Of a stretch of 42,751 nt of DNA, positions 1-42,751 are shown piece by piece. The first letter of the stretch is position 1. The number at the start of each line of letters is the position of its first letter. The notes under the pieces are model-generated. The model was given only the letters and a program-made list of their open reading frames with translations. It searched no databases and had not been told where the DNA came from. This DNA comes from Clostridia bacterium. GTDB lineage: Bacteria > Bacillota > Clostridia > Oscillospirales > JAAYXM01. The stretch is from the NCBI GenBank assembly GCA_017559855.1, contig JAFYQP010000016.1, positions 68,509 through 111,259 on the forward strand, in the 5' to 3' direction. A program made the translations under genes and the position numbers.

Positions 1-297
1 CTCGGCAATTTCATTTTCAATTGCTTCGATAACAAAAGGATGGGTTATAGAATTTAGTTTCATAAGATCCTTATCGTTTGTAAAAACCATTGAAGCGAGT
101 TTTCCTCGATTTATATGCTCACCGTCACGTGCTTCAGGAAATGCTTCAAGAATCTTATTACGCATAGCATGGTTTTTACCCAGCAGTTCGTGGTAGAGTT
201 TGTCCGCATCTATCCACTTGCCGCCCATTTCGGTCATTTTTGCGGACACATAAGACTTTCCGCTACCGCTACCACCGGTAATTCCTATTGTAATCAT
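1..297 (-). CDS. coaE: Dephospho-CoA kinase, N-terminal part (cut by window edge)
   Basis: Phosphorylates dephospho-CoA on the ribose 3'-hydroxyl, the last step of coenzyme A synthesis in the cytoplasm. The first 99 residues are present. They open with MITIGITGGSGSGKS, a P-loop at residues 5-15 typical of CoaE, followed by WIDAD (28-32), the conserved acidic motif after helix 1. THPFVIEAIENEI near the window edge matches the conserved HP region of the family. The ATG at 295-297 has AAGGTG upstream. The Sua5-family gene ends 15 bases before it, so coaE is probably the third gene of a prfA-sua5-coaE transcript. About half the protein lies outside the window. Confidence 0.9.
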   Translation of the reverse strand, partial: MITIGITGGSGSGKSYVSAKMTEMGGKWIDADKLYHELLGKNHAMRNKILEAFPEARDGEHINRGKLASMVFTNDKDLMKLNSITHPFVIEAIENEIAE

Positions 298-312
298 AAA
301 AAATCACCTTAC

Positions 313-1353
313 TTATAATATAATGCGTGTAAAGCCCGCTGACTTCTCAAGGCGGTTGATTACCGCAAGTTCTATTCCATCGCCGCCTTTGGGCTCTCTT
401 GCATAAATTCGGTCAATTTCCATTTCATCAAAGGCACGGAGTGCATCAAACAATTTATTTGCAAGAACTGCAGGATTGCTCTCAGTACCATAAGAGATTA
501 CGTTATCGCATATTTTACTAAATGCTTCAAGTTCCTCTTCAAAGCATAGAACGGCAACCTTTTCTTCCTGTTTTTTTACGTAATCACAGGAATCTTCTAA
601 ACATCCGTCAAGGATCACAAGTGGTGCCTTCGGGGCATAATGACGATACTTCATACCCGGTGCATTCACCTCTGCATCGTCGGAGATTTCACGCACTACC
701 GCATCGTCAACTTCAACCTCACCCAAAACCGAACGAAGTTGTGCGAGAGTTATACCACCCGGACGTAAAAGTCGTGCCGGAGTCCTTGTAATATCAATAA
801 CTGTAGACTCAACGCCCACACCTGACTCGCCGCCGTCAACAATAGCCGATATCCTGCCATTCATATCGTCAAAAACGTGTTTTGCCTTTGTCGGACTTGG
901 CCTACCAGACGTATTGGCAGATGGTGCTGCAAGAGGATAGTTTGCCGTATAGATAATTGCTCTGGCAATGCGGTGTTCAGGAAGACGCACACCGACCGTA
1001 TCTCGTCCCGCACTTACAACCGATGGGATTACGTCTTTCTTTTTAAATATCATCGTAAGCGGGCCCGGCCAGAATGCTTCTGCCAATTTTATGGCGTTTT
1101 CAGGTATTTCCTCAACAATTTTTTCGAGGGTTGAAAAATCGTCAATGTGGACGATAAGCGGATTATCCTGAGGTCTGCCTTTTGCAACGAAAATCTTTTC
1201 CACCGCCTCACCGTCAAGTGCATTTGCCGCAAGTCCGTACACTGTTTCCGTAGGGATTGCAACAACCTCACCTGCACGCAAAAGTTCTGCGGCACGAGCA
1301 ATATTCTCTGCATCTTTCATTAAATTTTCTACTTTTAATATCTCGGTAGTCAA
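313..1353 (-). CDS. Threonylcarbamoyl-AMP synthase (Sua5/YwlC type)
   Basis: Makes threonylcarbamoyl-AMP from threonine, bicarbonate and ATP, the first step of the t6A37 modification of ANN-decoding tRNAs; TsaB, TsaD and TsaE complete it. The 346 residues hold a YrdC/Sua5 domain (about 15-205), with IPTETVYGLAANAL near residue 33, KGRPQDNPLIVHI near 58 and PSANTSGRPSPT near 145. A C-terminal Sua5 domain follows, as in long Sua5 rather than short TsaC. The TTG start at 1353 is favoured because GAGGGG lies 6 bases upstream; the ATG 11 codons inside has no ribosome site. Placement next to prfA is common in Firmicutes, but prmC, often found here, is absent. Confidence 0.93.
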   Translation of the reverse strand: MTTEILKVENLMKDAENIARAAELLRAGEVVAIPTETVYGLAANALDGEAVEKIFVAKGRPQDNPLIVHIDDFSTLEKIVEEIPENAIKLAEAFWPGPLTMIFKKKDVIPSVVSAGRDTVGVRLPEHRIARAIIYTANYPLAAPSANTSGRPSPTKAKHVFDDMNGRISAIVDGGESGVGVESTVIDITRTPARLLRPGGITLAQLRSVLGEVEVDDAVVREISDDAEVNAPGMKYRHYAPKAPLVILDGCLEDSCDYVKKQEEKVAVLCFEEELEAFSKICDNVISYGTESNPAVLANKLFDALRAFDEMEIDRIYAREPKGGDGIELAVINRLEKSAGFTRIIL

Positions 1354-1394
1354 CTTTTTCCCCTCATTTTTATCTTTATGCTTGTTTTGTCTTA

Positions 1395-2465
1395 TTATTC
1401 CTCATTTGCACGGAGTTTCTCTGCCTGATCTGCAGTAATAATTGCGTCAATCATTTCATCAAGATCGCCGTTTAAGAATTGTTCGAGTTTATACAAAGTA
1501 AGACTTATACGGTGATCCGTCACACGTCCTTGCGGGTAGTTATAGGTACGAATACGCTCACTACGGTCACCTGTACCGACCTGACTTTTACGTTCTGCCG
1601 CAATTTGTGACATCTGCTCTTGCATTTGAATATCATAAAGTTTGGACTTCAAAATCTTGATTGCACGATCCTTGTTCTTGTGCTGACTGCGTTCATCCTG
1701 ACATTCAACAACAATACCCGTGGGACGGTGGGTAAGACGAATTGCAGACTCAGTTTTATTTACGTGCTGACCACCTGCACCCGATGCTCTGAACGTATCA
1801 ACATCAACGTCTGACATATTGAGTTCAACCTCAACGTCTTCAGCTTCGGGAAGTACTGCAACGGTTACGGTTGAGGTGTGAATTCTACCTGATGACTCGG
1901 TGTCCGGTACACGCTGAACACGGTGAACACCGCTTTCGAATTTAAGTCGTGAATATGCACCTGCACCCTCAATGATAAAACTTATTTCCTTAACGCCACC
2001 AAGTTCGGTTTCGTTTAAGTTTACAATTTCAGTTTTCCAGCGGCGTGATTCTGCGTACATAGAGTACATTCTATAAAGAGAATGTGCAAAGAGAGCCGCT
2101 TCTTCACCGCCTGCACCACCACGAATTTCAACGATTACGTTCTTATCGTCATTCGGATCGCTGGGAAGAAGAAGAATCTTAAGTTCTTGTTCAAGACGAG
2201 CGAGTTCTTCCTTTGCATTCGCAAACTCTTCCTGAGCAAACTCACGCATCTCAGGATCAAGTTTGGAGTCAAGCATTTCTTTTGCCTCAAGCATATCCGC
2301 CTCTACCCTGCGGTAACTGCGGTAAGCCTCTATAATTGGGGTAAGATCCTTCTGCTCCTTTAAAAGTTTAGCGGCAGCAGCCGGGTCATTATAAAGTTCC
2401 GGATTGGATAGTTCATTTTCCAATGCAACATATTTTTCTTCAAGCAACGCCATTTTTTCAAGCAT
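1395..2465 (-). CDS. prfA: Peptide chain release factor 1
   Basis: Recognises UAA and UAG stop codons in the ribosomal A site and triggers peptide release. The 356 residues match the usual RF1 length. The codon-recognition tripeptide is [10 protein letters not shown], a P-x-T type as in RF1 rather than the SPF of RF2. The catalytic loop [13 protein letters not shown] carries the GGQ whose glutamine is normally methylated by PrmC, which is not in the window. The start ATG has GGAAGG upstream. It is the first gene of its operon, with its own extended -10 promoter near 2530 and the Sua5-family gene 41 bases downstream. Confidence 0.97.
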
Positions 2466-2529
2466 TATTACGTCCTGCCTTCCTTGTGAATATAAACAAA
2501 TTTATTGACTAAAACAGTATAACGGGCAT

Positions 2530-2538
2530 ATTATACCA
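2530..2538 (-). promoter_or_regulatory. Extended -10 promoter for prfA
   Basis: Read on the minus strand this is TGGTATAAT, a perfect -10 with the TGn extension. No good -35 is visible at 17 bases. Transcription would start near 2523 and give a leader of about 58 nt before prfA. It separates prfA from the upstream ABC-F gene, which has no obvious hairpin terminator. Confidence 0.55.
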
Positions 2539-2568
2539 TAATTTACATGATTTTAAAAGACAAAGTTT

Positions 2569-4437
2569 TTAAACCTCGGAAAGTTCGCCCCACTCATCAT
2601 ACAGTGTCTCAAGTTTTGCATTGCATTCCGCCTGCTCCGCCATTAGTTCCTGCAGCCGTGAATAGTCACTTCCCGCTTCAACCATCTCGTTATCGAGTGA
2701 TGCAAGTCTTTCTTCCGTTTGTGCGATTTCACGCTCAAGAGCGGCTATTTTCTTCTCGGTATTCTTTGATCTTCCTTTGGGCTTTTCTTCAACCTTTTTA
2801 TGAGTTACCGGCACGCTCTGTCTGTATATTTCACGACGTGCACACATATCACGGTATGCTTCATACGTACCGTCGAATTCCTCAATTCTACCATTCTCCA
2901 ATGACCATACTTTATTTGTAAATTTATTTAAGAAGTAGCGGTCGTGAGAGACGAAGAGCAGTGGTCCTTCAAATCGGTATATCGCCTCTTCTATCCACTC
3001 ACGGGATATTATATCCAGATGGTTTGTAGGCTCATCCAATATGAGAAGGTTAATCTCCCTTGCCATGAGCAGACACAGCATAAGTCGGCTTCGCTCCCCA
3101 CCTGAGAGCGTAGACACCTTTTCAAACACTTCTTCGCCGGTAAAATCAAACGCCGCAAGGTGATTTCGTGCAGATGCCGGGGTTAAATTAAGGGCATATA
3201 TGAGGGTGTCCACAAGGTTTCGCCCCTCATCTTCAAACTTAACCACCTGTGGTAACAGTCCCGCTTTGACAGACGGGCCAAAACGTATAACTCCACCATC
3301 GGGTTTTATGTTGTTTACTAAGATGTTAAGAAAAGTGGTTTTGCCGCTTCCGTTTGCACCGACAAGTGCGATACGGTCACCATTTTTCATTTTCAGGTTA
3401 ACGTTATCAAGTATTACTCTATCCCCAAAGGAATGATGGATATCACGGGTAACAAACACCTCGTCGCCATGAAATCCCCTCTCCGTAAATGACGCCTTTA
3501 GCGTATTTTTGTGCTCTTTGGGTTTTGACGTTTGTCTAAGTCGCTCAATCCTTCGCTCCATTGCAATAGCACGAACCTGAAGCCTTTTATTACCCATACC
3601 CCAACCGTGAAGTCTTTGAGCGGTAAACTCAAGTTGGGCGATTTTTTTCTGTTCTGCCTCGTATCTTTTCTTTTGTTCTAAGTAACGCGCTTGTTTTTCT
3701 TCCATATAAAAACTGTAATTTCCCGGATAAAAGAAAATTTCGGTATCTTCAAGTTCGATTATCCTCTTTACCGTACGATCCAAAAAATATCGGTCATGGG
3801 ATATGATTACAACCGTACCTTCGTAGGAGGATAGATAATTTTCAAGCCATTCAACCGCATCAACGTCTAAATGGTTGGTAGGCTCATCAAGTAAAAGAAT
3901 ATCCGTATTCTGTAAAATCGCACGGGCAAGACTTATCCTTGTTTTCTCGCCACCTGAAAGTTCGGAGAAAAGTTGAGCACGCATTGCCTCGCTTATGCCG
4001 AGACCATTTGCGGTCTTTTCTATCTGCGTGTCGATTTCATAGCCGCCCAGGTGCTCAAATCGTGCGGTGAGTTCACCGTAACGCTTCAAAAGGTCATCGT
4101 CATGATAGACCTCCATCTGAAGTTCGAGACGTTTTATCTTGGTTGTCAACTCGTCTATGTAAGAAAATGCGTCACGAAGCACCTGCTGTACGGTTAAATT
4201 CGGAGCATAGTCAGGTATCTGTTGAATCATTCCTACACGGGTATTGGGTGCAATATGTACCTCGCCCGAATCGTAATCCAACTCACCGGTCAAAATCTTA
4301 AACAGAGTTGTTTTTCCGCTTCCGTTTTCGCCGATAAGTCCCACACGTTCACCACGATTTACGTCAAAGGAAACCGACTTCAATATCTCATTTGCACCGT
4401 AGGATTTATTCAATTCTTTAACAGAAATGTCAATCAT
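2569..4437 (-). CDS. ABC-F family ATPase with C-terminal coiled coil
   Basis: ABC-F proteins are soluble twin-ATPase factors that act on ribosomes rather than membranes; members rescue stalled translation or give antibiotic protection. The 622 residues contain two nucleotide-binding domains: Walker A GENGSGKTTLFK near residue 37 and GANGSGKTTFLN near 350, signatures LSGGEKTRISLAR and LSGGERSRLMLC, and Walker B LLLDEPTNHLD and LLILDEPTNHLD. A charged inter-domain linker follows the first domain and a Uup-like coiled coil (AALEREIAQTEERLAS) closes the chain. No transmembrane segment is present. The start is 3 bases after the upstream stop codon, so translational coupling is likely. Whether it is a housekeeping or a resistance ABC-F cannot be told from motifs alone. 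Confidence 0.93.
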   Translation of the reverse strand: MIDISVKELNKSYGANEILKSVSFDVNRGERVGLIGENGSGKTTLFKILTGELDYDSGEVHIAPNTRVGMIQQIPDYAPNLTVQQVLRDAFSYIDELTTKIKRLELQMEVYHDDDLLKRYGELTARFEHLGGYEIDTQIEKTANGLGISEAMRAQLFSELSGGEKTRISLARAILQNTDILLLDEPTNHLDVDAVEWLENYLSSYEGTVVIISHDRYFLDRTVKRIIELEDTEIFFYPGNYSFYMEEKQARYLEQKKRYEAEQKKIAQLEFTAQRLHGWGMGNKRLQVRAIAMERRIERLRQTSKPKEHKNTLKASFTERGFHGDEVFVTRDIHHSFGDRVILDNVNLKMKNGDRIALVGANGSGKTTFLNILVNNIKPDGGVIRFGPSVKAGLLPQVVKFEDEGRNLVDTLIYALNLTPASARNHLAAFDFTGEEVFEKVSTLSGGERSRLMLCLLMAREINLLILDEPTNHLDIISREWIEEAIYRFEGPLLFVSHDRYFLNKFTNKVWSLENGRIEEFDGTYEAYRDMCARREIYRQSVPVTHKKVEEKPKGRSKNTEKKIAALEREIAQTEERLASLDNEMVEAGSDYSRLQELMAEQAECNAKLETLYDEWGELSEV

Positions 4438-4440
4438 AAT

Positions 4441-5214
4441 CTACTGTTTTTGCTCCTCCGAGAATGTTTTTGCATCAATTACTTTTGCAGAAAGGCAACC
4501 CCTTACAAGGGCAAACTCCCCTGCTTCGCATCCCCTACTTGACGCAATGTCAAGCGGTCCGAATTGGGTTTCCGCAACCAAGTGATAAAATCCGCCGAAC
4601 TTCTCACCGTCAAGTTCCATCACGCGTCTTTCGCAGGAGATAATTTTGCAGAAAAGGCGTGTCATAAGAACCTCTTCACGGCTTTTTTCATCATCTTCAA
4701 CCGTAACCATATTTGAATACATACCAACGGGTAAAAGCACCCCTGTTATGGTCTTTTCATCCCCGGATATTTCTCGGTATTCATCCTCATTTTCAAAAAA
4801 TTCTATTGTGTGAGGAATCATTGCAATCTGAAAATGATACAATTTATCAAAATCGAATTCATTAAGAGCAAAAAGCCCCATAATTCGTGAAGTTAAAAAC
4901 TGTTTCTCATCTTCTGTATAGAGAACGCACTTCGCATCTAAAAAGTCGTCTCCCTGAAGACCTTGACCAACCTTTAACTTCCAGATATTCTGACCGTTGT
5001 AATGGGGATCGATATTAAGCAAGGTCGTTCTTTCTTCCTCATGGTCAAGAGCCATTCGTGCCCAGACCTCACTGCCGGATGCGTTTATATAACAAGCGTA
5101 AAACCCGTCCTCAAGAGGCAGAATTTTACCCGCATTCATAGTAAAATCTGCGAGGCGATACACGTCTTCCTCGCTGTTTATTTGAAATCCGATATGTTCA
5201 AAAATAGTTGACAT
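4441..5214 (-). CDS. Conserved-looking protein of unknown function
   Basis: I do not recognise the 257-residue product. It is soluble and acidic, with no signal peptide or membrane segment. The N-terminus (MSTIFEHIGFQINSEEDVYR) and the segment GFYACYINASGSEVWARM suggest an alternating alpha/beta fold. It is clearly a real gene: AGGAGAAA upstream of the ATG, 14 bases after the topoisomerase A stop and 3 bases before the ABC-F start, all on one strand. Its place between a DNA topoisomerase and an ABC-F factor does not fix a function; co-transcription is the only firm inference. Confidence 0.8.
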   Translation of the reverse strand: MSTIFEHIGFQINSEEDVYRLADFTMNAGKILPLEDGFYACYINASGSEVWARMALDHEEERTTLLNIDPHYNGQNIWKLKVGQGLQGDDFLDAKCVLYTEDEKQFLTSRIMGLFALNEFDFDKLYHFQIAMIPHTIEFFENEDEYREISGDEKTITGVLLPVGMYSNMVTVEDDEKSREEVLMTRLFCKIISCERRVMELDGEKFGGFYHLVAETQFGPLDIASSRGCEAGEFALVRGCLSAKVIDAKTFSEEQKQ

Positions 5215-5228
5215 AGTCTACATTTCTC

Positions 5229-7448
5229 CTAAAGTAACGTCATTTGTTTGTCGAGTCTGTCCTCGTCGTTAAGACGTGCACCCGCCGCCGGAATAGACTT
5301 TGTTTTGTATCTCGGTGCATTTTGGATGCTAGACTCGGAAAGTCGCATTGCATTGCATACTTTATATTTTGTTTTAAGCGTCATAACGGAAACACCTTGT
5401 GTATCACGGGCACTCTTTACCGTAAGAGCGGACGCAGAGAACACAATTGCACGATTTTCTGTTGAATAAAGAACAAATTCTTCATCACCATCAATCTTGA
5501 ATGCGGCAATAAGCGGACTTTTTGCCGAATATGCACCGGTAAGACGCTTACGGTTTGTTTTTGTGACAAATCCTGAGAGGGCTACACGGGCAACCTTACC
5601 ATTTTCAAATACGTAGATAAGGTTTCCGCTATAATCACCGGGGAGACAAGTAAATACAACCTGTTCGCCTTCATCCATACCCAATTTTGCCGGCAAATAC
5701 TCACCGAGTACACTTGCCTTTGTATCATCAAAGTCGGAAAGACGTGCCTTATAGACCTGATACTTATTGGTAAAGAACAAGATTTCGGCACCGTTTGTAC
5801 TCTCAAAGGTCTGGAATATTTCGTCGCCGTCTTTTAATTTGTGTTCGCCGCCCATACGGAGAGAAAGCGGTGTTATTTTCTTAAAATAACTGTGCTTTGT
5901 AACGAATACATTTACCGCATATTCCTCAACCTGTTCGGTTACGTCGAACTCTTCAATATCTGCATCAAAGACGATTTCCGTTTTTCTCGGCTCGCTGTAT
6001 TTCTTGGCAATTTCCTCAAGTGCCTTGATGATTTTCTTGCGGATTCGAGCCTTGCTGTTTAAAAGATCCTCTAAATCCTCGATTTCCTTTTCCAGATCTT
6101 CGGTTTCCGCAACACGCTTTAAGATGTACTCTTTATTGATATTACGGAGTTTAATTTCCGCTACGAATTCTGCCTGAATCTCATCGATACCGAATCCAAT
6201 CATAAGGTTGGGTACAACCTCCGATTCCTCTTCGGTTTCACGGATAATGGCAATTGCTCGGTCAATATCAAGAAGAATTTTGCGAAGACCTTTTAATTTA
6301 TGGAGTTTATCCTTCTTTCTCTGAAGGTCTGCAAAAACCTGATTGCGGATACATTCGATACGCCATGCAAGCCACTCTTCCAAAATCTGTGCGATACCCA
6401 ACACCTTGGGATTGCCACCGATAAGGAGGTTAAAGTTACAAGTGAAACTGTCCTGAAGAGGTGTGAGTTTAAAGAGTTTTTGCATGAGTTTATCAGGATC
6501 CGTTCCTCGTTTGAGTTCAATTGCAAGTTGGAGACCTTGCTTATCCGACTCGTCACGCATATCGGAAACCTCACGGAGTTTTCCCGCTTTGACAAGTTCG
6601 GAGACCTTGTCGATAATCGCCTCAATAGTGGTTGTATAGGGAATCTGATAAACCTCAATGAGATTATTTTTCTTGTCATAACGCCACTTTGCACGGAGTT
6701 TAAAAGAACCTCTGCCGGTCTTGTATATTTCCTCCATCTCGGTACGGTTATATATAAGTTCACCGCCGGTGGTGAAATCCGGTGCTTTGAGCGTAGACAA
6801 AATATCATGCTCCGGATTTTTTATAAATTCAATTGTGGTTTCACATACCTCTGCTAAGTTAAAACTGCAGATATTGGACGCCATACCTACCGCAATACCT
6901 GTATTTGCATTGGTTAAAATATTGGGAAATGCGGTCGGGAGAAGCGTAGGCTCTTGCATTGTATTGTCATAATTCGGAACAAATTCCACCATATCGTTTA
7001 TATCGCGGAAAATTTCCGCCGAAATGGGTGCAAGTTTCGCCTCTGTATAACGTGAAGCGGCGTACGCCATATCACGGGAATACACCTTACCAAAGTTACC
7101 CTTTGAATCAACAAAGGGATATAAAAGAGTCTCGTTACCTCGTGCCATACGCACCATGGTCTCATAAATTGCCGCATCACCGTGGGGGTTAAGACTCATT
7201 GTCTGACCTACGATTTTTGCAGATTTTGTGCGGGCACCTGTAAGAAGCCCCATAGTATACATTGTATATAAAAGTTTTCTGTGGGACGGTTTAAAGCCAT
7301 CGATCTCCGGAATTGCACGGGATACGATAACCGACATCGCGTAGGGCATATAATTACTCTCAAGAGTATAAGATATCTCCTGCGGTGTGGTTTCGCCCCT
7401 TAAGCCGTAAACCTTACCTTTTTCGTCCTCATTTCTTTTCTTAGCCAT
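5229..7448 (-). CDS. parC: Type IIA DNA topoisomerase subunit A (ParC/GyrA-like)
   Basis: The subunit that cuts and rejoins DNA in a type IIA topoisomerase, working with the B subunit encoded 12 bases upstream. The 739 residues include the breakage-reunion domain with catalytic Tyr134 in AASRYTEAKLA and the winged-helix region NPHGDAAIYET (88-97). A coiled coil around 440-490 (EDLEKEIEDLEDLL) precedes a divergent C-terminal propeller. I see no GyrA box (QRRGGKG type), which favours decatenating topoisomerase IV over supercoiling gyrase, but a second gyrase-like enzyme is possible. The position matching E. coli GyrA Ser83 is Ala92, and that matching Asp87 is Glu96. GGAGG precedes the ATG. Confidence 0.88.
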   Translation of the reverse strand: MAKKRNEDEKGKVYGLRGETTPQEISYTLESNYMPYAMSVIVSRAIPEIDGFKPSHRKLLYTMYTMGLLTGARTKSAKIVGQTMSLNPHGDAAIYETMVRMARGNETLLYPFVDSKGNFGKVYSRDMAYAASRYTEAKLAPISAEIFRDINDMVEFVPNYDNTMQEPTLLPTAFPNILTNANTGIAVGMASNICSFNLAEVCETTIEFIKNPEHDILSTLKAPDFTTGGELIYNRTEMEEIYKTGRGSFKLRAKWRYDKKNNLIEVYQIPYTTTIEAIIDKVSELVKAGKLREVSDMRDESDKQGLQLAIELKRGTDPDKLMQKLFKLTPLQDSFTCNFNLLIGGNPKVLGIAQILEEWLAWRIECIRNQVFADLQRKKDKLHKLKGLRKILLDIDRAIAIIRETEEESEVVPNLMIGFGIDEIQAEFVAEIKLRNINKEYILKRVAETEDLEKEIEDLEDLLNSKARIRKKIIKALEEIAKKYSEPRKTEIVFDADIEEFDVTEQVEEYAVNVFVTKHSYFKKITPLSLRMGGEHKLKDGDEIFQTFESTNGAEILFFTNKYQVYKARLSDFDDTKASVLGEYLPAKLGMDEGEQVVFTCLPGDYSGNLIYVFENGKVARVALSGFVTKTNRKRLTGAYSAKSPLIAAFKIDGDEEFVLYSTENRAIVFSASALTVKSARDTQGVSVMTLKTKYKVCNAMRLSESSIQNAPRYKTKSIPAAGARLNDEDRLDKQMTLL

Positions 7449-7460
7449 AATTTTCCTCCA

Positions 7461-9449
7461 CTACGAAATGTCGATATCATCAAGGTATTTCCAGCCGTTT
7501 TCCGCAATAAATTCCTTACGTGCAGTGAGGTTTTCACCAAGCAACATATCGAAATTCATTGCAGTAAGTTCTTCAACGGTATCGGGCATTACCTGAATGA
7601 GATGGCGGGTTTCGGGATTCATTGTGGTCATCCACATCATTTCCGCCTCGTTTTCGCCAAGACCTTTGCTTCGTTGAATCTTGTATTTCACATCTCCGAG
7701 TTTTGCCAGAATTTCATTCTTTTCCTTATCGGAATATGCAAAATAGGTATCATTTTTAACGGTTATTTCATAGAGTGGTGTTTCAGCAATATAAACGTAG
7801 CCCTCTTTTATAAGCGTGGGCATAAGACGATAAATCATCGCTAAAATAAGAGTTCTTATCTGGAATCCGTCAACGTCCGCATCGGTACAGATGATAACTC
7901 GCTTCCATCTCAGGGCATTTATGTCAAAAGATGCAATATCCTTAACGTTTTTACCGCTCACCTCGACGCCGCAACCGAGAATTTTAATAAGGTCTGTAAT
8001 AATTTCACTTTTAAAAATTCTTGCGAGGTCGGATTTTAAGCAGTTTAAGATTTTACCTCGTACCGGCATAACAGCCTGGAATTCAGCACTTCTGCTCTGT
8101 CGGCATGCACCTGCAGCAGAATCACCCTCTACGATGTAAATTTCTCTTATATTTGTGTCTTTACTGCGACAGTCGGTAAACTTTGCGATACGGCTTGTAA
8201 GGTCTATACCGCCCGCAAGTTTTTTCTTAATACTAAGACGTGCCTTTTCCGCATTTTCACGACTGCGTTTATTTATGAGTATCTGCTCACAAACCTTCGC
8301 CGCCTCGTCTCCGTTCTCAATGAAATAAATCTCAAGTTGGGAACGTAAAAATTCGGTCATTGCTTCCTGAATAAACTTATTTGTAACCGCCTTTTTTGTC
8401 TGATGCTCGTAAGCGGAAACGGTTGAAAAGTTATTCGTAATAAGAAGCAAACTGTCCTGAATGTCGTTAAAAGTAATCTTAGACTCGTTCTTCGTATATT
8501 TGTTATTCTGCTTTGCGTAGGCATCGAATGCGGAAACGAAAGCAGATCTTACCGCTTTATCCGGTGAGCCGCCATATTCAAGCCATGAAGAGTTGTGGTA
8601 ATGCTCAATTCTTGCCGCTGTATTGGTAAAGCAAAAAGCACATGACATTTTAACTTTGTATTCGGGCTGGTCCGCTCTGTCCCTACCCTTACGTTCTGCA
8701 GTCCAGAATTGTGGTTCGGTAAGTTTTGCCTCACCTACAAGTTCGTTTAAGTAGTCCATAATTCCGTTTTCATAACAGAATTCGGTTATGTCAAAACTGT
8801 TGCCGTTCTGATTTCTAAAGCGGAAGGTAACACCTGCATTTACCACCGACTGACGCTTCATTACATCGGTGAAATACTCTGCAGGAATCGCAACGTCGGT
8901 GAACACTTCGATATCCGGACGCCAACGGATACGGGTACCTGTTTTCTTTCGTGTTGTGGGCTCACTTTTGAGTCCGCCTATATTTTCGCCTTTTTCAAAG
9001 TGGAGAGAGTATTCCTTGCCGTCACGCCAAACGGTAACATCCATAAACTCCGATGCATACTGGGTTGCACATGCACCAAGGCCGTTCATACCAAGGGAAA
9101 AATCGTAACTTCCGTCATCGTTGTTTTCGTATTTGCCACCTGCATAAAGGTCGCAGAAAACAAGTTCCCAATTGTATATTCCTTCGTTAGCGTTATAGTC
9201 AACCGGACAGCCGCGACCGAAGTCCTCTACTTCGATTGAGCCGTCGGAATATCTGGTGACGGTAATCGTATCACCGTGCCCCTCACGTGCTTCGTCTATG
9301 GAGTTTGATAAAATCTCGAAAACCGAGTGTTGACATGCATCAAGACCGTTTGAGCCGAAAATAACCGACGGAAGTTTTCGTACACGGTCTGCTCCTTTTA
9401 ATGATCTGATACTTTCGTTACCGTAATCCGGCATTTGCTTGTTCTTCAT
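7461..9449 (-). CDS. parE: Type IIA DNA topoisomerase subunit B (ParE/GyrB-like), divergent
   Basis: The ATPase subunit of the type IIA topoisomerase. The GHKL domain has the catalytic Glu45 in FEILSNSIDEA, the ATP-lid-like GMNGLGACATQYAS (120-133) and a QTK triad at 350-352. The TOPRIM domain has EGDSAAGACRQSRSAEF with catalytic Glu441, and DADVDGFQIRTL (523-534). Several residues differ from textbook GyrB/ParE: Ser48 replaces the N-box Asp, EGDSAAG replaces EGDSAGG, and Gln replaces the His of DADVDGxHI. The start is placed at the ATG 9447-9449, 5 bases after GGAGG; an in-frame GTG four codons earlier overlaps that ribosome site. The 662 residues are close to ParE length. First gene of a four-gene cluster. 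Confidence 0.88.
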   Translation of the reverse strand: MKNKQMPDYGNESIRSLKGADRVRKLPSVIFGSNGLDACQHSVFEILSNSIDEAREGHGDTITVTRYSDGSIEVEDFGRGCPVDYNANEGIYNWELVFCDLYAGGKYENNDDGSYDFSLGMNGLGACATQYASEFMDVTVWRDGKEYSLHFEKGENIGGLKSEPTTRKKTGTRIRWRPDIEVFTDVAIPAEYFTDVMKRQSVVNAGVTFRFRNQNGNSFDITEFCYENGIMDYLNELVGEAKLTEPQFWTAERKGRDRADQPEYKVKMSCAFCFTNTAARIEHYHNSSWLEYGGSPDKAVRSAFVSAFDAYAKQNNKYTKNESKITFNDIQDSLLLITNNFSTVSAYEHQTKKAVTNKFIQEAMTEFLRSQLEIYFIENGDEAAKVCEQILINKRSRENAEKARLSIKKKLAGGIDLTSRIAKFTDCRSKDTNIREIYIVEGDSAAGACRQSRSAEFQAVMPVRGKILNCLKSDLARIFKSEIITDLIKILGCGVEVSGKNVKDIASFDINALRWKRVIICTDADVDGFQIRTLILAMIYRLMPTLIKEGYVYIAETPLYEITVKNDTYFAYSDKEKNEILAKLGDVKYKIQRSKGLGENEAEMMWMTTMNPETRHLIQVMPDTVEELTAMNFDMLLGENLTARKEFIAENGWKYLDDIDIS

Positions 9450-9486
9450 TGCATCCTCCACTAAAAAACATAGTTATACGAAATAC

Positions 9487-9495
9487 ATTATAACA
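9487..9495 (-). promoter_or_regulatory. Extended -10 promoter for the topoisomerase operon
   Basis: TGTTATAAT on the minus strand, 38 bases upstream of the parE-like start; no clear -35 at the usual distance. It probably drives parE, parC, the unknown gene and the ABC-F gene as one transcript. Confidence 0.5.
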
Positions 9496-9595
9496 CATAA
9501 TTTCAAAAAAATAAATAGTAATATTCAAGGAATATTTGTCCAAAATTTTAAATATAAATCTAACATAAATTTGAGCATAAAGGAGTTATGATAAA

Positions 9596-9928
9596 ATGGA
9601 CAAATCCTTAAAGTTATTTAAAAACCGTCTTTTTCTGAAAAGCGATGCCTCCGATGACGCTATAAAGCGTGAAACCTCACTTCGTGATATTTTACGTGGC
9701 AAACGACACAAACCGCCGGAGGAGACAGTCTCCCGCCGTGCACTTCTCAATGAAATAGACGACACCTTGTCAGAGTTGCGGTATGCCCGTGCACTTTTTG
9801 AAAGTGCATACGAGCCGGAGATTGTTGAGGCGTGTGTATATAAAATTAAATCCGCTGAGGCACGGTACAATTATCTTTTACGCAAGGCAAAGGAATGTAA
9901 TATCAAAGGCGTTGACTTTTATCTTTAG
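9596..9928 (+). CDS. Small YaaL-like (DUF2508-type) protein
   Basis: A 110-residue charged, helical protein. The segment LNEIDDTLSELRYARALFES, followed by ARYNYLLRKAKE, resembles the DUF2508 family that includes B. subtilis YaaL, whose role is unknown. In B. subtilis the order is recR-yaaL-bofA; here too a bofA-like gene follows 11 bases later, which supports the call, although recR is not adjacent. AAGGAG lies 10 bases before the ATG. It faces away from the topoisomerase operon. Family assignment rests on motif memory and synteny, not on a search. Confidence 0.7.
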   Translation: MDKSLKLFKNRLFLKSDASDDAIKRETSLRDILRGKRHKPPEETVSRRALLNEIDDTLSELRYARALFESAYEPEIVEACVYKIKSAEARYNYLLRKAKECNIKGVDFYL

Positions 9929-9939
9929 AGGATGGTTTT

Positions 9940-10140
9940 ATGGTGTTTTTTCTCGTTATTGCAGGTATTGTGTCTCTTATGTTCAAACCTTTGCGAAAAA
10001 CTATTTTTGCACTTTTAGGTCTTGTCGGCCTTGATATGGCTGGTGTATCGGTAGGCGTTAATCTGATAAACGCCGCACTTATTGGACTGCTTGGGATTTC
10101 CGGTATTTTTTGCACACTTATTCTAAACATTATTTTCTAG
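9940..10140 (+). CDS. bofA: BofA-like pro-sigma-K processing inhibitor
   Basis: BofA is a small polytopic membrane protein that, in sporulating Bacilli, holds the SpoIVFB protease inactive in the outer forespore membrane until the SpoIVB signal. This 66-residue product has an N-terminal hydrophobic stretch (FFLVIAGIVSLMF) and a C-terminal block, VGVNLINAALIGLLGISGIF, that matches the conserved BofA C-terminus (PINL..A..G.LGIPGI). It is shorter than the 87 residues of B. subtilis BofA. AGAGGATGG precedes the ATG, and an intrinsic terminator begins at the stop codon. In many Clostridia sigma-K is not processed this way, so the partner is uncertain. Confidence 0.8.
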   Translation: MVFFLVIAGIVSLMFKPLRKTIFALLGLVGLDMAGVSVGVNLINAALIGLLGISGIFCTLILNIIF

Positions 10141-10171
10141 AGGAGAATTTCTTTATCTCCTCTAAATTTTT
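10138..10171 (+). terminator. Intrinsic terminator after bofA
   Basis: TAGAGGAGA pairs with TCTCCTCTA across a 9-nt loop, followed by AATTTTT. The stem begins within the bofA stop codon and ends just before the corA promoter. Confidence 0.85.
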
Positions 10172-10173
10172 GC

Positions 10174-10202
10174 TTGAAATATTTGTTTTTTGGTAGTATA
10201 CT
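10174..10202 (+). promoter_or_regulatory. Sigma-A promoter for the corA leader
   Basis: TTGAAA (10174-10179), a 17-base spacer and TATACT (10197-10202). Transcription would start near 10209, giving a leader of about 140 nt before corA. Confidence 0.8.
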
Positions 10203-10238
10203 AACTATATATGCAAATGAAAAAGGAAGTGATTTTTA

Positions 10239-10307
10239 ATGTCCCCGGACCCGTATCGAAGTAGAAACTTAATAATGACGCACGATATGTTCCGGAGATA
10301 TTTTTAG
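10239..10307 (+). CDS. Candidate MgtL-like leader peptide upstream of corA
   Basis: A 22-codon ORF lies between the corA promoter and corA. It begins MSPDPYRSRN and ends MFRRYF. The ribosome site AAAAGGAAGTGA lies before its ATG. The start M-x-P-D-P followed by basic residues resembles MgtL (MEPDPTPLPRRR), the enterobacterial leader peptide of mgtA. There, acidic-proline codons destabilise or stall the ribosome when Mg2+ is low. Its stop codon at 10305-10307 directly abuts the left arm of the hairpin that covers the corA ribosome site, so translation of this ORF should affect that structure. The role is inferred from position, motif and structure; no homologue search was possible. Confidence 0.6.
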   Translation: MSPDPYRSRNLIMTHDMFRRYF

Positions 10308-10345
10308 TTTCCTCCGGCATTTTCGTGCCGTAAAAAAGGAGGAAA
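10291..10345 (+). promoter_or_regulatory. Mutually exclusive leader hairpins controlling the corA ribosome site
   Basis: TTTCCTCC (10308-10315) pairs with GGAGGAAA (10338-10345), burying the corA Shine-Dalgarno; an inner GGCA/TGCC helix (10316-10319 with 10326-10329) stabilises it. Alternatively CCGGAG (10292-10297, inside the upstream ORF) pairs with CTCCGG (10312-10317), which uses the same left-arm bases and frees the ribosome site. A weaker CCGGA/TCCGG pairing links 10245-10249, under the P-D codons, with 10291-10295. The layout is that of an attenuator acting on translation; no U-tract follows, so it is not a terminator. Confidence 0.6.
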
Positions 10346-10349
10346 CACC

Positions 10350-11294
10350 ATGCTTTCATATTACATTGGTAATGCGGGTAAGATTGAAGAAGTTGAAACC
10401 GCATGTAAAGGTGCTTGGGTAAGTCTTATTGACCCTACCGATGCCGAACTGTCAACCGTCGAAGGATTGGGCATTGATCCCGCTATGCTGAGAGCGGCAC
10501 TTGACGCCGAGGAAACCTCACATATTGATATTGACGACGGCCAGACTCTTATTATCGTGGACGTTCCGATCGCTGAAGAATCGGACGATCCGAACACTGT
10601 TGTATATTCAACACTCCCTGTGGGTATTATCACCACAGAGGATTATATTATCACAATTTCCCTTAAAGAGACCTCAACCTTCACGGATTTAAAAATGGGC
10701 AGAATAAGAAATGTTTCTCCCCAACAGAAAACAAAGTTTGTGCTCCAGATTCTTCTCCGTGTTGCAAACAGATATTTGTACTACTTAAAACAAATCGACA
10801 AAATCTCACACGCGGTTGAAAAGCAACTTCACAAGTCAATGAAGAATAAAGAACTTTTTCAACTTTTGGAGTTGGAGAAATCACTTGTTTACTTCTCCAC
10901 TTCCCTCCAGTCCAATTCAAACACCATTAAGAAGATACTGTCCGGTCGTGTTATCAAGTTGTACGAGGAAGATCAGGAATTGCTTGACGATGTTCTCATT
11001 GAGGTAAATCAGGCGATAGAAATGTCCAACATTTACTCTAGCATTCTTTCCGGAACTATGGACGCTTTCGCTTCCGTCATCTCAAATAATTTGAATATCG
11101 TTATGAAAGTACTGACTTCCATCACCATTCTTCTTACCATACCGAACATTATTTTCAGTTTCTTCGGTATGAACATCGACTTCCCCATCACTACCTCCTG
11201 GTTGGTATCACCCACCACTTGGTGTGCAGGTCTTGTTGCAGGGGTAATCACTCTTGTTGCATGGCTTGTCCTTAAAAAGAAGGATCTTATTTAG
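10350..11294 (+). CDS. corA: CorA family magnesium/divalent cation transporter
   Basis: Homopentameric inner-membrane channel for Mg2+ (also Co2+ and Ni2+). The 314 residues show a cytoplasmic alpha/beta domain (1-125), a long helical stalk rich in charged residues (130-250) and two C-terminal membrane helices. The selectivity-filter motif GMN lies in IFSFFGMNIDF between them. A KKKDLI tail follows the last helix, consistent with the basic sphere at the pore mouth. The ATG follows GGAGGAAACACC, the ribosome site that the leader hairpin can hide. It is monocistronic: a tRNA promoter starts 17 bases after the stop. Confidence 0.95.
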   Translation: MLSYYIGNAGKIEEVETACKGAWVSLIDPTDAELSTVEGLGIDPAMLRAALDAEETSHIDIDDGQTLIIVDVPIAEESDDPNTVVYSTLPVGIITTEDYIITISLKETSTFTDLKMGRIRNVSPQQKTKFVLQILLRVANRYLYYLKQIDKISHAVEKQLHKSMKNKELFQLLELEKSLVYFSTSLQSNSNTIKKILSGRVIKLYEEDQELLDDVLIEVNQAIEMSNIYSSILSGTMDAFASVISNNLNIVMKVLTSITILLTIPNIIFSFFGMNIDFPITTSWLVSPTTWCAGLVAGVITLVAWLVLKKKDLI

Positions 11295-11310
11295 TTTTCA
11301 ATAATTTCGC

Positions 11311-11339
11311 TTGACAATGCAGGTTTCATTTGATATAAT
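11311..11339 (+). promoter_or_regulatory. Consensus sigma-A promoter for tRNA-Val
   Basis: TTGACA, a 17-base spacer and TATAAT, a perfect match, 18 bases before the tRNA-Val gene. Confidence 0.95.
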
Positions 11340-11357
11340 ATCCCCTGTTGTCGGCTT

Positions 11358-11433
11358 GGACGGTTAGCTCAGCTGGTAGAGCATCTGCTTGACGTGCAGA
11401 GGGTCAGGGATTCGAGTTCCTTACCGTCCACCA
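11358..11433 (+). tRNA. tRNA-Val (GAC)
   Basis: The acceptor stem GGACGGT pairs with ACCGTCC. The anticodon arm is TCTGC-TTGACGT-GCAGA, with anticodon GAC (Val). The T loop is TTCGAGT and CCA is encoded at 11431-11433. First of a six-tRNA cluster, with its own promoter. Confidence 0.97.
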
Positions 11434-11443
11434 ATGAAACGGT

Positions 11444-11473
11444 ACTTGCCGCAATAAAAAAATTGCGGCAAGT
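11444..11473 (+). terminator. 12-bp hairpin between tRNA-Val and tRNA-Gly
   Basis: ACTTGCCGCAAT pairs perfectly with ATTGCGGCAAGT around an AAAAAA loop. The sequence after it is poor in T, so termination may be partial. A fresh consensus promoter starts 4 bases later. Confidence 0.55.
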
Positions 11474-11476
11474 GTC

Positions 11477-11505
11477 TTGACAAAACCAAATTTGCTTGGT
11501 ATAAT
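11477..11505 (+). promoter_or_regulatory. Consensus sigma-A promoter for the tRNA-Gly to tRNA-Lys run
   Basis: TTGACA, a 17-base spacer and TATAAT. It lies 16 bases before tRNA-Gly; the five downstream tRNAs show no other clear promoter and share one terminator. Confidence 0.93.
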
Positions 11506-11520
11506 AGTTTAGTCTATTGT

Positions 11521-11594
<74 letters not shown>

Positions 11595-11626
11595 CTTCGA
11601 TTTCCCGACAAGGGTCGATTTTATAT

Positions 11627-11703
<77 letters not shown>

Positions 11704-11729
11704 AGCATTTTCTTTTAGAAAAGACATAT

Positions 11730-11807
11730 GGTGGATATAGCTCAGTTGGTTAGAGTACTAGATTGTGGCTCTAGGGGTCGCCGGTTCGAATCCGGTTATC
11801 CACCCCA
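11730..11807 (+). tRNA. tRNA-His (GTG)
   Basis: The acceptor GTGGATA pairs with TATCCAC. The extra G-1 at 11730 faces C73, the histidine identity pair. The anticodon arm is CTAGA-TTGTGGC-TCTAG, anticodon GTG. CCA is encoded. Confidence 0.97.
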
Positions 11808-11857
11808 CTCTTTTCTTCTGTTGTATGTCTCGCATCTGCGTCAGGAGTCTTTTACGT

Positions 11858-11933
11858 TGGGATGTCGCCAAGTCGGTAAGGCACCAGACTTTGACTCTGG
11901 CATTCGTAGGTTCGAGTCCTGCCATCCCAGCCA
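11858..11933 (+). tRNA. tRNA-Gln (TTG)
   Basis: The acceptor TGGGATG pairs with CATCCCA. The anticodon arm is CCAGA-CTTTGAC-TCTGG, anticodon TTG. CCA is encoded. Confidence 0.97.
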
Positions 11934-11937
11934 ATAT

Positions 11938-12013
11938 GATCCACTAGCTCAGTCGGCAGAGCACCTGCCTTTTAAGCAGGGTGTCCGGAGTTCGAATCTC
12001 CGGTGGGTCACCA
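11938..12013 (+). tRNA. tRNA-Lys (TTT)
   Basis: The acceptor GATCCAC pairs with GTGGGTC, with one G-U pair. The anticodon arm is CCTGC-CTTTTAA-GCAGG, anticodon TTT. CCA is encoded. It follows tRNA-Gln by only 4 bases. Confidence 0.97.
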
Positions 12014-12055
12014 AAAATAGCACTTGCTTTCGCAGGTGCTATTTTTATTTTGTTT
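12014..12055 (+). terminator. Terminator of the tRNA cluster
   Basis: AAAATAGCACTTGC pairs with GCAGGTGCTATTTT (one G-U) around a TTTC loop and is followed by a T-rich run, a textbook intrinsic terminator. Confidence 0.92.
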
Positions 12056-12083
12056 TAACTGAAGCGAACATGCCCTTTTTTAA

Positions 12084-12112
12084 TTGACTTTTTAAAATTT
12101 GTCTGTTATGCT
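12084..12112 (+). promoter_or_regulatory. Promoter of small-RNA-like unit 1
   Basis: TTGACT, 17 bases, then TATGCT with a TGT extension. It is nearly identical to the promoter of unit 2, 111 bases downstream. Confidence 0.7.
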
Positions 12113-12119
12113 TAATATC

Positions 12120-12191
12120 AGAGTCAAGCGTGCCTTTCGCCACCGTTTCTTTGGAAATGGCGACACTGGCTGAAGCGTTTGGCTCTTTTTT
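12120..12191 (+). ncRNA. Candidate small RNA, copy 1
   Basis: About 72 nt, starting 7 bases after a sigma-A promoter and ending in a T run. AGAGTCAAGCG (12120-12130) pairs with CGTTTGGCTCT (12176-12186) to close the molecule and act as terminator stem. Inside, TCGCCA pairs with TGGCGA to make a second hairpin, leaving conserved single-stranded TGCCTTTC and ACACTGGCTGAAG segments. There is no ribosome site or ORF of note. I do not recognise the family; a regulatory RNA is the simplest reading. Confidence 0.6.
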
Positions 12192-12194
12192 AAA

Positions 12195-12223
12195 TTGACT
12201 TTTTCAAAATTGTCTGTTATGCT
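12195..12223 (+). promoter_or_regulatory. Promoter of small-RNA-like unit 2
   Basis: TTGACT, 17 bases, then TATGCT with a TGT extension, as in unit 1. It begins directly after the T run of unit 1. Confidence 0.7.
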
Positions 12224-12230
12224 TATTATT

Positions 12231-12304
12231 AGAGTCAAGCGTGCCTTTCGTGTCCATTCCTTCGGGTATGGATCCACTGGCTGAAGCGTTTGGCTCTTTT
12301 TTTT
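12231..12304 (+). ncRNA. Candidate small RNA, copy 2
   Basis: A paralogue of copy 1. The same closing stem AGAGTCAAGCG / CGTTTGGCTCT (12231-12241 with 12287-12297) is followed by eight T. The inner hairpin has a different sequence (GTGTCCAT opposite ATGGATCCAC) but the same place, which points to conserved structure. The flanking TGCCTTTCG and CACTGGCTGAAG segments are kept. Confidence 0.6.
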
Positions 12305-12325
12305 ACACGCATTGTAAACTAACGC

Positions 12326-12357
12326 TAAAAAGAGGTAGGGATACTTCCCTACCTCTT
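12326..12357 (-). terminator. Terminator for the minus-strand gene at 12363
   Basis: AAGAGGTAGGG pairs with CCCTACCTCTT around a 6-nt loop. Read on the minus strand it is followed by TTTTTAG. Confidence 0.85.
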
Positions 12358-12362
12358 AATTA

Positions 12363-12935
12363 TTAATTTAAACTATATCCACCTTTTACCAAGACGGTTG
12401 AATTTGACTTAACCGAGAGGGTTACACTGTCTGCGGTGATATAAAGATGATTGTTTGCAACACTACCGCCTGAGGCAACTGCTCCACCGGTTGTTGCGTC
12501 AACAAGGTTTCCAGACTTGCAGGAGACTGTACCGCTTCTCACCAACACTTCACAGCCTTTGGCAAGCACCAGACTCTTCCCCTTTACAATATCTATTGTA
12601 TTAAAAGGGGCACTCTGCTTTATATCCGGTTGTGCTACCTGACTTGCAATTTGGTCAATCATTGATGAGGTTACGGTCGCCGTATTTCGGTCTATAAATT
12701 CATTGACCTTTTTATCCACACGTGCTTCGTAGTTTGAAATATTGGCATTTGTGGTTTTTGCGGTATTATCACTGACCTTTTTCGCTTGACTTAAAAGGTC
12801 GGGAGTAAATACGTCGGTTATGTAACTCAGGCTTACCAAAGGGTCGCTCTGCGTTCCATAATCCACCGCTATTGCAAAGATACCAATTGCCGCCGCTATA
12901 ACCATAACCGCAACTAAAACCGTTTTCATCTTCAT
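12363..12935 (-). CDS. Membrane-anchored or secreted protein of unknown function
   Basis: I do not recognise the 190-residue product. An N-terminal hydrophobic helix (VLVAVMVIAAAIGIFAIAV, about 5-23) after KMK acts as signal or anchor. A Thr/Asn/Lys-rich helical region (35-95) follows. The C-terminal 80 residues are beta-rich and Gly/Ser/Val-rich (GKSLVLAKGCEVLVRSGTVS). The start chosen, ATG at 12933-12935, has AGAGGGA 9 bases upstream; a longer reading frame overlaps the previous gene and lacks a ribosome site. It follows the MazF-type gene by 22 bases and ends in a strong terminator, so it is the last gene of the alr cluster. Confidence 0.7.
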   Translation of the reverse strand: MKMKTVLVAVMVIAAAIGIFAIAVDYGTQSDPLVSLSYITDVFTPDLLSQAKKVSDNTAKTTNANISNYEARVDKKVNEFIDRNTATVTSSMIDQIASQVAQPDIKQSAPFNTIDIVKGKSLVLAKGCEVLVRSGTVSCKSGNLVDATTGGAVASGGSVANNHLYITADSVTLSVKSNSTVLVKGGYSLN

Positions 12936-12957
12936 ATCAAAATTCCCTCTCTTAAGT

Positions 12958-13314
12958 TTATTCCGGGTCAAGACCGAAACTTACCGCAATAGCGTCATCC
13001 ACACGTTGCATAAGTCGGTCATCAAGGCGTCCCATCCGCTCTTTTAGTCTCTTTTTATCAATTGTTCGTATCTGTTCTAAAAGAATTACAGAATCCTTTG
13101 AAAGGCCAAAACTTCGAGCACCAAGTTCTATATGAGTCGGAAGTCTTGCCTTGTTTATTTGTGATGTGATTGCCGCTGCAATCACCGTGGGACTATGGCG
13201 GTTTCCAACATCGTTCTGGATAATAAGCACCGGGCGAATACCACCTTGCTCACTTCCTACGACGGGACTTAAGTCCGCATAGTATATATCCCCTCTTCTG
13301 ATTGTATGATCCAC
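12958..13314 (-). CDS. EndoA/MazF-type mRNA endoribonuclease
   Basis: MazF/EndoA dimers cut single-stranded mRNA, at UACAU in B. subtilis. The core [41 protein letters not shown] and [17 protein letters not shown] is very close to B. subtilis NdoA. The GTG at 13312-13314 is preferred: it gives 118 residues, the family length, and GGAG lies 10 bases upstream. The reading frame extends to an ATG at 13398, adding 28 basic residues of no known domain. alr lies upstream as in Bacillus, but the usual antitoxin gene (ndoAI) between them is missing. Confidence 0.9.
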
Positions 13315-13467
13315 GCATTTCACGCTCCGCAGAAAATATAGTCGCCGTTTTTTATCCGACAACTGTATTTTTCCCACAGCTTCGTGCTTTTTAGTCATAC
13401 CTTTAAAAATTTTTTCGTTATGACCTTTTCTCGGCTTAATTTATTCTATGCCGAAACATGCAAATTG

Positions 13468-14532
13468 CTACTTGTCCACGCAAACTCTGGGCACACGCTT
13501 TGCAATGCCCGTGCAAATCTCATAAACAATTGTGTCTGCACACTCCGCAACAGAATCAATTGAGATATTCTCGCCAAAAAGTTCGGCGATATCTCCTGTC
13601 TTGACTGTAATTTCGCTTACATCAACCATACAAAGGTCCATACACACCCTGCCCACAATGGGCGCAAGTTTCCCGTTTATATAGAACTTACCCTTGTTTG
13701 AAAGTGATCTGGGAAGTCCGTCGGCATAACCGATGGGAAGTACCGCAACTTTCATATCACGTTCAGCCACATACGTTCTGCCGTAACTTATACTCTCTCC
13801 ACTCTTTACGTCATGCACATCACAAATGCGAGTAAAAACGGACATAACGGGCTTTAGGTCTATGTTCTCATATCTTCCGTCGGGATAAATTCCGTAAAGA
13901 ATAATACCCGGACGAACCGCATCAAAAGATAGTGCCTTTTCGCAATGTATGACTGCGGCACTATTTGCCGCATGGCGATACTTAAAGGAAACTCCTGACT
14001 CTTCTATAATTTCATTGAATTTCTCAATCTGAGTATCAGTATATGTCAAATCTTCATTATCGCTATCTGCAAAATGAGTAAATATACCTTCAACGTTAAG
14101 AATCTTTGCAATTTTTTTAACCTGCTCTGCATTCTTTACCCCAAGTCGTCCCATACCGGTATCAACTTTGATATGCACCGCAACGTTCGGTGCATTTTTT
14201 GCCAGAATCTCCGCATATTCAACCGAGGGAACGCTCTGTATAAGGTTGTATTTTTCAAGTTCTGCCATACGCTCCTCATATGTAACGCCGAGGATCAAAA
14301 TGGGCTTATCAATGCCTCCGTCACGGAGAATTTTAGCCTCATTGATACAAGCGACCGCGAACAGATCAACGTTCTCTTCAGCAAGTGCTCTTGCTACCGG
14401 AAGCGAGTCATGCCCGTAAGCATCCGCCTTTACAATTGCAATTACAGGCAATTTTACATATTCCGCTATTGACTTGTAATTCTCACGCAATGCACTTAAA
14501 TTAATCTGTGCCCACGTTCTGTCAGTTATCAT
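13468..14532 (-). CDS. alr: Alanine racemase
   Basis: PLP enzyme that converts L- and D-alanine for peptidoglycan. The PLP lysine is in AIVKADAYGHD near residue 35, and the second catalytic base is the Tyr of SISYGRTY near 260. HIKVDTGMGRLG and the C-terminal VGRVCMDLCMVDV match the family, and 354 residues is slightly short of the usual 370-390. GAGGGAGC precedes the ATG, inside the 3' end of the lipoprotein gene (11-base overlap), so the two are coupled. Confidence 0.96.
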   Translation of the reverse strand: MITDRTWAQINLSALRENYKSIAEYVKLPVIAIVKADAYGHDSLPVARALAEENVDLFAVACINEAKILRDGGIDKPILILGVTYEERMAELEKYNLIQSVPSVEYAEILAKNAPNVAVHIKVDTGMGRLGVKNAEQVKKIAKILNVEGIFTHFADSDNEDLTYTDTQIEKFNEIIEESGVSFKYRHAANSAAVIHCEKALSFDAVRPGIILYGIYPDGRYENIDLKPVMSVFTRICDVHDVKSGESISYGRTYVAERDMKVAVLPIGYADGLPRSLSNKGKFYINGKLAPIVGRVCMDLCMVDVSEITVKTGDIAELFGENISIDSVAECADTIVYEICTGIAKRVPRVCVDK

Positions 14533-15067
14533 AGTTTGCTCCCTCGCACTTTAAAAAATCAATCTTCATTATAAGTTTTGAATTAAACATAATTTCCGCC
14601 GATATCGGCATATATTCCTCGTTAAACGTTGTTCGGTATTCATGTTCTCCATCCTGGAAAACGAGCAGAATCAAGTCACCCTCGCTTCCAATCTGAGACA
14701 TATCATTAAAAGACCACACCTTGACTAGTTTATGAATAACATTCATCGGCGTCGGTACGTTCATATCCATACCGGTTTCAAGCACCGTATCTTTAAACTT
14801 TAAAGTTGCACTAGTCTCATCAATCGTCGCCTCAATCCCCGCAATCGTTGCAGGAGAAATCACTTTAACCTTTGCATCCGTTCCACGCTCATAGTCGTAG
14901 GTTACGCGGTATACATCGCTTCTATCGGAAAATTCTGCCCGTATTTCCGCATCAATACTTATGCTCGGTGCACTTCTGTACTTTTCTGAAAGAAGTTTTG
15001 CATCATCTTCCTCTCCACATGCAACGAGAAGAAAAAGCGGTAAAAAAAGTGCAATAAATTTTTTCAT
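14522..15067 (-). CDS. Predicted lipoprotein, YdcC-like by position
   Basis: 181 residues beginning MKKFIALFLPLFLLVAC, a signal peptide with lipobox LVAC, so the mature protein would be anchored at the outer face of the membrane. The rest (SISIDAEIRAEF, TYDYERGTDAKVKV, ATIAGIEATIDE) looks like the LolA-type beta fold of lipoproteins such as B. subtilis YdcC, which also sits just upstream of alr. The start is the second of two close ATGs because GAGGG touches the first. A 12-bp inverted repeat covers part of this ribosome site. Confidence 0.78.
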   Translation of the reverse strand: MKKFIALFLPLFLLVACGEEDDAKLLSEKYRSAPSISIDAEIRAEFSDRSDVYRVTYDYERGTDAKVKVISPATIAGIEATIDETSATLKFKDTVLETGMDMNVPTPMNVIHKLVKVWSFNDMSQIGSEGDLILLVFQDGEHEYRTTFNEEYMPISAEIMFNSKLIMKIDFLKCEGANYDN

Positions 15068-15075
15068 TTTCATCC

Positions 15076-15105
15076 CTCATTTCATATAACAAAATATGAA
15101 ATGAG
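15076..15105 (-). promoter_or_regulatory. Perfect inverted repeat over the lipoprotein ribosome site
   Basis: CTCATTTCATAT and ATATGAAATGAG are 12-bp perfect complements separated by 6 bases. Read on the minus strand the right arm ends in GAG, the first bases of the GAGGG ribosome site, so folding would partly hide it. Confidence 0.6.
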
Positions 15106-15113
15106 ATTTAAAA

Positions 15114-15929
15114 CTATACGTTACGCAATGCTTTTTTTATCATAAACAGAGTATCCGTAGGTGTCATCCCAAGAGTTCCAAACTCCTCTCTTGCCAAATC
15201 CCCTGCAAGACCGTGGATATAAACACCCGCTTTCGCAGCATCAATCGGTTGCATACCTTGTGCAATAAGAGACACAATCAGACCTGCAAGAACGTCTCCG
15301 CTACCACCCTTTGCCATTCCCGAATTTCCCGTTGTGTTGACAAACGTCGCTCCGTCTACGTCAGAAACCACCGTATTTGCACCTTTAAGAACCAGAATAC
15401 ATCTGTTTTCCTTTGCAAAATTCGACGCAAACTCCACACGTCTATCCCTTGTGAAATCCGGTACAAATCGTTTGAATTCGCCTTCGTGCGGCGTTAAAAC
15501 TCTCATGTTTCCGGCACTTTTCAGCATAGATACATCTTGAGCAAGAAAATACAAACTGTCTGCATCAACAACCGTGGGAACTTTTGCATTTACAACAATG
15601 TTCTTTGTCAAATCTTCCGCTTCTTGATTTCTTGACAAGCCACAACCGATAAGGCAGGCATCGTATTTTGCATTTAAATCAATTTCCCCACGGGGTAAAA
15701 AAATCGGTTCATTTAACTTAACACCTAAAATCGGCAATATTTCCTTTGGCACAGATAAGTAACAAAGGCCGCAACCGGAATTAACCGCCGCTTGGGAGGC
15801 AAAAAACGGTGCACCTATATATCGCTCACTTCCGCAGATAATGAGTGCTCGACCGCAATCAAATTTTGACGCGGTATCAGCTCTTACGGGAAGCATTTTG
15901 CGGACATCCTCCGCACATATCTTAACCAT
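15114..15929 (-). CDS. nnrD: ADP-dependent NAD(P)H-hydrate dehydratase
   Basis: Repairs hydrated NADH and NADPH by ADP-dependent dehydration. The 271 residues form a ribokinase-like domain. The signature GNSGMAKGGSGDVLAGLIVS (near 205) carries the catalytic Asp of GSGD; LTPHEGEFKRF (near 143) and VLKGANTVV are also typical. The NnrE epimerase half is absent, so this is a stand-alone dehydratase. GGAAG precedes the ATG. It overlaps the upstream membrane-protein gene by 8 bases and lies before the lipoprotein and alr, a neighbourhood common in Firmicutes. Confidence 0.93.
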   Translation of the reverse strand: MVKICAEDVRKMLPVRADTASKFDCGRALIICGSERYIGAPFFASQAAVNSGCGLCYLSVPKEILPILGVKLNEPIFLPRGEIDLNAKYDACLIGCGLSRNQEAEDLTKNIVVNAKVPTVVDADSLYFLAQDVSMLKSAGNMRVLTPHEGEFKRFVPDFTRDRRVEFASNFAKENRCILVLKGANTVVSDVDGATFVNTTGNSGMAKGGSGDVLAGLIVSLIAQGMQPIDAAKAGVYIHGLAGDLAREEFGTLGMTPTDTLFMIKKALRNV

Positions 15930-16434
15930 TGTACTTCCAAATTCGGGGTGAAATCACACGCTTTAAAGACTCAAGCATCTTTTCATTTGGTGTAAAGAGA
16001 AGGATACATCTTCCCTCATCGCCAACGCCGGGGTATACAATGCTGTAACACTCACCCTCATCACCCGCACAGTCGTACACGGTTTGAAACTCTTCTTTTA
16101 ATGCCTTTACATCACGTTCTTCAAGCGAAAATGCTTCCACAGAAGATATATCAACGGACGTTACATTGTTTCTTGAAGATTTAGCGAATATCTTGTCAAC
16201 ATCAAGAGTGTTGTCGTTTAAAATATACTCAAATTCAATATTCTGGCGGCGGATGAGAACAAAAGCACATACAATAATCGCAACAAGAAGTACCGGAATT
16301 ACCGAAAGCAATGACGGTATAAACGCCAAAATTCCGCAGAGAAGTACCGCAAGAACACCTACTCCTATTTGCACAAGTCTTGCTTTTGCAGATGGTGACC
16401 GCTTCACCAACTGTTCATTAAATAACTTATTCAT
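15922..16434 (-). CDS. Two-helix membrane protein with a soluble C-terminal domain
   Basis: 170 residues, not recognised. After a basic start there are two close membrane helices (about 22-39 and 42-61: VGVLAVLLCGILAFIPSLL and VIPVLLVAIIVCAFVLI). A C-terminal domain of about 105 residues begins EFEYILNDNTLDVDKIFAK, whose pattern resembles the PH-like domains found after paired helices in other small bacterial membrane proteins. It lies 11 bases after ilvN and overlaps nnrD by 8 bases, so it is translationally linked to both, with no functional clue from either. Confidence 0.75.
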   Translation of the reverse strand: MNKLFNEQLVKRSPSAKARLVQIGVGVLAVLLCGILAFIPSLLSVIPVLLVAIIVCAFVLIRRQNIEFEYILNDNTLDVDKIFAKSSRNNVTSVDISSVEAFSLEERDVKALKEEFQTVYDCAGDEGECYSIVYPGVGDEGRCILLFTPNEKMLESLKRVISPRIWKYNG

Positions 16435-16445
16435 TTCCTACCTCG

Positions 16446-16943
16446 CTAAATATCGTAAATATTGTGTTCTCCACGTTCAAGGGCAACACTACCTGTACGA
16501 GAAAGTTCAATTATGCCGAAAGGTTCTACCATATTGAGCAAGGCTTCTACTCTATCGGTTTTGCCTGTCATTTCAATCGTTATCGTGCGATGTGAAACGT
16601 CAATAATACGAGCATGGAAAATGTCCACGATTTGCATAATTTCCGATCTTTCACCACGTTCGGCAACTACTTTTACAATACAAAGTTCACTTGAAACCGA
16701 CGCATGATCGTCAAGGCGGCGTACCATCTCAACCGGAGTTAACTTTTCAAGTTGGCGAATAATCTGCATTGCTGTTTTTTCATCGCCGCTTGTTATAATT
16801 GTAATTCGTGAATACGCGGGATCGTGGGTTTCGCCCACTGCAAGACTGTCGATATTAAAGCCTCTGCGTGAAAAAAGGCCAACAACCTTTGACAAAACAC
16901 CCGCTTTATTCTGAACAAGTACGGATAAAATGTGTTTTTCCAT
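16446..16943 (-). CDS. ilvN: Acetolactate synthase small (regulatory) subunit
   Basis: Regulatory subunit that stimulates IlvB and confers valine feedback inhibition. The 165 residues start with an ACT domain (ILSVLVQNKAGVLSKVVGLF, RRGFNIDSLAVG, residues 4-35), followed by a second ACT-like half (LCIVKVVAERGERSEIMQIV). Length and motifs match IlvH/IlvN. The ATG is 5 bases after the ilvB stop, and its ribosome site AAGGAG is formed by the last codons of ilvB, so coupling is likely. Confidence 0.95.
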   Translation of the reverse strand: MEKHILSVLVQNKAGVLSKVVGLFSRRGFNIDSLAVGETHDPAYSRITIITSGDEKTAMQIIRQLEKLTPVEMVRRLDDHASVSSELCIVKVVAERGERSEIMQIVDIFHARIIDVSHRTITIEMTGKTDRVEALLNMVEPFGIIELSRTGSVALERGEHNIYDI

Positions 16944-16948
16944 TATAG

Positions 16949-18430
16949 TTACTCCTTAACACGATAAATTCCTGTTTCTAAATTTTCAAAATCTACGTCT
17001 AACTCCTGTGCTTTAATTCCAAAAGCACTTGCAAGTTTTAAGTAATCAACACTTTGCGGAAGATTTGACGAATATGTCTTTCCGCCAAAATCTGACTTCT
17101 GCCAATTCTCAACCATAGCGAGTTTCGCATTGTCAAAAAGTATGGTTGTAATGGACAAATTGTTTGCAGAAACGGTAGCAAGTTCGTTAAAATTCATTCT
17201 GAAACTTCCGTCTCCCGCTATATGCAACACTCGCCTTCCGGGATTTGCAACCGCTGCACCGATTGCAGCACCAAGACCGAAGCCCATTGTGCCAAATCCG
17301 CCGGGCGTTACGAACAGGTTGTCCTTTGTAAATTCAAACTCCGCCGCACAGCGAACCTGATGTTCGCCAACCTCAGTAACGACTATAGCATCAGGAAATG
17401 CTTTTGATAATTTTTCAAAAAACGGTGAACTACTTTCTCTTTTCTTTTTATACCAATTCTTTTCACTAGCAGTAAGACGGCATAAAACCTCACCTGCATC
17501 CCCTTCTATGGCAATGACAGGAGTTACGTTTTTGCCAATTTCGGCACGATCGATGTCTATATGGATAAGTTTTTTTGATGCTAGTCCCCTTTGTAAAATT
17601 CTGTCGGAAAATCTCACACCGACTGCAATTACAAGATCGGATGCTGCTATTGCATCATTCGCCGTTTTATTGCCAAACTCGCCTAACATACCATAATAGT
17701 TTTCCGTGTCATATGGCAAGGTATTAAGCCCCATCATTGTACATACTATGGGACACTTGATTTTATTTGCAAATGCAATTACCTCATCCCGTGCACCCTT
17801 TGTGCCACCGCCTAAAAGAAGCACAGGCTTTTCGCTCTCGGCAATCGCTCTATTGGCAAGGTCGATATCACCACGAATTTCCGCCCTTTTAATTTCAATG
17901 GGCACTATTTCATTAAAATCACATTTTGCACAAAGAATATCATGGGGTATATCAACCAATACGGGGCCCGGTCTTCCGCTTTGTGCTACATAAAATGCTT
18001 CTGCTAATACATCTGCAATCTCTTCAACAGATGCCACCATATAGTTATTTTTTGTTATCGGAATGGTGATGCCCGTTATGTCCGCTTCCTGAAATGCGTC
18101 TCTTCCGATAAGTGCAACGTCTGCGTTTGCGGTAATGAATACAACCGGCGAACTATCCATATATGCCGTAGCAATACCGGTTACAAGGTTTGTCGCACCC
18201 GGACCGGAGGTTGCAAGGCAAACGCCGCATTTACCGCTAACTCTAGCATAACCATCAGCCGCGTGAGCAGCACCTTGCTCGTGTGACGTCAAAATATGCC
18301 GTATTGTCTTTTTATTTTTTCTTAGTTCATCATATAATGGCAGAATATTACCACCCGGATATCCAAACACGGTATCAACACCAAAAGTCTTAAGTGCATC
18401 CACAACGATTTGTGCACCTGTTTTTTTCAT
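16949..18430 (-). CDS. ilvB: Acetolactate synthase large subunit, short C-terminus
   Basis: TPP- and FAD-dependent enzyme joining two pyruvates, or pyruvate and 2-ketobutyrate, in branched-chain amino acid synthesis. The catalytic Glu51 is in LTSHEQGAAHAADGYAR, the TPP/Mg motif is HIAGDGSFRMNFNEL near 420, and VFGYPGG lies near residue 21. The start is the ATG at 18430, 9 bases after GAGGAGG; an in-frame upstream ATG lacks a ribosome site. At 493 residues it is 50-80 shorter than most IlvB and ends GIYRVKE, so the usual C-terminal segment with its PMVPPG-like motif is missing. The next gene follows directly, so this looks natural rather than a frameshift. Confidence 0.93.
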   Translation of the reverse strand: MKKTGAQIVVDALKTFGVDTVFGYPGGNILPLYDELRKNKKTIRHILTSHEQGAAHAADGYARVSGKCGVCLATSGPGATNLVTGIATAYMDSSPVVFITANADVALIGRDAFQEADITGITIPITKNNYMVASVEEIADVLAEAFYVAQSGRPGPVLVDIPHDILCAKCDFNEIVPIEIKRAEIRGDIDLANRAIAESEKPVLLLGGGTKGARDEVIAFANKIKCPIVCTMMGLNTLPYDTENYYGMLGEFGNKTANDAIAASDLVIAVGVRFSDRILQRGLASKKLIHIDIDRAEIGKNVTPVIAIEGDAGEVLCRLTASEKNWYKKKRESSSPFFEKLSKAFPDAIVVTEVGEHQVRCAAEFEFTKDNLFVTPGGFGTMGFGLGAAIGAAVANPGRRVLHIAGDGSFRMNFNELATVSANNLSITTILFDNAKLAMVENWQKSDFGGKTYSSNLPQSVDYLKLASAFGIKAQELDVDFENLETGIYRVKE

Positions 18431-18487
18431 TTTCTGCCACCTCCTCAAAGATAAAAAGCCTTGTGAAATCATATTTTTCCACATTTT

Positions 18488-18516
18488 ATAGTACCATATT
18501 TACTATTTGATGTCAA
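18488..18516 (-). promoter_or_regulatory. Sigma-A promoter for ilvBN
   Basis: On the minus strand, TTGACA, 17 bases, then TACTAT with a TGG extension. The start would be near 18481, leaving a leader of about 50 nt, too short for a T-box or a leader-peptide attenuator. Confidence 0.75.
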
Positions 18517-18608
18517 TAAAATATCCCCAAAACAGGCAGCTTGCCGATTGGATTTTATGTTATATGTGTAGAATTTGCAAATAACCACTTTTTTTAGTCT
18601 GCGACTTA

Positions 18609-18617
18609 TGGTATAAT
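18609..18617 (+). promoter_or_regulatory. Extended -10 promoter for the MATE gene
   Basis: TGGTATAAT, 23 bases before the ATG; the -35 is a weak T-rich run. It diverges from the ilvB promoter. Confidence 0.6.
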
Positions 18618-18640
18618 GCCTTTTAAAGGAGTTTGATTTA

Positions 18641-20002
18641 ATGGAACAGATTAAAGAAAATAAAATGGGAACGGCAAAGATGTTGCCTCTTTTAGTATCA
18701 ATGTCTCTGCCAAGTATGTTCTCCATGCTCATACAAGCACTATACAACGTTGTTGACAGTATTTTCGTTGCACGATATGATATCGATGCACTTACCGCGG
18801 TATCTTACGTCTTCCCCGTGCAAATGTTTACCATGGCACTTGCGGTAGGTACTGCAATCGGTGTCAACTCCCTTGTTTCACGCCGTTTAGGTGAAAAAAG
18901 ATTTGACGATGCCTCAAACGGTGCTATGCACGGTATTTTCCTTGCGGTATGCAGTTGGATATTCATAAGCATCCTGGCCGCAATCATTACAAAGCCTTTC
19001 TATGCTATGTTCACTGATTCCGAAAAGATTTTCAATATGGCATGTAGTTATTCCAATATTGTTATTTATTTCTCTTTCGGTATTATGCTACACTGTGCAA
19101 TTGAAAAAATCCTTCAGGCTACCGGCAATATGATTATACCAATGATTCTCCAACTTGTCGGTGCAATCACAAACTTAATCCTCGATCCGATTTTCATTTT
19201 CGGCTTAGGGCCCATTCCCGCAATGGGTGTTGAAGGTGCCGCTATTGCAACTGTCAGCGGTCAGATTTTAGCAATGACTTTAGCACTCTTTATTGCCTTC
19301 TTTAAAAAGCATGAGATTAAGATTACGTTCAAGGGTTTCAAACTTCATCTCAAGACTATCAAAGACATTTACGTCGTAGGTTTCCCTGCAATCGTTATGC
19401 AATCCATCGGCTCGGTTCTTATCAGTTGTTTAAACTTCATCCTCACATCCTTTGGTGAGATTGCGGTTGCGGTGCTTGGCGTTTACTACAAACTTCAGTC
19501 TTTCGTGTTTATGCCGGTTTTCGGTCTTACTCACGGTGCAATGCCCATTATGGGTTACTCCTACGGTGCTCGGTATAAAAAGAGACTTCTTTCTGCAGTT
19601 AAGTTAAGTGCACTTATCGCATTCGGTATTATGCTCTGCGGTATGATTGTTTTCCTTATTTTCCCCGGAGAATTACTTGCGATATTCGATAACGATGCAG
19701 AACTTATTCAAACCGGCATACCGGCGCTTCGCACCATTTGTCTTTGCTTCCCTGTTGCCGGTGTCTGCATTATGCTCTCAACCATGTTCCAAGGAGTGGG
19801 AAAAGGAAATTACAGTCTTATAATCTCCCTTATGCGTCAGTTGGTCGTTCTTCTTCCCGCGGCATATTTCCTTTCAAAGTTAGGTCTTGATTACTTCTGG
19901 TGGGCGTTCCCCATTGCAGAAGCCATGTCTCTTGCCGCAAGTGTTTTCCTGTTCATAAGACAGTATCATAACGATATTAAATACTTAGACGGTGATAAAT
20001 AA
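18641..20002 (+). CDS. MATE family multidrug/metabolite efflux transporter
   Basis: Predicted 12-helix Na+- or H+-driven exporter in the cytoplasmic membrane. The 453 residues start with LLVSMSLPSMFSMLIQALYN (N-terminal MATE helix) and have VVDSIFVARYDIDALTAVSY, the conserved segment between helices 1 and 2. The corresponding segment in the second half is VLGVYYKLQSFVFMPVFGL. Internal twofold repetition and length fit NorM/DinF-type proteins. AAAGGAG precedes the ATG. Monocistronic: its own promoter and a strong terminator. The substrate cannot be predicted. Confidence 0.93.
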   Translation: MEQIKENKMGTAKMLPLLVSMSLPSMFSMLIQALYNVVDSIFVARYDIDALTAVSYVFPVQMFTMALAVGTAIGVNSLVSRRLGEKRFDDASNGAMHGIFLAVCSWIFISILAAIITKPFYAMFTDSEKIFNMACSYSNIVIYFSFGIMLHCAIEKILQATGNMIIPMILQLVGAITNLILDPIFIFGLGPIPAMGVEGAAIATVSGQILAMTLALFIAFFKKHEIKITFKGFKLHLKTIKDIYVVGFPAIVMQSIGSVLISCLNFILTSFGEIAVAVLGVYYKLQSFVFMPVFGLTHGAMPIMGYSYGARYKKRLLSAVKLSALIAFGIMLCGMIVFLIFPGELLAIFDNDAELIQTGIPALRTICLCFPVAGVCIMLSTMFQGVGKGNYSLIISLMRQLVVLLPAAYFLSKLGLDYFWWAFPIAEAMSLAASVFLFIRQYHNDIKYLDGDK

Positions 20003-20004
20003 GA

Positions 20005-20036
20005 AAAAGGGTGTCGTATGACACCCTTTTATTTTT
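20005..20036. terminator. Bidirectional terminator between MATE and the small ORF
   Basis: AAAAGGGTGTC pairs with GACACCCTTTT around GTAT. A-rich on one side and T-rich on the other, it works for the MATE gene (plus) and for the small ORF at 20029 (minus), whose stop codon lies in the stem. Confidence 0.9.
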
Positions 20037-20187
20037 CGTTTTCTTCGCTGAATTCGGTCATCATTTCTGCTTTTGATGCATTTTTATGACGCTGGTCAAC
20101 AGCCTTGCCGTTTGGTATCCACGGCTGTTTGTACGGCAACATCAAAAACTCCGGATAACCTTTCCGCTTTTCCTTGTGTTTCTTCAT
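20029..20187 (-). CDS. Small basic protein, 52 residues
   Basis: Starts MKKHKEKRKGYPEFLMLPYK and continues with WIPNGKAVDQRHKNASKAEM. Not recognised. In favour of a real gene: GGAGGGGAAG 7 bases before the ATG, an intrinsic terminator at the stop codon, and a stretch with no competing gene. Hydrophilic, with no membrane segment or cysteines. The YPEFLMLPYKQPWIPNG stretch is rich in proline and aromatic residues, unlike random sequence. No clear promoter is seen; it may be read through from pyrE, 105 bases upstream. Confidence 0.55.
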   Translation of the reverse strand: MKKHKEKRKGYPEFLMLPYKQPWIPNGKAVDQRHKNASKAEMMTEFSEENEK

Positions 20188-20292
20188 ATCTTCCCCTCCG
20201 TGACTTATTCTGCCCAAAGAGAAAAGATATAACTACACCAAATATTCCCCTGAATTTAAATTAAATCTTTACAAATACTATTTATGCGATAA

Positions 20293-20955
20293 TTAAAACA
20301 CGCAATATTGTTCCATATACGCATCCATTTTGGGAAGAAGTTCTGCATATTCAGGAAGTTCGGATAAATACTCACGGATATCACGAACTGTTACGAGTGC
20401 GTGCACGCGGATACCGAACTCCTCGCCTACTTCATCAACAGCGGTCTTACCCGCGGTTGTGCCCACCTCACATCTGTTAACTGATATGAACATATCGGTA
20501 ACCTTAACGTCGGCACATGAGGTAAGAACCGGCATAGTCTCGCGAATTGCAGTTCCTGCAGTTATAACGTCTTCGATAATAATAACTCTGTCGTTATCCT
20601 TTGGCTTATATCCTACGATTGAACCGCCCTCACCGTGATCCTTTACTTCCTTACGGTTAAAGAAAAACGGCTTGTCTATGCCAAAATTACGTGCAAGAGC
20701 ACCTGATGTTGAAGTTGCAAGCGGAATACCCTTGTATGCGGGGCCAAACATTGCATCGAAATTATCGCCGAGAGTTTCTTTAATAAGAGCAGCGTAAAAC
20801 TCACCAAGTTTAGAATTTTGAAGACCTGTTTTGTAATTACCGGTATTTACGAAATAGGGCGTGTTGCGGCCGCTTTTTGTTACGAAATCGCCGAAACGGA
20901 GAACATCGGCACCCATCATAAATTCGATAAATTCACGTTTTGCTTTTGTTAACAT
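20293..20955 (-). CDS. pyrE: Orotate phosphoribosyltransferase
   Basis: Joins orotate to PRPP to give OMP, the fifth step of UMP synthesis. The PRPP-binding loop is RVIIIEDVITAGTAIRE near 120, with TKSGRNTPYFVNTGNYKT near 26 and MFGPAYKGIPLA near 68. The start, ATG at 20953-20955, follows AAGGTGGAG by 6 bases and gives 220 residues; the longer frame runs into the promoter. It stands alone, away from other pyr genes, with its own promoter. No PyrR-type leader is visible. Confidence 0.95.
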   Translation of the reverse strand: MLTKAKREFIEFMMGADVLRFGDFVTKSGRNTPYFVNTGNYKTGLQNSKLGEFYAALIKETLGDNFDAMFGPAYKGIPLATSTSGALARNFGIDKPFFFNRKEVKDHGEGGSIVGYKPKDNDRVIIIEDVITAGTAIRETMPVLTSCADVKVTDMFISVNRCEVGTTAGKTAVDEVGEEFGIRVHALVTVRDIREYLSELPEYAELLPKMDAYMEQYCVF

Positions 20956-20986
20956 TTTAAACTCCACCTTTTTATAAACTGTAATT

Positions 20987-21015
20987 AGTATACACCAAAA
21001 CCAAAGGAATAACAA
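20987..21015 (-). promoter_or_regulatory. Promoter for pyrE
   Basis: On the minus strand, TTGTTA, 17 bases, then TATACT. The transcript would have a leader of only about 25 nt. Confidence 0.65.
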
Positions 21016-21017
21016 GA

Positions 21018-21052
21018 GTAAAAAAATACGGTGGCAAAAGCCACCGTATTTT
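21018..21052 (-). terminator. Terminator after hpf
   Basis: AAAATACGGTGGC pairs with GCCACCGTATTTT around AAAA, and TTTTTAC follows on the minus strand. Confidence 0.92.
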
Positions 21053-21054
21053 AC

Positions 21055-21588
21055 TTATTCATCATCACTCTCAATAAGTCCGTATCCGCCGTCATTTCGT
21101 TTATACACAACGCAGAAGGCCTCGGTCTCCATATCGCGGAAAACAAAGAACTTATGGTCAAGCAGGTTCATTTGCAGTATCGCCTCTTCAACCGCCATGG
21201 GTTTAATGGGAAACTTTTTACGTCTTACAAGTTCAAACTCCTCTTCCGGAATTTTAACCTCAAAGTCAGAATCCATATCAAATTTGATGGATCCTTCACG
21301 GAAACGCTTTTCAAGACGTGTTTTATTTTTGCGAATCTGGCGGTCTATGGTTACCTGAACAATATCAATAAGGCTCTTTAAATCGTCACCCCGTTGGGAT
21401 GCTCTGAAAAGTGTTCCGTCATATTTGACGGTAACCTCAATCCAGACTTTGCCGTTTTGCTGACCTACCGTTACGTTTGTATTTGCTTCGTTCTTAAAGT
21501 AACGGTCAAGTTTTGACAGTTTCTTCTCCGCATATGCACGAACGGCATCGGAAATGTTGATCTTCCTCTCGGTGAAATTGAACTTCAT
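21055..21588 (-). CDS. hpf: Long-form ribosome hibernation promoting factor
   Basis: Binds the small subunit near the decoding site and dimerises 70S ribosomes into inactive 100S particles in slow growth. The 177 residues have the N-terminal HPF/YfiA domain (KINISDAVRAYAEKKLSKLD) and the C-terminal dimerisation domain (IKPMAVEEAILQMNLLDHKF, FVFRDMETEAFCVVYKR), joined by a charged linker; this is the long Firmicutes form. AAAGGAGATG precedes the ATG. It has its own promoter and terminator. Confidence 0.95.
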   Translation of the reverse strand: MKFNFTERKINISDAVRAYAEKKLSKLDRYFKNEANTNVTVGQQNGKVWIEVTVKYDGTLFRASQRGDDLKSLIDIVQVTIDRQIRKNKTRLEKRFREGSIKFDMDSDFEVKIPEEEFELVRRKKFPIKPMAVEEAILQMNLLDHKFFVFRDMETEAFCVVYKRNDGGYGLIESDDE

Positions 21589-21639
21589 ATGAACATCTCC
21601 TTTTTAATTGTCTACAAAGAGCCTTGTCTTTGCACCTTT

Positions 21640-21668
21640 ATTGTAACATATCAAAAAGAAGATTTCAA
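21640..21668 (-). promoter_or_regulatory. Sigma-A promoter for hpf
   Basis: On the minus strand, TTGAAA, 17 bases, then TACAAT. The leader is about 45 nt. I saw no sigma-B or sigma-H type site instead. Confidence 0.75.
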
Positions 21669-21716
21669 CAAAAAATCAAAAATTTATGTAAATTTTATGT
21701 GAACTTTAACCAATCG

Positions 21717-23588
21717 CTACATAAGGTCGCAAATTGCACGACTGAAAGCAACCGGATCCTCCGGCAAAATACCCTCAATAAGTTCCGCCTGAGTGTAGAG
21801 AAGTTCTGCGTACGTTTTGATTTTATCCTCGCCGAGTGATGCCTTTAGTGCCTCAAAAACCTTGTGCTCCGCATTGATTTCAAGTATACGATTTGCACGA
21901 ACGGTCTCAGAATTAGGCATGGCATTAAGCACCTTTTCCATTGACGTAGAAATACCTCCCTCAGTGGTAAAACACACCGGACAGGTATTAAGGCGATTTG
22001 AAAGTCTTACGTCTGCTACCTTACCGGAGAGTGCTTCCTTAATTGCTTTTATAAGTTCTTCATTTGCATCGGTAAGGTTTTTAATTTGCTCCTTTTCTTC
22101 CTCGGTTTCCAGACCAAGGTCGCCATCGGTGACTGATTTAAACTCCTTGCCGTCATATTCTCTCATCATTCGCAGTGCAAATTCATCCACATCCTGTGTG
22201 AGATATAGAATTTCCATACCACGTGCCTTTACCATTTCGGTCTGCGGCAGATTTTCAAGTTTTGCAACACTTTCACCGCTTACGAAATAGATAAATTTCT
22301 GCTCTTCTTTCATACGGGACACGTATTCTTTAAGGGTTACGCCTTTCTCCTCTGTGGATGACTTGAACAAGAGAAGATCTGCAAGTTTGTCCTTATTTTG
22401 TCCAAATCCGTCATATACGCCAAATTTTAGTTGTCTGCCGAATTTTTCAAAGAACTTTTCATAGTTGTCACGATCATTATTGAGCATATTAAGAAGTTCA
22501 TTTCTTATTTTCTTCTCGATACTCGTTGCAATAACACGAAGTTGACGATCATGCTGAAGCATTTCACGGGAAATATTAAGAGAAAGATCCTGTGAGTCAA
22601 TCAGGCCTCTTACAAAACTGAAATAGTCCGGCAGAAGGTCCGGGCATTTTTCCATAATCATAACTCCGTTAGTGTAAAGTGCCAGACCTTTTTCATAATC
22701 ACGTGTGTAATAATCATACGGTGTGTTTGCAGGAATGAACATAAGCGCAGTATAACTTACCGCACCCTCTGTACTACTGTGGATTGTACGTGCCGGTGCC
22801 TCATAATCGTGGAATTTGGTCTGATAAAATTCACTATACTCTTCTTCGGTAATCTCACTTCTCGATTTTTTCCATATGGGAATCATGGAATTCAAAACTT
22901 CATTTACAATGACCGTTTCGTATTCACTTTCGCTACCCTCTTTGAGTTGACGGCGTTCCATATCCATTTTGATAGGATATCGGATATAATCGGAATATTT
23001 ACGAACAAGTGAGGATATACGAAGTGGTTCTAAAAATTCGTCATAATTTTCATCCTCGGTATTTTCTTTGAGTGTGAGGATAATCTTTGTGCCGATTTCC
23101 GATTTTTCACAAGGTGATATCGTATATCCGTCCGCACCGTTTGATTCCCAAGAAAATGCGGTATCGCTTCCATCTGCACGGCTTTCAACACGGACGTTGG
23201 AACTTACCATAAATGCCGCATAGAAACCCACGCCAAACTGACCGATGATGTCCACATCTTCCATTTTTTCTTTCTCCTGCTTGAACGCAAGAGACCCGCT
23301 CTTTGCAATAACGCCGAGATTTTCTTCGAGTTCCTTATCGTTCATGCCGCAACCGTGGTCGCTGATTGTTATTATTCTGTTCTCTTTATCAAGTGAAATG
23401 TCAATAGAAAGAGATGCACGGTCAAGGCCGCTTTCTCCCCTGCTCATAGCGTTATAATAACGCTTATCGGTTGCATCACTTGCATTTGAGATAAGTTCAC
23501 GCAGGAAAATTTCACGATGCGTGTAGATTGAATTTATCATTAAGTCCAAAAGGCGTTTCGACTCCGCCTTAAACTGTTTTTTAGCCAT
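21717..23588 (-). CDS. htpG: Chaperone HtpG (Hsp90)
   Basis: ATP-dependent dimeric chaperone in the cytoplasm. The GHKL ATPase has the N-box FLRELISNASDATDKRYY (residues 28-45), ISDHGCGMNDKEL and IGQFGVGFYAAFMVS. The middle domain carries the conserved Arg in LNISREMLQHDRQL. The C-terminal dimerisation domain runs from about 500. 623 residues is a normal length. GGGAGG lies before the ATG. The LUD-domain gene ends 21 bases upstream, so they probably share a transcript. No clear terminator follows. Confidence 0.96.
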   Translation of the reverse strand: MAKKQFKAESKRLLDLMINSIYTHREIFLRELISNASDATDKRYYNAMSRGESGLDRASLSIDISLDKENRIITISDHGCGMNDKELEENLGVIAKSGSLAFKQEKEKMEDVDIIGQFGVGFYAAFMVSSNVRVESRADGSDTAFSWESNGADGYTISPCEKSEIGTKIILTLKENTEDENYDEFLEPLRISSLVRKYSDYIRYPIKMDMERRQLKEGSESEYETVIVNEVLNSMIPIWKKSRSEITEEEYSEFYQTKFHDYEAPARTIHSSTEGAVSYTALMFIPANTPYDYYTRDYEKGLALYTNGVMIMEKCPDLLPDYFSFVRGLIDSQDLSLNISREMLQHDRQLRVIATSIEKKIRNELLNMLNNDRDNYEKFFEKFGRQLKFGVYDGFGQNKDKLADLLLFKSSTEEKGVTLKEYVSRMKEEQKFIYFVSGESVAKLENLPQTEMVKARGMEILYLTQDVDEFALRMMREYDGKEFKSVTDGDLGLETEEEKEQIKNLTDANEELIKAIKEALSGKVADVRLSNRLNTCPVCFTTEGGISTSMEKVLNAMPNSETVRANRILEINAEHKVFEALKASLGEDKIKTYAELLYTQAELIEGILPEDPVAFSRAICDLM

Positions 23589-23609
23589 TTTATTTGTCCT
23601 CCCGCAGGT

Positions 23610-24248
23610 TTAATAACCCAATTCCTCATTAACGATAATAACGTTTATTCTGCCCTTTACACGCTGTTTTGCAGATACAAGGTAGTTACAGCAAATTCGC
23701 ATATCAGATGCACAACCTGAGCACATTTCACCGTCAAGGCCAACGCACTCGCCCTGTGCCTCGCAATAAGTTTTACAATTGAGTCTCTTTGTGTTCATCG
23801 GTGCCGCAATTTCTTTTACGCGACGCACCGCCGCATCTAAATCCGGCACGATTTTATTCACGCCCACAACCATAATTATCTTTGTAGGTCCGTAGCAGAT
23901 TGCGGCAATGCGGTTTGAATTGCCGTCAACATTATATAGTTCACCGTTTTCGGTGACTGCATTTGAGCTTGTGAGATAGAAATCTGCAGAAAAAGACGCC
24001 CTGTAAATCGCTGTAATTTCTTCAGGTGTTAGACCGGGTTTATTACGGTCCAAGTATTCACAATAACCTGTTAAAAGGAAGTCACGTACGCCACATTCTT
24101 TAAGCGTTTCCGAACCGCCGTGTGATACTACCGAGCCTTCGGGAATCATCTTTTTAATTACATCTACAACGTCGTGTTTACTTTCAACAAAAGTTGCATT
24201 TATTCCGTTTTTTTCAAGTGCTGCCATCGTTTTTTTGATTTTATCCAT
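23610..24248 (-). CDS. LUD-domain (LutC/YkgG-like) protein
   Basis: 212 residues resembling LUD-domain proteins, of which LutC is part of a lactate-oxidising complex; stand-alone members have no settled role. Visible motifs are GSVVSHGGSETLKECG near 37 and KIIMVVGVNKIVPDLDAAV near 122. Near the end a Cys-rich block (NCKTYCEAQGECVGLDGEMC, then SGC and RICCNYL) could bind an iron-sulfur cluster or zinc. The ATG is chosen because AAAGGAG lies 8 bases upstream; a GTG three codons earlier overlaps the ribosome site. LutA and LutB are not nearby. Confidence 0.85.
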   Translation of the reverse strand: MDKIKKTMAALEKNGINATFVESKHDVVDVIKKMIPEGSVVSHGGSETLKECGVRDFLLTGYCEYLDRNKPGLTPEEITAIYRASFSADFYLTSSNAVTENGELYNVDGNSNRIAAICYGPTKIIMVVGVNKIVPDLDAAVRRVKEIAAPMNTKRLNCKTYCEAQGECVGLDGEMCSGCASDMRICCNYLVSAKQRVKGRINVIIVNEELGY

Positions 24249-24300
24249 ATGAGTCACTCCTTTTATTATATTTTAACACAATGCAAACTATAAATCAAAT

Positions 24301-24333
24301 AAAAAGGATCCTCCGCTATCGCAGAGGATCTTT
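24301..24333 (-). terminator. Terminator at the end of rsgI
   Basis: On the minus strand, GATCCTCtGC pairs with GCgGAGGATC around a 4-base loop, then TTTTT. The stem includes the rsgI stop codon. Confidence 0.85.
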
Positions 24334-25596
24334 CTCTCTAACTTTGGATGGCATATTCGAATCCATCGGTACTTTTTCGTCTTTTTTCGGCGGTCGATTT
24401 TGGGCGTTATTACCATCCTGTTTAATCGGCTCTTTTTGAGCAGACGGTGCTTCTTCGTTTTTATCTTTTGAAGGGTACGCAGACTCCTCCGGTCGTTCTT
24501 TGACATTTTCGCCCATACTTCTATCGCCATTATCCACATCGTCCTGACCATGAATATCTCTAGATTTTTCGTCCGTTTTGTCATTAACATCATCATACGC
24601 CTGTGACGGCCTATCAGTTTTTTCCTGATCTTCCGATGCAATCATAGACTCTGTTTTCGGCGATTCAGTCATTTTGTTTTCGTCCTCAGGTGCAGGTTTT
24701 GGCTCGACTTCTTTTATAACCGGAAAATCCTCCTTCGGCTTTTTAAAATCACCTTTATCTGCATCTTTTTCAGGCGGTTCAACTTTTTCTATCTTTTCAT
24801 TGTTTGGTTTCTTTTTTTCTTCATTTATAGCGGGTTTCTGTTCCTGCTTATTTTCGACTTTTCGTTCCTTAATCGTAGCCGTTTCAATTTCATGTGACTT
24901 TTCGATTGTACTATCTTCCATTTGCTTGTTTGCAATTATAGCATCAATTTCTTTGGTTGTTTTATTCTGAAGTTTTTCGGCATTTCCGCTCTCATCGCCA
25001 CCGAAAACCACAGAAAATTCTTCAATTAGACGTTGACGTTTTACTGATATCCCGTGCACATTAGCCTTGCGGCATTCTTCGTCATTTGTGTTTTTAACGA
25101 CCAGGTTATATTTTGTACTCTTGTACTTATCCTCAACTTTGGAAATCGATTTGCGAACTTTTTCTCTACTTTTTGAAACATTGATTTCTATCTCATTGTT
25201 CTCTTCAGTAAGAAACCCCTCTTCTTCGCATTTGATTATTACTTGATTTATACTGTCTTCAACATTTCCCGATGATATCTCAATAAATTTTGCGTCATCA
25301 TTTAGCGGAGTGCAGTCAATAACCATATCAAAATAATTCAAGTCAAGACGAACGCTGGGATTTATATCAATATAGAGATAACTGTACGGGGTATAATAAA
25401 ATTTATAAGCAAATGTGGAGGATATAAGACAGAGTGCGATGCATGCAACGATTTTAAGAGTATTTATGAAGGATTTCCCATTCGCCCTGACTCGCTGTCC
25501 GATTGTGTATTTCTTGTTTTTAATATTCACAAACATACCGTCGTCCTTGAGAACGATTGCACAATCGTCTTTAATATCCACTATCAAACCTTTCAT
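24316..25596 (-). CDS. rsgI: RsgI-type membrane anti-sigma-I factor with long charged tail
   Basis: Holds SigI inactive at the membrane until an outside signal triggers its proteolysis. The N-terminal anti-sigma domain (1-55: MKGLIVDIKDDCAIVLKDDG) is followed by a membrane helix (about 45-65, TLKIVACIALCLISSTFAY) and an extracytoplasmic domain opening SYLYIDINPSVRLDLNYFD. The N-P bond of INPS is the autocleavage site in characterised RsgI proteins. From about residue 200 to 426 the chain is a Lys/Glu/Pro-rich low-complexity tail with no carbohydrate-binding module. The start overlaps the sigI stop (ATGA). Confidence 0.9.
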   Translation of the reverse strand: MKGLIVDIKDDCAIVLKDDGMFVNIKNKKYTIGQRVRANGKSFINTLKIVACIALCLISSTFAYKFYYTPYSYLYIDINPSVRLDLNYFDMVIDCTPLNDDAKFIEISSGNVEDSINQVIIKCEEEGFLTEENNEIEINVSKSREKVRKSISKVEDKYKSTKYNLVVKNTNDEECRKANVHGISVKRQRLIEEFSVVFGGDESGNAEKLQNKTTKEIDAIIANKQMEDSTIEKSHEIETATIKERKVENKQEQKPAINEEKKKPNNEKIEKVEPPEKDADKGDFKKPKEDFPVIKEVEPKPAPEDENKMTESPKTESMIASEDQEKTDRPSQAYDDVNDKTDEKSRDIHGQDDVDNGDRSMGENVKERPEESAYPSKDKNEEAPSAQKEPIKQDGNNAQNRPPKKDEKVPMDSNMPSKVREKDPLR

Positions 25597-26279
25597 ATTC
25601 CCCCACCTTTCTTTAAAAATTTTAAGTATTCTGAAATTATTTCATACTCACCACTCAAGATTACTACACAAGCAATTATGTATTTTCTGTGACGCTCAAT
25701 AAGTTTCTCATTAACTTTAAGTGCATCAATTATTTTCTTCGTCGGCAACATATGTTTCTCTTCAATAGTTTTAATCAATTCCCCATGTTCCAATATAAAT
25801 TTAATTACCTTCTTGCACCCAAGTTTTGTCTTGAATGACTTCGGTGTACACTGTGGCAAGTCAAAAAACGATATGTCATATTTTTCAAGTTCTTCCCGCA
25901 CACATTCAATTTCAATCGCAGCATCCGATACTCCTGCCTGGGGGTCCTCAACATCAAACTCAGTTTCCTCATCATTTACTATGCTGCTGAACGGGATTGT
26001 ACCATTGTTTTCTCGATATTCTTTTCTTAGCCAATCTGTGACTCGTGAACGGATCATAACCCCTGCAAACGATAAAAACTTGCCTCTGGATGAGTCGAAT
26101 TTATCAATCGCCTCATTAAAAGCAAGCATAGCAACAGAACAGGCATCATCATCTCTGGTAATACGTCTACCAAGTGTTTTGCCTGCAGATGACAATATGA
26201 AGTTTAAGTAATCGCCTAAAAGTTCATTTCTGATCAAATCGTCCGATTTTGCTTTCAGTACTTTTTCTTCTAATTCCAT
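25593..26279 (-). CDS. sigI: RNA polymerase sigma factor SigI
   Basis: Alternative sigma-70-family factor used by Bacillus for heat and envelope stress and by cellulolytic Clostridia for polysaccharide sensing. The 228 residues begin with region 2 (ACSVAMLAFNEAIDKFDSSR, KFLSFAGVMIRSRVTDWLRK) and end in the SigI C-terminal domain (LPTKKIIDALKVNEKLIERH, RKYIIACVVILSGEYEII), which replaces the usual region 4. GGGTAGTAGCAGGG lies before the ATG, a weak ribosome site. Upstream is a GC-rich hairpin and the secreted-protein gene; downstream is rsgI, overlapping by 4 bases, as in known sigI-rsgI pairs. Confidence 0.93.
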   Translation of the reverse strand: MELEEKVLKAKSDDLIRNELLGDYLNFILSSAGKTLGRRITRDDDACSVAMLAFNEAIDKFDSSRGKFLSFAGVMIRSRVTDWLRKEYRENNGTIPFSSIVNDEETEFDVEDPQAGVSDAAIEIECVREELEKYDISFFDLPQCTPKSFKTKLGCKKVIKFILEHGELIKTIEEKHMLPTKKIIDALKVNEKLIERHRKYIIACVVILSGEYEIISEYLKFLKKGGGI

Positions 26280-26302
26280 CCCTGCTACTACCCTACCTTA
26301 TG

Positions 26303-26328
26303 GGGGCTGCGACTGCAGCCGCAGCCCC
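26303..26328 (-). promoter_or_regulatory. GC-rich intercistronic hairpin before sigI
   Basis: GGGGCTGCG pairs with CGCAGCCCC (9 bp). No T run follows on the minus strand, so it is more likely an RNA-stability or partial-termination element that sets different levels of the secreted protein and SigI. Confidence 0.6.
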
Positions 26329-26337
26329 TGATCTTTG

Positions 26338-27258
26338 TTATTCTACTACGATAGTTCTGCTGTCATTGTCCCAATCCACGTCAAGACCAAACGCCTCAGC
26401 AACAAATCGAATCGGTACAAGTGTTCTACCCTTGCAAATCTCAGGTGCAACCGCTAGTTCCTTTGACTCACCGTTAACACTGCCGGTCAAACTTCCTATC
26501 TGTAAAACGATTACCGTTTCATCTTTGGTGATAGTAATTGTTTTAGTATCATCGTCCCATTTAACTTCAGCACCATATGCCTCTGTAACCGCCCTTACCG
26601 GAACAAGAGCACTGCCTTTGTGGATAATCGGTTTAATATTATCGTACTTTTCATAATCCACCGCTTCTCCGTCAATAAAAGTGTCAACGGAATCGTCGTT
26701 TTCTGCTTTCTTGTCCTTAGCAATTTCATCTAAAAGTTCGTCTCTTGCTTCCTTATCGCAATGCTTAAACAAACCCTTAATGCCATTCATATACTCTTTA
26801 CGTTCCGGCTTTTCCTTCTTCATTTCCGCTTTTTTCTCACGGAAACCTTTCTTGTCCATAGGTTTCTTTTCGGGTTTTTCATCCTTATTTCCCGTTTCCT
26901 CGGTAGTGTCGTCCTCACTTACCGTCTCGTCAGTCGTATCTCCCGTTTTTTCTGCAATTGTGTCATCAGTGTTTTCTTTTTCTGTAGTTGTCGAATCTTC
27001 AGTCTCCGGTTTTGCAGGCATTTCCGGCTTTTCAGGTTTTTGCGGTGCCTCAGGCTTTACCGGTGCATCTTCCTTTACAGGCTTTTTAGGTTTTTCAGGA
27101 CGCTCTGTCTTTTCAGGGTGTTCTGCTTTTTCGAGTCTTGCTTTTTCAACGGTTTGTGTTTCACTAATTGTGGTATCTGTGGTTGTGTCTGATGCAAATG
27201 CTACGCAATTTGCTACAATAGAAAGTGATAATAGTGCGATTACCAATACTTTTTTCAT
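26338..27258 (-). CDS. Secreted protein with copper-amine-oxidase N-terminal-like domains
   Basis: 306 residues. Signal peptide MKKVLVIALLSLSIVANCVAFA (1-22). Residues 25-160 are a Pro/Glu/Lys/Thr-rich spacer with runs such as KPEAPQKPEKPEMPAKPE. The C-terminal 110 residues carry the repeated pattern ALVPVRAVTEAYGAEVKWD and TLVPIRFVAEAFGLDVDWD with ITITKDE and TIVVE strands, as in the stalk domain named after copper amine oxidases, common in secreted clostridial proteins and not itself an oxidase. AAGGAG precedes the ATG. It lies upstream of sigI-rsgI behind a SigI-like promoter, so it may be part of the response controlled by SigI. Confidence 0.85.
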   Translation of the reverse strand: MKKVLVIALLSLSIVANCVAFASDTTTDTTISETQTVEKARLEKAEHPEKTERPEKPKKPVKEDAPVKPEAPQKPEKPEMPAKPETEDSTTTEKENTDDTIAEKTGDTTDETVSEDDTTEETGNKDEKPEKKPMDKKGFREKKAEMKKEKPERKEYMNGIKGLFKHCDKEARDELLDEIAKDKKAENDDSVDTFIDGEAVDYEKYDNIKPIIHKGSALVPVRAVTEAYGAEVKWDDDTKTITITKDETVIVLQIGSLTGSVNGESKELAVAPEICKGRTLVPIRFVAEAFGLDVDWDNDSRTIVVE

Positions 27259-27301
27259 AAAAACATCTCCTTGATTTTTAATTTTTATTGGTACTATATA
27301 T

Positions 27302-27333
27302 TTCGCACAGTATTGTAAAATTTTTGGGGGTGT
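27302..27333 (-). promoter_or_regulatory. SigI-like promoter
   Basis: Read on the minus strand: ACACCCCCA, then 20 bases from the C run, then CGAA. SigI promoters in Bacillus and Clostridium carry a C-rich -35 (ACCCCC) and a CGAA-type -10. The start would be about 35-40 nt before the secreted-protein ATG. A sigma-A reading (TTTACA and TATAGT) has a poor 15-base spacer. Confidence 0.6.
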
Positions 27334-27358
27334 TTTTAAGAATTTTTAAATATTACAA

Positions 27359-28087
27359 CTATTTTTTCATCTGTCGCAGGAAAAGTAGTACCGCAAGAAT
27401 AAACGCAACGGCGGCATAACCTATTACCCACCACAGGTGCGGAAAAATCCCCGCGAAATCGCCATTTAGCACGGCTCTTTCCATTTCAACGCTATGGACA
27501 AAAGGTAGTGCATATGCAATTTTCTCAAACACGCCACCAACAAGGTCTAAGTCAAACCAGATACCCGAAAGCCATGCTGATAGATTCGTAAGCAATGCAC
27601 CGCAAATACCGCCAACCTGCTTATCGTTCAGTACGCTTCCGCAAAGAAGTCCCAGAGCGACATATAGCATTGATACAGGAATAATATAAAGCACCGCATA
27701 CAGAATATTAATCGAAACCTCAAGTCCTAAAGCGATCGCTGCAAGATAGCAAATTATGCACTGAGCGACCGAAATGGGTACGATTGGCAATGTGTAGCCT
27801 ACTATAAAATCAAGTGGTGTCATAGGCGTTGTGTAAAGACGCTGTGTCAGCGAACTTCCCCTATCCTTTGCAATAATGGTTGCTGAGAACAAAGTCATAA
27901 AGGAAAGCCCGAAAACGGTTATACCAGGTGTAAGATGTTGTATTTCAAATAAATTAACAGGTACGTTTGCTTGTATTGCACTGAGTAAGAGTATGAGAAC
28001 AAGCGGGAAGCCAAGACCGAAGCCAAGATTTAACGGATCTCGCAATATCTCCTTTGTATTTCTTTTTGCAAATATCAACATTCTCAT
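27359..28087 (-). CDS. ABC-2 type transporter permease
   Basis: 242-residue membrane subunit of an exporter. About six hydrophobic segments are visible, beginning NLGFGLGFPLVLILLLSAI and ending VIGYAAVAFILAVLLFLRQ, with the ABC-2 pattern (GITVFGLSFMTLFSATIIAKD then RGSSLTQRLYTTPM) after the second. It overlaps the ATPase gene by 4 bases. Substrate unknown; drug, lipid or peptide export are all possible. No terminator is obvious before the SigI-type promoter region. Confidence 0.9.
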   Translation of the reverse strand: MRMLIFAKRNTKEILRDPLNLGFGLGFPLVLILLLSAIQANVPVNLFEIQHLTPGITVFGLSFMTLFSATIIAKDRGSSLTQRLYTTPMTPLDFIVGYTLPIVPISVAQCIICYLAAIALGLEVSINILYAVLYIIPVSMLYVALGLLCGSVLNDKQVGGICGALLTNLSAWLSGIWFDLDLVGGVFEKIAYALPFVHSVEMERAVLNGDFAGIFPHLWWVIGYAAVAFILAVLLFLRQMKK

Positions 28088-28812
28088 TTATCACACCCCC
28101 GAACAATGCGGACAAATGCCTGCTCGAAATTGTCCGTACCCGCAATTTCCTTGATTTTGTCCGCCGTATCGCAGATAAGCAATTTACCATCTTTCATAAT
28201 CGCTATACGGTCGGAAAGAGCCTCCGCCTCTTCCATATAATGGGTGGTAAGCACAATTGTAACCTTCCCTTTTAGTGAGCGGATAATATCCCATAAATCG
28301 CTACGTGCAAGTACGTCAAGGCCAAGCGTGGGCTCGTCTAAAAACAATATCTCCGGCTCGCCTATAAGTGCCATGGCAATACTGAGTCTGCGTTTATATC
28401 CGCCCGATAGTTTACCTGCCTTTTTCTTTATAATCGTCTCAAGTCCAAGTAATTTTAAAAGTTCTGCAATTTTTGTATCTTTCTTATCCTTACCAAATCC
28501 GTGAACACCGCAGATAAGTTCGAGATTTTCATAAACGGTAAGTCCGGGGGCAACTGCGGTTTCCTGCGGTGATACAGCAATGATTGATTTTACCGCGGTT
28601 GTGTCTTTAGAAATGCTTTTGCCATTTAAAAACGCGTCTCCGCTTGTGGGTTTTGTAAGGCACGAGAGCATTTTTATCGTAGTTGTTTTTCCTGCACCGT
28701 TAACACCGAGAAGAGAAAACAATTCGCCTCTTTTTATGCTTAGGTTCAAATTGTCAACCGCAACGGTATCCTTGTATTTCTTAGTTAAACTTTCTATTCT
28801 GATTGCTTCCAT
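28084..28812 (-). CDS. ABC transporter ATP-binding protein
   Basis: 242-residue ATPase partner of the permease. Walker A GVNGAGKTTTIKML near residue 36, Q-loop SPQETAV, signature LSGGYKRRLSIAMAL, Walker B ILFLDEPTLGLD and the switch His in LTTHYMEEAE are intact. The ATG at 28810-28812 follows AGGGGATTAAAA and sits 2 bases after the TetR stop; a longer frame into the TetR gene has no support. Belongs to the drug-exporter-like (DrrA/CcmA-like) group by its GLD motif. Confidence 0.92.
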   Translation of the reverse strand: MEAIRIESLTKKYKDTVAVDNLNLSIKRGELFSLLGVNGAGKTTTIKMLSCLTKPTSGDAFLNGKSISKDTTAVKSIIAVSPQETAVAPGLTVYENLELICGVHGFGKDKKDTKIAELLKLLGLETIIKKKAGKLSGGYKRRLSIAMALIGEPEILFLDEPTLGLDVLARSDLWDIIRSLKGKVTIVLTTHYMEEAEALSDRIAIMKDGKLLICDTADKIKEIAGTDNFEQAFVRIVRGCDK

Positions 28813-28814
28813 TT

Positions 28815-29378
28815 TTAATCCCCTATTCCGTAGTGCTTCCTCATTCCCTGATAGGCGTCTGTCAGCATTCTGCTGACCAGATTCCAATCAATGTCCACAA
28901 AACCCGTTACAAACATCGTGGCAATACCGTGAACGTATGCCCACATTTCAAGATGAAATAGTCTCATATTTTCGTCATTAAGTCCCGTACTGTCACGCAC
29001 AATATTTTCAACTAAATTTCCGAATTCAAATTCCTTAGAATAAGTCTCCCCCGTTCGATCACGCATATAGAGGAGTTTAAACAACTCTTTTTCCTCTTTT
29101 GCAAAACGGATGTAAGCCATACCACTTGCCTTATACGGCGGGAACTCTCCCCGCTCTATCTCACGCTTTATATATTCATCACACAACTCATTTGCTCTTA
29201 ACACAACGGCAATGTGCAATTCCTCCATAGTTTCAAAATTTGAGAATATCGGCTGTGTAGAGCATTTCAAAACAGACGCAATCGTCCTTGCGTTAACACC
29301 TTGCACACCGTAACTTCGCACTATACCGATTGCGGCATCTATAATACTGTCTTTTGTTATTCTAACTTTGGGTGGCAT
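28815..29378 (-). CDS. TetR/AcrR family transcriptional regulator
   Basis: 187 residues. The N-terminal helix-turn-helix is TKDSIIDAAIGIVRSYGVQG, then VNARTIASVLKCSTQPIFSN; the remainder is an all-helical ligand domain (FAKEEKELFKLLYMRDRTGE). It is the first gene of an operon with the two exporter genes, so it most likely represses its own promoter and the pump until a substrate binds. GGAGGTGCGGT precedes the ATG. The upstream region has TGATAT repeats but no clear palindrome that I would call an operator. Confidence 0.9.
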   Translation of the reverse strand: MPPKVRITKDSIIDAAIGIVRSYGVQGVNARTIASVLKCSTQPIFSNFETMEELHIAVVLRANELCDEYIKREIERGEFPPYKASGMAYIRFAKEEKELFKLLYMRDRTGETYSKEFEFGNLVENIVRDSTGLNDENMRLFHLEMWAYVHGIATMFVTGFVDIDWNLVSRMLTDAYQGMRKHYGIGD

Positions 29379-29420
29379 ACCGCACCTCCTTAAAATATCA
29401 ATCGTTATATATCATCTGTT

Positions 29421-29449
29421 ATTTTAGCATCTTTGTTATGAAAAGTCAA
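29421..29449 (-). promoter_or_regulatory. Sigma-A promoter for the tetR-ABC operon
   Basis: On the minus strand, TTGACT, 17 bases, then TAAAAT. The -35 directly abuts the T run of the upstream terminator. Confidence 0.8.
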
Positions 29450-29485
29450 TAAAAAAACAAGCGTCCGCATACAGCGAACGCTTGT
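29450..29485 (-). terminator. Terminator after the small membrane protein
   Basis: ACAAGCGT pairs with ACGCTTGT and CGC with GCG, followed by seven T on the minus strand. Confidence 0.9.
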
Positions 29486-29501
29486 AGATAAGCATATAGG
29501 T

Positions 29502-29762
29502 TTATTTATTTTTAATCGCCTCTAACAAATTGATAATTTCCGCAAAAGCAAGTAAAAGAAGTCCGCTACCTATAGAACCTCCCCACCAAATACTCGCAAT
29601 TTCAATGGAAAACTTCTTAACCATCCATGCATCACACTCTGAATGCATCTCGTACTCAGTGTATCCCTGGGTACAACCTAAAATAATTCCGCCGACAATA
29701 ACGATAATCGCTACAATCGTTAATATAATGGCAATAGTATTCTTTCCTTTTAACGCAAACAT
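29502..29762 (-). CDS. Small two-helix membrane protein
   Basis: 86 residues, not recognised. Two hydrophobic helices (IAIILTIVAIIVIVGGIILG, and WWGGSIGSGLLLLAFAEII) flank a short loop with Glu, His, Cys and Trp (MHSECDAWMVKKF). GAGGTATAGTT precedes the ATG and a strong terminator follows, so it is a real gene. It lies downstream of rplM-rpsI beyond their own terminator and may be read through or have its own weak promoter. Confidence 0.7.
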   Translation of the reverse strand: MFALKGKNTIAIILTIVAIIVIVGGIILGCTQGYTEYEMHSECDAWMVKKFSIEIASIWWGGSIGSGLLLLAFAEIINLLEAIKNK

Positions 29763-29797
29763 AACTATACCTCACATTTTTTAATTTTGAATAAACT

Positions 29798-29825
29798 AAA
29801 CTCCACAACTTGAGTTGTGGAGTTT
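29798..29825 (-). terminator. Terminator after rpsI
   Basis: AAACTCCACAAC pairs perfectly with GTTGTGGAGTTT around TTGA. The following minus-strand sequence TAGTTTATTC is moderately T-rich. Confidence 0.8.
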
Positions 29826-29845
29826 GAAATATAATAATCTTCTGA

Positions 29846-30250
29846 CTAACGCTTGGAGAACTGCGGTGCACGACGTGCAGCCTTGAGACCGTATTTCTTA
29901 CGCTCTTTCATTCTCGGATCACGAGTTAAGAAGCCAGCCTTCTTAAGGATCGGACGGAACTCCTCATTAACGGAAAGGAGTGCACGAGCGATACCGTGAC
30001 GGATAGCACCTGCCTGGCCGGTAACGCCACCACCGGTAACGGTAGCAACGATGTCAACCTTATCGGTCATCTCGGTAGCAACGAGCGGCTGACGAACGAT
30101 GAGTTTTAAGGTATCGAGACCAAAGTAGTTATCAAGCGTACGGTTGTTGATGGTAATAGTACCGGAACCGTTGGGATAAACATGAACTCTTGCAACGGAA
30201 GATTTTCTTCTACCGGTGCCATATAAATAAGGCTTTTTAGATTTGTACAT
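29846..30250 (-). CDS. rpsI: 30S ribosomal protein S9
   Basis: Binds 16S rRNA in the 30S head; its C-terminal tail reaches the P-site t[23 protein letters not shown] near the start, [19 protein letters not shown] and the RRAPQFSKR end are diagnostic. The second ATG is chosen because it is 9 bases after GGAGG (the first is only 3), giving 134 residues. It is 17 bases after rplM, the universal L13-S9 pair. Confidence 0.97.
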
Positions 30251-30267
30251 ATTCATTTACCTCCCGA

Positions 30268-30699
30268 TTAAGCCTGCTCGTAAGCAACGGGCTTCTGAGC
30301 ATCATGACCATGATCCTCGCCACTGTATACTTTTAAACGAACGAGCGCATGCTTGCCAAGAGAATTCTTGGGGAGCATACCCTTAACTGCAACTGTCATT
30401 GCAAGTTCCGGCTTTTCCTTCATAAGGATGCGGTACGGAACCTCTTTGAGGCCGCCTGCATAACCGGAGTGTGTGCGGTAGTACTTATCAACCAACTTGT
30501 TGCCGGTGAGGATAGCCTTATCCGCATTTACGATGATTACGAAATCGCCGCAGTCAACATGAGGAGTAAAATCAGCCTTATGCTTACCACGAAGAAGAAC
30601 AGCAGCCTGAGCAGCGGTACGGCCGAGGGGCTTGTTAGCAGCATCAAGGATGTACCATTTGCGGTCTACTGTGTTCTTGTTTGCCATGAATGTAGACAT
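30268..30699 (-). CDS. rplM: 50S ribosomal protein L13
   Basis: Early-assembly 23S rRNA-binding protein. [41 protein letters not shown] and [13 protein letters not shown] match L13, and 143 residues is standard. The ATG at 30697-30699 lies 8 bases after GGAGG. A structured leader of about 120 nt precedes it, which in Firmicutes mediates feedback by L13. Confidence 0.97.
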
Positions 30700-30725
30700 A
30701 ACATAAACCTCCAAATTTTAATTCA

Positions 30726-30820
30726 GTCCTTGGATTTTCCCAAGAGATATGAAAAACGAACGGTTCTTTTTAAAAAAACATTCACTTTTCATATCACTTG
30801 AGGTATAATACTTTTAGGAC
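30726..30820 (-). promoter_or_regulatory. Probable L13 ribosomal-protein leader
   Basis: On the minus strand, GTCCT at the transcript start pairs with AGGAC (outer stem). Inside, GATATGAAAA pairs with TTTTCATATC (10 bp), and CTTGG with CCAAG. The three-way junction between promoter and rplM fits the L13 leader that represses rplM-rpsI when L13 is in excess. The match is by position and fold, not by alignment. Confidence 0.65.
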
Positions 30821-30827
30821 CTATAAT

Positions 30828-30856
30828 GTTATAACATATTTGAATTTCTATGTCAA
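30828..30856 (-). promoter_or_regulatory. Sigma-A promoter for rplM-rpsI
   Basis: On the minus strand, TTGACA, 17 bases, then TATAAC with a TGT extension; strong, as expected for ribosomal-protein genes. Confidence 0.88.
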
Positions 30857-30899
30857 CACCTTTTTTCAAATAATTTAATTTAGCACAGTGCAAACTTTA

Positions 30900-30937
30900 A
30901 AATGCTCCCAAATGCTCCGTTTTTCTCCCAAATGCTC
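30900..30937 (+). repeat. Short direct repeats AAATGCTC before the TtcA-like gene
   Basis: Exact copies at 30900, 30910 and 30930, spaced 10 and 20 bases; the 30920 slot holds a degenerate copy (TTTTTCTC). The 10-base period would place all copies on one face of the helix. Confidence 0.7.
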
Positions 30938-30969
30938 AAAACGCAATTTATTTTTTAGTGAGGTCAGAT

Positions 30970-31704
30970 ATGCAACGAATACTTAGTTTAACAAGAAAAT
31001 GCGTGCAAGAATACGAAATGATACAGGATGGCGACCGTATCGCAGTAGGCGTTTCAGGCGGTAAAGACTCGGTTTTACTCCTTGCCGCACTTAACGGTCT
31101 TTCAAGATTTTATCCTAAAAATTTCTCGCTCCACGCAATCACTATTGATATGGGTATGGGCATGGACTTCTCCCCCATTACCCGTTTTTGTGATTCAATG
31201 AACATAGGTCACACCATAATCCCGTCGAATCTAAAAGAAATTATCTTCGACATACGCAAAGAGTCCAATCCTTGTGCACTCTGTGCAAAAATGCGGAGAG
31301 GCATGCTCAATGATGCGGTTAAGGATTTAGGTTTTAACAAAGTTGCATTGGGACACACCTTTGACGATGCGGTAGAGACTTTTATGCTCTCCCAGGTTTT
31401 TGAGGGCAGAATTTCCTGTTTTATGCCGGTTACTTACTTAGACCGTTCAGACCTTACCACCATTCGTCCGCTTTTGTATATAAATGAAGGACAAGTACGC
31501 AGTATAGTAAAACGAGAGAATCTTCCCATTATATCAAACCCATGTCCCGCAAACGGCAACACTAAACGTCAGGAGATAAAAGAACTTTTACGTGAAATGA
31601 ACGACCGTTATCCGGGGTATCGTGAAAGGATTTTCTCTTCCATGCAACGCCTCCCGCTTGACGGTTGGAAAATCACCGGTGAAACGAGAAACACAAAAGT
31701 TTAG
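30970..31704 (+). CDS. TtcA-family PP-loop tRNA thiolase-like protein
   Basis: TtcA inserts sulfur at C32 of tRNAs using ATP and a 4Fe-4S cluster. The 244 residues have the PP-loop AVGVSGGKDSVLLLAAL near 24, CALCAKMRRGML near 97 (two cluster cysteines), KVALGHTFDDAVETF and a third cysteine in ISNPCPANGNTKRQEI, matching the three TtcA ligands. PGYRERIFSSMQRL near the end is also TtcA-like. ATG at 30970 after GAGGTCAGAT; an in-frame GTG four codons earlier is part of that site. Related clostridial proteins may act on other positions, so the exact target is open. Confidence 0.85.
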   Translation: MQRILSLTRKCVQEYEMIQDGDRIAVGVSGGKDSVLLLAALNGLSRFYPKNFSLHAITIDMGMGMDFSPITRFCDSMNIGHTIIPSNLKEIIFDIRKESNPCALCAKMRRGMLNDAVKDLGFNKVALGHTFDDAVETFMLSQVFEGRISCFMPVTYLDRSDLTTIRPLLYINEGQVRSIVKRENLPIISNPCPANGNTKRQEIKELLREMNDRYPGYRERIFSSMQRLPLDGWKITGETRNTKV

Positions 31705-31766
31705 TCTGTACAAAAAGAAAAAAATAAACTATACTATAATCAATATCAAAAAGGAGAAATGAGACT

Positions 31767-32285
31767 ATGAAAAAGCCTATAGTAACAATTGAATTTGAAA
31801 ACGGCAACACTTTACAAATTGAGTTATATCCGAAGATTGCTCCCAACACGGTTGCAAACTTCATCTCCCTTGTAAAAAAGGGTTTTTATGACGGTGTCAT
31901 CTTCCACCGTGTAATCCCCGGCTTTATGATTCAGGGTGGTGATCCCAACGGAGTTGGTATCGGCGGTCCCGGTTATTCCATTCGTGGTGAATTTACCGCA
32001 AACGGTTTTGAGAACAACCTCCAGCATCTCCGCGGTACAATCTCTATGGCACGTACCCAAGATCCCAACAGTGCAGGCAGTCAGTTCTTCATTATGGTTG
32101 ACGACGCTCCTCATCTCGACGGTCAATATGCGGCGTTCGGCCACGTTATCAGTTCAATGACAGAAGCGGACAGAATTGTGTCCGTTCGTCGTGATTTCCG
32201 TGACAAGCCTCTTGAGCCGCAGGTTATGAAAAAAGTTACCGTAGAGACTTTCGGCGAAGAGTATCCCGAACCTGAGAAAGTTTAA
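31767..32285 (+). CDS. Peptidyl-prolyl cis-trans isomerase, cyclophilin type
   Basis: 172-residue cytoplasmic cyclophilin (no signal peptide) that speeds proline isomerisation in folding. GVIFHRVIPGFMIQGGDPNG near 42 carries the catalytic Arg (FHRV), and GTISMARTQDPNSAGSQFFI and YAAFGHVISSM complete the active site. AAAGGAG lies before the ATG. proA follows 10 bases later, probably co-transcribed. Confidence 0.95.
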   Translation: MKKPIVTIEFENGNTLQIELYPKIAPNTVANFISLVKKGFYDGVIFHRVIPGFMIQGGDPNGVGIGGPGYSIRGEFTANGFENNLQHLRGTISMARTQDPNSAGSQFFIMVDDAPHLDGQYAAFGHVISSMTEADRIVSVRRDFRDKPLEPQVMKKVTVETFGEEYPEPEKV

Positions 32286-32295
32286 GAGGTATACT

Positions 32296-33537
32296 ATGAA
32301 TTCGGTTTTCGAACTATGCACGGCGGCAAAATCCGCCTCCTATGAGATCGCTCTTCTCGATACCGAGAAAAAGAACAAAATTCTTTGCGACATCGCAGAC
32401 GCAATCATATCAAAAAAGGATATGTTAATCTGCGAAAACGAGCGTGATATTGCTATCGCAAAAGAAAACAATATGCGTGAATCACTTATTGACCGTTTAA
32501 CCCTCACCGAGGCACGAATTGAGGCAATGGCGGAGGGTGCTCGTCAAGTTGCAACGCTCCCCGATCCTATCGGCACAACGCTTTCAGATATTACCCGTCC
32601 CAACGGTATAAATATCAAAAAAGTTTGTGTCCCGCTTGGCGTTATAGGAATAATTTTCGAGTCACGTCCGAACGTTACGTTGGATGCCGCCGTTTTGTGC
32701 TTAAAATCCGGCAATGCCACGGTTTTACGTGGCGGAAAAGAGGCAATATATTCCAACATGGCAATCACCGCCGTTATGCGTGAGGTACTTGCCGAAAACA
32801 ATGTTTCGCCCGACGCAATCTGCCTTATTGAGGACACAACACGTAACTCTGCTAGTGAACTTATGAATATGAAAGGTCTCATTGACGTACTCATTCCGCG
32901 TGGCGGTGCAGGGCTCATCCGTGCGGTTGTTGAAAATGCAAAGGTTCCGGTAATCGAAACAGGTGCAGGTAACTGTCATTTATACGTGGACAAACACGCA
33001 AACCTTGAAATGGCGGTAAATGTTCTCACAAATGCAAAATGCTCCCGCCCATCCGTTTGTAACGCGGTAGAAACCGCACTTGTTCACGCAGACGTTGCGG
33101 AGTCCTTTTTACCCAAATTAAAAGAAGCACTTTCACCCTACAACGTTGAAATCAGAGGTGATGCAGAATGTGCAAGAATCATTCCCTGCTCCCCTGCAAC
33201 AGACGATGATTGGGAAACCGAGTATAACGATTTCATTTTGGCAATAAAAATTGTAAAAGACATAAAAGAAGCAATCGCACATATCGCACGATATAATACT
33301 ATGCACAGCGAAGCAATTATCACCGATGACACTGCAAGTGCAGAATTATTTACCAAATCCGTTGATGCAGCGGCGGTTTACGTCAACGCATCCACTCGTT
33401 TTACCGATGGGTTTGAATTTGGCTTAGGTGCGGAAATCGGCATATCTACGCAGAAGATGCACGCACGAGGCCCTATGGGACTTGAGGAACTCACATCCAT
33501 TAAATATTTAATACACGGTAATGGTCAAATAAGATAG
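32296..33537 (+). CDS. proA: Gamma-glutamyl phosphate reductase
   Basis: NADPH-dependent reduction of glutamyl-5-phosphate to the semialdehyde in proline synthesis. 413 residues, standard. The catalytic Cys is in NAKCSRPSVCNAVETALVH near 248; GVIGIIFESRPNVTLDAAVL, LIPRGGAGLI and the end HARGPMGLEELTSIKY match the family. The ATG follows AAGAGGTATACT. proB is not in the window. A strong terminator ends the unit. Confidence 0.96.
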   Translation: MNSVFELCTAAKSASYEIALLDTEKKNKILCDIADAIISKKDMLICENERDIAIAKENNMRESLIDRLTLTEARIEAMAEGARQVATLPDPIGTTLSDITRPNGINIKKVCVPLGVIGIIFESRPNVTLDAAVLCLKSGNATVLRGGKEAIYSNMAITAVMREVLAENNVSPDAICLIEDTTRNSASELMNMKGLIDVLIPRGGAGLIRAVVENAKVPVIETGAGNCHLYVDKHANLEMAVNVLTNAKCSRPSVCNAVETALVHADVAESFLPKLKEALSPYNVEIRGDAECARIIPCSPATDDDWETEYNDFILAIKIVKDIKEAIAHIARYNTMHSEAIITDDTASAELFTKSVDAAAVYVNASTRFTDGFEFGLGAEIGISTQKMHARGPMGLEELTSIKYLIHGNGQIR

Positions 33538-33551
33538 CGATAAAACTGTCA

Positions 33552-33597
33552 AAAAACAGGTAATACACAAGTATAGTATTACCTGTTTTTGTTTTTA
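33552..33597 (+). terminator. Terminator after proA
   Basis: AAAAACAGGTAATAC pairs with GTATTACCTGTTTTT, then GTTTTT. Confidence 0.92.
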
Positions 33598-33653
33598 TAA
33601 CAAAAATCTCTATTTTTCCTAACTACATAAAACAACAATATTATACAAAAAAG

Positions 33654-33682
33654 TTGTATTTTCAAATTGGCCGTGATATAAT
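33654..33682 (+). promoter_or_regulatory. Sigma-A promoter for the SPFH gene
   Basis: TTGTAT, 17 bases, then TATAAT, 43 bases before the ATG. Confidence 0.7.
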
Positions 33683-33724
33683 AAAATTGTATTAGTGTAT
33701 TTATGCCTTAAGGAGGTATGTTAT

Positions 33725-35131
33725 ATGGCACAAATTGCCGATGTTATTAAGTATGAAGGTGACAATAGCACTTTCATCTGGAAACACCCTTGTGAAGACT
33801 TTAACAGTCTCACCCAACTTATCGTTCACGAAAGCCAAGAAGCAATCTTCTTCATGAATGGTCAGGCACTTGATTTATTCGGTCCCGGCCGTTACACACT
33901 TGAGACTCAAAACATCCCGAAGATCGGTAAACTTTTAAACCGTTCAACCGGCGGTGATACCCCCTTCCATTGCGAAGTGTACTTTATAAATAAAACAGTA
34001 CAGATGGCAATTAAATGGGGCACTGACAGTAAAGTTCGCTTTATAGAGCCTACATACGGTGTTCCGCTTGAACTCGGTGCATCAGGTGAAATGAACCTTA
34101 TGGTCTCCGATCCGAGAAAACTTCTAATTAAAATTGTAGGTACAATGAACGGAATTGCATGGGACGATCGCACAAGTGGCGGTTTCACAAAATCCCTTTC
34201 CTCCTCTTTCCGCCCGCTCATCTCCACTGCAGTAAAGACCAATTTATCCGCATGTATCAAGGCAAACAACATAAACATCCTTGAAATCGACGAGAGTCTT
34301 TCCCTCTTGTCCGATGTGCTCAAGCAGCAGATAATCCCCGGTTTTGAAGAATACGGCCTTACCATTCCCGAATTCTACGTTACAACCGTTGTTCTGCCCG
34401 AATCTGATCCTAGTTTCAAGCGTATACGTGAGTTACATACAATCTCTCTACAGCAGAAAATGATAGCCGCTGAGGCTGCTATCAAGACCGCTCAGGCTGA
34501 ATCTGCAGCAGTTGTAACCGCCGCAGAGCGTCAGGCCGTATTAGAGCGTGAAACAACCGCAACTGAAATCGCACGTCGTGAGGCGGAACGTGACATTATC
34601 CGTGCACAAGCAGAGGCTCAGGCCACTAAACTTTCCGGTTTTGCAGAGGCTGAGGTTATGCGTGCCAAAGGTTATACCGAGAAGGATGTTATTCAGGCAG
34701 GCGTTCAGGCTGCATATGCAGAAGGTATTGGCAATATGACCATCACCGGAGGTGGTGGCGGCGTTGCAGGTGATATGATCGGCCTTGGCGTCGGTATGGC
34801 TGCAGCCGGTGCGGTAAGCGGCCCGATGAGTGAAATGTTCAAGGGTATGGGTGCAGGTTTTGCAACCGAGTCCCAACCTGCTGCTAAAATCACCTGCCCC
34901 AACTGCAATAGCGAAGTTCCCGAAAACTCGAAATTCTGCCTTGAATGCGGAACAAAGATAGAAATACTCGGTGAAAACGAGATGCTTTGCCCCGCTTGCG
35001 GCAAGAAGACCGCAAAAGGCAAATTCTGTATGGAATGCGGTGCATCACTTGTGGCAAAATGTCCTAAGTGCGGTGCCGAACTCCCCAACGGTGCCAAATT
35101 CTGTCTTGAATGCGGCGAAAAACTTCAATAA
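33725..35131 (+). CDS. SPFH-domain protein with three C-terminal zinc ribbons
   Basis: 468 residues. An SPFH/band-7-type domain (about 30-230, FGPGRYTLETQNIP and IPEFYVTTVVLPESDPSFKR) is followed by an Ala/Glu coiled coil (235-330), a Gly-rich hinge (GGGGGVAGDMIGLGVGMAAA) and three zinc ribbons of CPxC..CxxC type (CPNCNSEVPENSKFCLECG, then CPACGKKTAKGKFCMECG and CPKCGAELPNGAKFCLECG). The layout is that of B. subtilis YdjI, which is linked to PspA-type membrane stress. No N-terminal membrane helix is seen. ATG after AAGGAGG; an earlier in-frame ATG overlaps the promoter region. The membrane-protein gene follows 12 bases later. Confidence 0.88.
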   Translation: MAQIADVIKYEGDNSTFIWKHPCEDFNSLTQLIVHESQEAIFFMNGQALDLFGPGRYTLETQNIPKIGKLLNRSTGGDTPFHCEVYFINKTVQMAIKWGTDSKVRFIEPTYGVPLELGASGEMNLMVSDPRKLLIKIVGTMNGIAWDDRTSGGFTKSLSSSFRPLISTAVKTNLSACIKANNINILEIDESLSLLSDVLKQQIIPGFEEYGLTIPEFYVTTVVLPESDPSFKRIRELHTISLQQKMIAAEAAIKTAQAESAAVVTAAERQAVLERETTATEIARREAERDIIRAQAEAQATKLSGFAEAEVMRAKGYTEKDVIQAGVQAAYAEGIGNMTITGGGGGVAGDMIGLGVGMAAAGAVSGPMSEMFKGMGAGFATESQPAAKITCPNCNSEVPENSKFCLECGTKIEILGENEMLCPACGKKTAKGKFCMECGASLVAKCPKCGAELPNGAKFCLECGEKLQ

Positions 35132-35143
35132 GGAGTGGTTAAA

Positions 35144-35842
35144 ATGAAGAAAACTTTCAAAGCCTATTTAGGCGTATGGGCAATTTTATTAGTCACATTC
35201 AACGTTCTTGCATTTGCTCTGTTCGGATTTGAGAACACCGCTAAATTCACCGGTGGTTTTTGGGCAGGTTATGGTTTCATTACCGCGGCGCTTGTCGGAC
35301 AGTTGATATGTGCAAAGATTTTCTTTAACGAAAAATCCAACGAAAAAACGTTCTATACCCTGCCGTTAGTCACACTTAGTTGGATCGGCCTTATAATTAC
35401 CTTCATAGTTGGCAGTTTATGTATGGTCGTTCCCATGATTCCCTATTGGGTTGGCATTGTGGTTTCCATGCTTGTCCTCGCAATAACCGCAATTGCTGTC
35501 ATCAAGGCTAGTGTTGCGGCAGAAGCAGTTGAGAAGATTGACACAAAAATCAAGACGCAGACGTTTTTCATTAAATCCCTCACCGTTGATGCAGAAGGTC
35601 TTATCGCAAGAGCAACTACAGATGAAATCAAGGCGGAATGTAAAAAGGTTTTTGAAGCGATTCGTTATAGCGATCCGATGTCCTCCGATGCACTCTCCGC
35701 TTGTGAAAGTCAGATATCAATAAGATTTGCAGACCTTTCCGATGCTGTTAAAGAAAACGACGTCGAGGCAGTTAAATCATTTGCAAAAGAAGTTCTCATC
35801 TTGCTTGATGAAAGAAACAAAAAGTGCAAATTATTCAAATAA
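35144..35842 (+). CDS. Four-helix membrane protein, partner of the SPFH gene
   Basis: 232 residues, not recognised. Four hydrophobic helices in the first 125 residues (YLGVWAILLVTFNVLAFALF; FWAGYGFITAALVGQLICA; LPLVTLSWIGLIITFIVGSL; WVGIVVSMLVLAITAIAVI) are followed by a helical cytoplasmic domain of about 105 residues. AAGGAGTGG precedes the ATG, and the spacing suggests co-translation with the SPFH gene. A joint role at the membrane is an inference from the operon only. Confidence 0.78.
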   Translation: MKKTFKAYLGVWAILLVTFNVLAFALFGFENTAKFTGGFWAGYGFITAALVGQLICAKIFFNEKSNEKTFYTLPLVTLSWIGLIITFIVGSLCMVVPMIPYWVGIVVSMLVLAITAIAVIKASVAAEAVEKIDTKIKTQTFFIKSLTVDAEGLIARATTDEIKAECKKVFEAIRYSDPMSSDALSACESQISIRFADLSDAVKENDVEAVKSFAKEVLILLDERNKKCKLFK

Positions 35843-35844
35843 AT

Positions 35845-35884
35845 AAAAAATCAGGTAATGCTTATGCATTACCTGATTTTTATT
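35845..35884. terminator. Bidirectional terminator
   Basis: AAAATCAGGTAATGC pairs perfectly with GCATTACCTGATTTT around TTAT, T-rich on both outer sides; serves the SPFH operon and the convergent gene at 35896. Confidence 0.93.
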
Positions 35885-35895
35885 GTTTTCTTAAA

Positions 35896-36366
35896 TTAGT
35901 CCTCGCAACCGCAGTCACAACCGCAGTCGTCCTCGTCATACTCAAACTCAAGTTCTTCGCCGCAATTGGGGCAGATCATACCGCCCTCTTTAGCAAGAGA
36001 CGCATCTAAATTGATGACATCACCGCATGTGGGACAAACAACGGTGTAGTAGAAACACTCTCCGTCACAGTCACAATCATCAAAGTCGTCATCACAATCA
36101 CAGTCGCAATCATCGCAATCGCAATCACAGTCGCCGTGACACTCATCAATTGTGGTCTCGATTTCAAGAAGTTCCTCGGCAATTTCATCAAGTTCATCTT
36201 CAATCTCAATAGTTGCCTCTTCAATTGCACTTACTTTACTTGCAAGTTCGTCAACTAAATCGATAAGAGCCATAATAAGTTTGCCTTCTTTTTTATCTGT
36301 GTCAAGTTCCATTCCTTCTGCAAGGCCTTTTAAGAAAGCCGCTTTCTGCATAATGTTCTGATCCAT
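35896..36366 (-). CDS. Acidic Cys/Asp-rich protein, CD1247 N-terminal-domain type
   Basis: 156 residues. The N-terminus (FLKGLAEGMELDTDKKEGKL) matches the clostridial CD1247-type domain of unknown role; an acidic coiled coil follows (EEATIEIEDELDEIAEELLE). Residues about 75-103 alternate Cys and Asp (DCDCDCDDCDCDCDD), then comes a rubredoxin-like zinc ribbon (VVCPTCGDVINL, MICPNCGEELEF) and a C-terminal DCGCDCGCED. With this many thiols and carboxylates, metal binding is likely. GGAGAG precedes the ATG. efp lies upstream beyond a hairpin. Confidence 0.85.
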   Translation of the reverse strand: MDQNIMQKAAFLKGLAEGMELDTDKKEGKLIMALIDLVDELASKVSAIEEATIEIEDELDEIAEELLEIETTIDECHGDCDCDCDDCDCDCDDDFDDCDCDGECFYYTVVCPTCGDVINLDASLAKEGGMICPNCGEELEFEYDEDDCGCDCGCED

Positions 36367-36394
36367 AATAAATCTCTCCTTTGATTAAAATTCA

Positions 36395-36421
36395 AATACC
36401 CCCGCTTTAGGCAGGGGTATT
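36395..36421 (-). terminator. Hairpin after efp
   Basis: AATACCCC pairs with GGGGTATT around a short inner loop; only moderately T-rich on the minus strand, so some read-through into the Cys/Asp-rich gene is likely. Confidence 0.65.
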
Positions 36422-36426
36422 ATTTT

Positions 36427-36990
36427 TTATGCCTTTGCTCGCTCTAAGTACTCACCTGTCTCGGTATCAAGTTTAATCTTATCACCGATATCGATAAAGA
36501 GCGGAACACGTACTTCAGCACCGGTCTCAACGGTAGCGGGCTTGAGTACGTTAGTGGTGGTATCACCCTTAAAGCCCGGCTCGGTTTCAGTGATTTCAAG
36601 TACAACGTGCTTCGGCGGTTCAACACCGAAAACAACCCCCTTGTAAGAAAGAACCTTAACGGTCATATTCTCCTTAACGAACTTGAAACTATCGCCTAAT
36701 TTGTCTGCGTTGAGGGGAAGCTGCTCGTAACTTTCAAGATCCATAAAGTAGAAGAGTTCGCCATCGTTGTAGAGATATTCCATATCCTTACGCTCTACAA
36801 ATGCGGGCGGGAACTTGTCGGTGGGGTTGAAGGTACGCTCAACAACTGCACCGGAAATTACGTTACGAAGTTTGGTACGAACGAAAGCCGCACCCTTACC
36901 CGGTTTTACATGCTGGAACTCGATTACCTGAAGAACCTGTCCATCCATATCAAATGTAATACCATTTCTAAAATCGCCTGCTGTTACCAT
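36427..36990 (-). CDS. efp: Elongation factor P
   Basis: Enters stalled ribosomes at polyproline codons and restores peptide bond formation. 187 residues in the three-domain layout. The tip of domain I is [18 protein letters not shown], with Lys32 at the site that is modified in many species. [20 protein letters not shown] and the final [19 protein letters not shown] match the family. GGAGG precedes the ATG. It has its own promoter although aroQ ends only 80 bases upstream. Confidence 0.97.
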
Positions 36991-37033
36991 CTATGTTTTC
37001 CTCCATTACAAAATTTTCTACATTTGCTATCTT

Positions 37034-37062
37034 ATTCTACAATATTTTTTCCGACTTGGCAA
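37034..37062 (-). promoter_or_regulatory. Sigma-A promoter for efp
   Basis: On the minus strand, TTGCCA, 17 bases, then TAGAAT; the leader is about 35 nt. Confidence 0.75.
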
Positions 37063-37070
37063 GTGTTTTC

Positions 37071-37502
37071 TTATACTATTTTCAAAAGTCCTTTGAGAGC
37101 GAGAATATAACTCTCTCCACCGAAGCCGCAAATCACGCCTTTACATACCCCTGCAAGGACGCTTTTATGCCTGAATTCTTCTCTTGCGTGTACGTTTGAG
37201 AGGTGTACTTCAACACACGGAAGCTCAATAGCGGAGATTGCATCTCGAATTGCAATGCTGTAGTGTGTGTACGCACCGGCATTAAGAATAATACCATCCG
37301 CCTTACCTCTCGCATCGTGCAGTCGGTCGATAATTTCACCTTCGCAATTAGACTGATAAAACTCAACATCCACACCGAGTTCACAAGCGGTTTCTGCAAT
37401 TTTCGCCTCAATATCGGCAAGGGTTTCCTTACCGTAAATTTCAGGTTCACGCATTCCCAAAAGGTTCAAATTCGGACCGTTTACAACAAGTATCTTTTTC
37501 AT
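37071..37502 (-). CDS. aroQ: 3-dehydroquinate dehydratase, type II
   Basis: Dehydrates 3-dehydroquinate to 3-dehydroshikimate in the shikimate pathway as a dodecamer. [18 protein letters not shown] at the start includes the catalytic Tyr (EIYG, residue 23). [32 protein letters not shown] and [15 protein letters not shown] complete the site. 143 residues is standard. The start overlaps the upstream TIM-barrel gene by 4 bases. The aroQ-efp order is common in Firmicutes. Confidence 0.96.
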
Positions 37503-38374
37503 ATCTTAATCCCCTTTACTTTTAAATATTCATCACGCATACTCATAGCATCCTCCGCCTGAGTACCCGCACTTTCGCATATAAACGTCGGCGTATAGCC
37601 ACGTCTTACGATAATTTCCGCAATTGGCGAAAACTCCGGACCATAAATTTCATCTTCAAAGGTCAGATGCTTCACTTCGCCACTTTTCAAATTATATTCC
37701 ATTTTAGAAAAATGACTATGAAAACTTTTAACCCGTGAAAAGCCCAATACCTCTTCCATTCTGTCGAAAATAAATTCGTAATCCTTAATTTCACGCAATA
37801 TGCCAAAATTTCGGGCATTATAATGTCCAAAATCAATGCATGGAACAACCCTCTCGTCAACCAAGCAAAGTTCAAGCACTTCATCAAGGGTTCCCAATTG
37901 GTTGGTACACCCCATAAGTTCGGGACAAAGCGTTATATCTCCGTAGCCCATCTCATCCATTGCCGATAATACCTTTTTAAGCGTTCCCTTAGCAATGGAC
38001 AGTGCCTCTGTCCGCTCCCTTTTCATAAGAGAGCCGGAATGAATGGTAATTCTGGTCGCTCCCATAAGAGATGCAGCCTTTGCACTTTGAAGAACGTAAT
38101 CCACGGTCTTCCTTTGCCGCTCGTCGTCGGGGTTTGATAAGTTCATATAATACGGTGCATGTATGGACAAAGCAATGTTATATTCCTTCGCAGCAGCACC
38201 AATCTTCTTAGCGGTCTCCTCGCCTAATAAAACGCCTCTTCCGCATTGATATTCGTACGCAGTAAGTCCTCTCTCACTTAAATATCGAGGTGCATCACAC
38301 GAGGATTTGTATCCTGCCCTGGCAAAACTTTCACTATTTCCTGCCGGACCAAAAAGTGCTATTTTTTCTTCCAT
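37499..38374 (-). CDS. Endonuclease IV-like TIM-barrel protein
   Basis: 291 residues of the AP-endonuclease-2/xylose-isomerase-like TIM-barrel fold. Metal-ligand segments like those of Nfo are visible: [12 protein letters not shown] near 69, ITIHSGS near 109, LCPELMG near 148, CIDFGHYNA near 178, [10 protein letters not shown] near 217 and ICESAG near 271. Endonuclease IV cuts DNA at abasic sites, but many proteins of this shape are sugar isomerases or unknown, and the sequence after HSHFSKMEY departs from the Nfo consensus. A three-zinc DNA-repair enzyme is the best guess. It overlaps yqeG by 16 bases and aroQ by 4. Confidence 0.8.
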
Positions 38375-38808
38375 AAAATCGTCCTCGGTTTGATTGATTT
38401 TACTTTAATCGAGAGAATCCCCGCCCATTTGGCACAAAGCACGTCGGTTGTACGTTTATCGCCTATCAGAACGGTCTGCTCCGCCGTACCTCCAAGTTTC
38501 GCAAGTGCGTTGCGTACCGCACGTCTCCGCGGCTTTCCACTCTTCCAAAAATATGGAATATCAAGACTTTCGCAAAACTTTTCAACACGTGTACGACCGT
38601 TGTTTGAAACGATGGCAACACGTATTCCTTTATCACGCATTGCACAAAACCACGCCTTCACCTGCTCTGTAGGTAGCGGTGTATCATAGTCGGCAAGTGT
38701 GTTGTCCAAATCGCAAAGAGCATATCTTATACCACGAGCGTAAAGTTCATCAGGCTTTATTTCATAAATTGTATCAAGTTCAATATCGCCTCGAAATATT
38801 TTCATCAT
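38359..38808 (-). CDS. YqeG family HAD-type phosphatase
   Basis: 149 residues. HAD motif I is CDLDNTLADYD near residue 32, motif II VAIVSNN, motif III Lys in GKPRRRAVRNAL, and motif IV LIGDKRTTDV, all present; cap-less class III. B. subtilis YqeG is essential or near-essential, related to phosphatidylglycerophosphate phosphatases, and lies near aro genes as here. GGAGAAACC precedes the two adjacent ATGs, either of which could serve. First gene of an operon with the TIM-barrel gene and aroQ. Confidence 0.92.
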   Translation of the reverse strand: MMKIFRGDIELDTIYEIKPDELYARGIRYALCDLDNTLADYDTPLPTEQVKAWFCAMRDKGIRVAIVSNNGRTRVEKFCESLDIPYFWKSGKPRRRAVRNALAKLGGTAEQTVLIGDKRTTDVLCAKWAGILSIKVKSIKPRTILWKKK

Positions 38809-38823
38809 TTTCGGGTTTCTCCG

Positions 38824-38851
38824 TTACATATAGTATATGGAGTATTATACT
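38824..38851 (+). promoter_or_regulatory. Promoter for the unknown gene at 38889
   Basis: TTACAT, 16 bases, then TATACT. It faces the yqeG promoter and shares its -10 bases, so the two should compete for polymerase. Confidence 0.6.
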
Positions 38852-38872
38852 ACATTTTCAGATAAATCTCAA
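38844..38872 (-). promoter_or_regulatory. Sigma-A promoter for yqeG
   Basis: On the minus strand, TTGAGA, 17 bases, then TATAAT. Its -10 overlaps the -10 of the opposing promoter at 38824-38851. Confidence 0.75.
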
Positions 38873-38888
38873 GTAGGAGGCACACAAA

Positions 38889-39626
38889 ATGAAAGAATAT
38901 TTAGTTTGCAAACCGGATTATGCAAAGAAAACCCGTTTTCTACCCGCACATTTAATATATAAAATTGAAAACGGACACCTTTTTCGCGAACAGATTCCCC
39001 TGTCGTTAAATGGTGGTATGATGGTAATAGGAAAAATTGTGGGCAACCTATCACATACGCTCTGTGCAAAAATCATCTCGGAATGTTATCGTTTTAATTT
39101 TCACGGTGTTTTTATGAACCTACCTCCTCTCCCTGATGAAAGCACACTTGATTTTGCAAAAACTTTACTCAATATGGCAATAAACAAAAATATCGCTCTG
39201 CATCTTCCCCTCACCTATTCAACTTGTGTCGGTGCTTATTTGACAGTTCCTGCAATAAATACAATATGCAGTTTTTCGGAGTATCTTGAAGGTGTTTGCA
39301 GTAACTATCCCGATCACAAACTCTCCCTGCAACTCTCAACGCAGCCTATTGCATTCAAAATCCCGCAGGAGACGCCAAATCAAGGCGTACCAATATCCAA
39401 TCATACTTTAAAGGAATTGCTTGAAAAAAGCGGAGATATCACCTTCTACTCACCTGATCTGTGCACAAATTATTTTTCATGCGGCAATCGTTTTGTAGTC
39501 TTTGATACACCATCCACTCTAAAAGTCAAAAGAGACCTGGCAGAACAGTTCGCTTTTGATTCCTGCCTTTATCTAATACCGCCGAAAAGCACCGCGGTTT
39601 TGCAAAAACTTGAAGAAAACCTCTAA
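38889..39626 (+). CDS. Protein of unknown function, 245 residues
   Basis: Not recognised. No signal peptide or membrane helix. Alternating strands and helices (MVIGKIVGN, FNFHGVFMNLPPLPDE, NKNIALHLPLTYS, NRFVVFDTPSTLKV, DSCLYLIPP) suggest a TIM-barrel-like fold; FHGVFMNL recalls the FDGVxxD strand of family 18 glycosidases but lacks the catalytic acid pair. Five cysteines are scattered. GTAGGAGG lies 8 bases before the ATG and it has its own promoter, so it is a real gene. Confidence 0.75.
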   Translation: MKEYLVCKPDYAKKTRFLPAHLIYKIENGHLFREQIPLSLNGGMMVIGKIVGNLSHTLCAKIISECYRFNFHGVFMNLPPLPDESTLDFAKTLLNMAINKNIALHLPLTYSTCVGAYLTVPAINTICSFSEYLEGVCSNYPDHKLSLQLSTQPIAFKIPQETPNQGVPISNHTLKELLEKSGDITFYSPDLCTNYFSCGNRFVVFDTPSTLKVKRDLAEQFAFDSCLYLIPPKSTAVLQKLEENL

Positions 39627-39632
39627 TATCTC

Positions 39633-39662
39633 TTGCTTTTTCTTATGCCCTTGTGTTATAAT
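39633..39662 (+). promoter_or_regulatory. Promoter for tRNA-Leu
   Basis: TTGCTT, 18 bases, then TATAAT with a TGT extension, 17 bases before the tRNA. Confidence 0.75.
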
Positions 39663-39679
39663 ACCATTCGTTGGTATAT

Positions 39680-39766
39680 GCACCTATGGCGGAACTGGCA
39701 GACGCGCTAGATTCAGGTTCTAGTCGGGGCAACTCGGTGCAGGTTCGATTCCTGTTAGGTGCACCA
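39680..39766 (+). tRNA. tRNA-Leu (CAG)
   Basis: The acceptor GCACCTA pairs with TAGGTGC. The anticodon arm is CTAGA-TTCAGGT-TCTAG, anticodon CAG. It has the long variable arm of leucine tRNAs (87 nt) and an encoded CCA. Confidence 0.97.
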
Positions 39767-39772
39767 AATAAT

Positions 39773-39816
39773 AAACCCTTGAAATTACTGTGTTTTTCAG
39801 TAATTTCAAGGGTTTT
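39773..39816. terminator. Terminator after tRNA-Leu
   Basis: CCCTTGAAATTACTG pairs with CAGTAATTTCAAGGG, followed by TTTT on the plus strand and TTTATTATTT on the minus strand. Confidence 0.9.
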
Positions 39817-40116
39817 ATCATTATCAACCGAATTATACTGTTTTTGCCGTTTTAGGTTTGTCCGTTCCTTCAAAGTTTGTTTTTCCACCTTCTCTTTTCC
39901 AGTTGACATTATCCCAAAAACGTGCTATATTAGCATCGAAGTCAACGTTCTGTATGGTCGTCGGGAAATTGGATCCCTTCCTCCCAGCAGAAATGGTTTG
40001 ACTTCTTTTTTTGTCAAAATCAAGCAGTCTTCCTTCTATTGCCGTCATTTTCAAACTTCGCATATGCTTCCGGTGCAAGTCTCTGCATACCTACACGAAC
40101 GATCAGCATCATCAAC
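39817..40116 (-). other. Gene-poor stretch with a possible minus-strand remnant
   Basis: 300 bases between two terminators without a convincing gene. The best candidate is a minus-strand frame (39833-40078, 81 residues) that stops 17 bases before a terminator; its end, ANIARFWDNVNWKREGGK, looks protein-like. There is no good ribosome site. A second frame directly upstream (MQRLAPEAYAKFENDG) stops after 22 codons near 40000, as if a frameshift had split one gene. A decayed gene beside the tRNA is possible, a real small gene less so. Confidence 0.35.
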
Positions 40117-40152
40117 AAAAGAGAGCATATTCCTCAGAATATGCTCTCTTTT
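40117..40152 (-). terminator. Terminator after mntP
   Basis: AAAAGAGAGCATATTC pairs perfectly with GAATATGCTCTCTTTT around CTCA and overlaps the end of mntP. Confidence 0.88.
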
Positions 40153-40739
40153 TAAAATAATCCGGTTATAAAAATCTCTAAACCTATCGCAATGAGAATT
40201 ATACCGCCAAGAATTCCTGCTTTTCCGGAAAGTTTTGTTCCTGCACTTCTTCCGATACAAACTCCTGCCATACATATTACAAAAGTTACCGCCGCTATTA
40301 TAAGTGATGCCCACAATGCTTCTATAAGTTTATAACTTGCTATGGCAAAACCAACAGAGAGTGCATCTATTGACGTTGCAATACCTTGAACGGTCAGAAC
40401 CCAGAAAGTAAGTTTTGTACCTGCACAAATGTCATCGCTCTCATTTTTAATTCCTTCAATCAACATTTTTCCGCCAATGAATCCAAGTAACGCAAGTGCA
40501 ATCCACGGAATGAACTTCTCAAACACAACAAAATACTGTACCACGGTGTGAACACATATCCAGCCCACCATTGGCATAAGTGCTTGGAAGACGGCGAATG
40601 TTCCCGCAATACCGCACATTTTTCCTTTTTTCATACATGGTTCATTCAATCCGTTTGCAAGTGATACGGAAAAAGCATCCATTGCAAGGCCTATACCGAG
40701 CATAATGCTTGTTATTATAAATCTTAAACTAAAAATCAT
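40152..40739 (-). CDS. mntP: Manganese efflux pump MntP
   Basis: Exports excess Mn2+ across the cytoplasmic membrane. 195 residues with six helices. The two repeat motifs with conserved Asp are GLAMDAFSVSLANGL near 18 and ATSIDALSVGFAIAS near 122, as in MntP/YebN. GAGGAAAG lies before the ATG. It starts 26 bases after the rpsR terminator stem, leaving no room for the yybP-ykoY Mn2+ riboswitch often found at such genes; expression may come from read-through. Confidence 0.95.
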   Translation of the reverse strand: MIFSLRFIITSIMLGIGLAMDAFSVSLANGLNEPCMKKGKMCGIAGTFAVFQALMPMVGWICVHTVVQYFVVFEKFIPWIALALLGFIGGKMLIEGIKNESDDICAGTKLTFWVLTVQGIATSIDALSVGFAIASYKLIEALWASLIIAAVTFVICMAGVCIGRSAGTKLSGKAGILGGIILIAIGLEIFITGLF

Positions 40740-40764
40740 TATGTATCTTTCCTCACAGGTTTTC

Positions 40765-40800
40765 TAGAAAAAAGCACCCCGGTATTTTCCGAGGTGCTTT
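40765..40800 (-). terminator. Terminator after rpsR
   Basis: On the minus strand, AAAGCACCTCGG pairs with CCGGGGTGCTTT (one mismatch), followed by TTTTTT. Confidence 0.88.
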
Positions 40801-40804
40801 AAAA

Positions 40805-41035
40805 TTACTCAGTAATGTAGGGAAGGAGTGCAATGTGACGTGCTCTCTTGATAGCCTCAGTAAGCTGACGCTGATGAGCAGCACAAACGCCGGTCATTCT
40901 ACGCGGTAAAATCTTGGAACGCTCAGAAAGATAACGACGAAGTTTAGCAACATCCTTGTAATCAATATGTTCTACCTTATCAACGCAGAAGGAACAAACT
41001 TTTCTACGCTTACGGTTCTTCATATTCTTATCCAT
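40805..41035 (-). CDS. rpsR: 30S ribosomal protein S18
   Basis: Binds S6 on the 30S platform. 76 residues: [40 protein letters not shown] and [20 protein letters not shown] are diagnostic. The Cys residues (CSFC and GVC) keep the zinc-binding form. GGAGG precedes the ATG. Last gene of rpsF-ssb-rpsR. Confidence 0.97.
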
Positions 41036-41056
41036 TACGGTTTACCTCCTTATAAA

Positions 41057-41533
41057 TTAAAACGGAAGTTCTCCATCATCACCGAAAAGTTCTTCGAAAT
41101 CAGAACCCGGTGCAGCAGGTGCGGTAAAATCATTCTGATAACCGCCATTAAAGTCAGCATTCTGCGAAGGTGCAGGAGCTGATGCCGGAGCGGAGAAACC
41201 TTCACTCTTCTTGGACTCTGCAAAGAAGCATTCGTCCGCAACCACTTCGGTAGTGGTACGATTATTACCGTCACGGTCTTTCCAATTACGAACCTGGATA
41301 CGACCGGTAACAGCAACTAACTGTCCCTTACGGAACCACTTAGAAACAAATTCTGCCGTGTTACGCCACGCAACGATGTTGATAAAATCAACGGTCTGCT
41401 GACCTTCGGATGCATTGCGAGAGAAACCACGGTCAACAGCAAGAGAGAATGTTACAACAGGAACGTTGCCCTGTGTATAACGAAGTTCCGGATCCTTTGT
41501 TAAGCGACCCATAAGGATAGCCTTATTAAGCAT
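41057..41533 (-). CDS. ssb: Single-stranded DNA-binding protein
   Basis: Coats single-stranded DNA and recruits repair and replication proteins. 158 residues: OB fold (MLNKAILMGRLTKDPELRYT, FSLAVDRGF, FINIVAWRNTAEFV), a Pro/Ala-rich linker and the acidic tip GDDGELPF that binds partner proteins. GAGGAGG precedes the ATG. It lies between rpsF and rpsR, the usual Firmicutes order. Confidence 0.97.
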   Translation of the reverse strand: MLNKAILMGRLTKDPELRYTQGNVPVVTFSLAVDRGFSRNASEGQQTVDFINIVAWRNTAEFVSKWFRKGQLVAVTGRIQVRNWKDRDGNNRTTTEVVADECFFAESKKSEGFSAPASAPAPSQNADFNGGYQNDFTAPAAPGSDFEELFGDDGELPF

Positions 41534-41547
41534 AACGTAACCTCCTC

Positions 41548-41847
41548 TTACTTCTCGTCCTTGCAGACGATGATAGAACGCATAACGCCCTCAGTGATCT
41601 TGTAGACACGGTCAAGTTCAGCCGGGAAAGACGGCACACTCTCAAACTCGATAAGAGTGTAGTAACCCTCGTACATATCATTGATAGCATATGCAAGACG
41701 GCGCTTACCCCACTCATCAACGTTGGTAATAGTAGCATTCTTCTCGATGAGAGTCTTTACCTTCTCGATGAGTTCCTTCACCTTCTCCTCGCCGGCAGTT
41801 AAGTCAGCGATGAAGATTGTCTCGTACTTAGCACTTACTTTTGCCAT
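41548..41847 (-). CDS. rpsF: 30S ribosomal protein S6
   Basis: 99 residues binding 16S rRNA with S18. KYETIFIADLTAGEEKVKEL, WGKRRLAYAINDMYEGYYTL and YKITEGVMRSIIV match S6. The start is the ATG at 41845-41847, 10 bases after GGAGG; the longer frame lies in the leader. First gene of the rpsF-ssb-rpsR operon. Confidence 0.97.
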   Translation of the reverse strand: MAKVSAKYETIFIADLTAGEEKVKELIEKVKTLIEKNATITNVDEWGKRRLAYAINDMYEGYYTLIEFESVPSFPAELDRVYKITEGVMRSIIVCKDEK

Positions 41848-41875
41848 AGTTTTTACACCTCCTTTTGGACTTTTG

Positions 41876-41897
41876 GCCTCCACTCCTTGGTGGAAGC
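41876..41897 (-). promoter_or_regulatory. Leader hairpin before rpsF (possible S6:S18 element)
   Basis: GCTTCCAC pairs with GTGGAGGC (one G-U) around CAAGGA in the 60-nt leader. Firmicutes rpsF leaders often carry an S6:S18-binding hairpin; I could not confirm its conserved bulge here. Confidence 0.45.
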
Positions 41898-41914
41898 AAG
41901 GATTTATCTCTATT

Positions 41915-41942
41915 ATTATACCTAATTTTAATCTTTTGTCAA
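41915..41942 (-). promoter_or_regulatory. Sigma-A promoter for rpsF-ssb-rpsR
   Basis: On the minus strand, TTGACA, 16 bases, then TATAAT, diverging from the queT promoter 9 bases away. Confidence 0.88.
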
Positions 41943-41951
41943 GACTTTTTA

Positions 41952-41979
41952 TTGACTTTTTCTTTTTTTATGGTAAAAT
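41952..41979 (+). promoter_or_regulatory. Sigma-A promoter for queT
   Basis: TTGACT, 16 bases, then TAAAAT with a TGG extension. Transcription would begin near 41986, leaving a 43-nt leader. Confidence 0.75.
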
Positions 41980-41994
41980 TATAGAGTAAATTTA

Positions 41995-42028
41995 ATGGGT
42001 GGCAACACCCCATGTATGGAGGAAAACC
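41995..42028 (+). promoter_or_regulatory. Candidate preQ1-I-like riboswitch before queT
   Basis: ATGGG (41995-41999) pairs with CCCAT (42009-42013). The 9-nt loop TGGCAACAC starts with U and ends in AC, and the tail is A-rich (GGAGGAAAACC) leading into the start codon. Loop GG could pair with tail CC to make a compact pseudoknot covering the ribosome site, as in preQ1 class I elements such as the Thermoanaerobacter one. The tail is not a strict match to the known consensus. Confidence 0.45.
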
Positions 42029-42508
42029 ATGAAAAAAACCTCTTTTCTTTCCCGTGCAGGGATAATCGCCGCAATTTATGCGGTACTCACTCTGGCAGTT
42101 CCCTTTATAGGGTTCGGGCCAATACAATTCCGAATAAGCGAAGCAATGTGCGTCCTTCCCCTATTCTTCCCTGAATCGGTTTTGGGACTTTTTATAGGAT
42201 GCCTTGTTTCAAACTCTGTCGGTATGGCATTTGGTATGACAACGCCTTGGGATATCCTTATCGGCTCCCTTGCAACACTTATCGCTGCCATAATTACAAG
42301 GAAAATAAAACAGGATCTTCTCGTTCCCCTGCCCTCCGTCCTGGTAAACGCACTAATGATTGGCACAATGCTTACCTTTGTTATTATGCCGGAATTCAAA
42401 CTTGTCCCCTTGTTATACAATATTTTAACCGTAGGTCTTGGTCAGTTTTTATCCTGCTATTTACTCGGTATCCCCCTTTTAAAAATACTTAAAAAGAGAT
42501 TTAAATAA
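42029..42508 (+). CDS. queT: QueT-family queuosine-precursor transporter (ECF S component)
   Basis: Membrane substrate-binding subunit that takes up a queuosine precursor such as preQ1 with a shared ECF energy module. 159 residues with about five to six helices. AGIIAAIYAVLTLAVPFIGF, GPIQFRISEAMCVLPLFFPE and GLFIGCLVSN are characteristic of QueT. The ATG follows GGAGGAAAACC; a longer frame runs through the leader hairpin and lacks a ribosome site. A strong terminator follows. Confidence 0.9.
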   Translation: MKKTSFLSRAGIIAAIYAVLTLAVPFIGFGPIQFRISEAMCVLPLFFPESVLGLFIGCLVSNSVGMAFGMTTPWDILIGSLATLIAAIITRKIKQDLLVPLPSVLVNALMIGTMLTFVIMPEFKLVPLLYNILTVGLGQFLSCYLLGIPLLKILKKRFK

Positions 42509-42510
42509 CA

Positions 42511-42547
42511 AACGGCTGTGGTCATAACCCACAGCCGTTATTTTATA
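42511..42547 (+). terminator. Terminator after queT
   Basis: AACGGCTGTGG pairs with CCACAGCCGTT, followed by ATTTTATAA. Confidence 0.9.
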
Positions 42548-42552
42548 ATGAA

Positions 42553-42584
42553 AAAAGATGCGTGGAGAATTCCACGCATCTTTT
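42553..42584 (-). terminator. Terminator of the gene entering from the right edge
   Basis: AAAAGATGCGTGGA pairs with TCCACGCATCTTTT around GAAT; on the minus strand TTTTTTCATTATAAAA follows. Confidence 0.88.
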
Positions 42585-42605
42585 ATTTAGTTTAAGTTAT
42601 ATAAC

Positions 42606-42751
42606 TTATGCCTTTGCACCAAGCCACTTAGCAGCGTTAACACCCTCAAGTGCTACTGCATCGCCGTAAACGTACTCGCCGCTTACTACGAGGTAGGGCT
42701 TCGCAATTACTTCCTTACCGAAGTTTGCTTCTGCAATTGCGGTAAAGAGTG
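42606..42751 (-). CDS. C-terminal end of an unidentified protein (cut by window edge)
   Basis: The last 47 residues of a minus-strand gene: FTAIAEANFGKEVIAKPYLV, then VSGEYVYGDAVALEGVN and a stop after LGAKA. The pattern of a short strand pair ending in V-Y-G-D resembles C-terminal domains of secreted clostridial surface proteins, but this is too little to assign. The terminator at 42553-42584 supports a real gene end. Confidence 0.7.
   Translation of the reverse strand, partial: LFTAIAEANFGKEVIAKPYLVVSGEYVYGDAVALEGVNAAKWLGAKA

Follow-up and report, generated by a model that had tools for sequence, protein, structure and literature searches.

Two tandem, probable sibling small RNA genes behind a tRNA cluster in a Clostridia bacterium

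Introduction

What is encoded by two nearly identical units that follow each other directly behind a tRNA cluster, and what might their divergence tell us about their action? The units lie in a stretch of 42,751 nucleotides from a Clostridia bacterium (contig JAFYQP010000016.1 of assembly GCA_017559855.1), called here the window, whose numbering is used throughout. A sequence-only reading of this DNA had described them as two tandem small-RNA genes. The analysis reported here indicates that they are probably genuine sibling small RNA (sRNA) genes, and that several details of that earlier description were overstated.

Results

The two units are direct, gap-free tandem copies of 111 bp each (12076–12186 and 12187–12297), 86% identical over their whole length with 16 differences, so that the tandem organization originally described is borne out, and the genome carries two closely related putative small RNA genes, as expected of the sibling-sRNA class. 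Each copy has its own predicted promoter on the forward strand, at 12084–12112 in copy 1 and at 12195–12223 in copy 2. Both are sigma-70-like, of the form TTGACT-17 bp-TATGCT with a TG ahead of the −10 element, and agree with the consensus at 9 of 12 positions, which confirms the extended −10 promoter assigned to each unit. With the RNA start inferred from the −10 element, the first predicted RNA spans 12120–12191 (+, about 72 nt), with a closing stem formed by 12120–12134 and 12168–12186, an apical hairpin and a U-tract up to 12191; the second spans 12231–12303 (+, about 73 nt), with the same closing stem, a diverged apical hairpin and a U-tract up to about 12304. Their folding z-scores are −4.0 and −5.1, respectively, and none of 200 shuffled sequences folded equally well. 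The closing stem had also been taken for the terminator. A T-run does lie directly behind this stem in each predicted RNA, and a 3′ terminator is inferred from the stem plus the U-run, but this long-loop structure was not flagged by a simple terminator scan, whose loop limit is 8 nt.

The most informative feature of the pair is where the changes fall. Within the RNA part (70 nt), all 11 differences lie in 24 consecutive nucleotides around the apical hairpin (12140–12163 in copy 1 and 12251–12274 in copy 2, both +) while the remaining 46 nucleotides are identical, a clustering with p of about 3e-5 under random placement. The duplication and the clustering of the differences exceed chance. This bears on one of two real alternatives to a regulatory pair, a neutral, lineage-specific duplication of an intergenic promoter–terminator segment, transcribed or not and without function. 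Such an event would agree with the absence of the unit from all relatives searched (see below), and with the fact that strong terminators are common chance folds, several weak matches of our covariance model being plain terminator hairpins. It does not readily account for changes that are so far from random, nor for a −35 element, a −10 element and a stem that are intact in both copies, and we consider it rather unlikely.

Each predicted transcript folds as a single hairpin with a closing stem of 12 bp plus 3 bp. The outer 12-bp stem, AGAGUCAAGCGU / GCGUUUGGCUCU, is the same in both copies, and is followed inward by a UGAA bulge, a 3-bp GCC/GGC stem, a small internal loop and the apical hairpin. 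The loop of the apical hairpin is UUYG closed by a C–G pair in both copies (c-UUUG-g in copy 1 and c-UUCG-g in copy 2). The sequence of this central hairpin differs between the copies, as had been noted, but the pairing, which was said to be kept, is kept only in part: in the common register, four of the seven pairs are unchanged, one is changed on one side (G–U/A–U), one is compensatory (U–A/C–G) and the seventh is disrupted in copy 2. Furthermore, the minimum-energy fold of copy 1 uses another apical register than the common one, half of the shuffled sequences retain pairing equally well, and two sequences cannot prove covariation in this hairpin. The conserved blocks TGCCTTTC and CACTGGCTGAAG had been described as unpaired. 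They are in fact mostly paired to each other, the GCC in TGCCTTTC with the GGC inside CACTGGCTGAAG, and the free segments of the conserved parts come down to approximately UUUC, CACU and UGAA.

Both copies also contain a 21-codon frame, at 12108–12173 (MLNIRVKRAFRHRFFGNGDTG) and at 12219–12284 (MLIIRVKRAFRVHSFGYGSTG), which raises the question of whether the locus encodes two very small proteins. Neither frame is interrupted before the stop that they have in common, and the third-position changes within them are synonymous. On the other hand, the ATG falls within the predicted −10 element and thus ahead of the transcript, no Shine–Dalgarno sequence or other ribosome-binding site precedes either shared frame, the differences are spread 3/5/5 over the codon positions (counted by hand), and the RNA-level stem accounts for the identical ends. 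Judging from these sequence features, coding by the 21-codon frames appears very unlikely, and we regard the frames as due to chance.

No family of Rfam 15 matches the two RNAs at the gathering score, at which the window yields tRNAs only, and a local search at E values up to 10 gave no credible match either, in agreement with the earlier statement that the RNAs could not be assigned to a named family. A covariance model built from the two copies, the check that the sequence-only reading had suggested alongside Rfam, likewise returned only these two copies. This was the case in their own genome, the single genome of its genus that was searched; the model detected no copy in eight further members of the family and nothing convincing in samples from the order (245 genomes), the class (391) and the phylum (398), roughly 1,000 genomes from family to phylum. 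At 31 bits, L068 was the best match from the class sample, but it is antisense within a jag/KhpB-like gene. Of the other weak matches whose alignments were inspected, two were AT-rich or poor alignments and the rest plain terminator hairpins, and the two weak matches in the phylum sample (L079 and L080) are 37 nt long. DNA searches of relatives gave no homologue of the RNA unit. Ten pattern matches across 85,000 genomes were scattered over unrelated phyla and devoid of the closing stem, and were judged to be due to chance, as was an exact 20-mer on one viral contig, which lies in a phage structural gene with the rest of the RNA absent; the other sequence patterns did not match viral contigs, and distant blastn searches against phages and plasmids gave short pieces only. 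A conserved structured-RNA family is recognized by homologues in several species and by covarying stems. Here there are two copies only, and to speak of an unrecognized family was too strong for two tandem paralogues that have no homologue in any genome searched. Within the data available, the RNA pair is confined to its own lineage.

Upstream of the RNA genes lie a corA-like gene and six tRNA genes; the cluster is closed by its own strong intrinsic terminator (12013–12046, +), which separates it from the RNA genes. Their position directly after the tRNAs is as first described. The tRNA order Gly-Arg-His-Gln-Lys is retained in most family members, where the covariance model found no RNA behind the cluster and where the downstream content is not conserved. 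On the other side, a perfect 12-bp inverted repeat (12330–12357) can form a hairpin between the RNA genes and a convergent operon that encodes a 202-amino-acid protein (12363–12971, −), a MazF-family protein (12958–13398, −; PF02452, E = 2e-37) and an alanine racemase.

The RNAs could in principle be the antitoxin of a type III-like toxin–antitoxin pair with this MazF-like protein, whose gene lies about 650 bp downstream and has no adjacent mazE, no mazE frame being found between alr and mazF. In type III systems, however, repeats in the leader RNA are constantly linked to the toxin gene. Here the RNAs are convergent to mazF and have their own promoters rather than being repeats in one leader transcript, and the order alr-mazF-202aa is kept in relatives from the family and the order that do not have the RNAs, which argues against a functional tie between the RNAs and MazF. 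Synteny thus largely refutes this hypothesis, which we find scarcely credible.

The MazF locus has features of its own. No mazE separates the MazF/PemK-family gene (the window gene and loci L049–L060) from the alr gene that it follows, and the gene for the 202-amino-acid protein is its other neighbour. Across the family and the order MazF is 66–88% identical while its alr and 202-amino-acid neighbours are only about 27–47% identical, an unusual conservation for a MazF protein that has no adjacent antitoxin. The 202-amino-acid protein has no Pfam or NCBIfam match; each of the eight other family genomes has a relative of it, as do several genomes of the order, and it lies beside mazF in most of those checked. 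Separately, loci on two contigs (L092 on C61 and L096 on C78, both near position 1500) have almost the same sequence around TTGTCGAAAGGCATT; this stretch lies within long antisense frames and is possibly a repeated gene.

The conserved blocks had been proposed to bind targets, a proposal that found no support. Exact complements of TGCCTTTCG in the genome are no commoner than those of a reversed control and are not placed at start sites, and complements of the conserved blocks show no genome-wide enrichment. In an energy-based test on a 365-kb sample of the genome, no predicted target among 322 start regions beat the shuffled controls. An apparent enrichment of the 7-mer CGAAAGG in these start regions disappeared when it was compared with sister Shine–Dalgarno-like 7-mers, since the signal reflects its likeness to a Shine–Dalgarno sequence. 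When the RNAs were tested for antisense pairing with the neighbouring tRNAs, 28 comparisons gave no consistent signal against shuffles; block B against tRNA-Val came lowest (2 of 100 shuffles). At only about 4 nt each, the unpaired loop segments would make short seeds, and whereas typical sRNAs have a seed at the 5′ end, that end is here predicted to be tied up in the closing stem.

These properties bring in the second real alternative, that the RNAs bind a protein, as decoys or scaffolds. The conserved stem, the internal loop and the UGAA bulge would form the binding site, the apical hairpin would be a free spacer with a stable tetraloop cap, and the two copies would raise the dosage. A conserved paired and bulged core next to a hairpin that varies freely and yet folds is what is expected of a structural spacer, and free loops too short for strong seeds, together with the lack of target enrichment, point the same way. 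We nevertheless regard protein binding as improbable, if worth serious attention: there is no candidate protein, no protein-binding RNA family was matched in Rfam, and no homologues define a binding site.

Discussion

Two tandem, independently promoted genes for small structured RNAs remain the best reading of the locus. In the fuller model that we favour, and in which we place about even confidence, a unit of 111 bp comprising promoter and RNA was duplicated to give two sibling RNA genes, each of which would have its transcription start at a sigma-A-type promoter of its own and stop at the U-tract behind the closing stem (about 72 nt). Both RNAs would regulate in trans by base pairing, in association with Hfq; the genome does carry a bona fide hfq gene (G000:C7:8158–8349, E = 2e-30). 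The shared internal-loop segment (GCC)UUUC may provide common, probably Shine–Dalgarno-directed targets, while the diverged apical hairpin may provide copy-specific targets or serve as a structural spacer. GAAAGG, the complement of the shared segment, occurs frequently in start regions, and the CU-rich loop could therefore meet many mRNAs.

Several known systems resemble this sibling pair in part. In Escherichia coli, OmrA and OmrB (PMC11162775; PMC4211561) are encoded by adjacent sibling genes whose ends are almost the same while the centre diverges, and this centre gives OmrA a private target (PMC11162775). The pair described here likewise combines conserved ends with a divergent middle, in a genome that has hfq. 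There is no sequence relation to OmrA/OmrB, as judged from the Rfam search, and most OmrA/B targets pair with the conserved 5′ end, whereas the predicted 5′ end is here sealed in the closing stem. A second comparison is with the LhrC1–5 RNAs of Listeria, multicopy siblings from a Gram-positive bacterium whose CU-rich loops face AG-rich Shine–Dalgarno regions (PMC8079631). By analogy with LhrC, it is possible that the CU-rich loop of the present RNAs faces Shine–Dalgarno sequences. The LhrC RNAs, however, measure 105–121 nt and form two stem-loops, and they carry UCCC motifs both in loop A and in a single-stranded linker. Those described here are about 72 nt long and form a single closed hairpin; UCCC is missing from the unpaired parts of both copies, and there is no Rfam match. 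The csRNAs of Streptococcus and PrrF1–PrrF2 (listed in PMC4211561) are also small tandem or multicopy siblings, again with no sequence or Rfam relation to this pair.

A bolder proposal would make the pair a member of a fast-evolving RNA class, in which the promoter, the closing stem and the internal loop would stay invariant while the apical hairpin is exchanged to yield copy-specific regulators; such a class might have been missed so far through changing too fast or occurring in unsampled genera. We think this quite unlikely.

The pair is thus a believable new example of twin small RNAs, of a familiar kind and not a new kind of biology, and it indicates no new mechanism. If transcribed, it would be a clear instance of sRNA gene duplication in a genus represented by a single genome, with the ends frozen and the centre diverged, and sibling pairs like these help to test how sibling sRNAs divide their targets.
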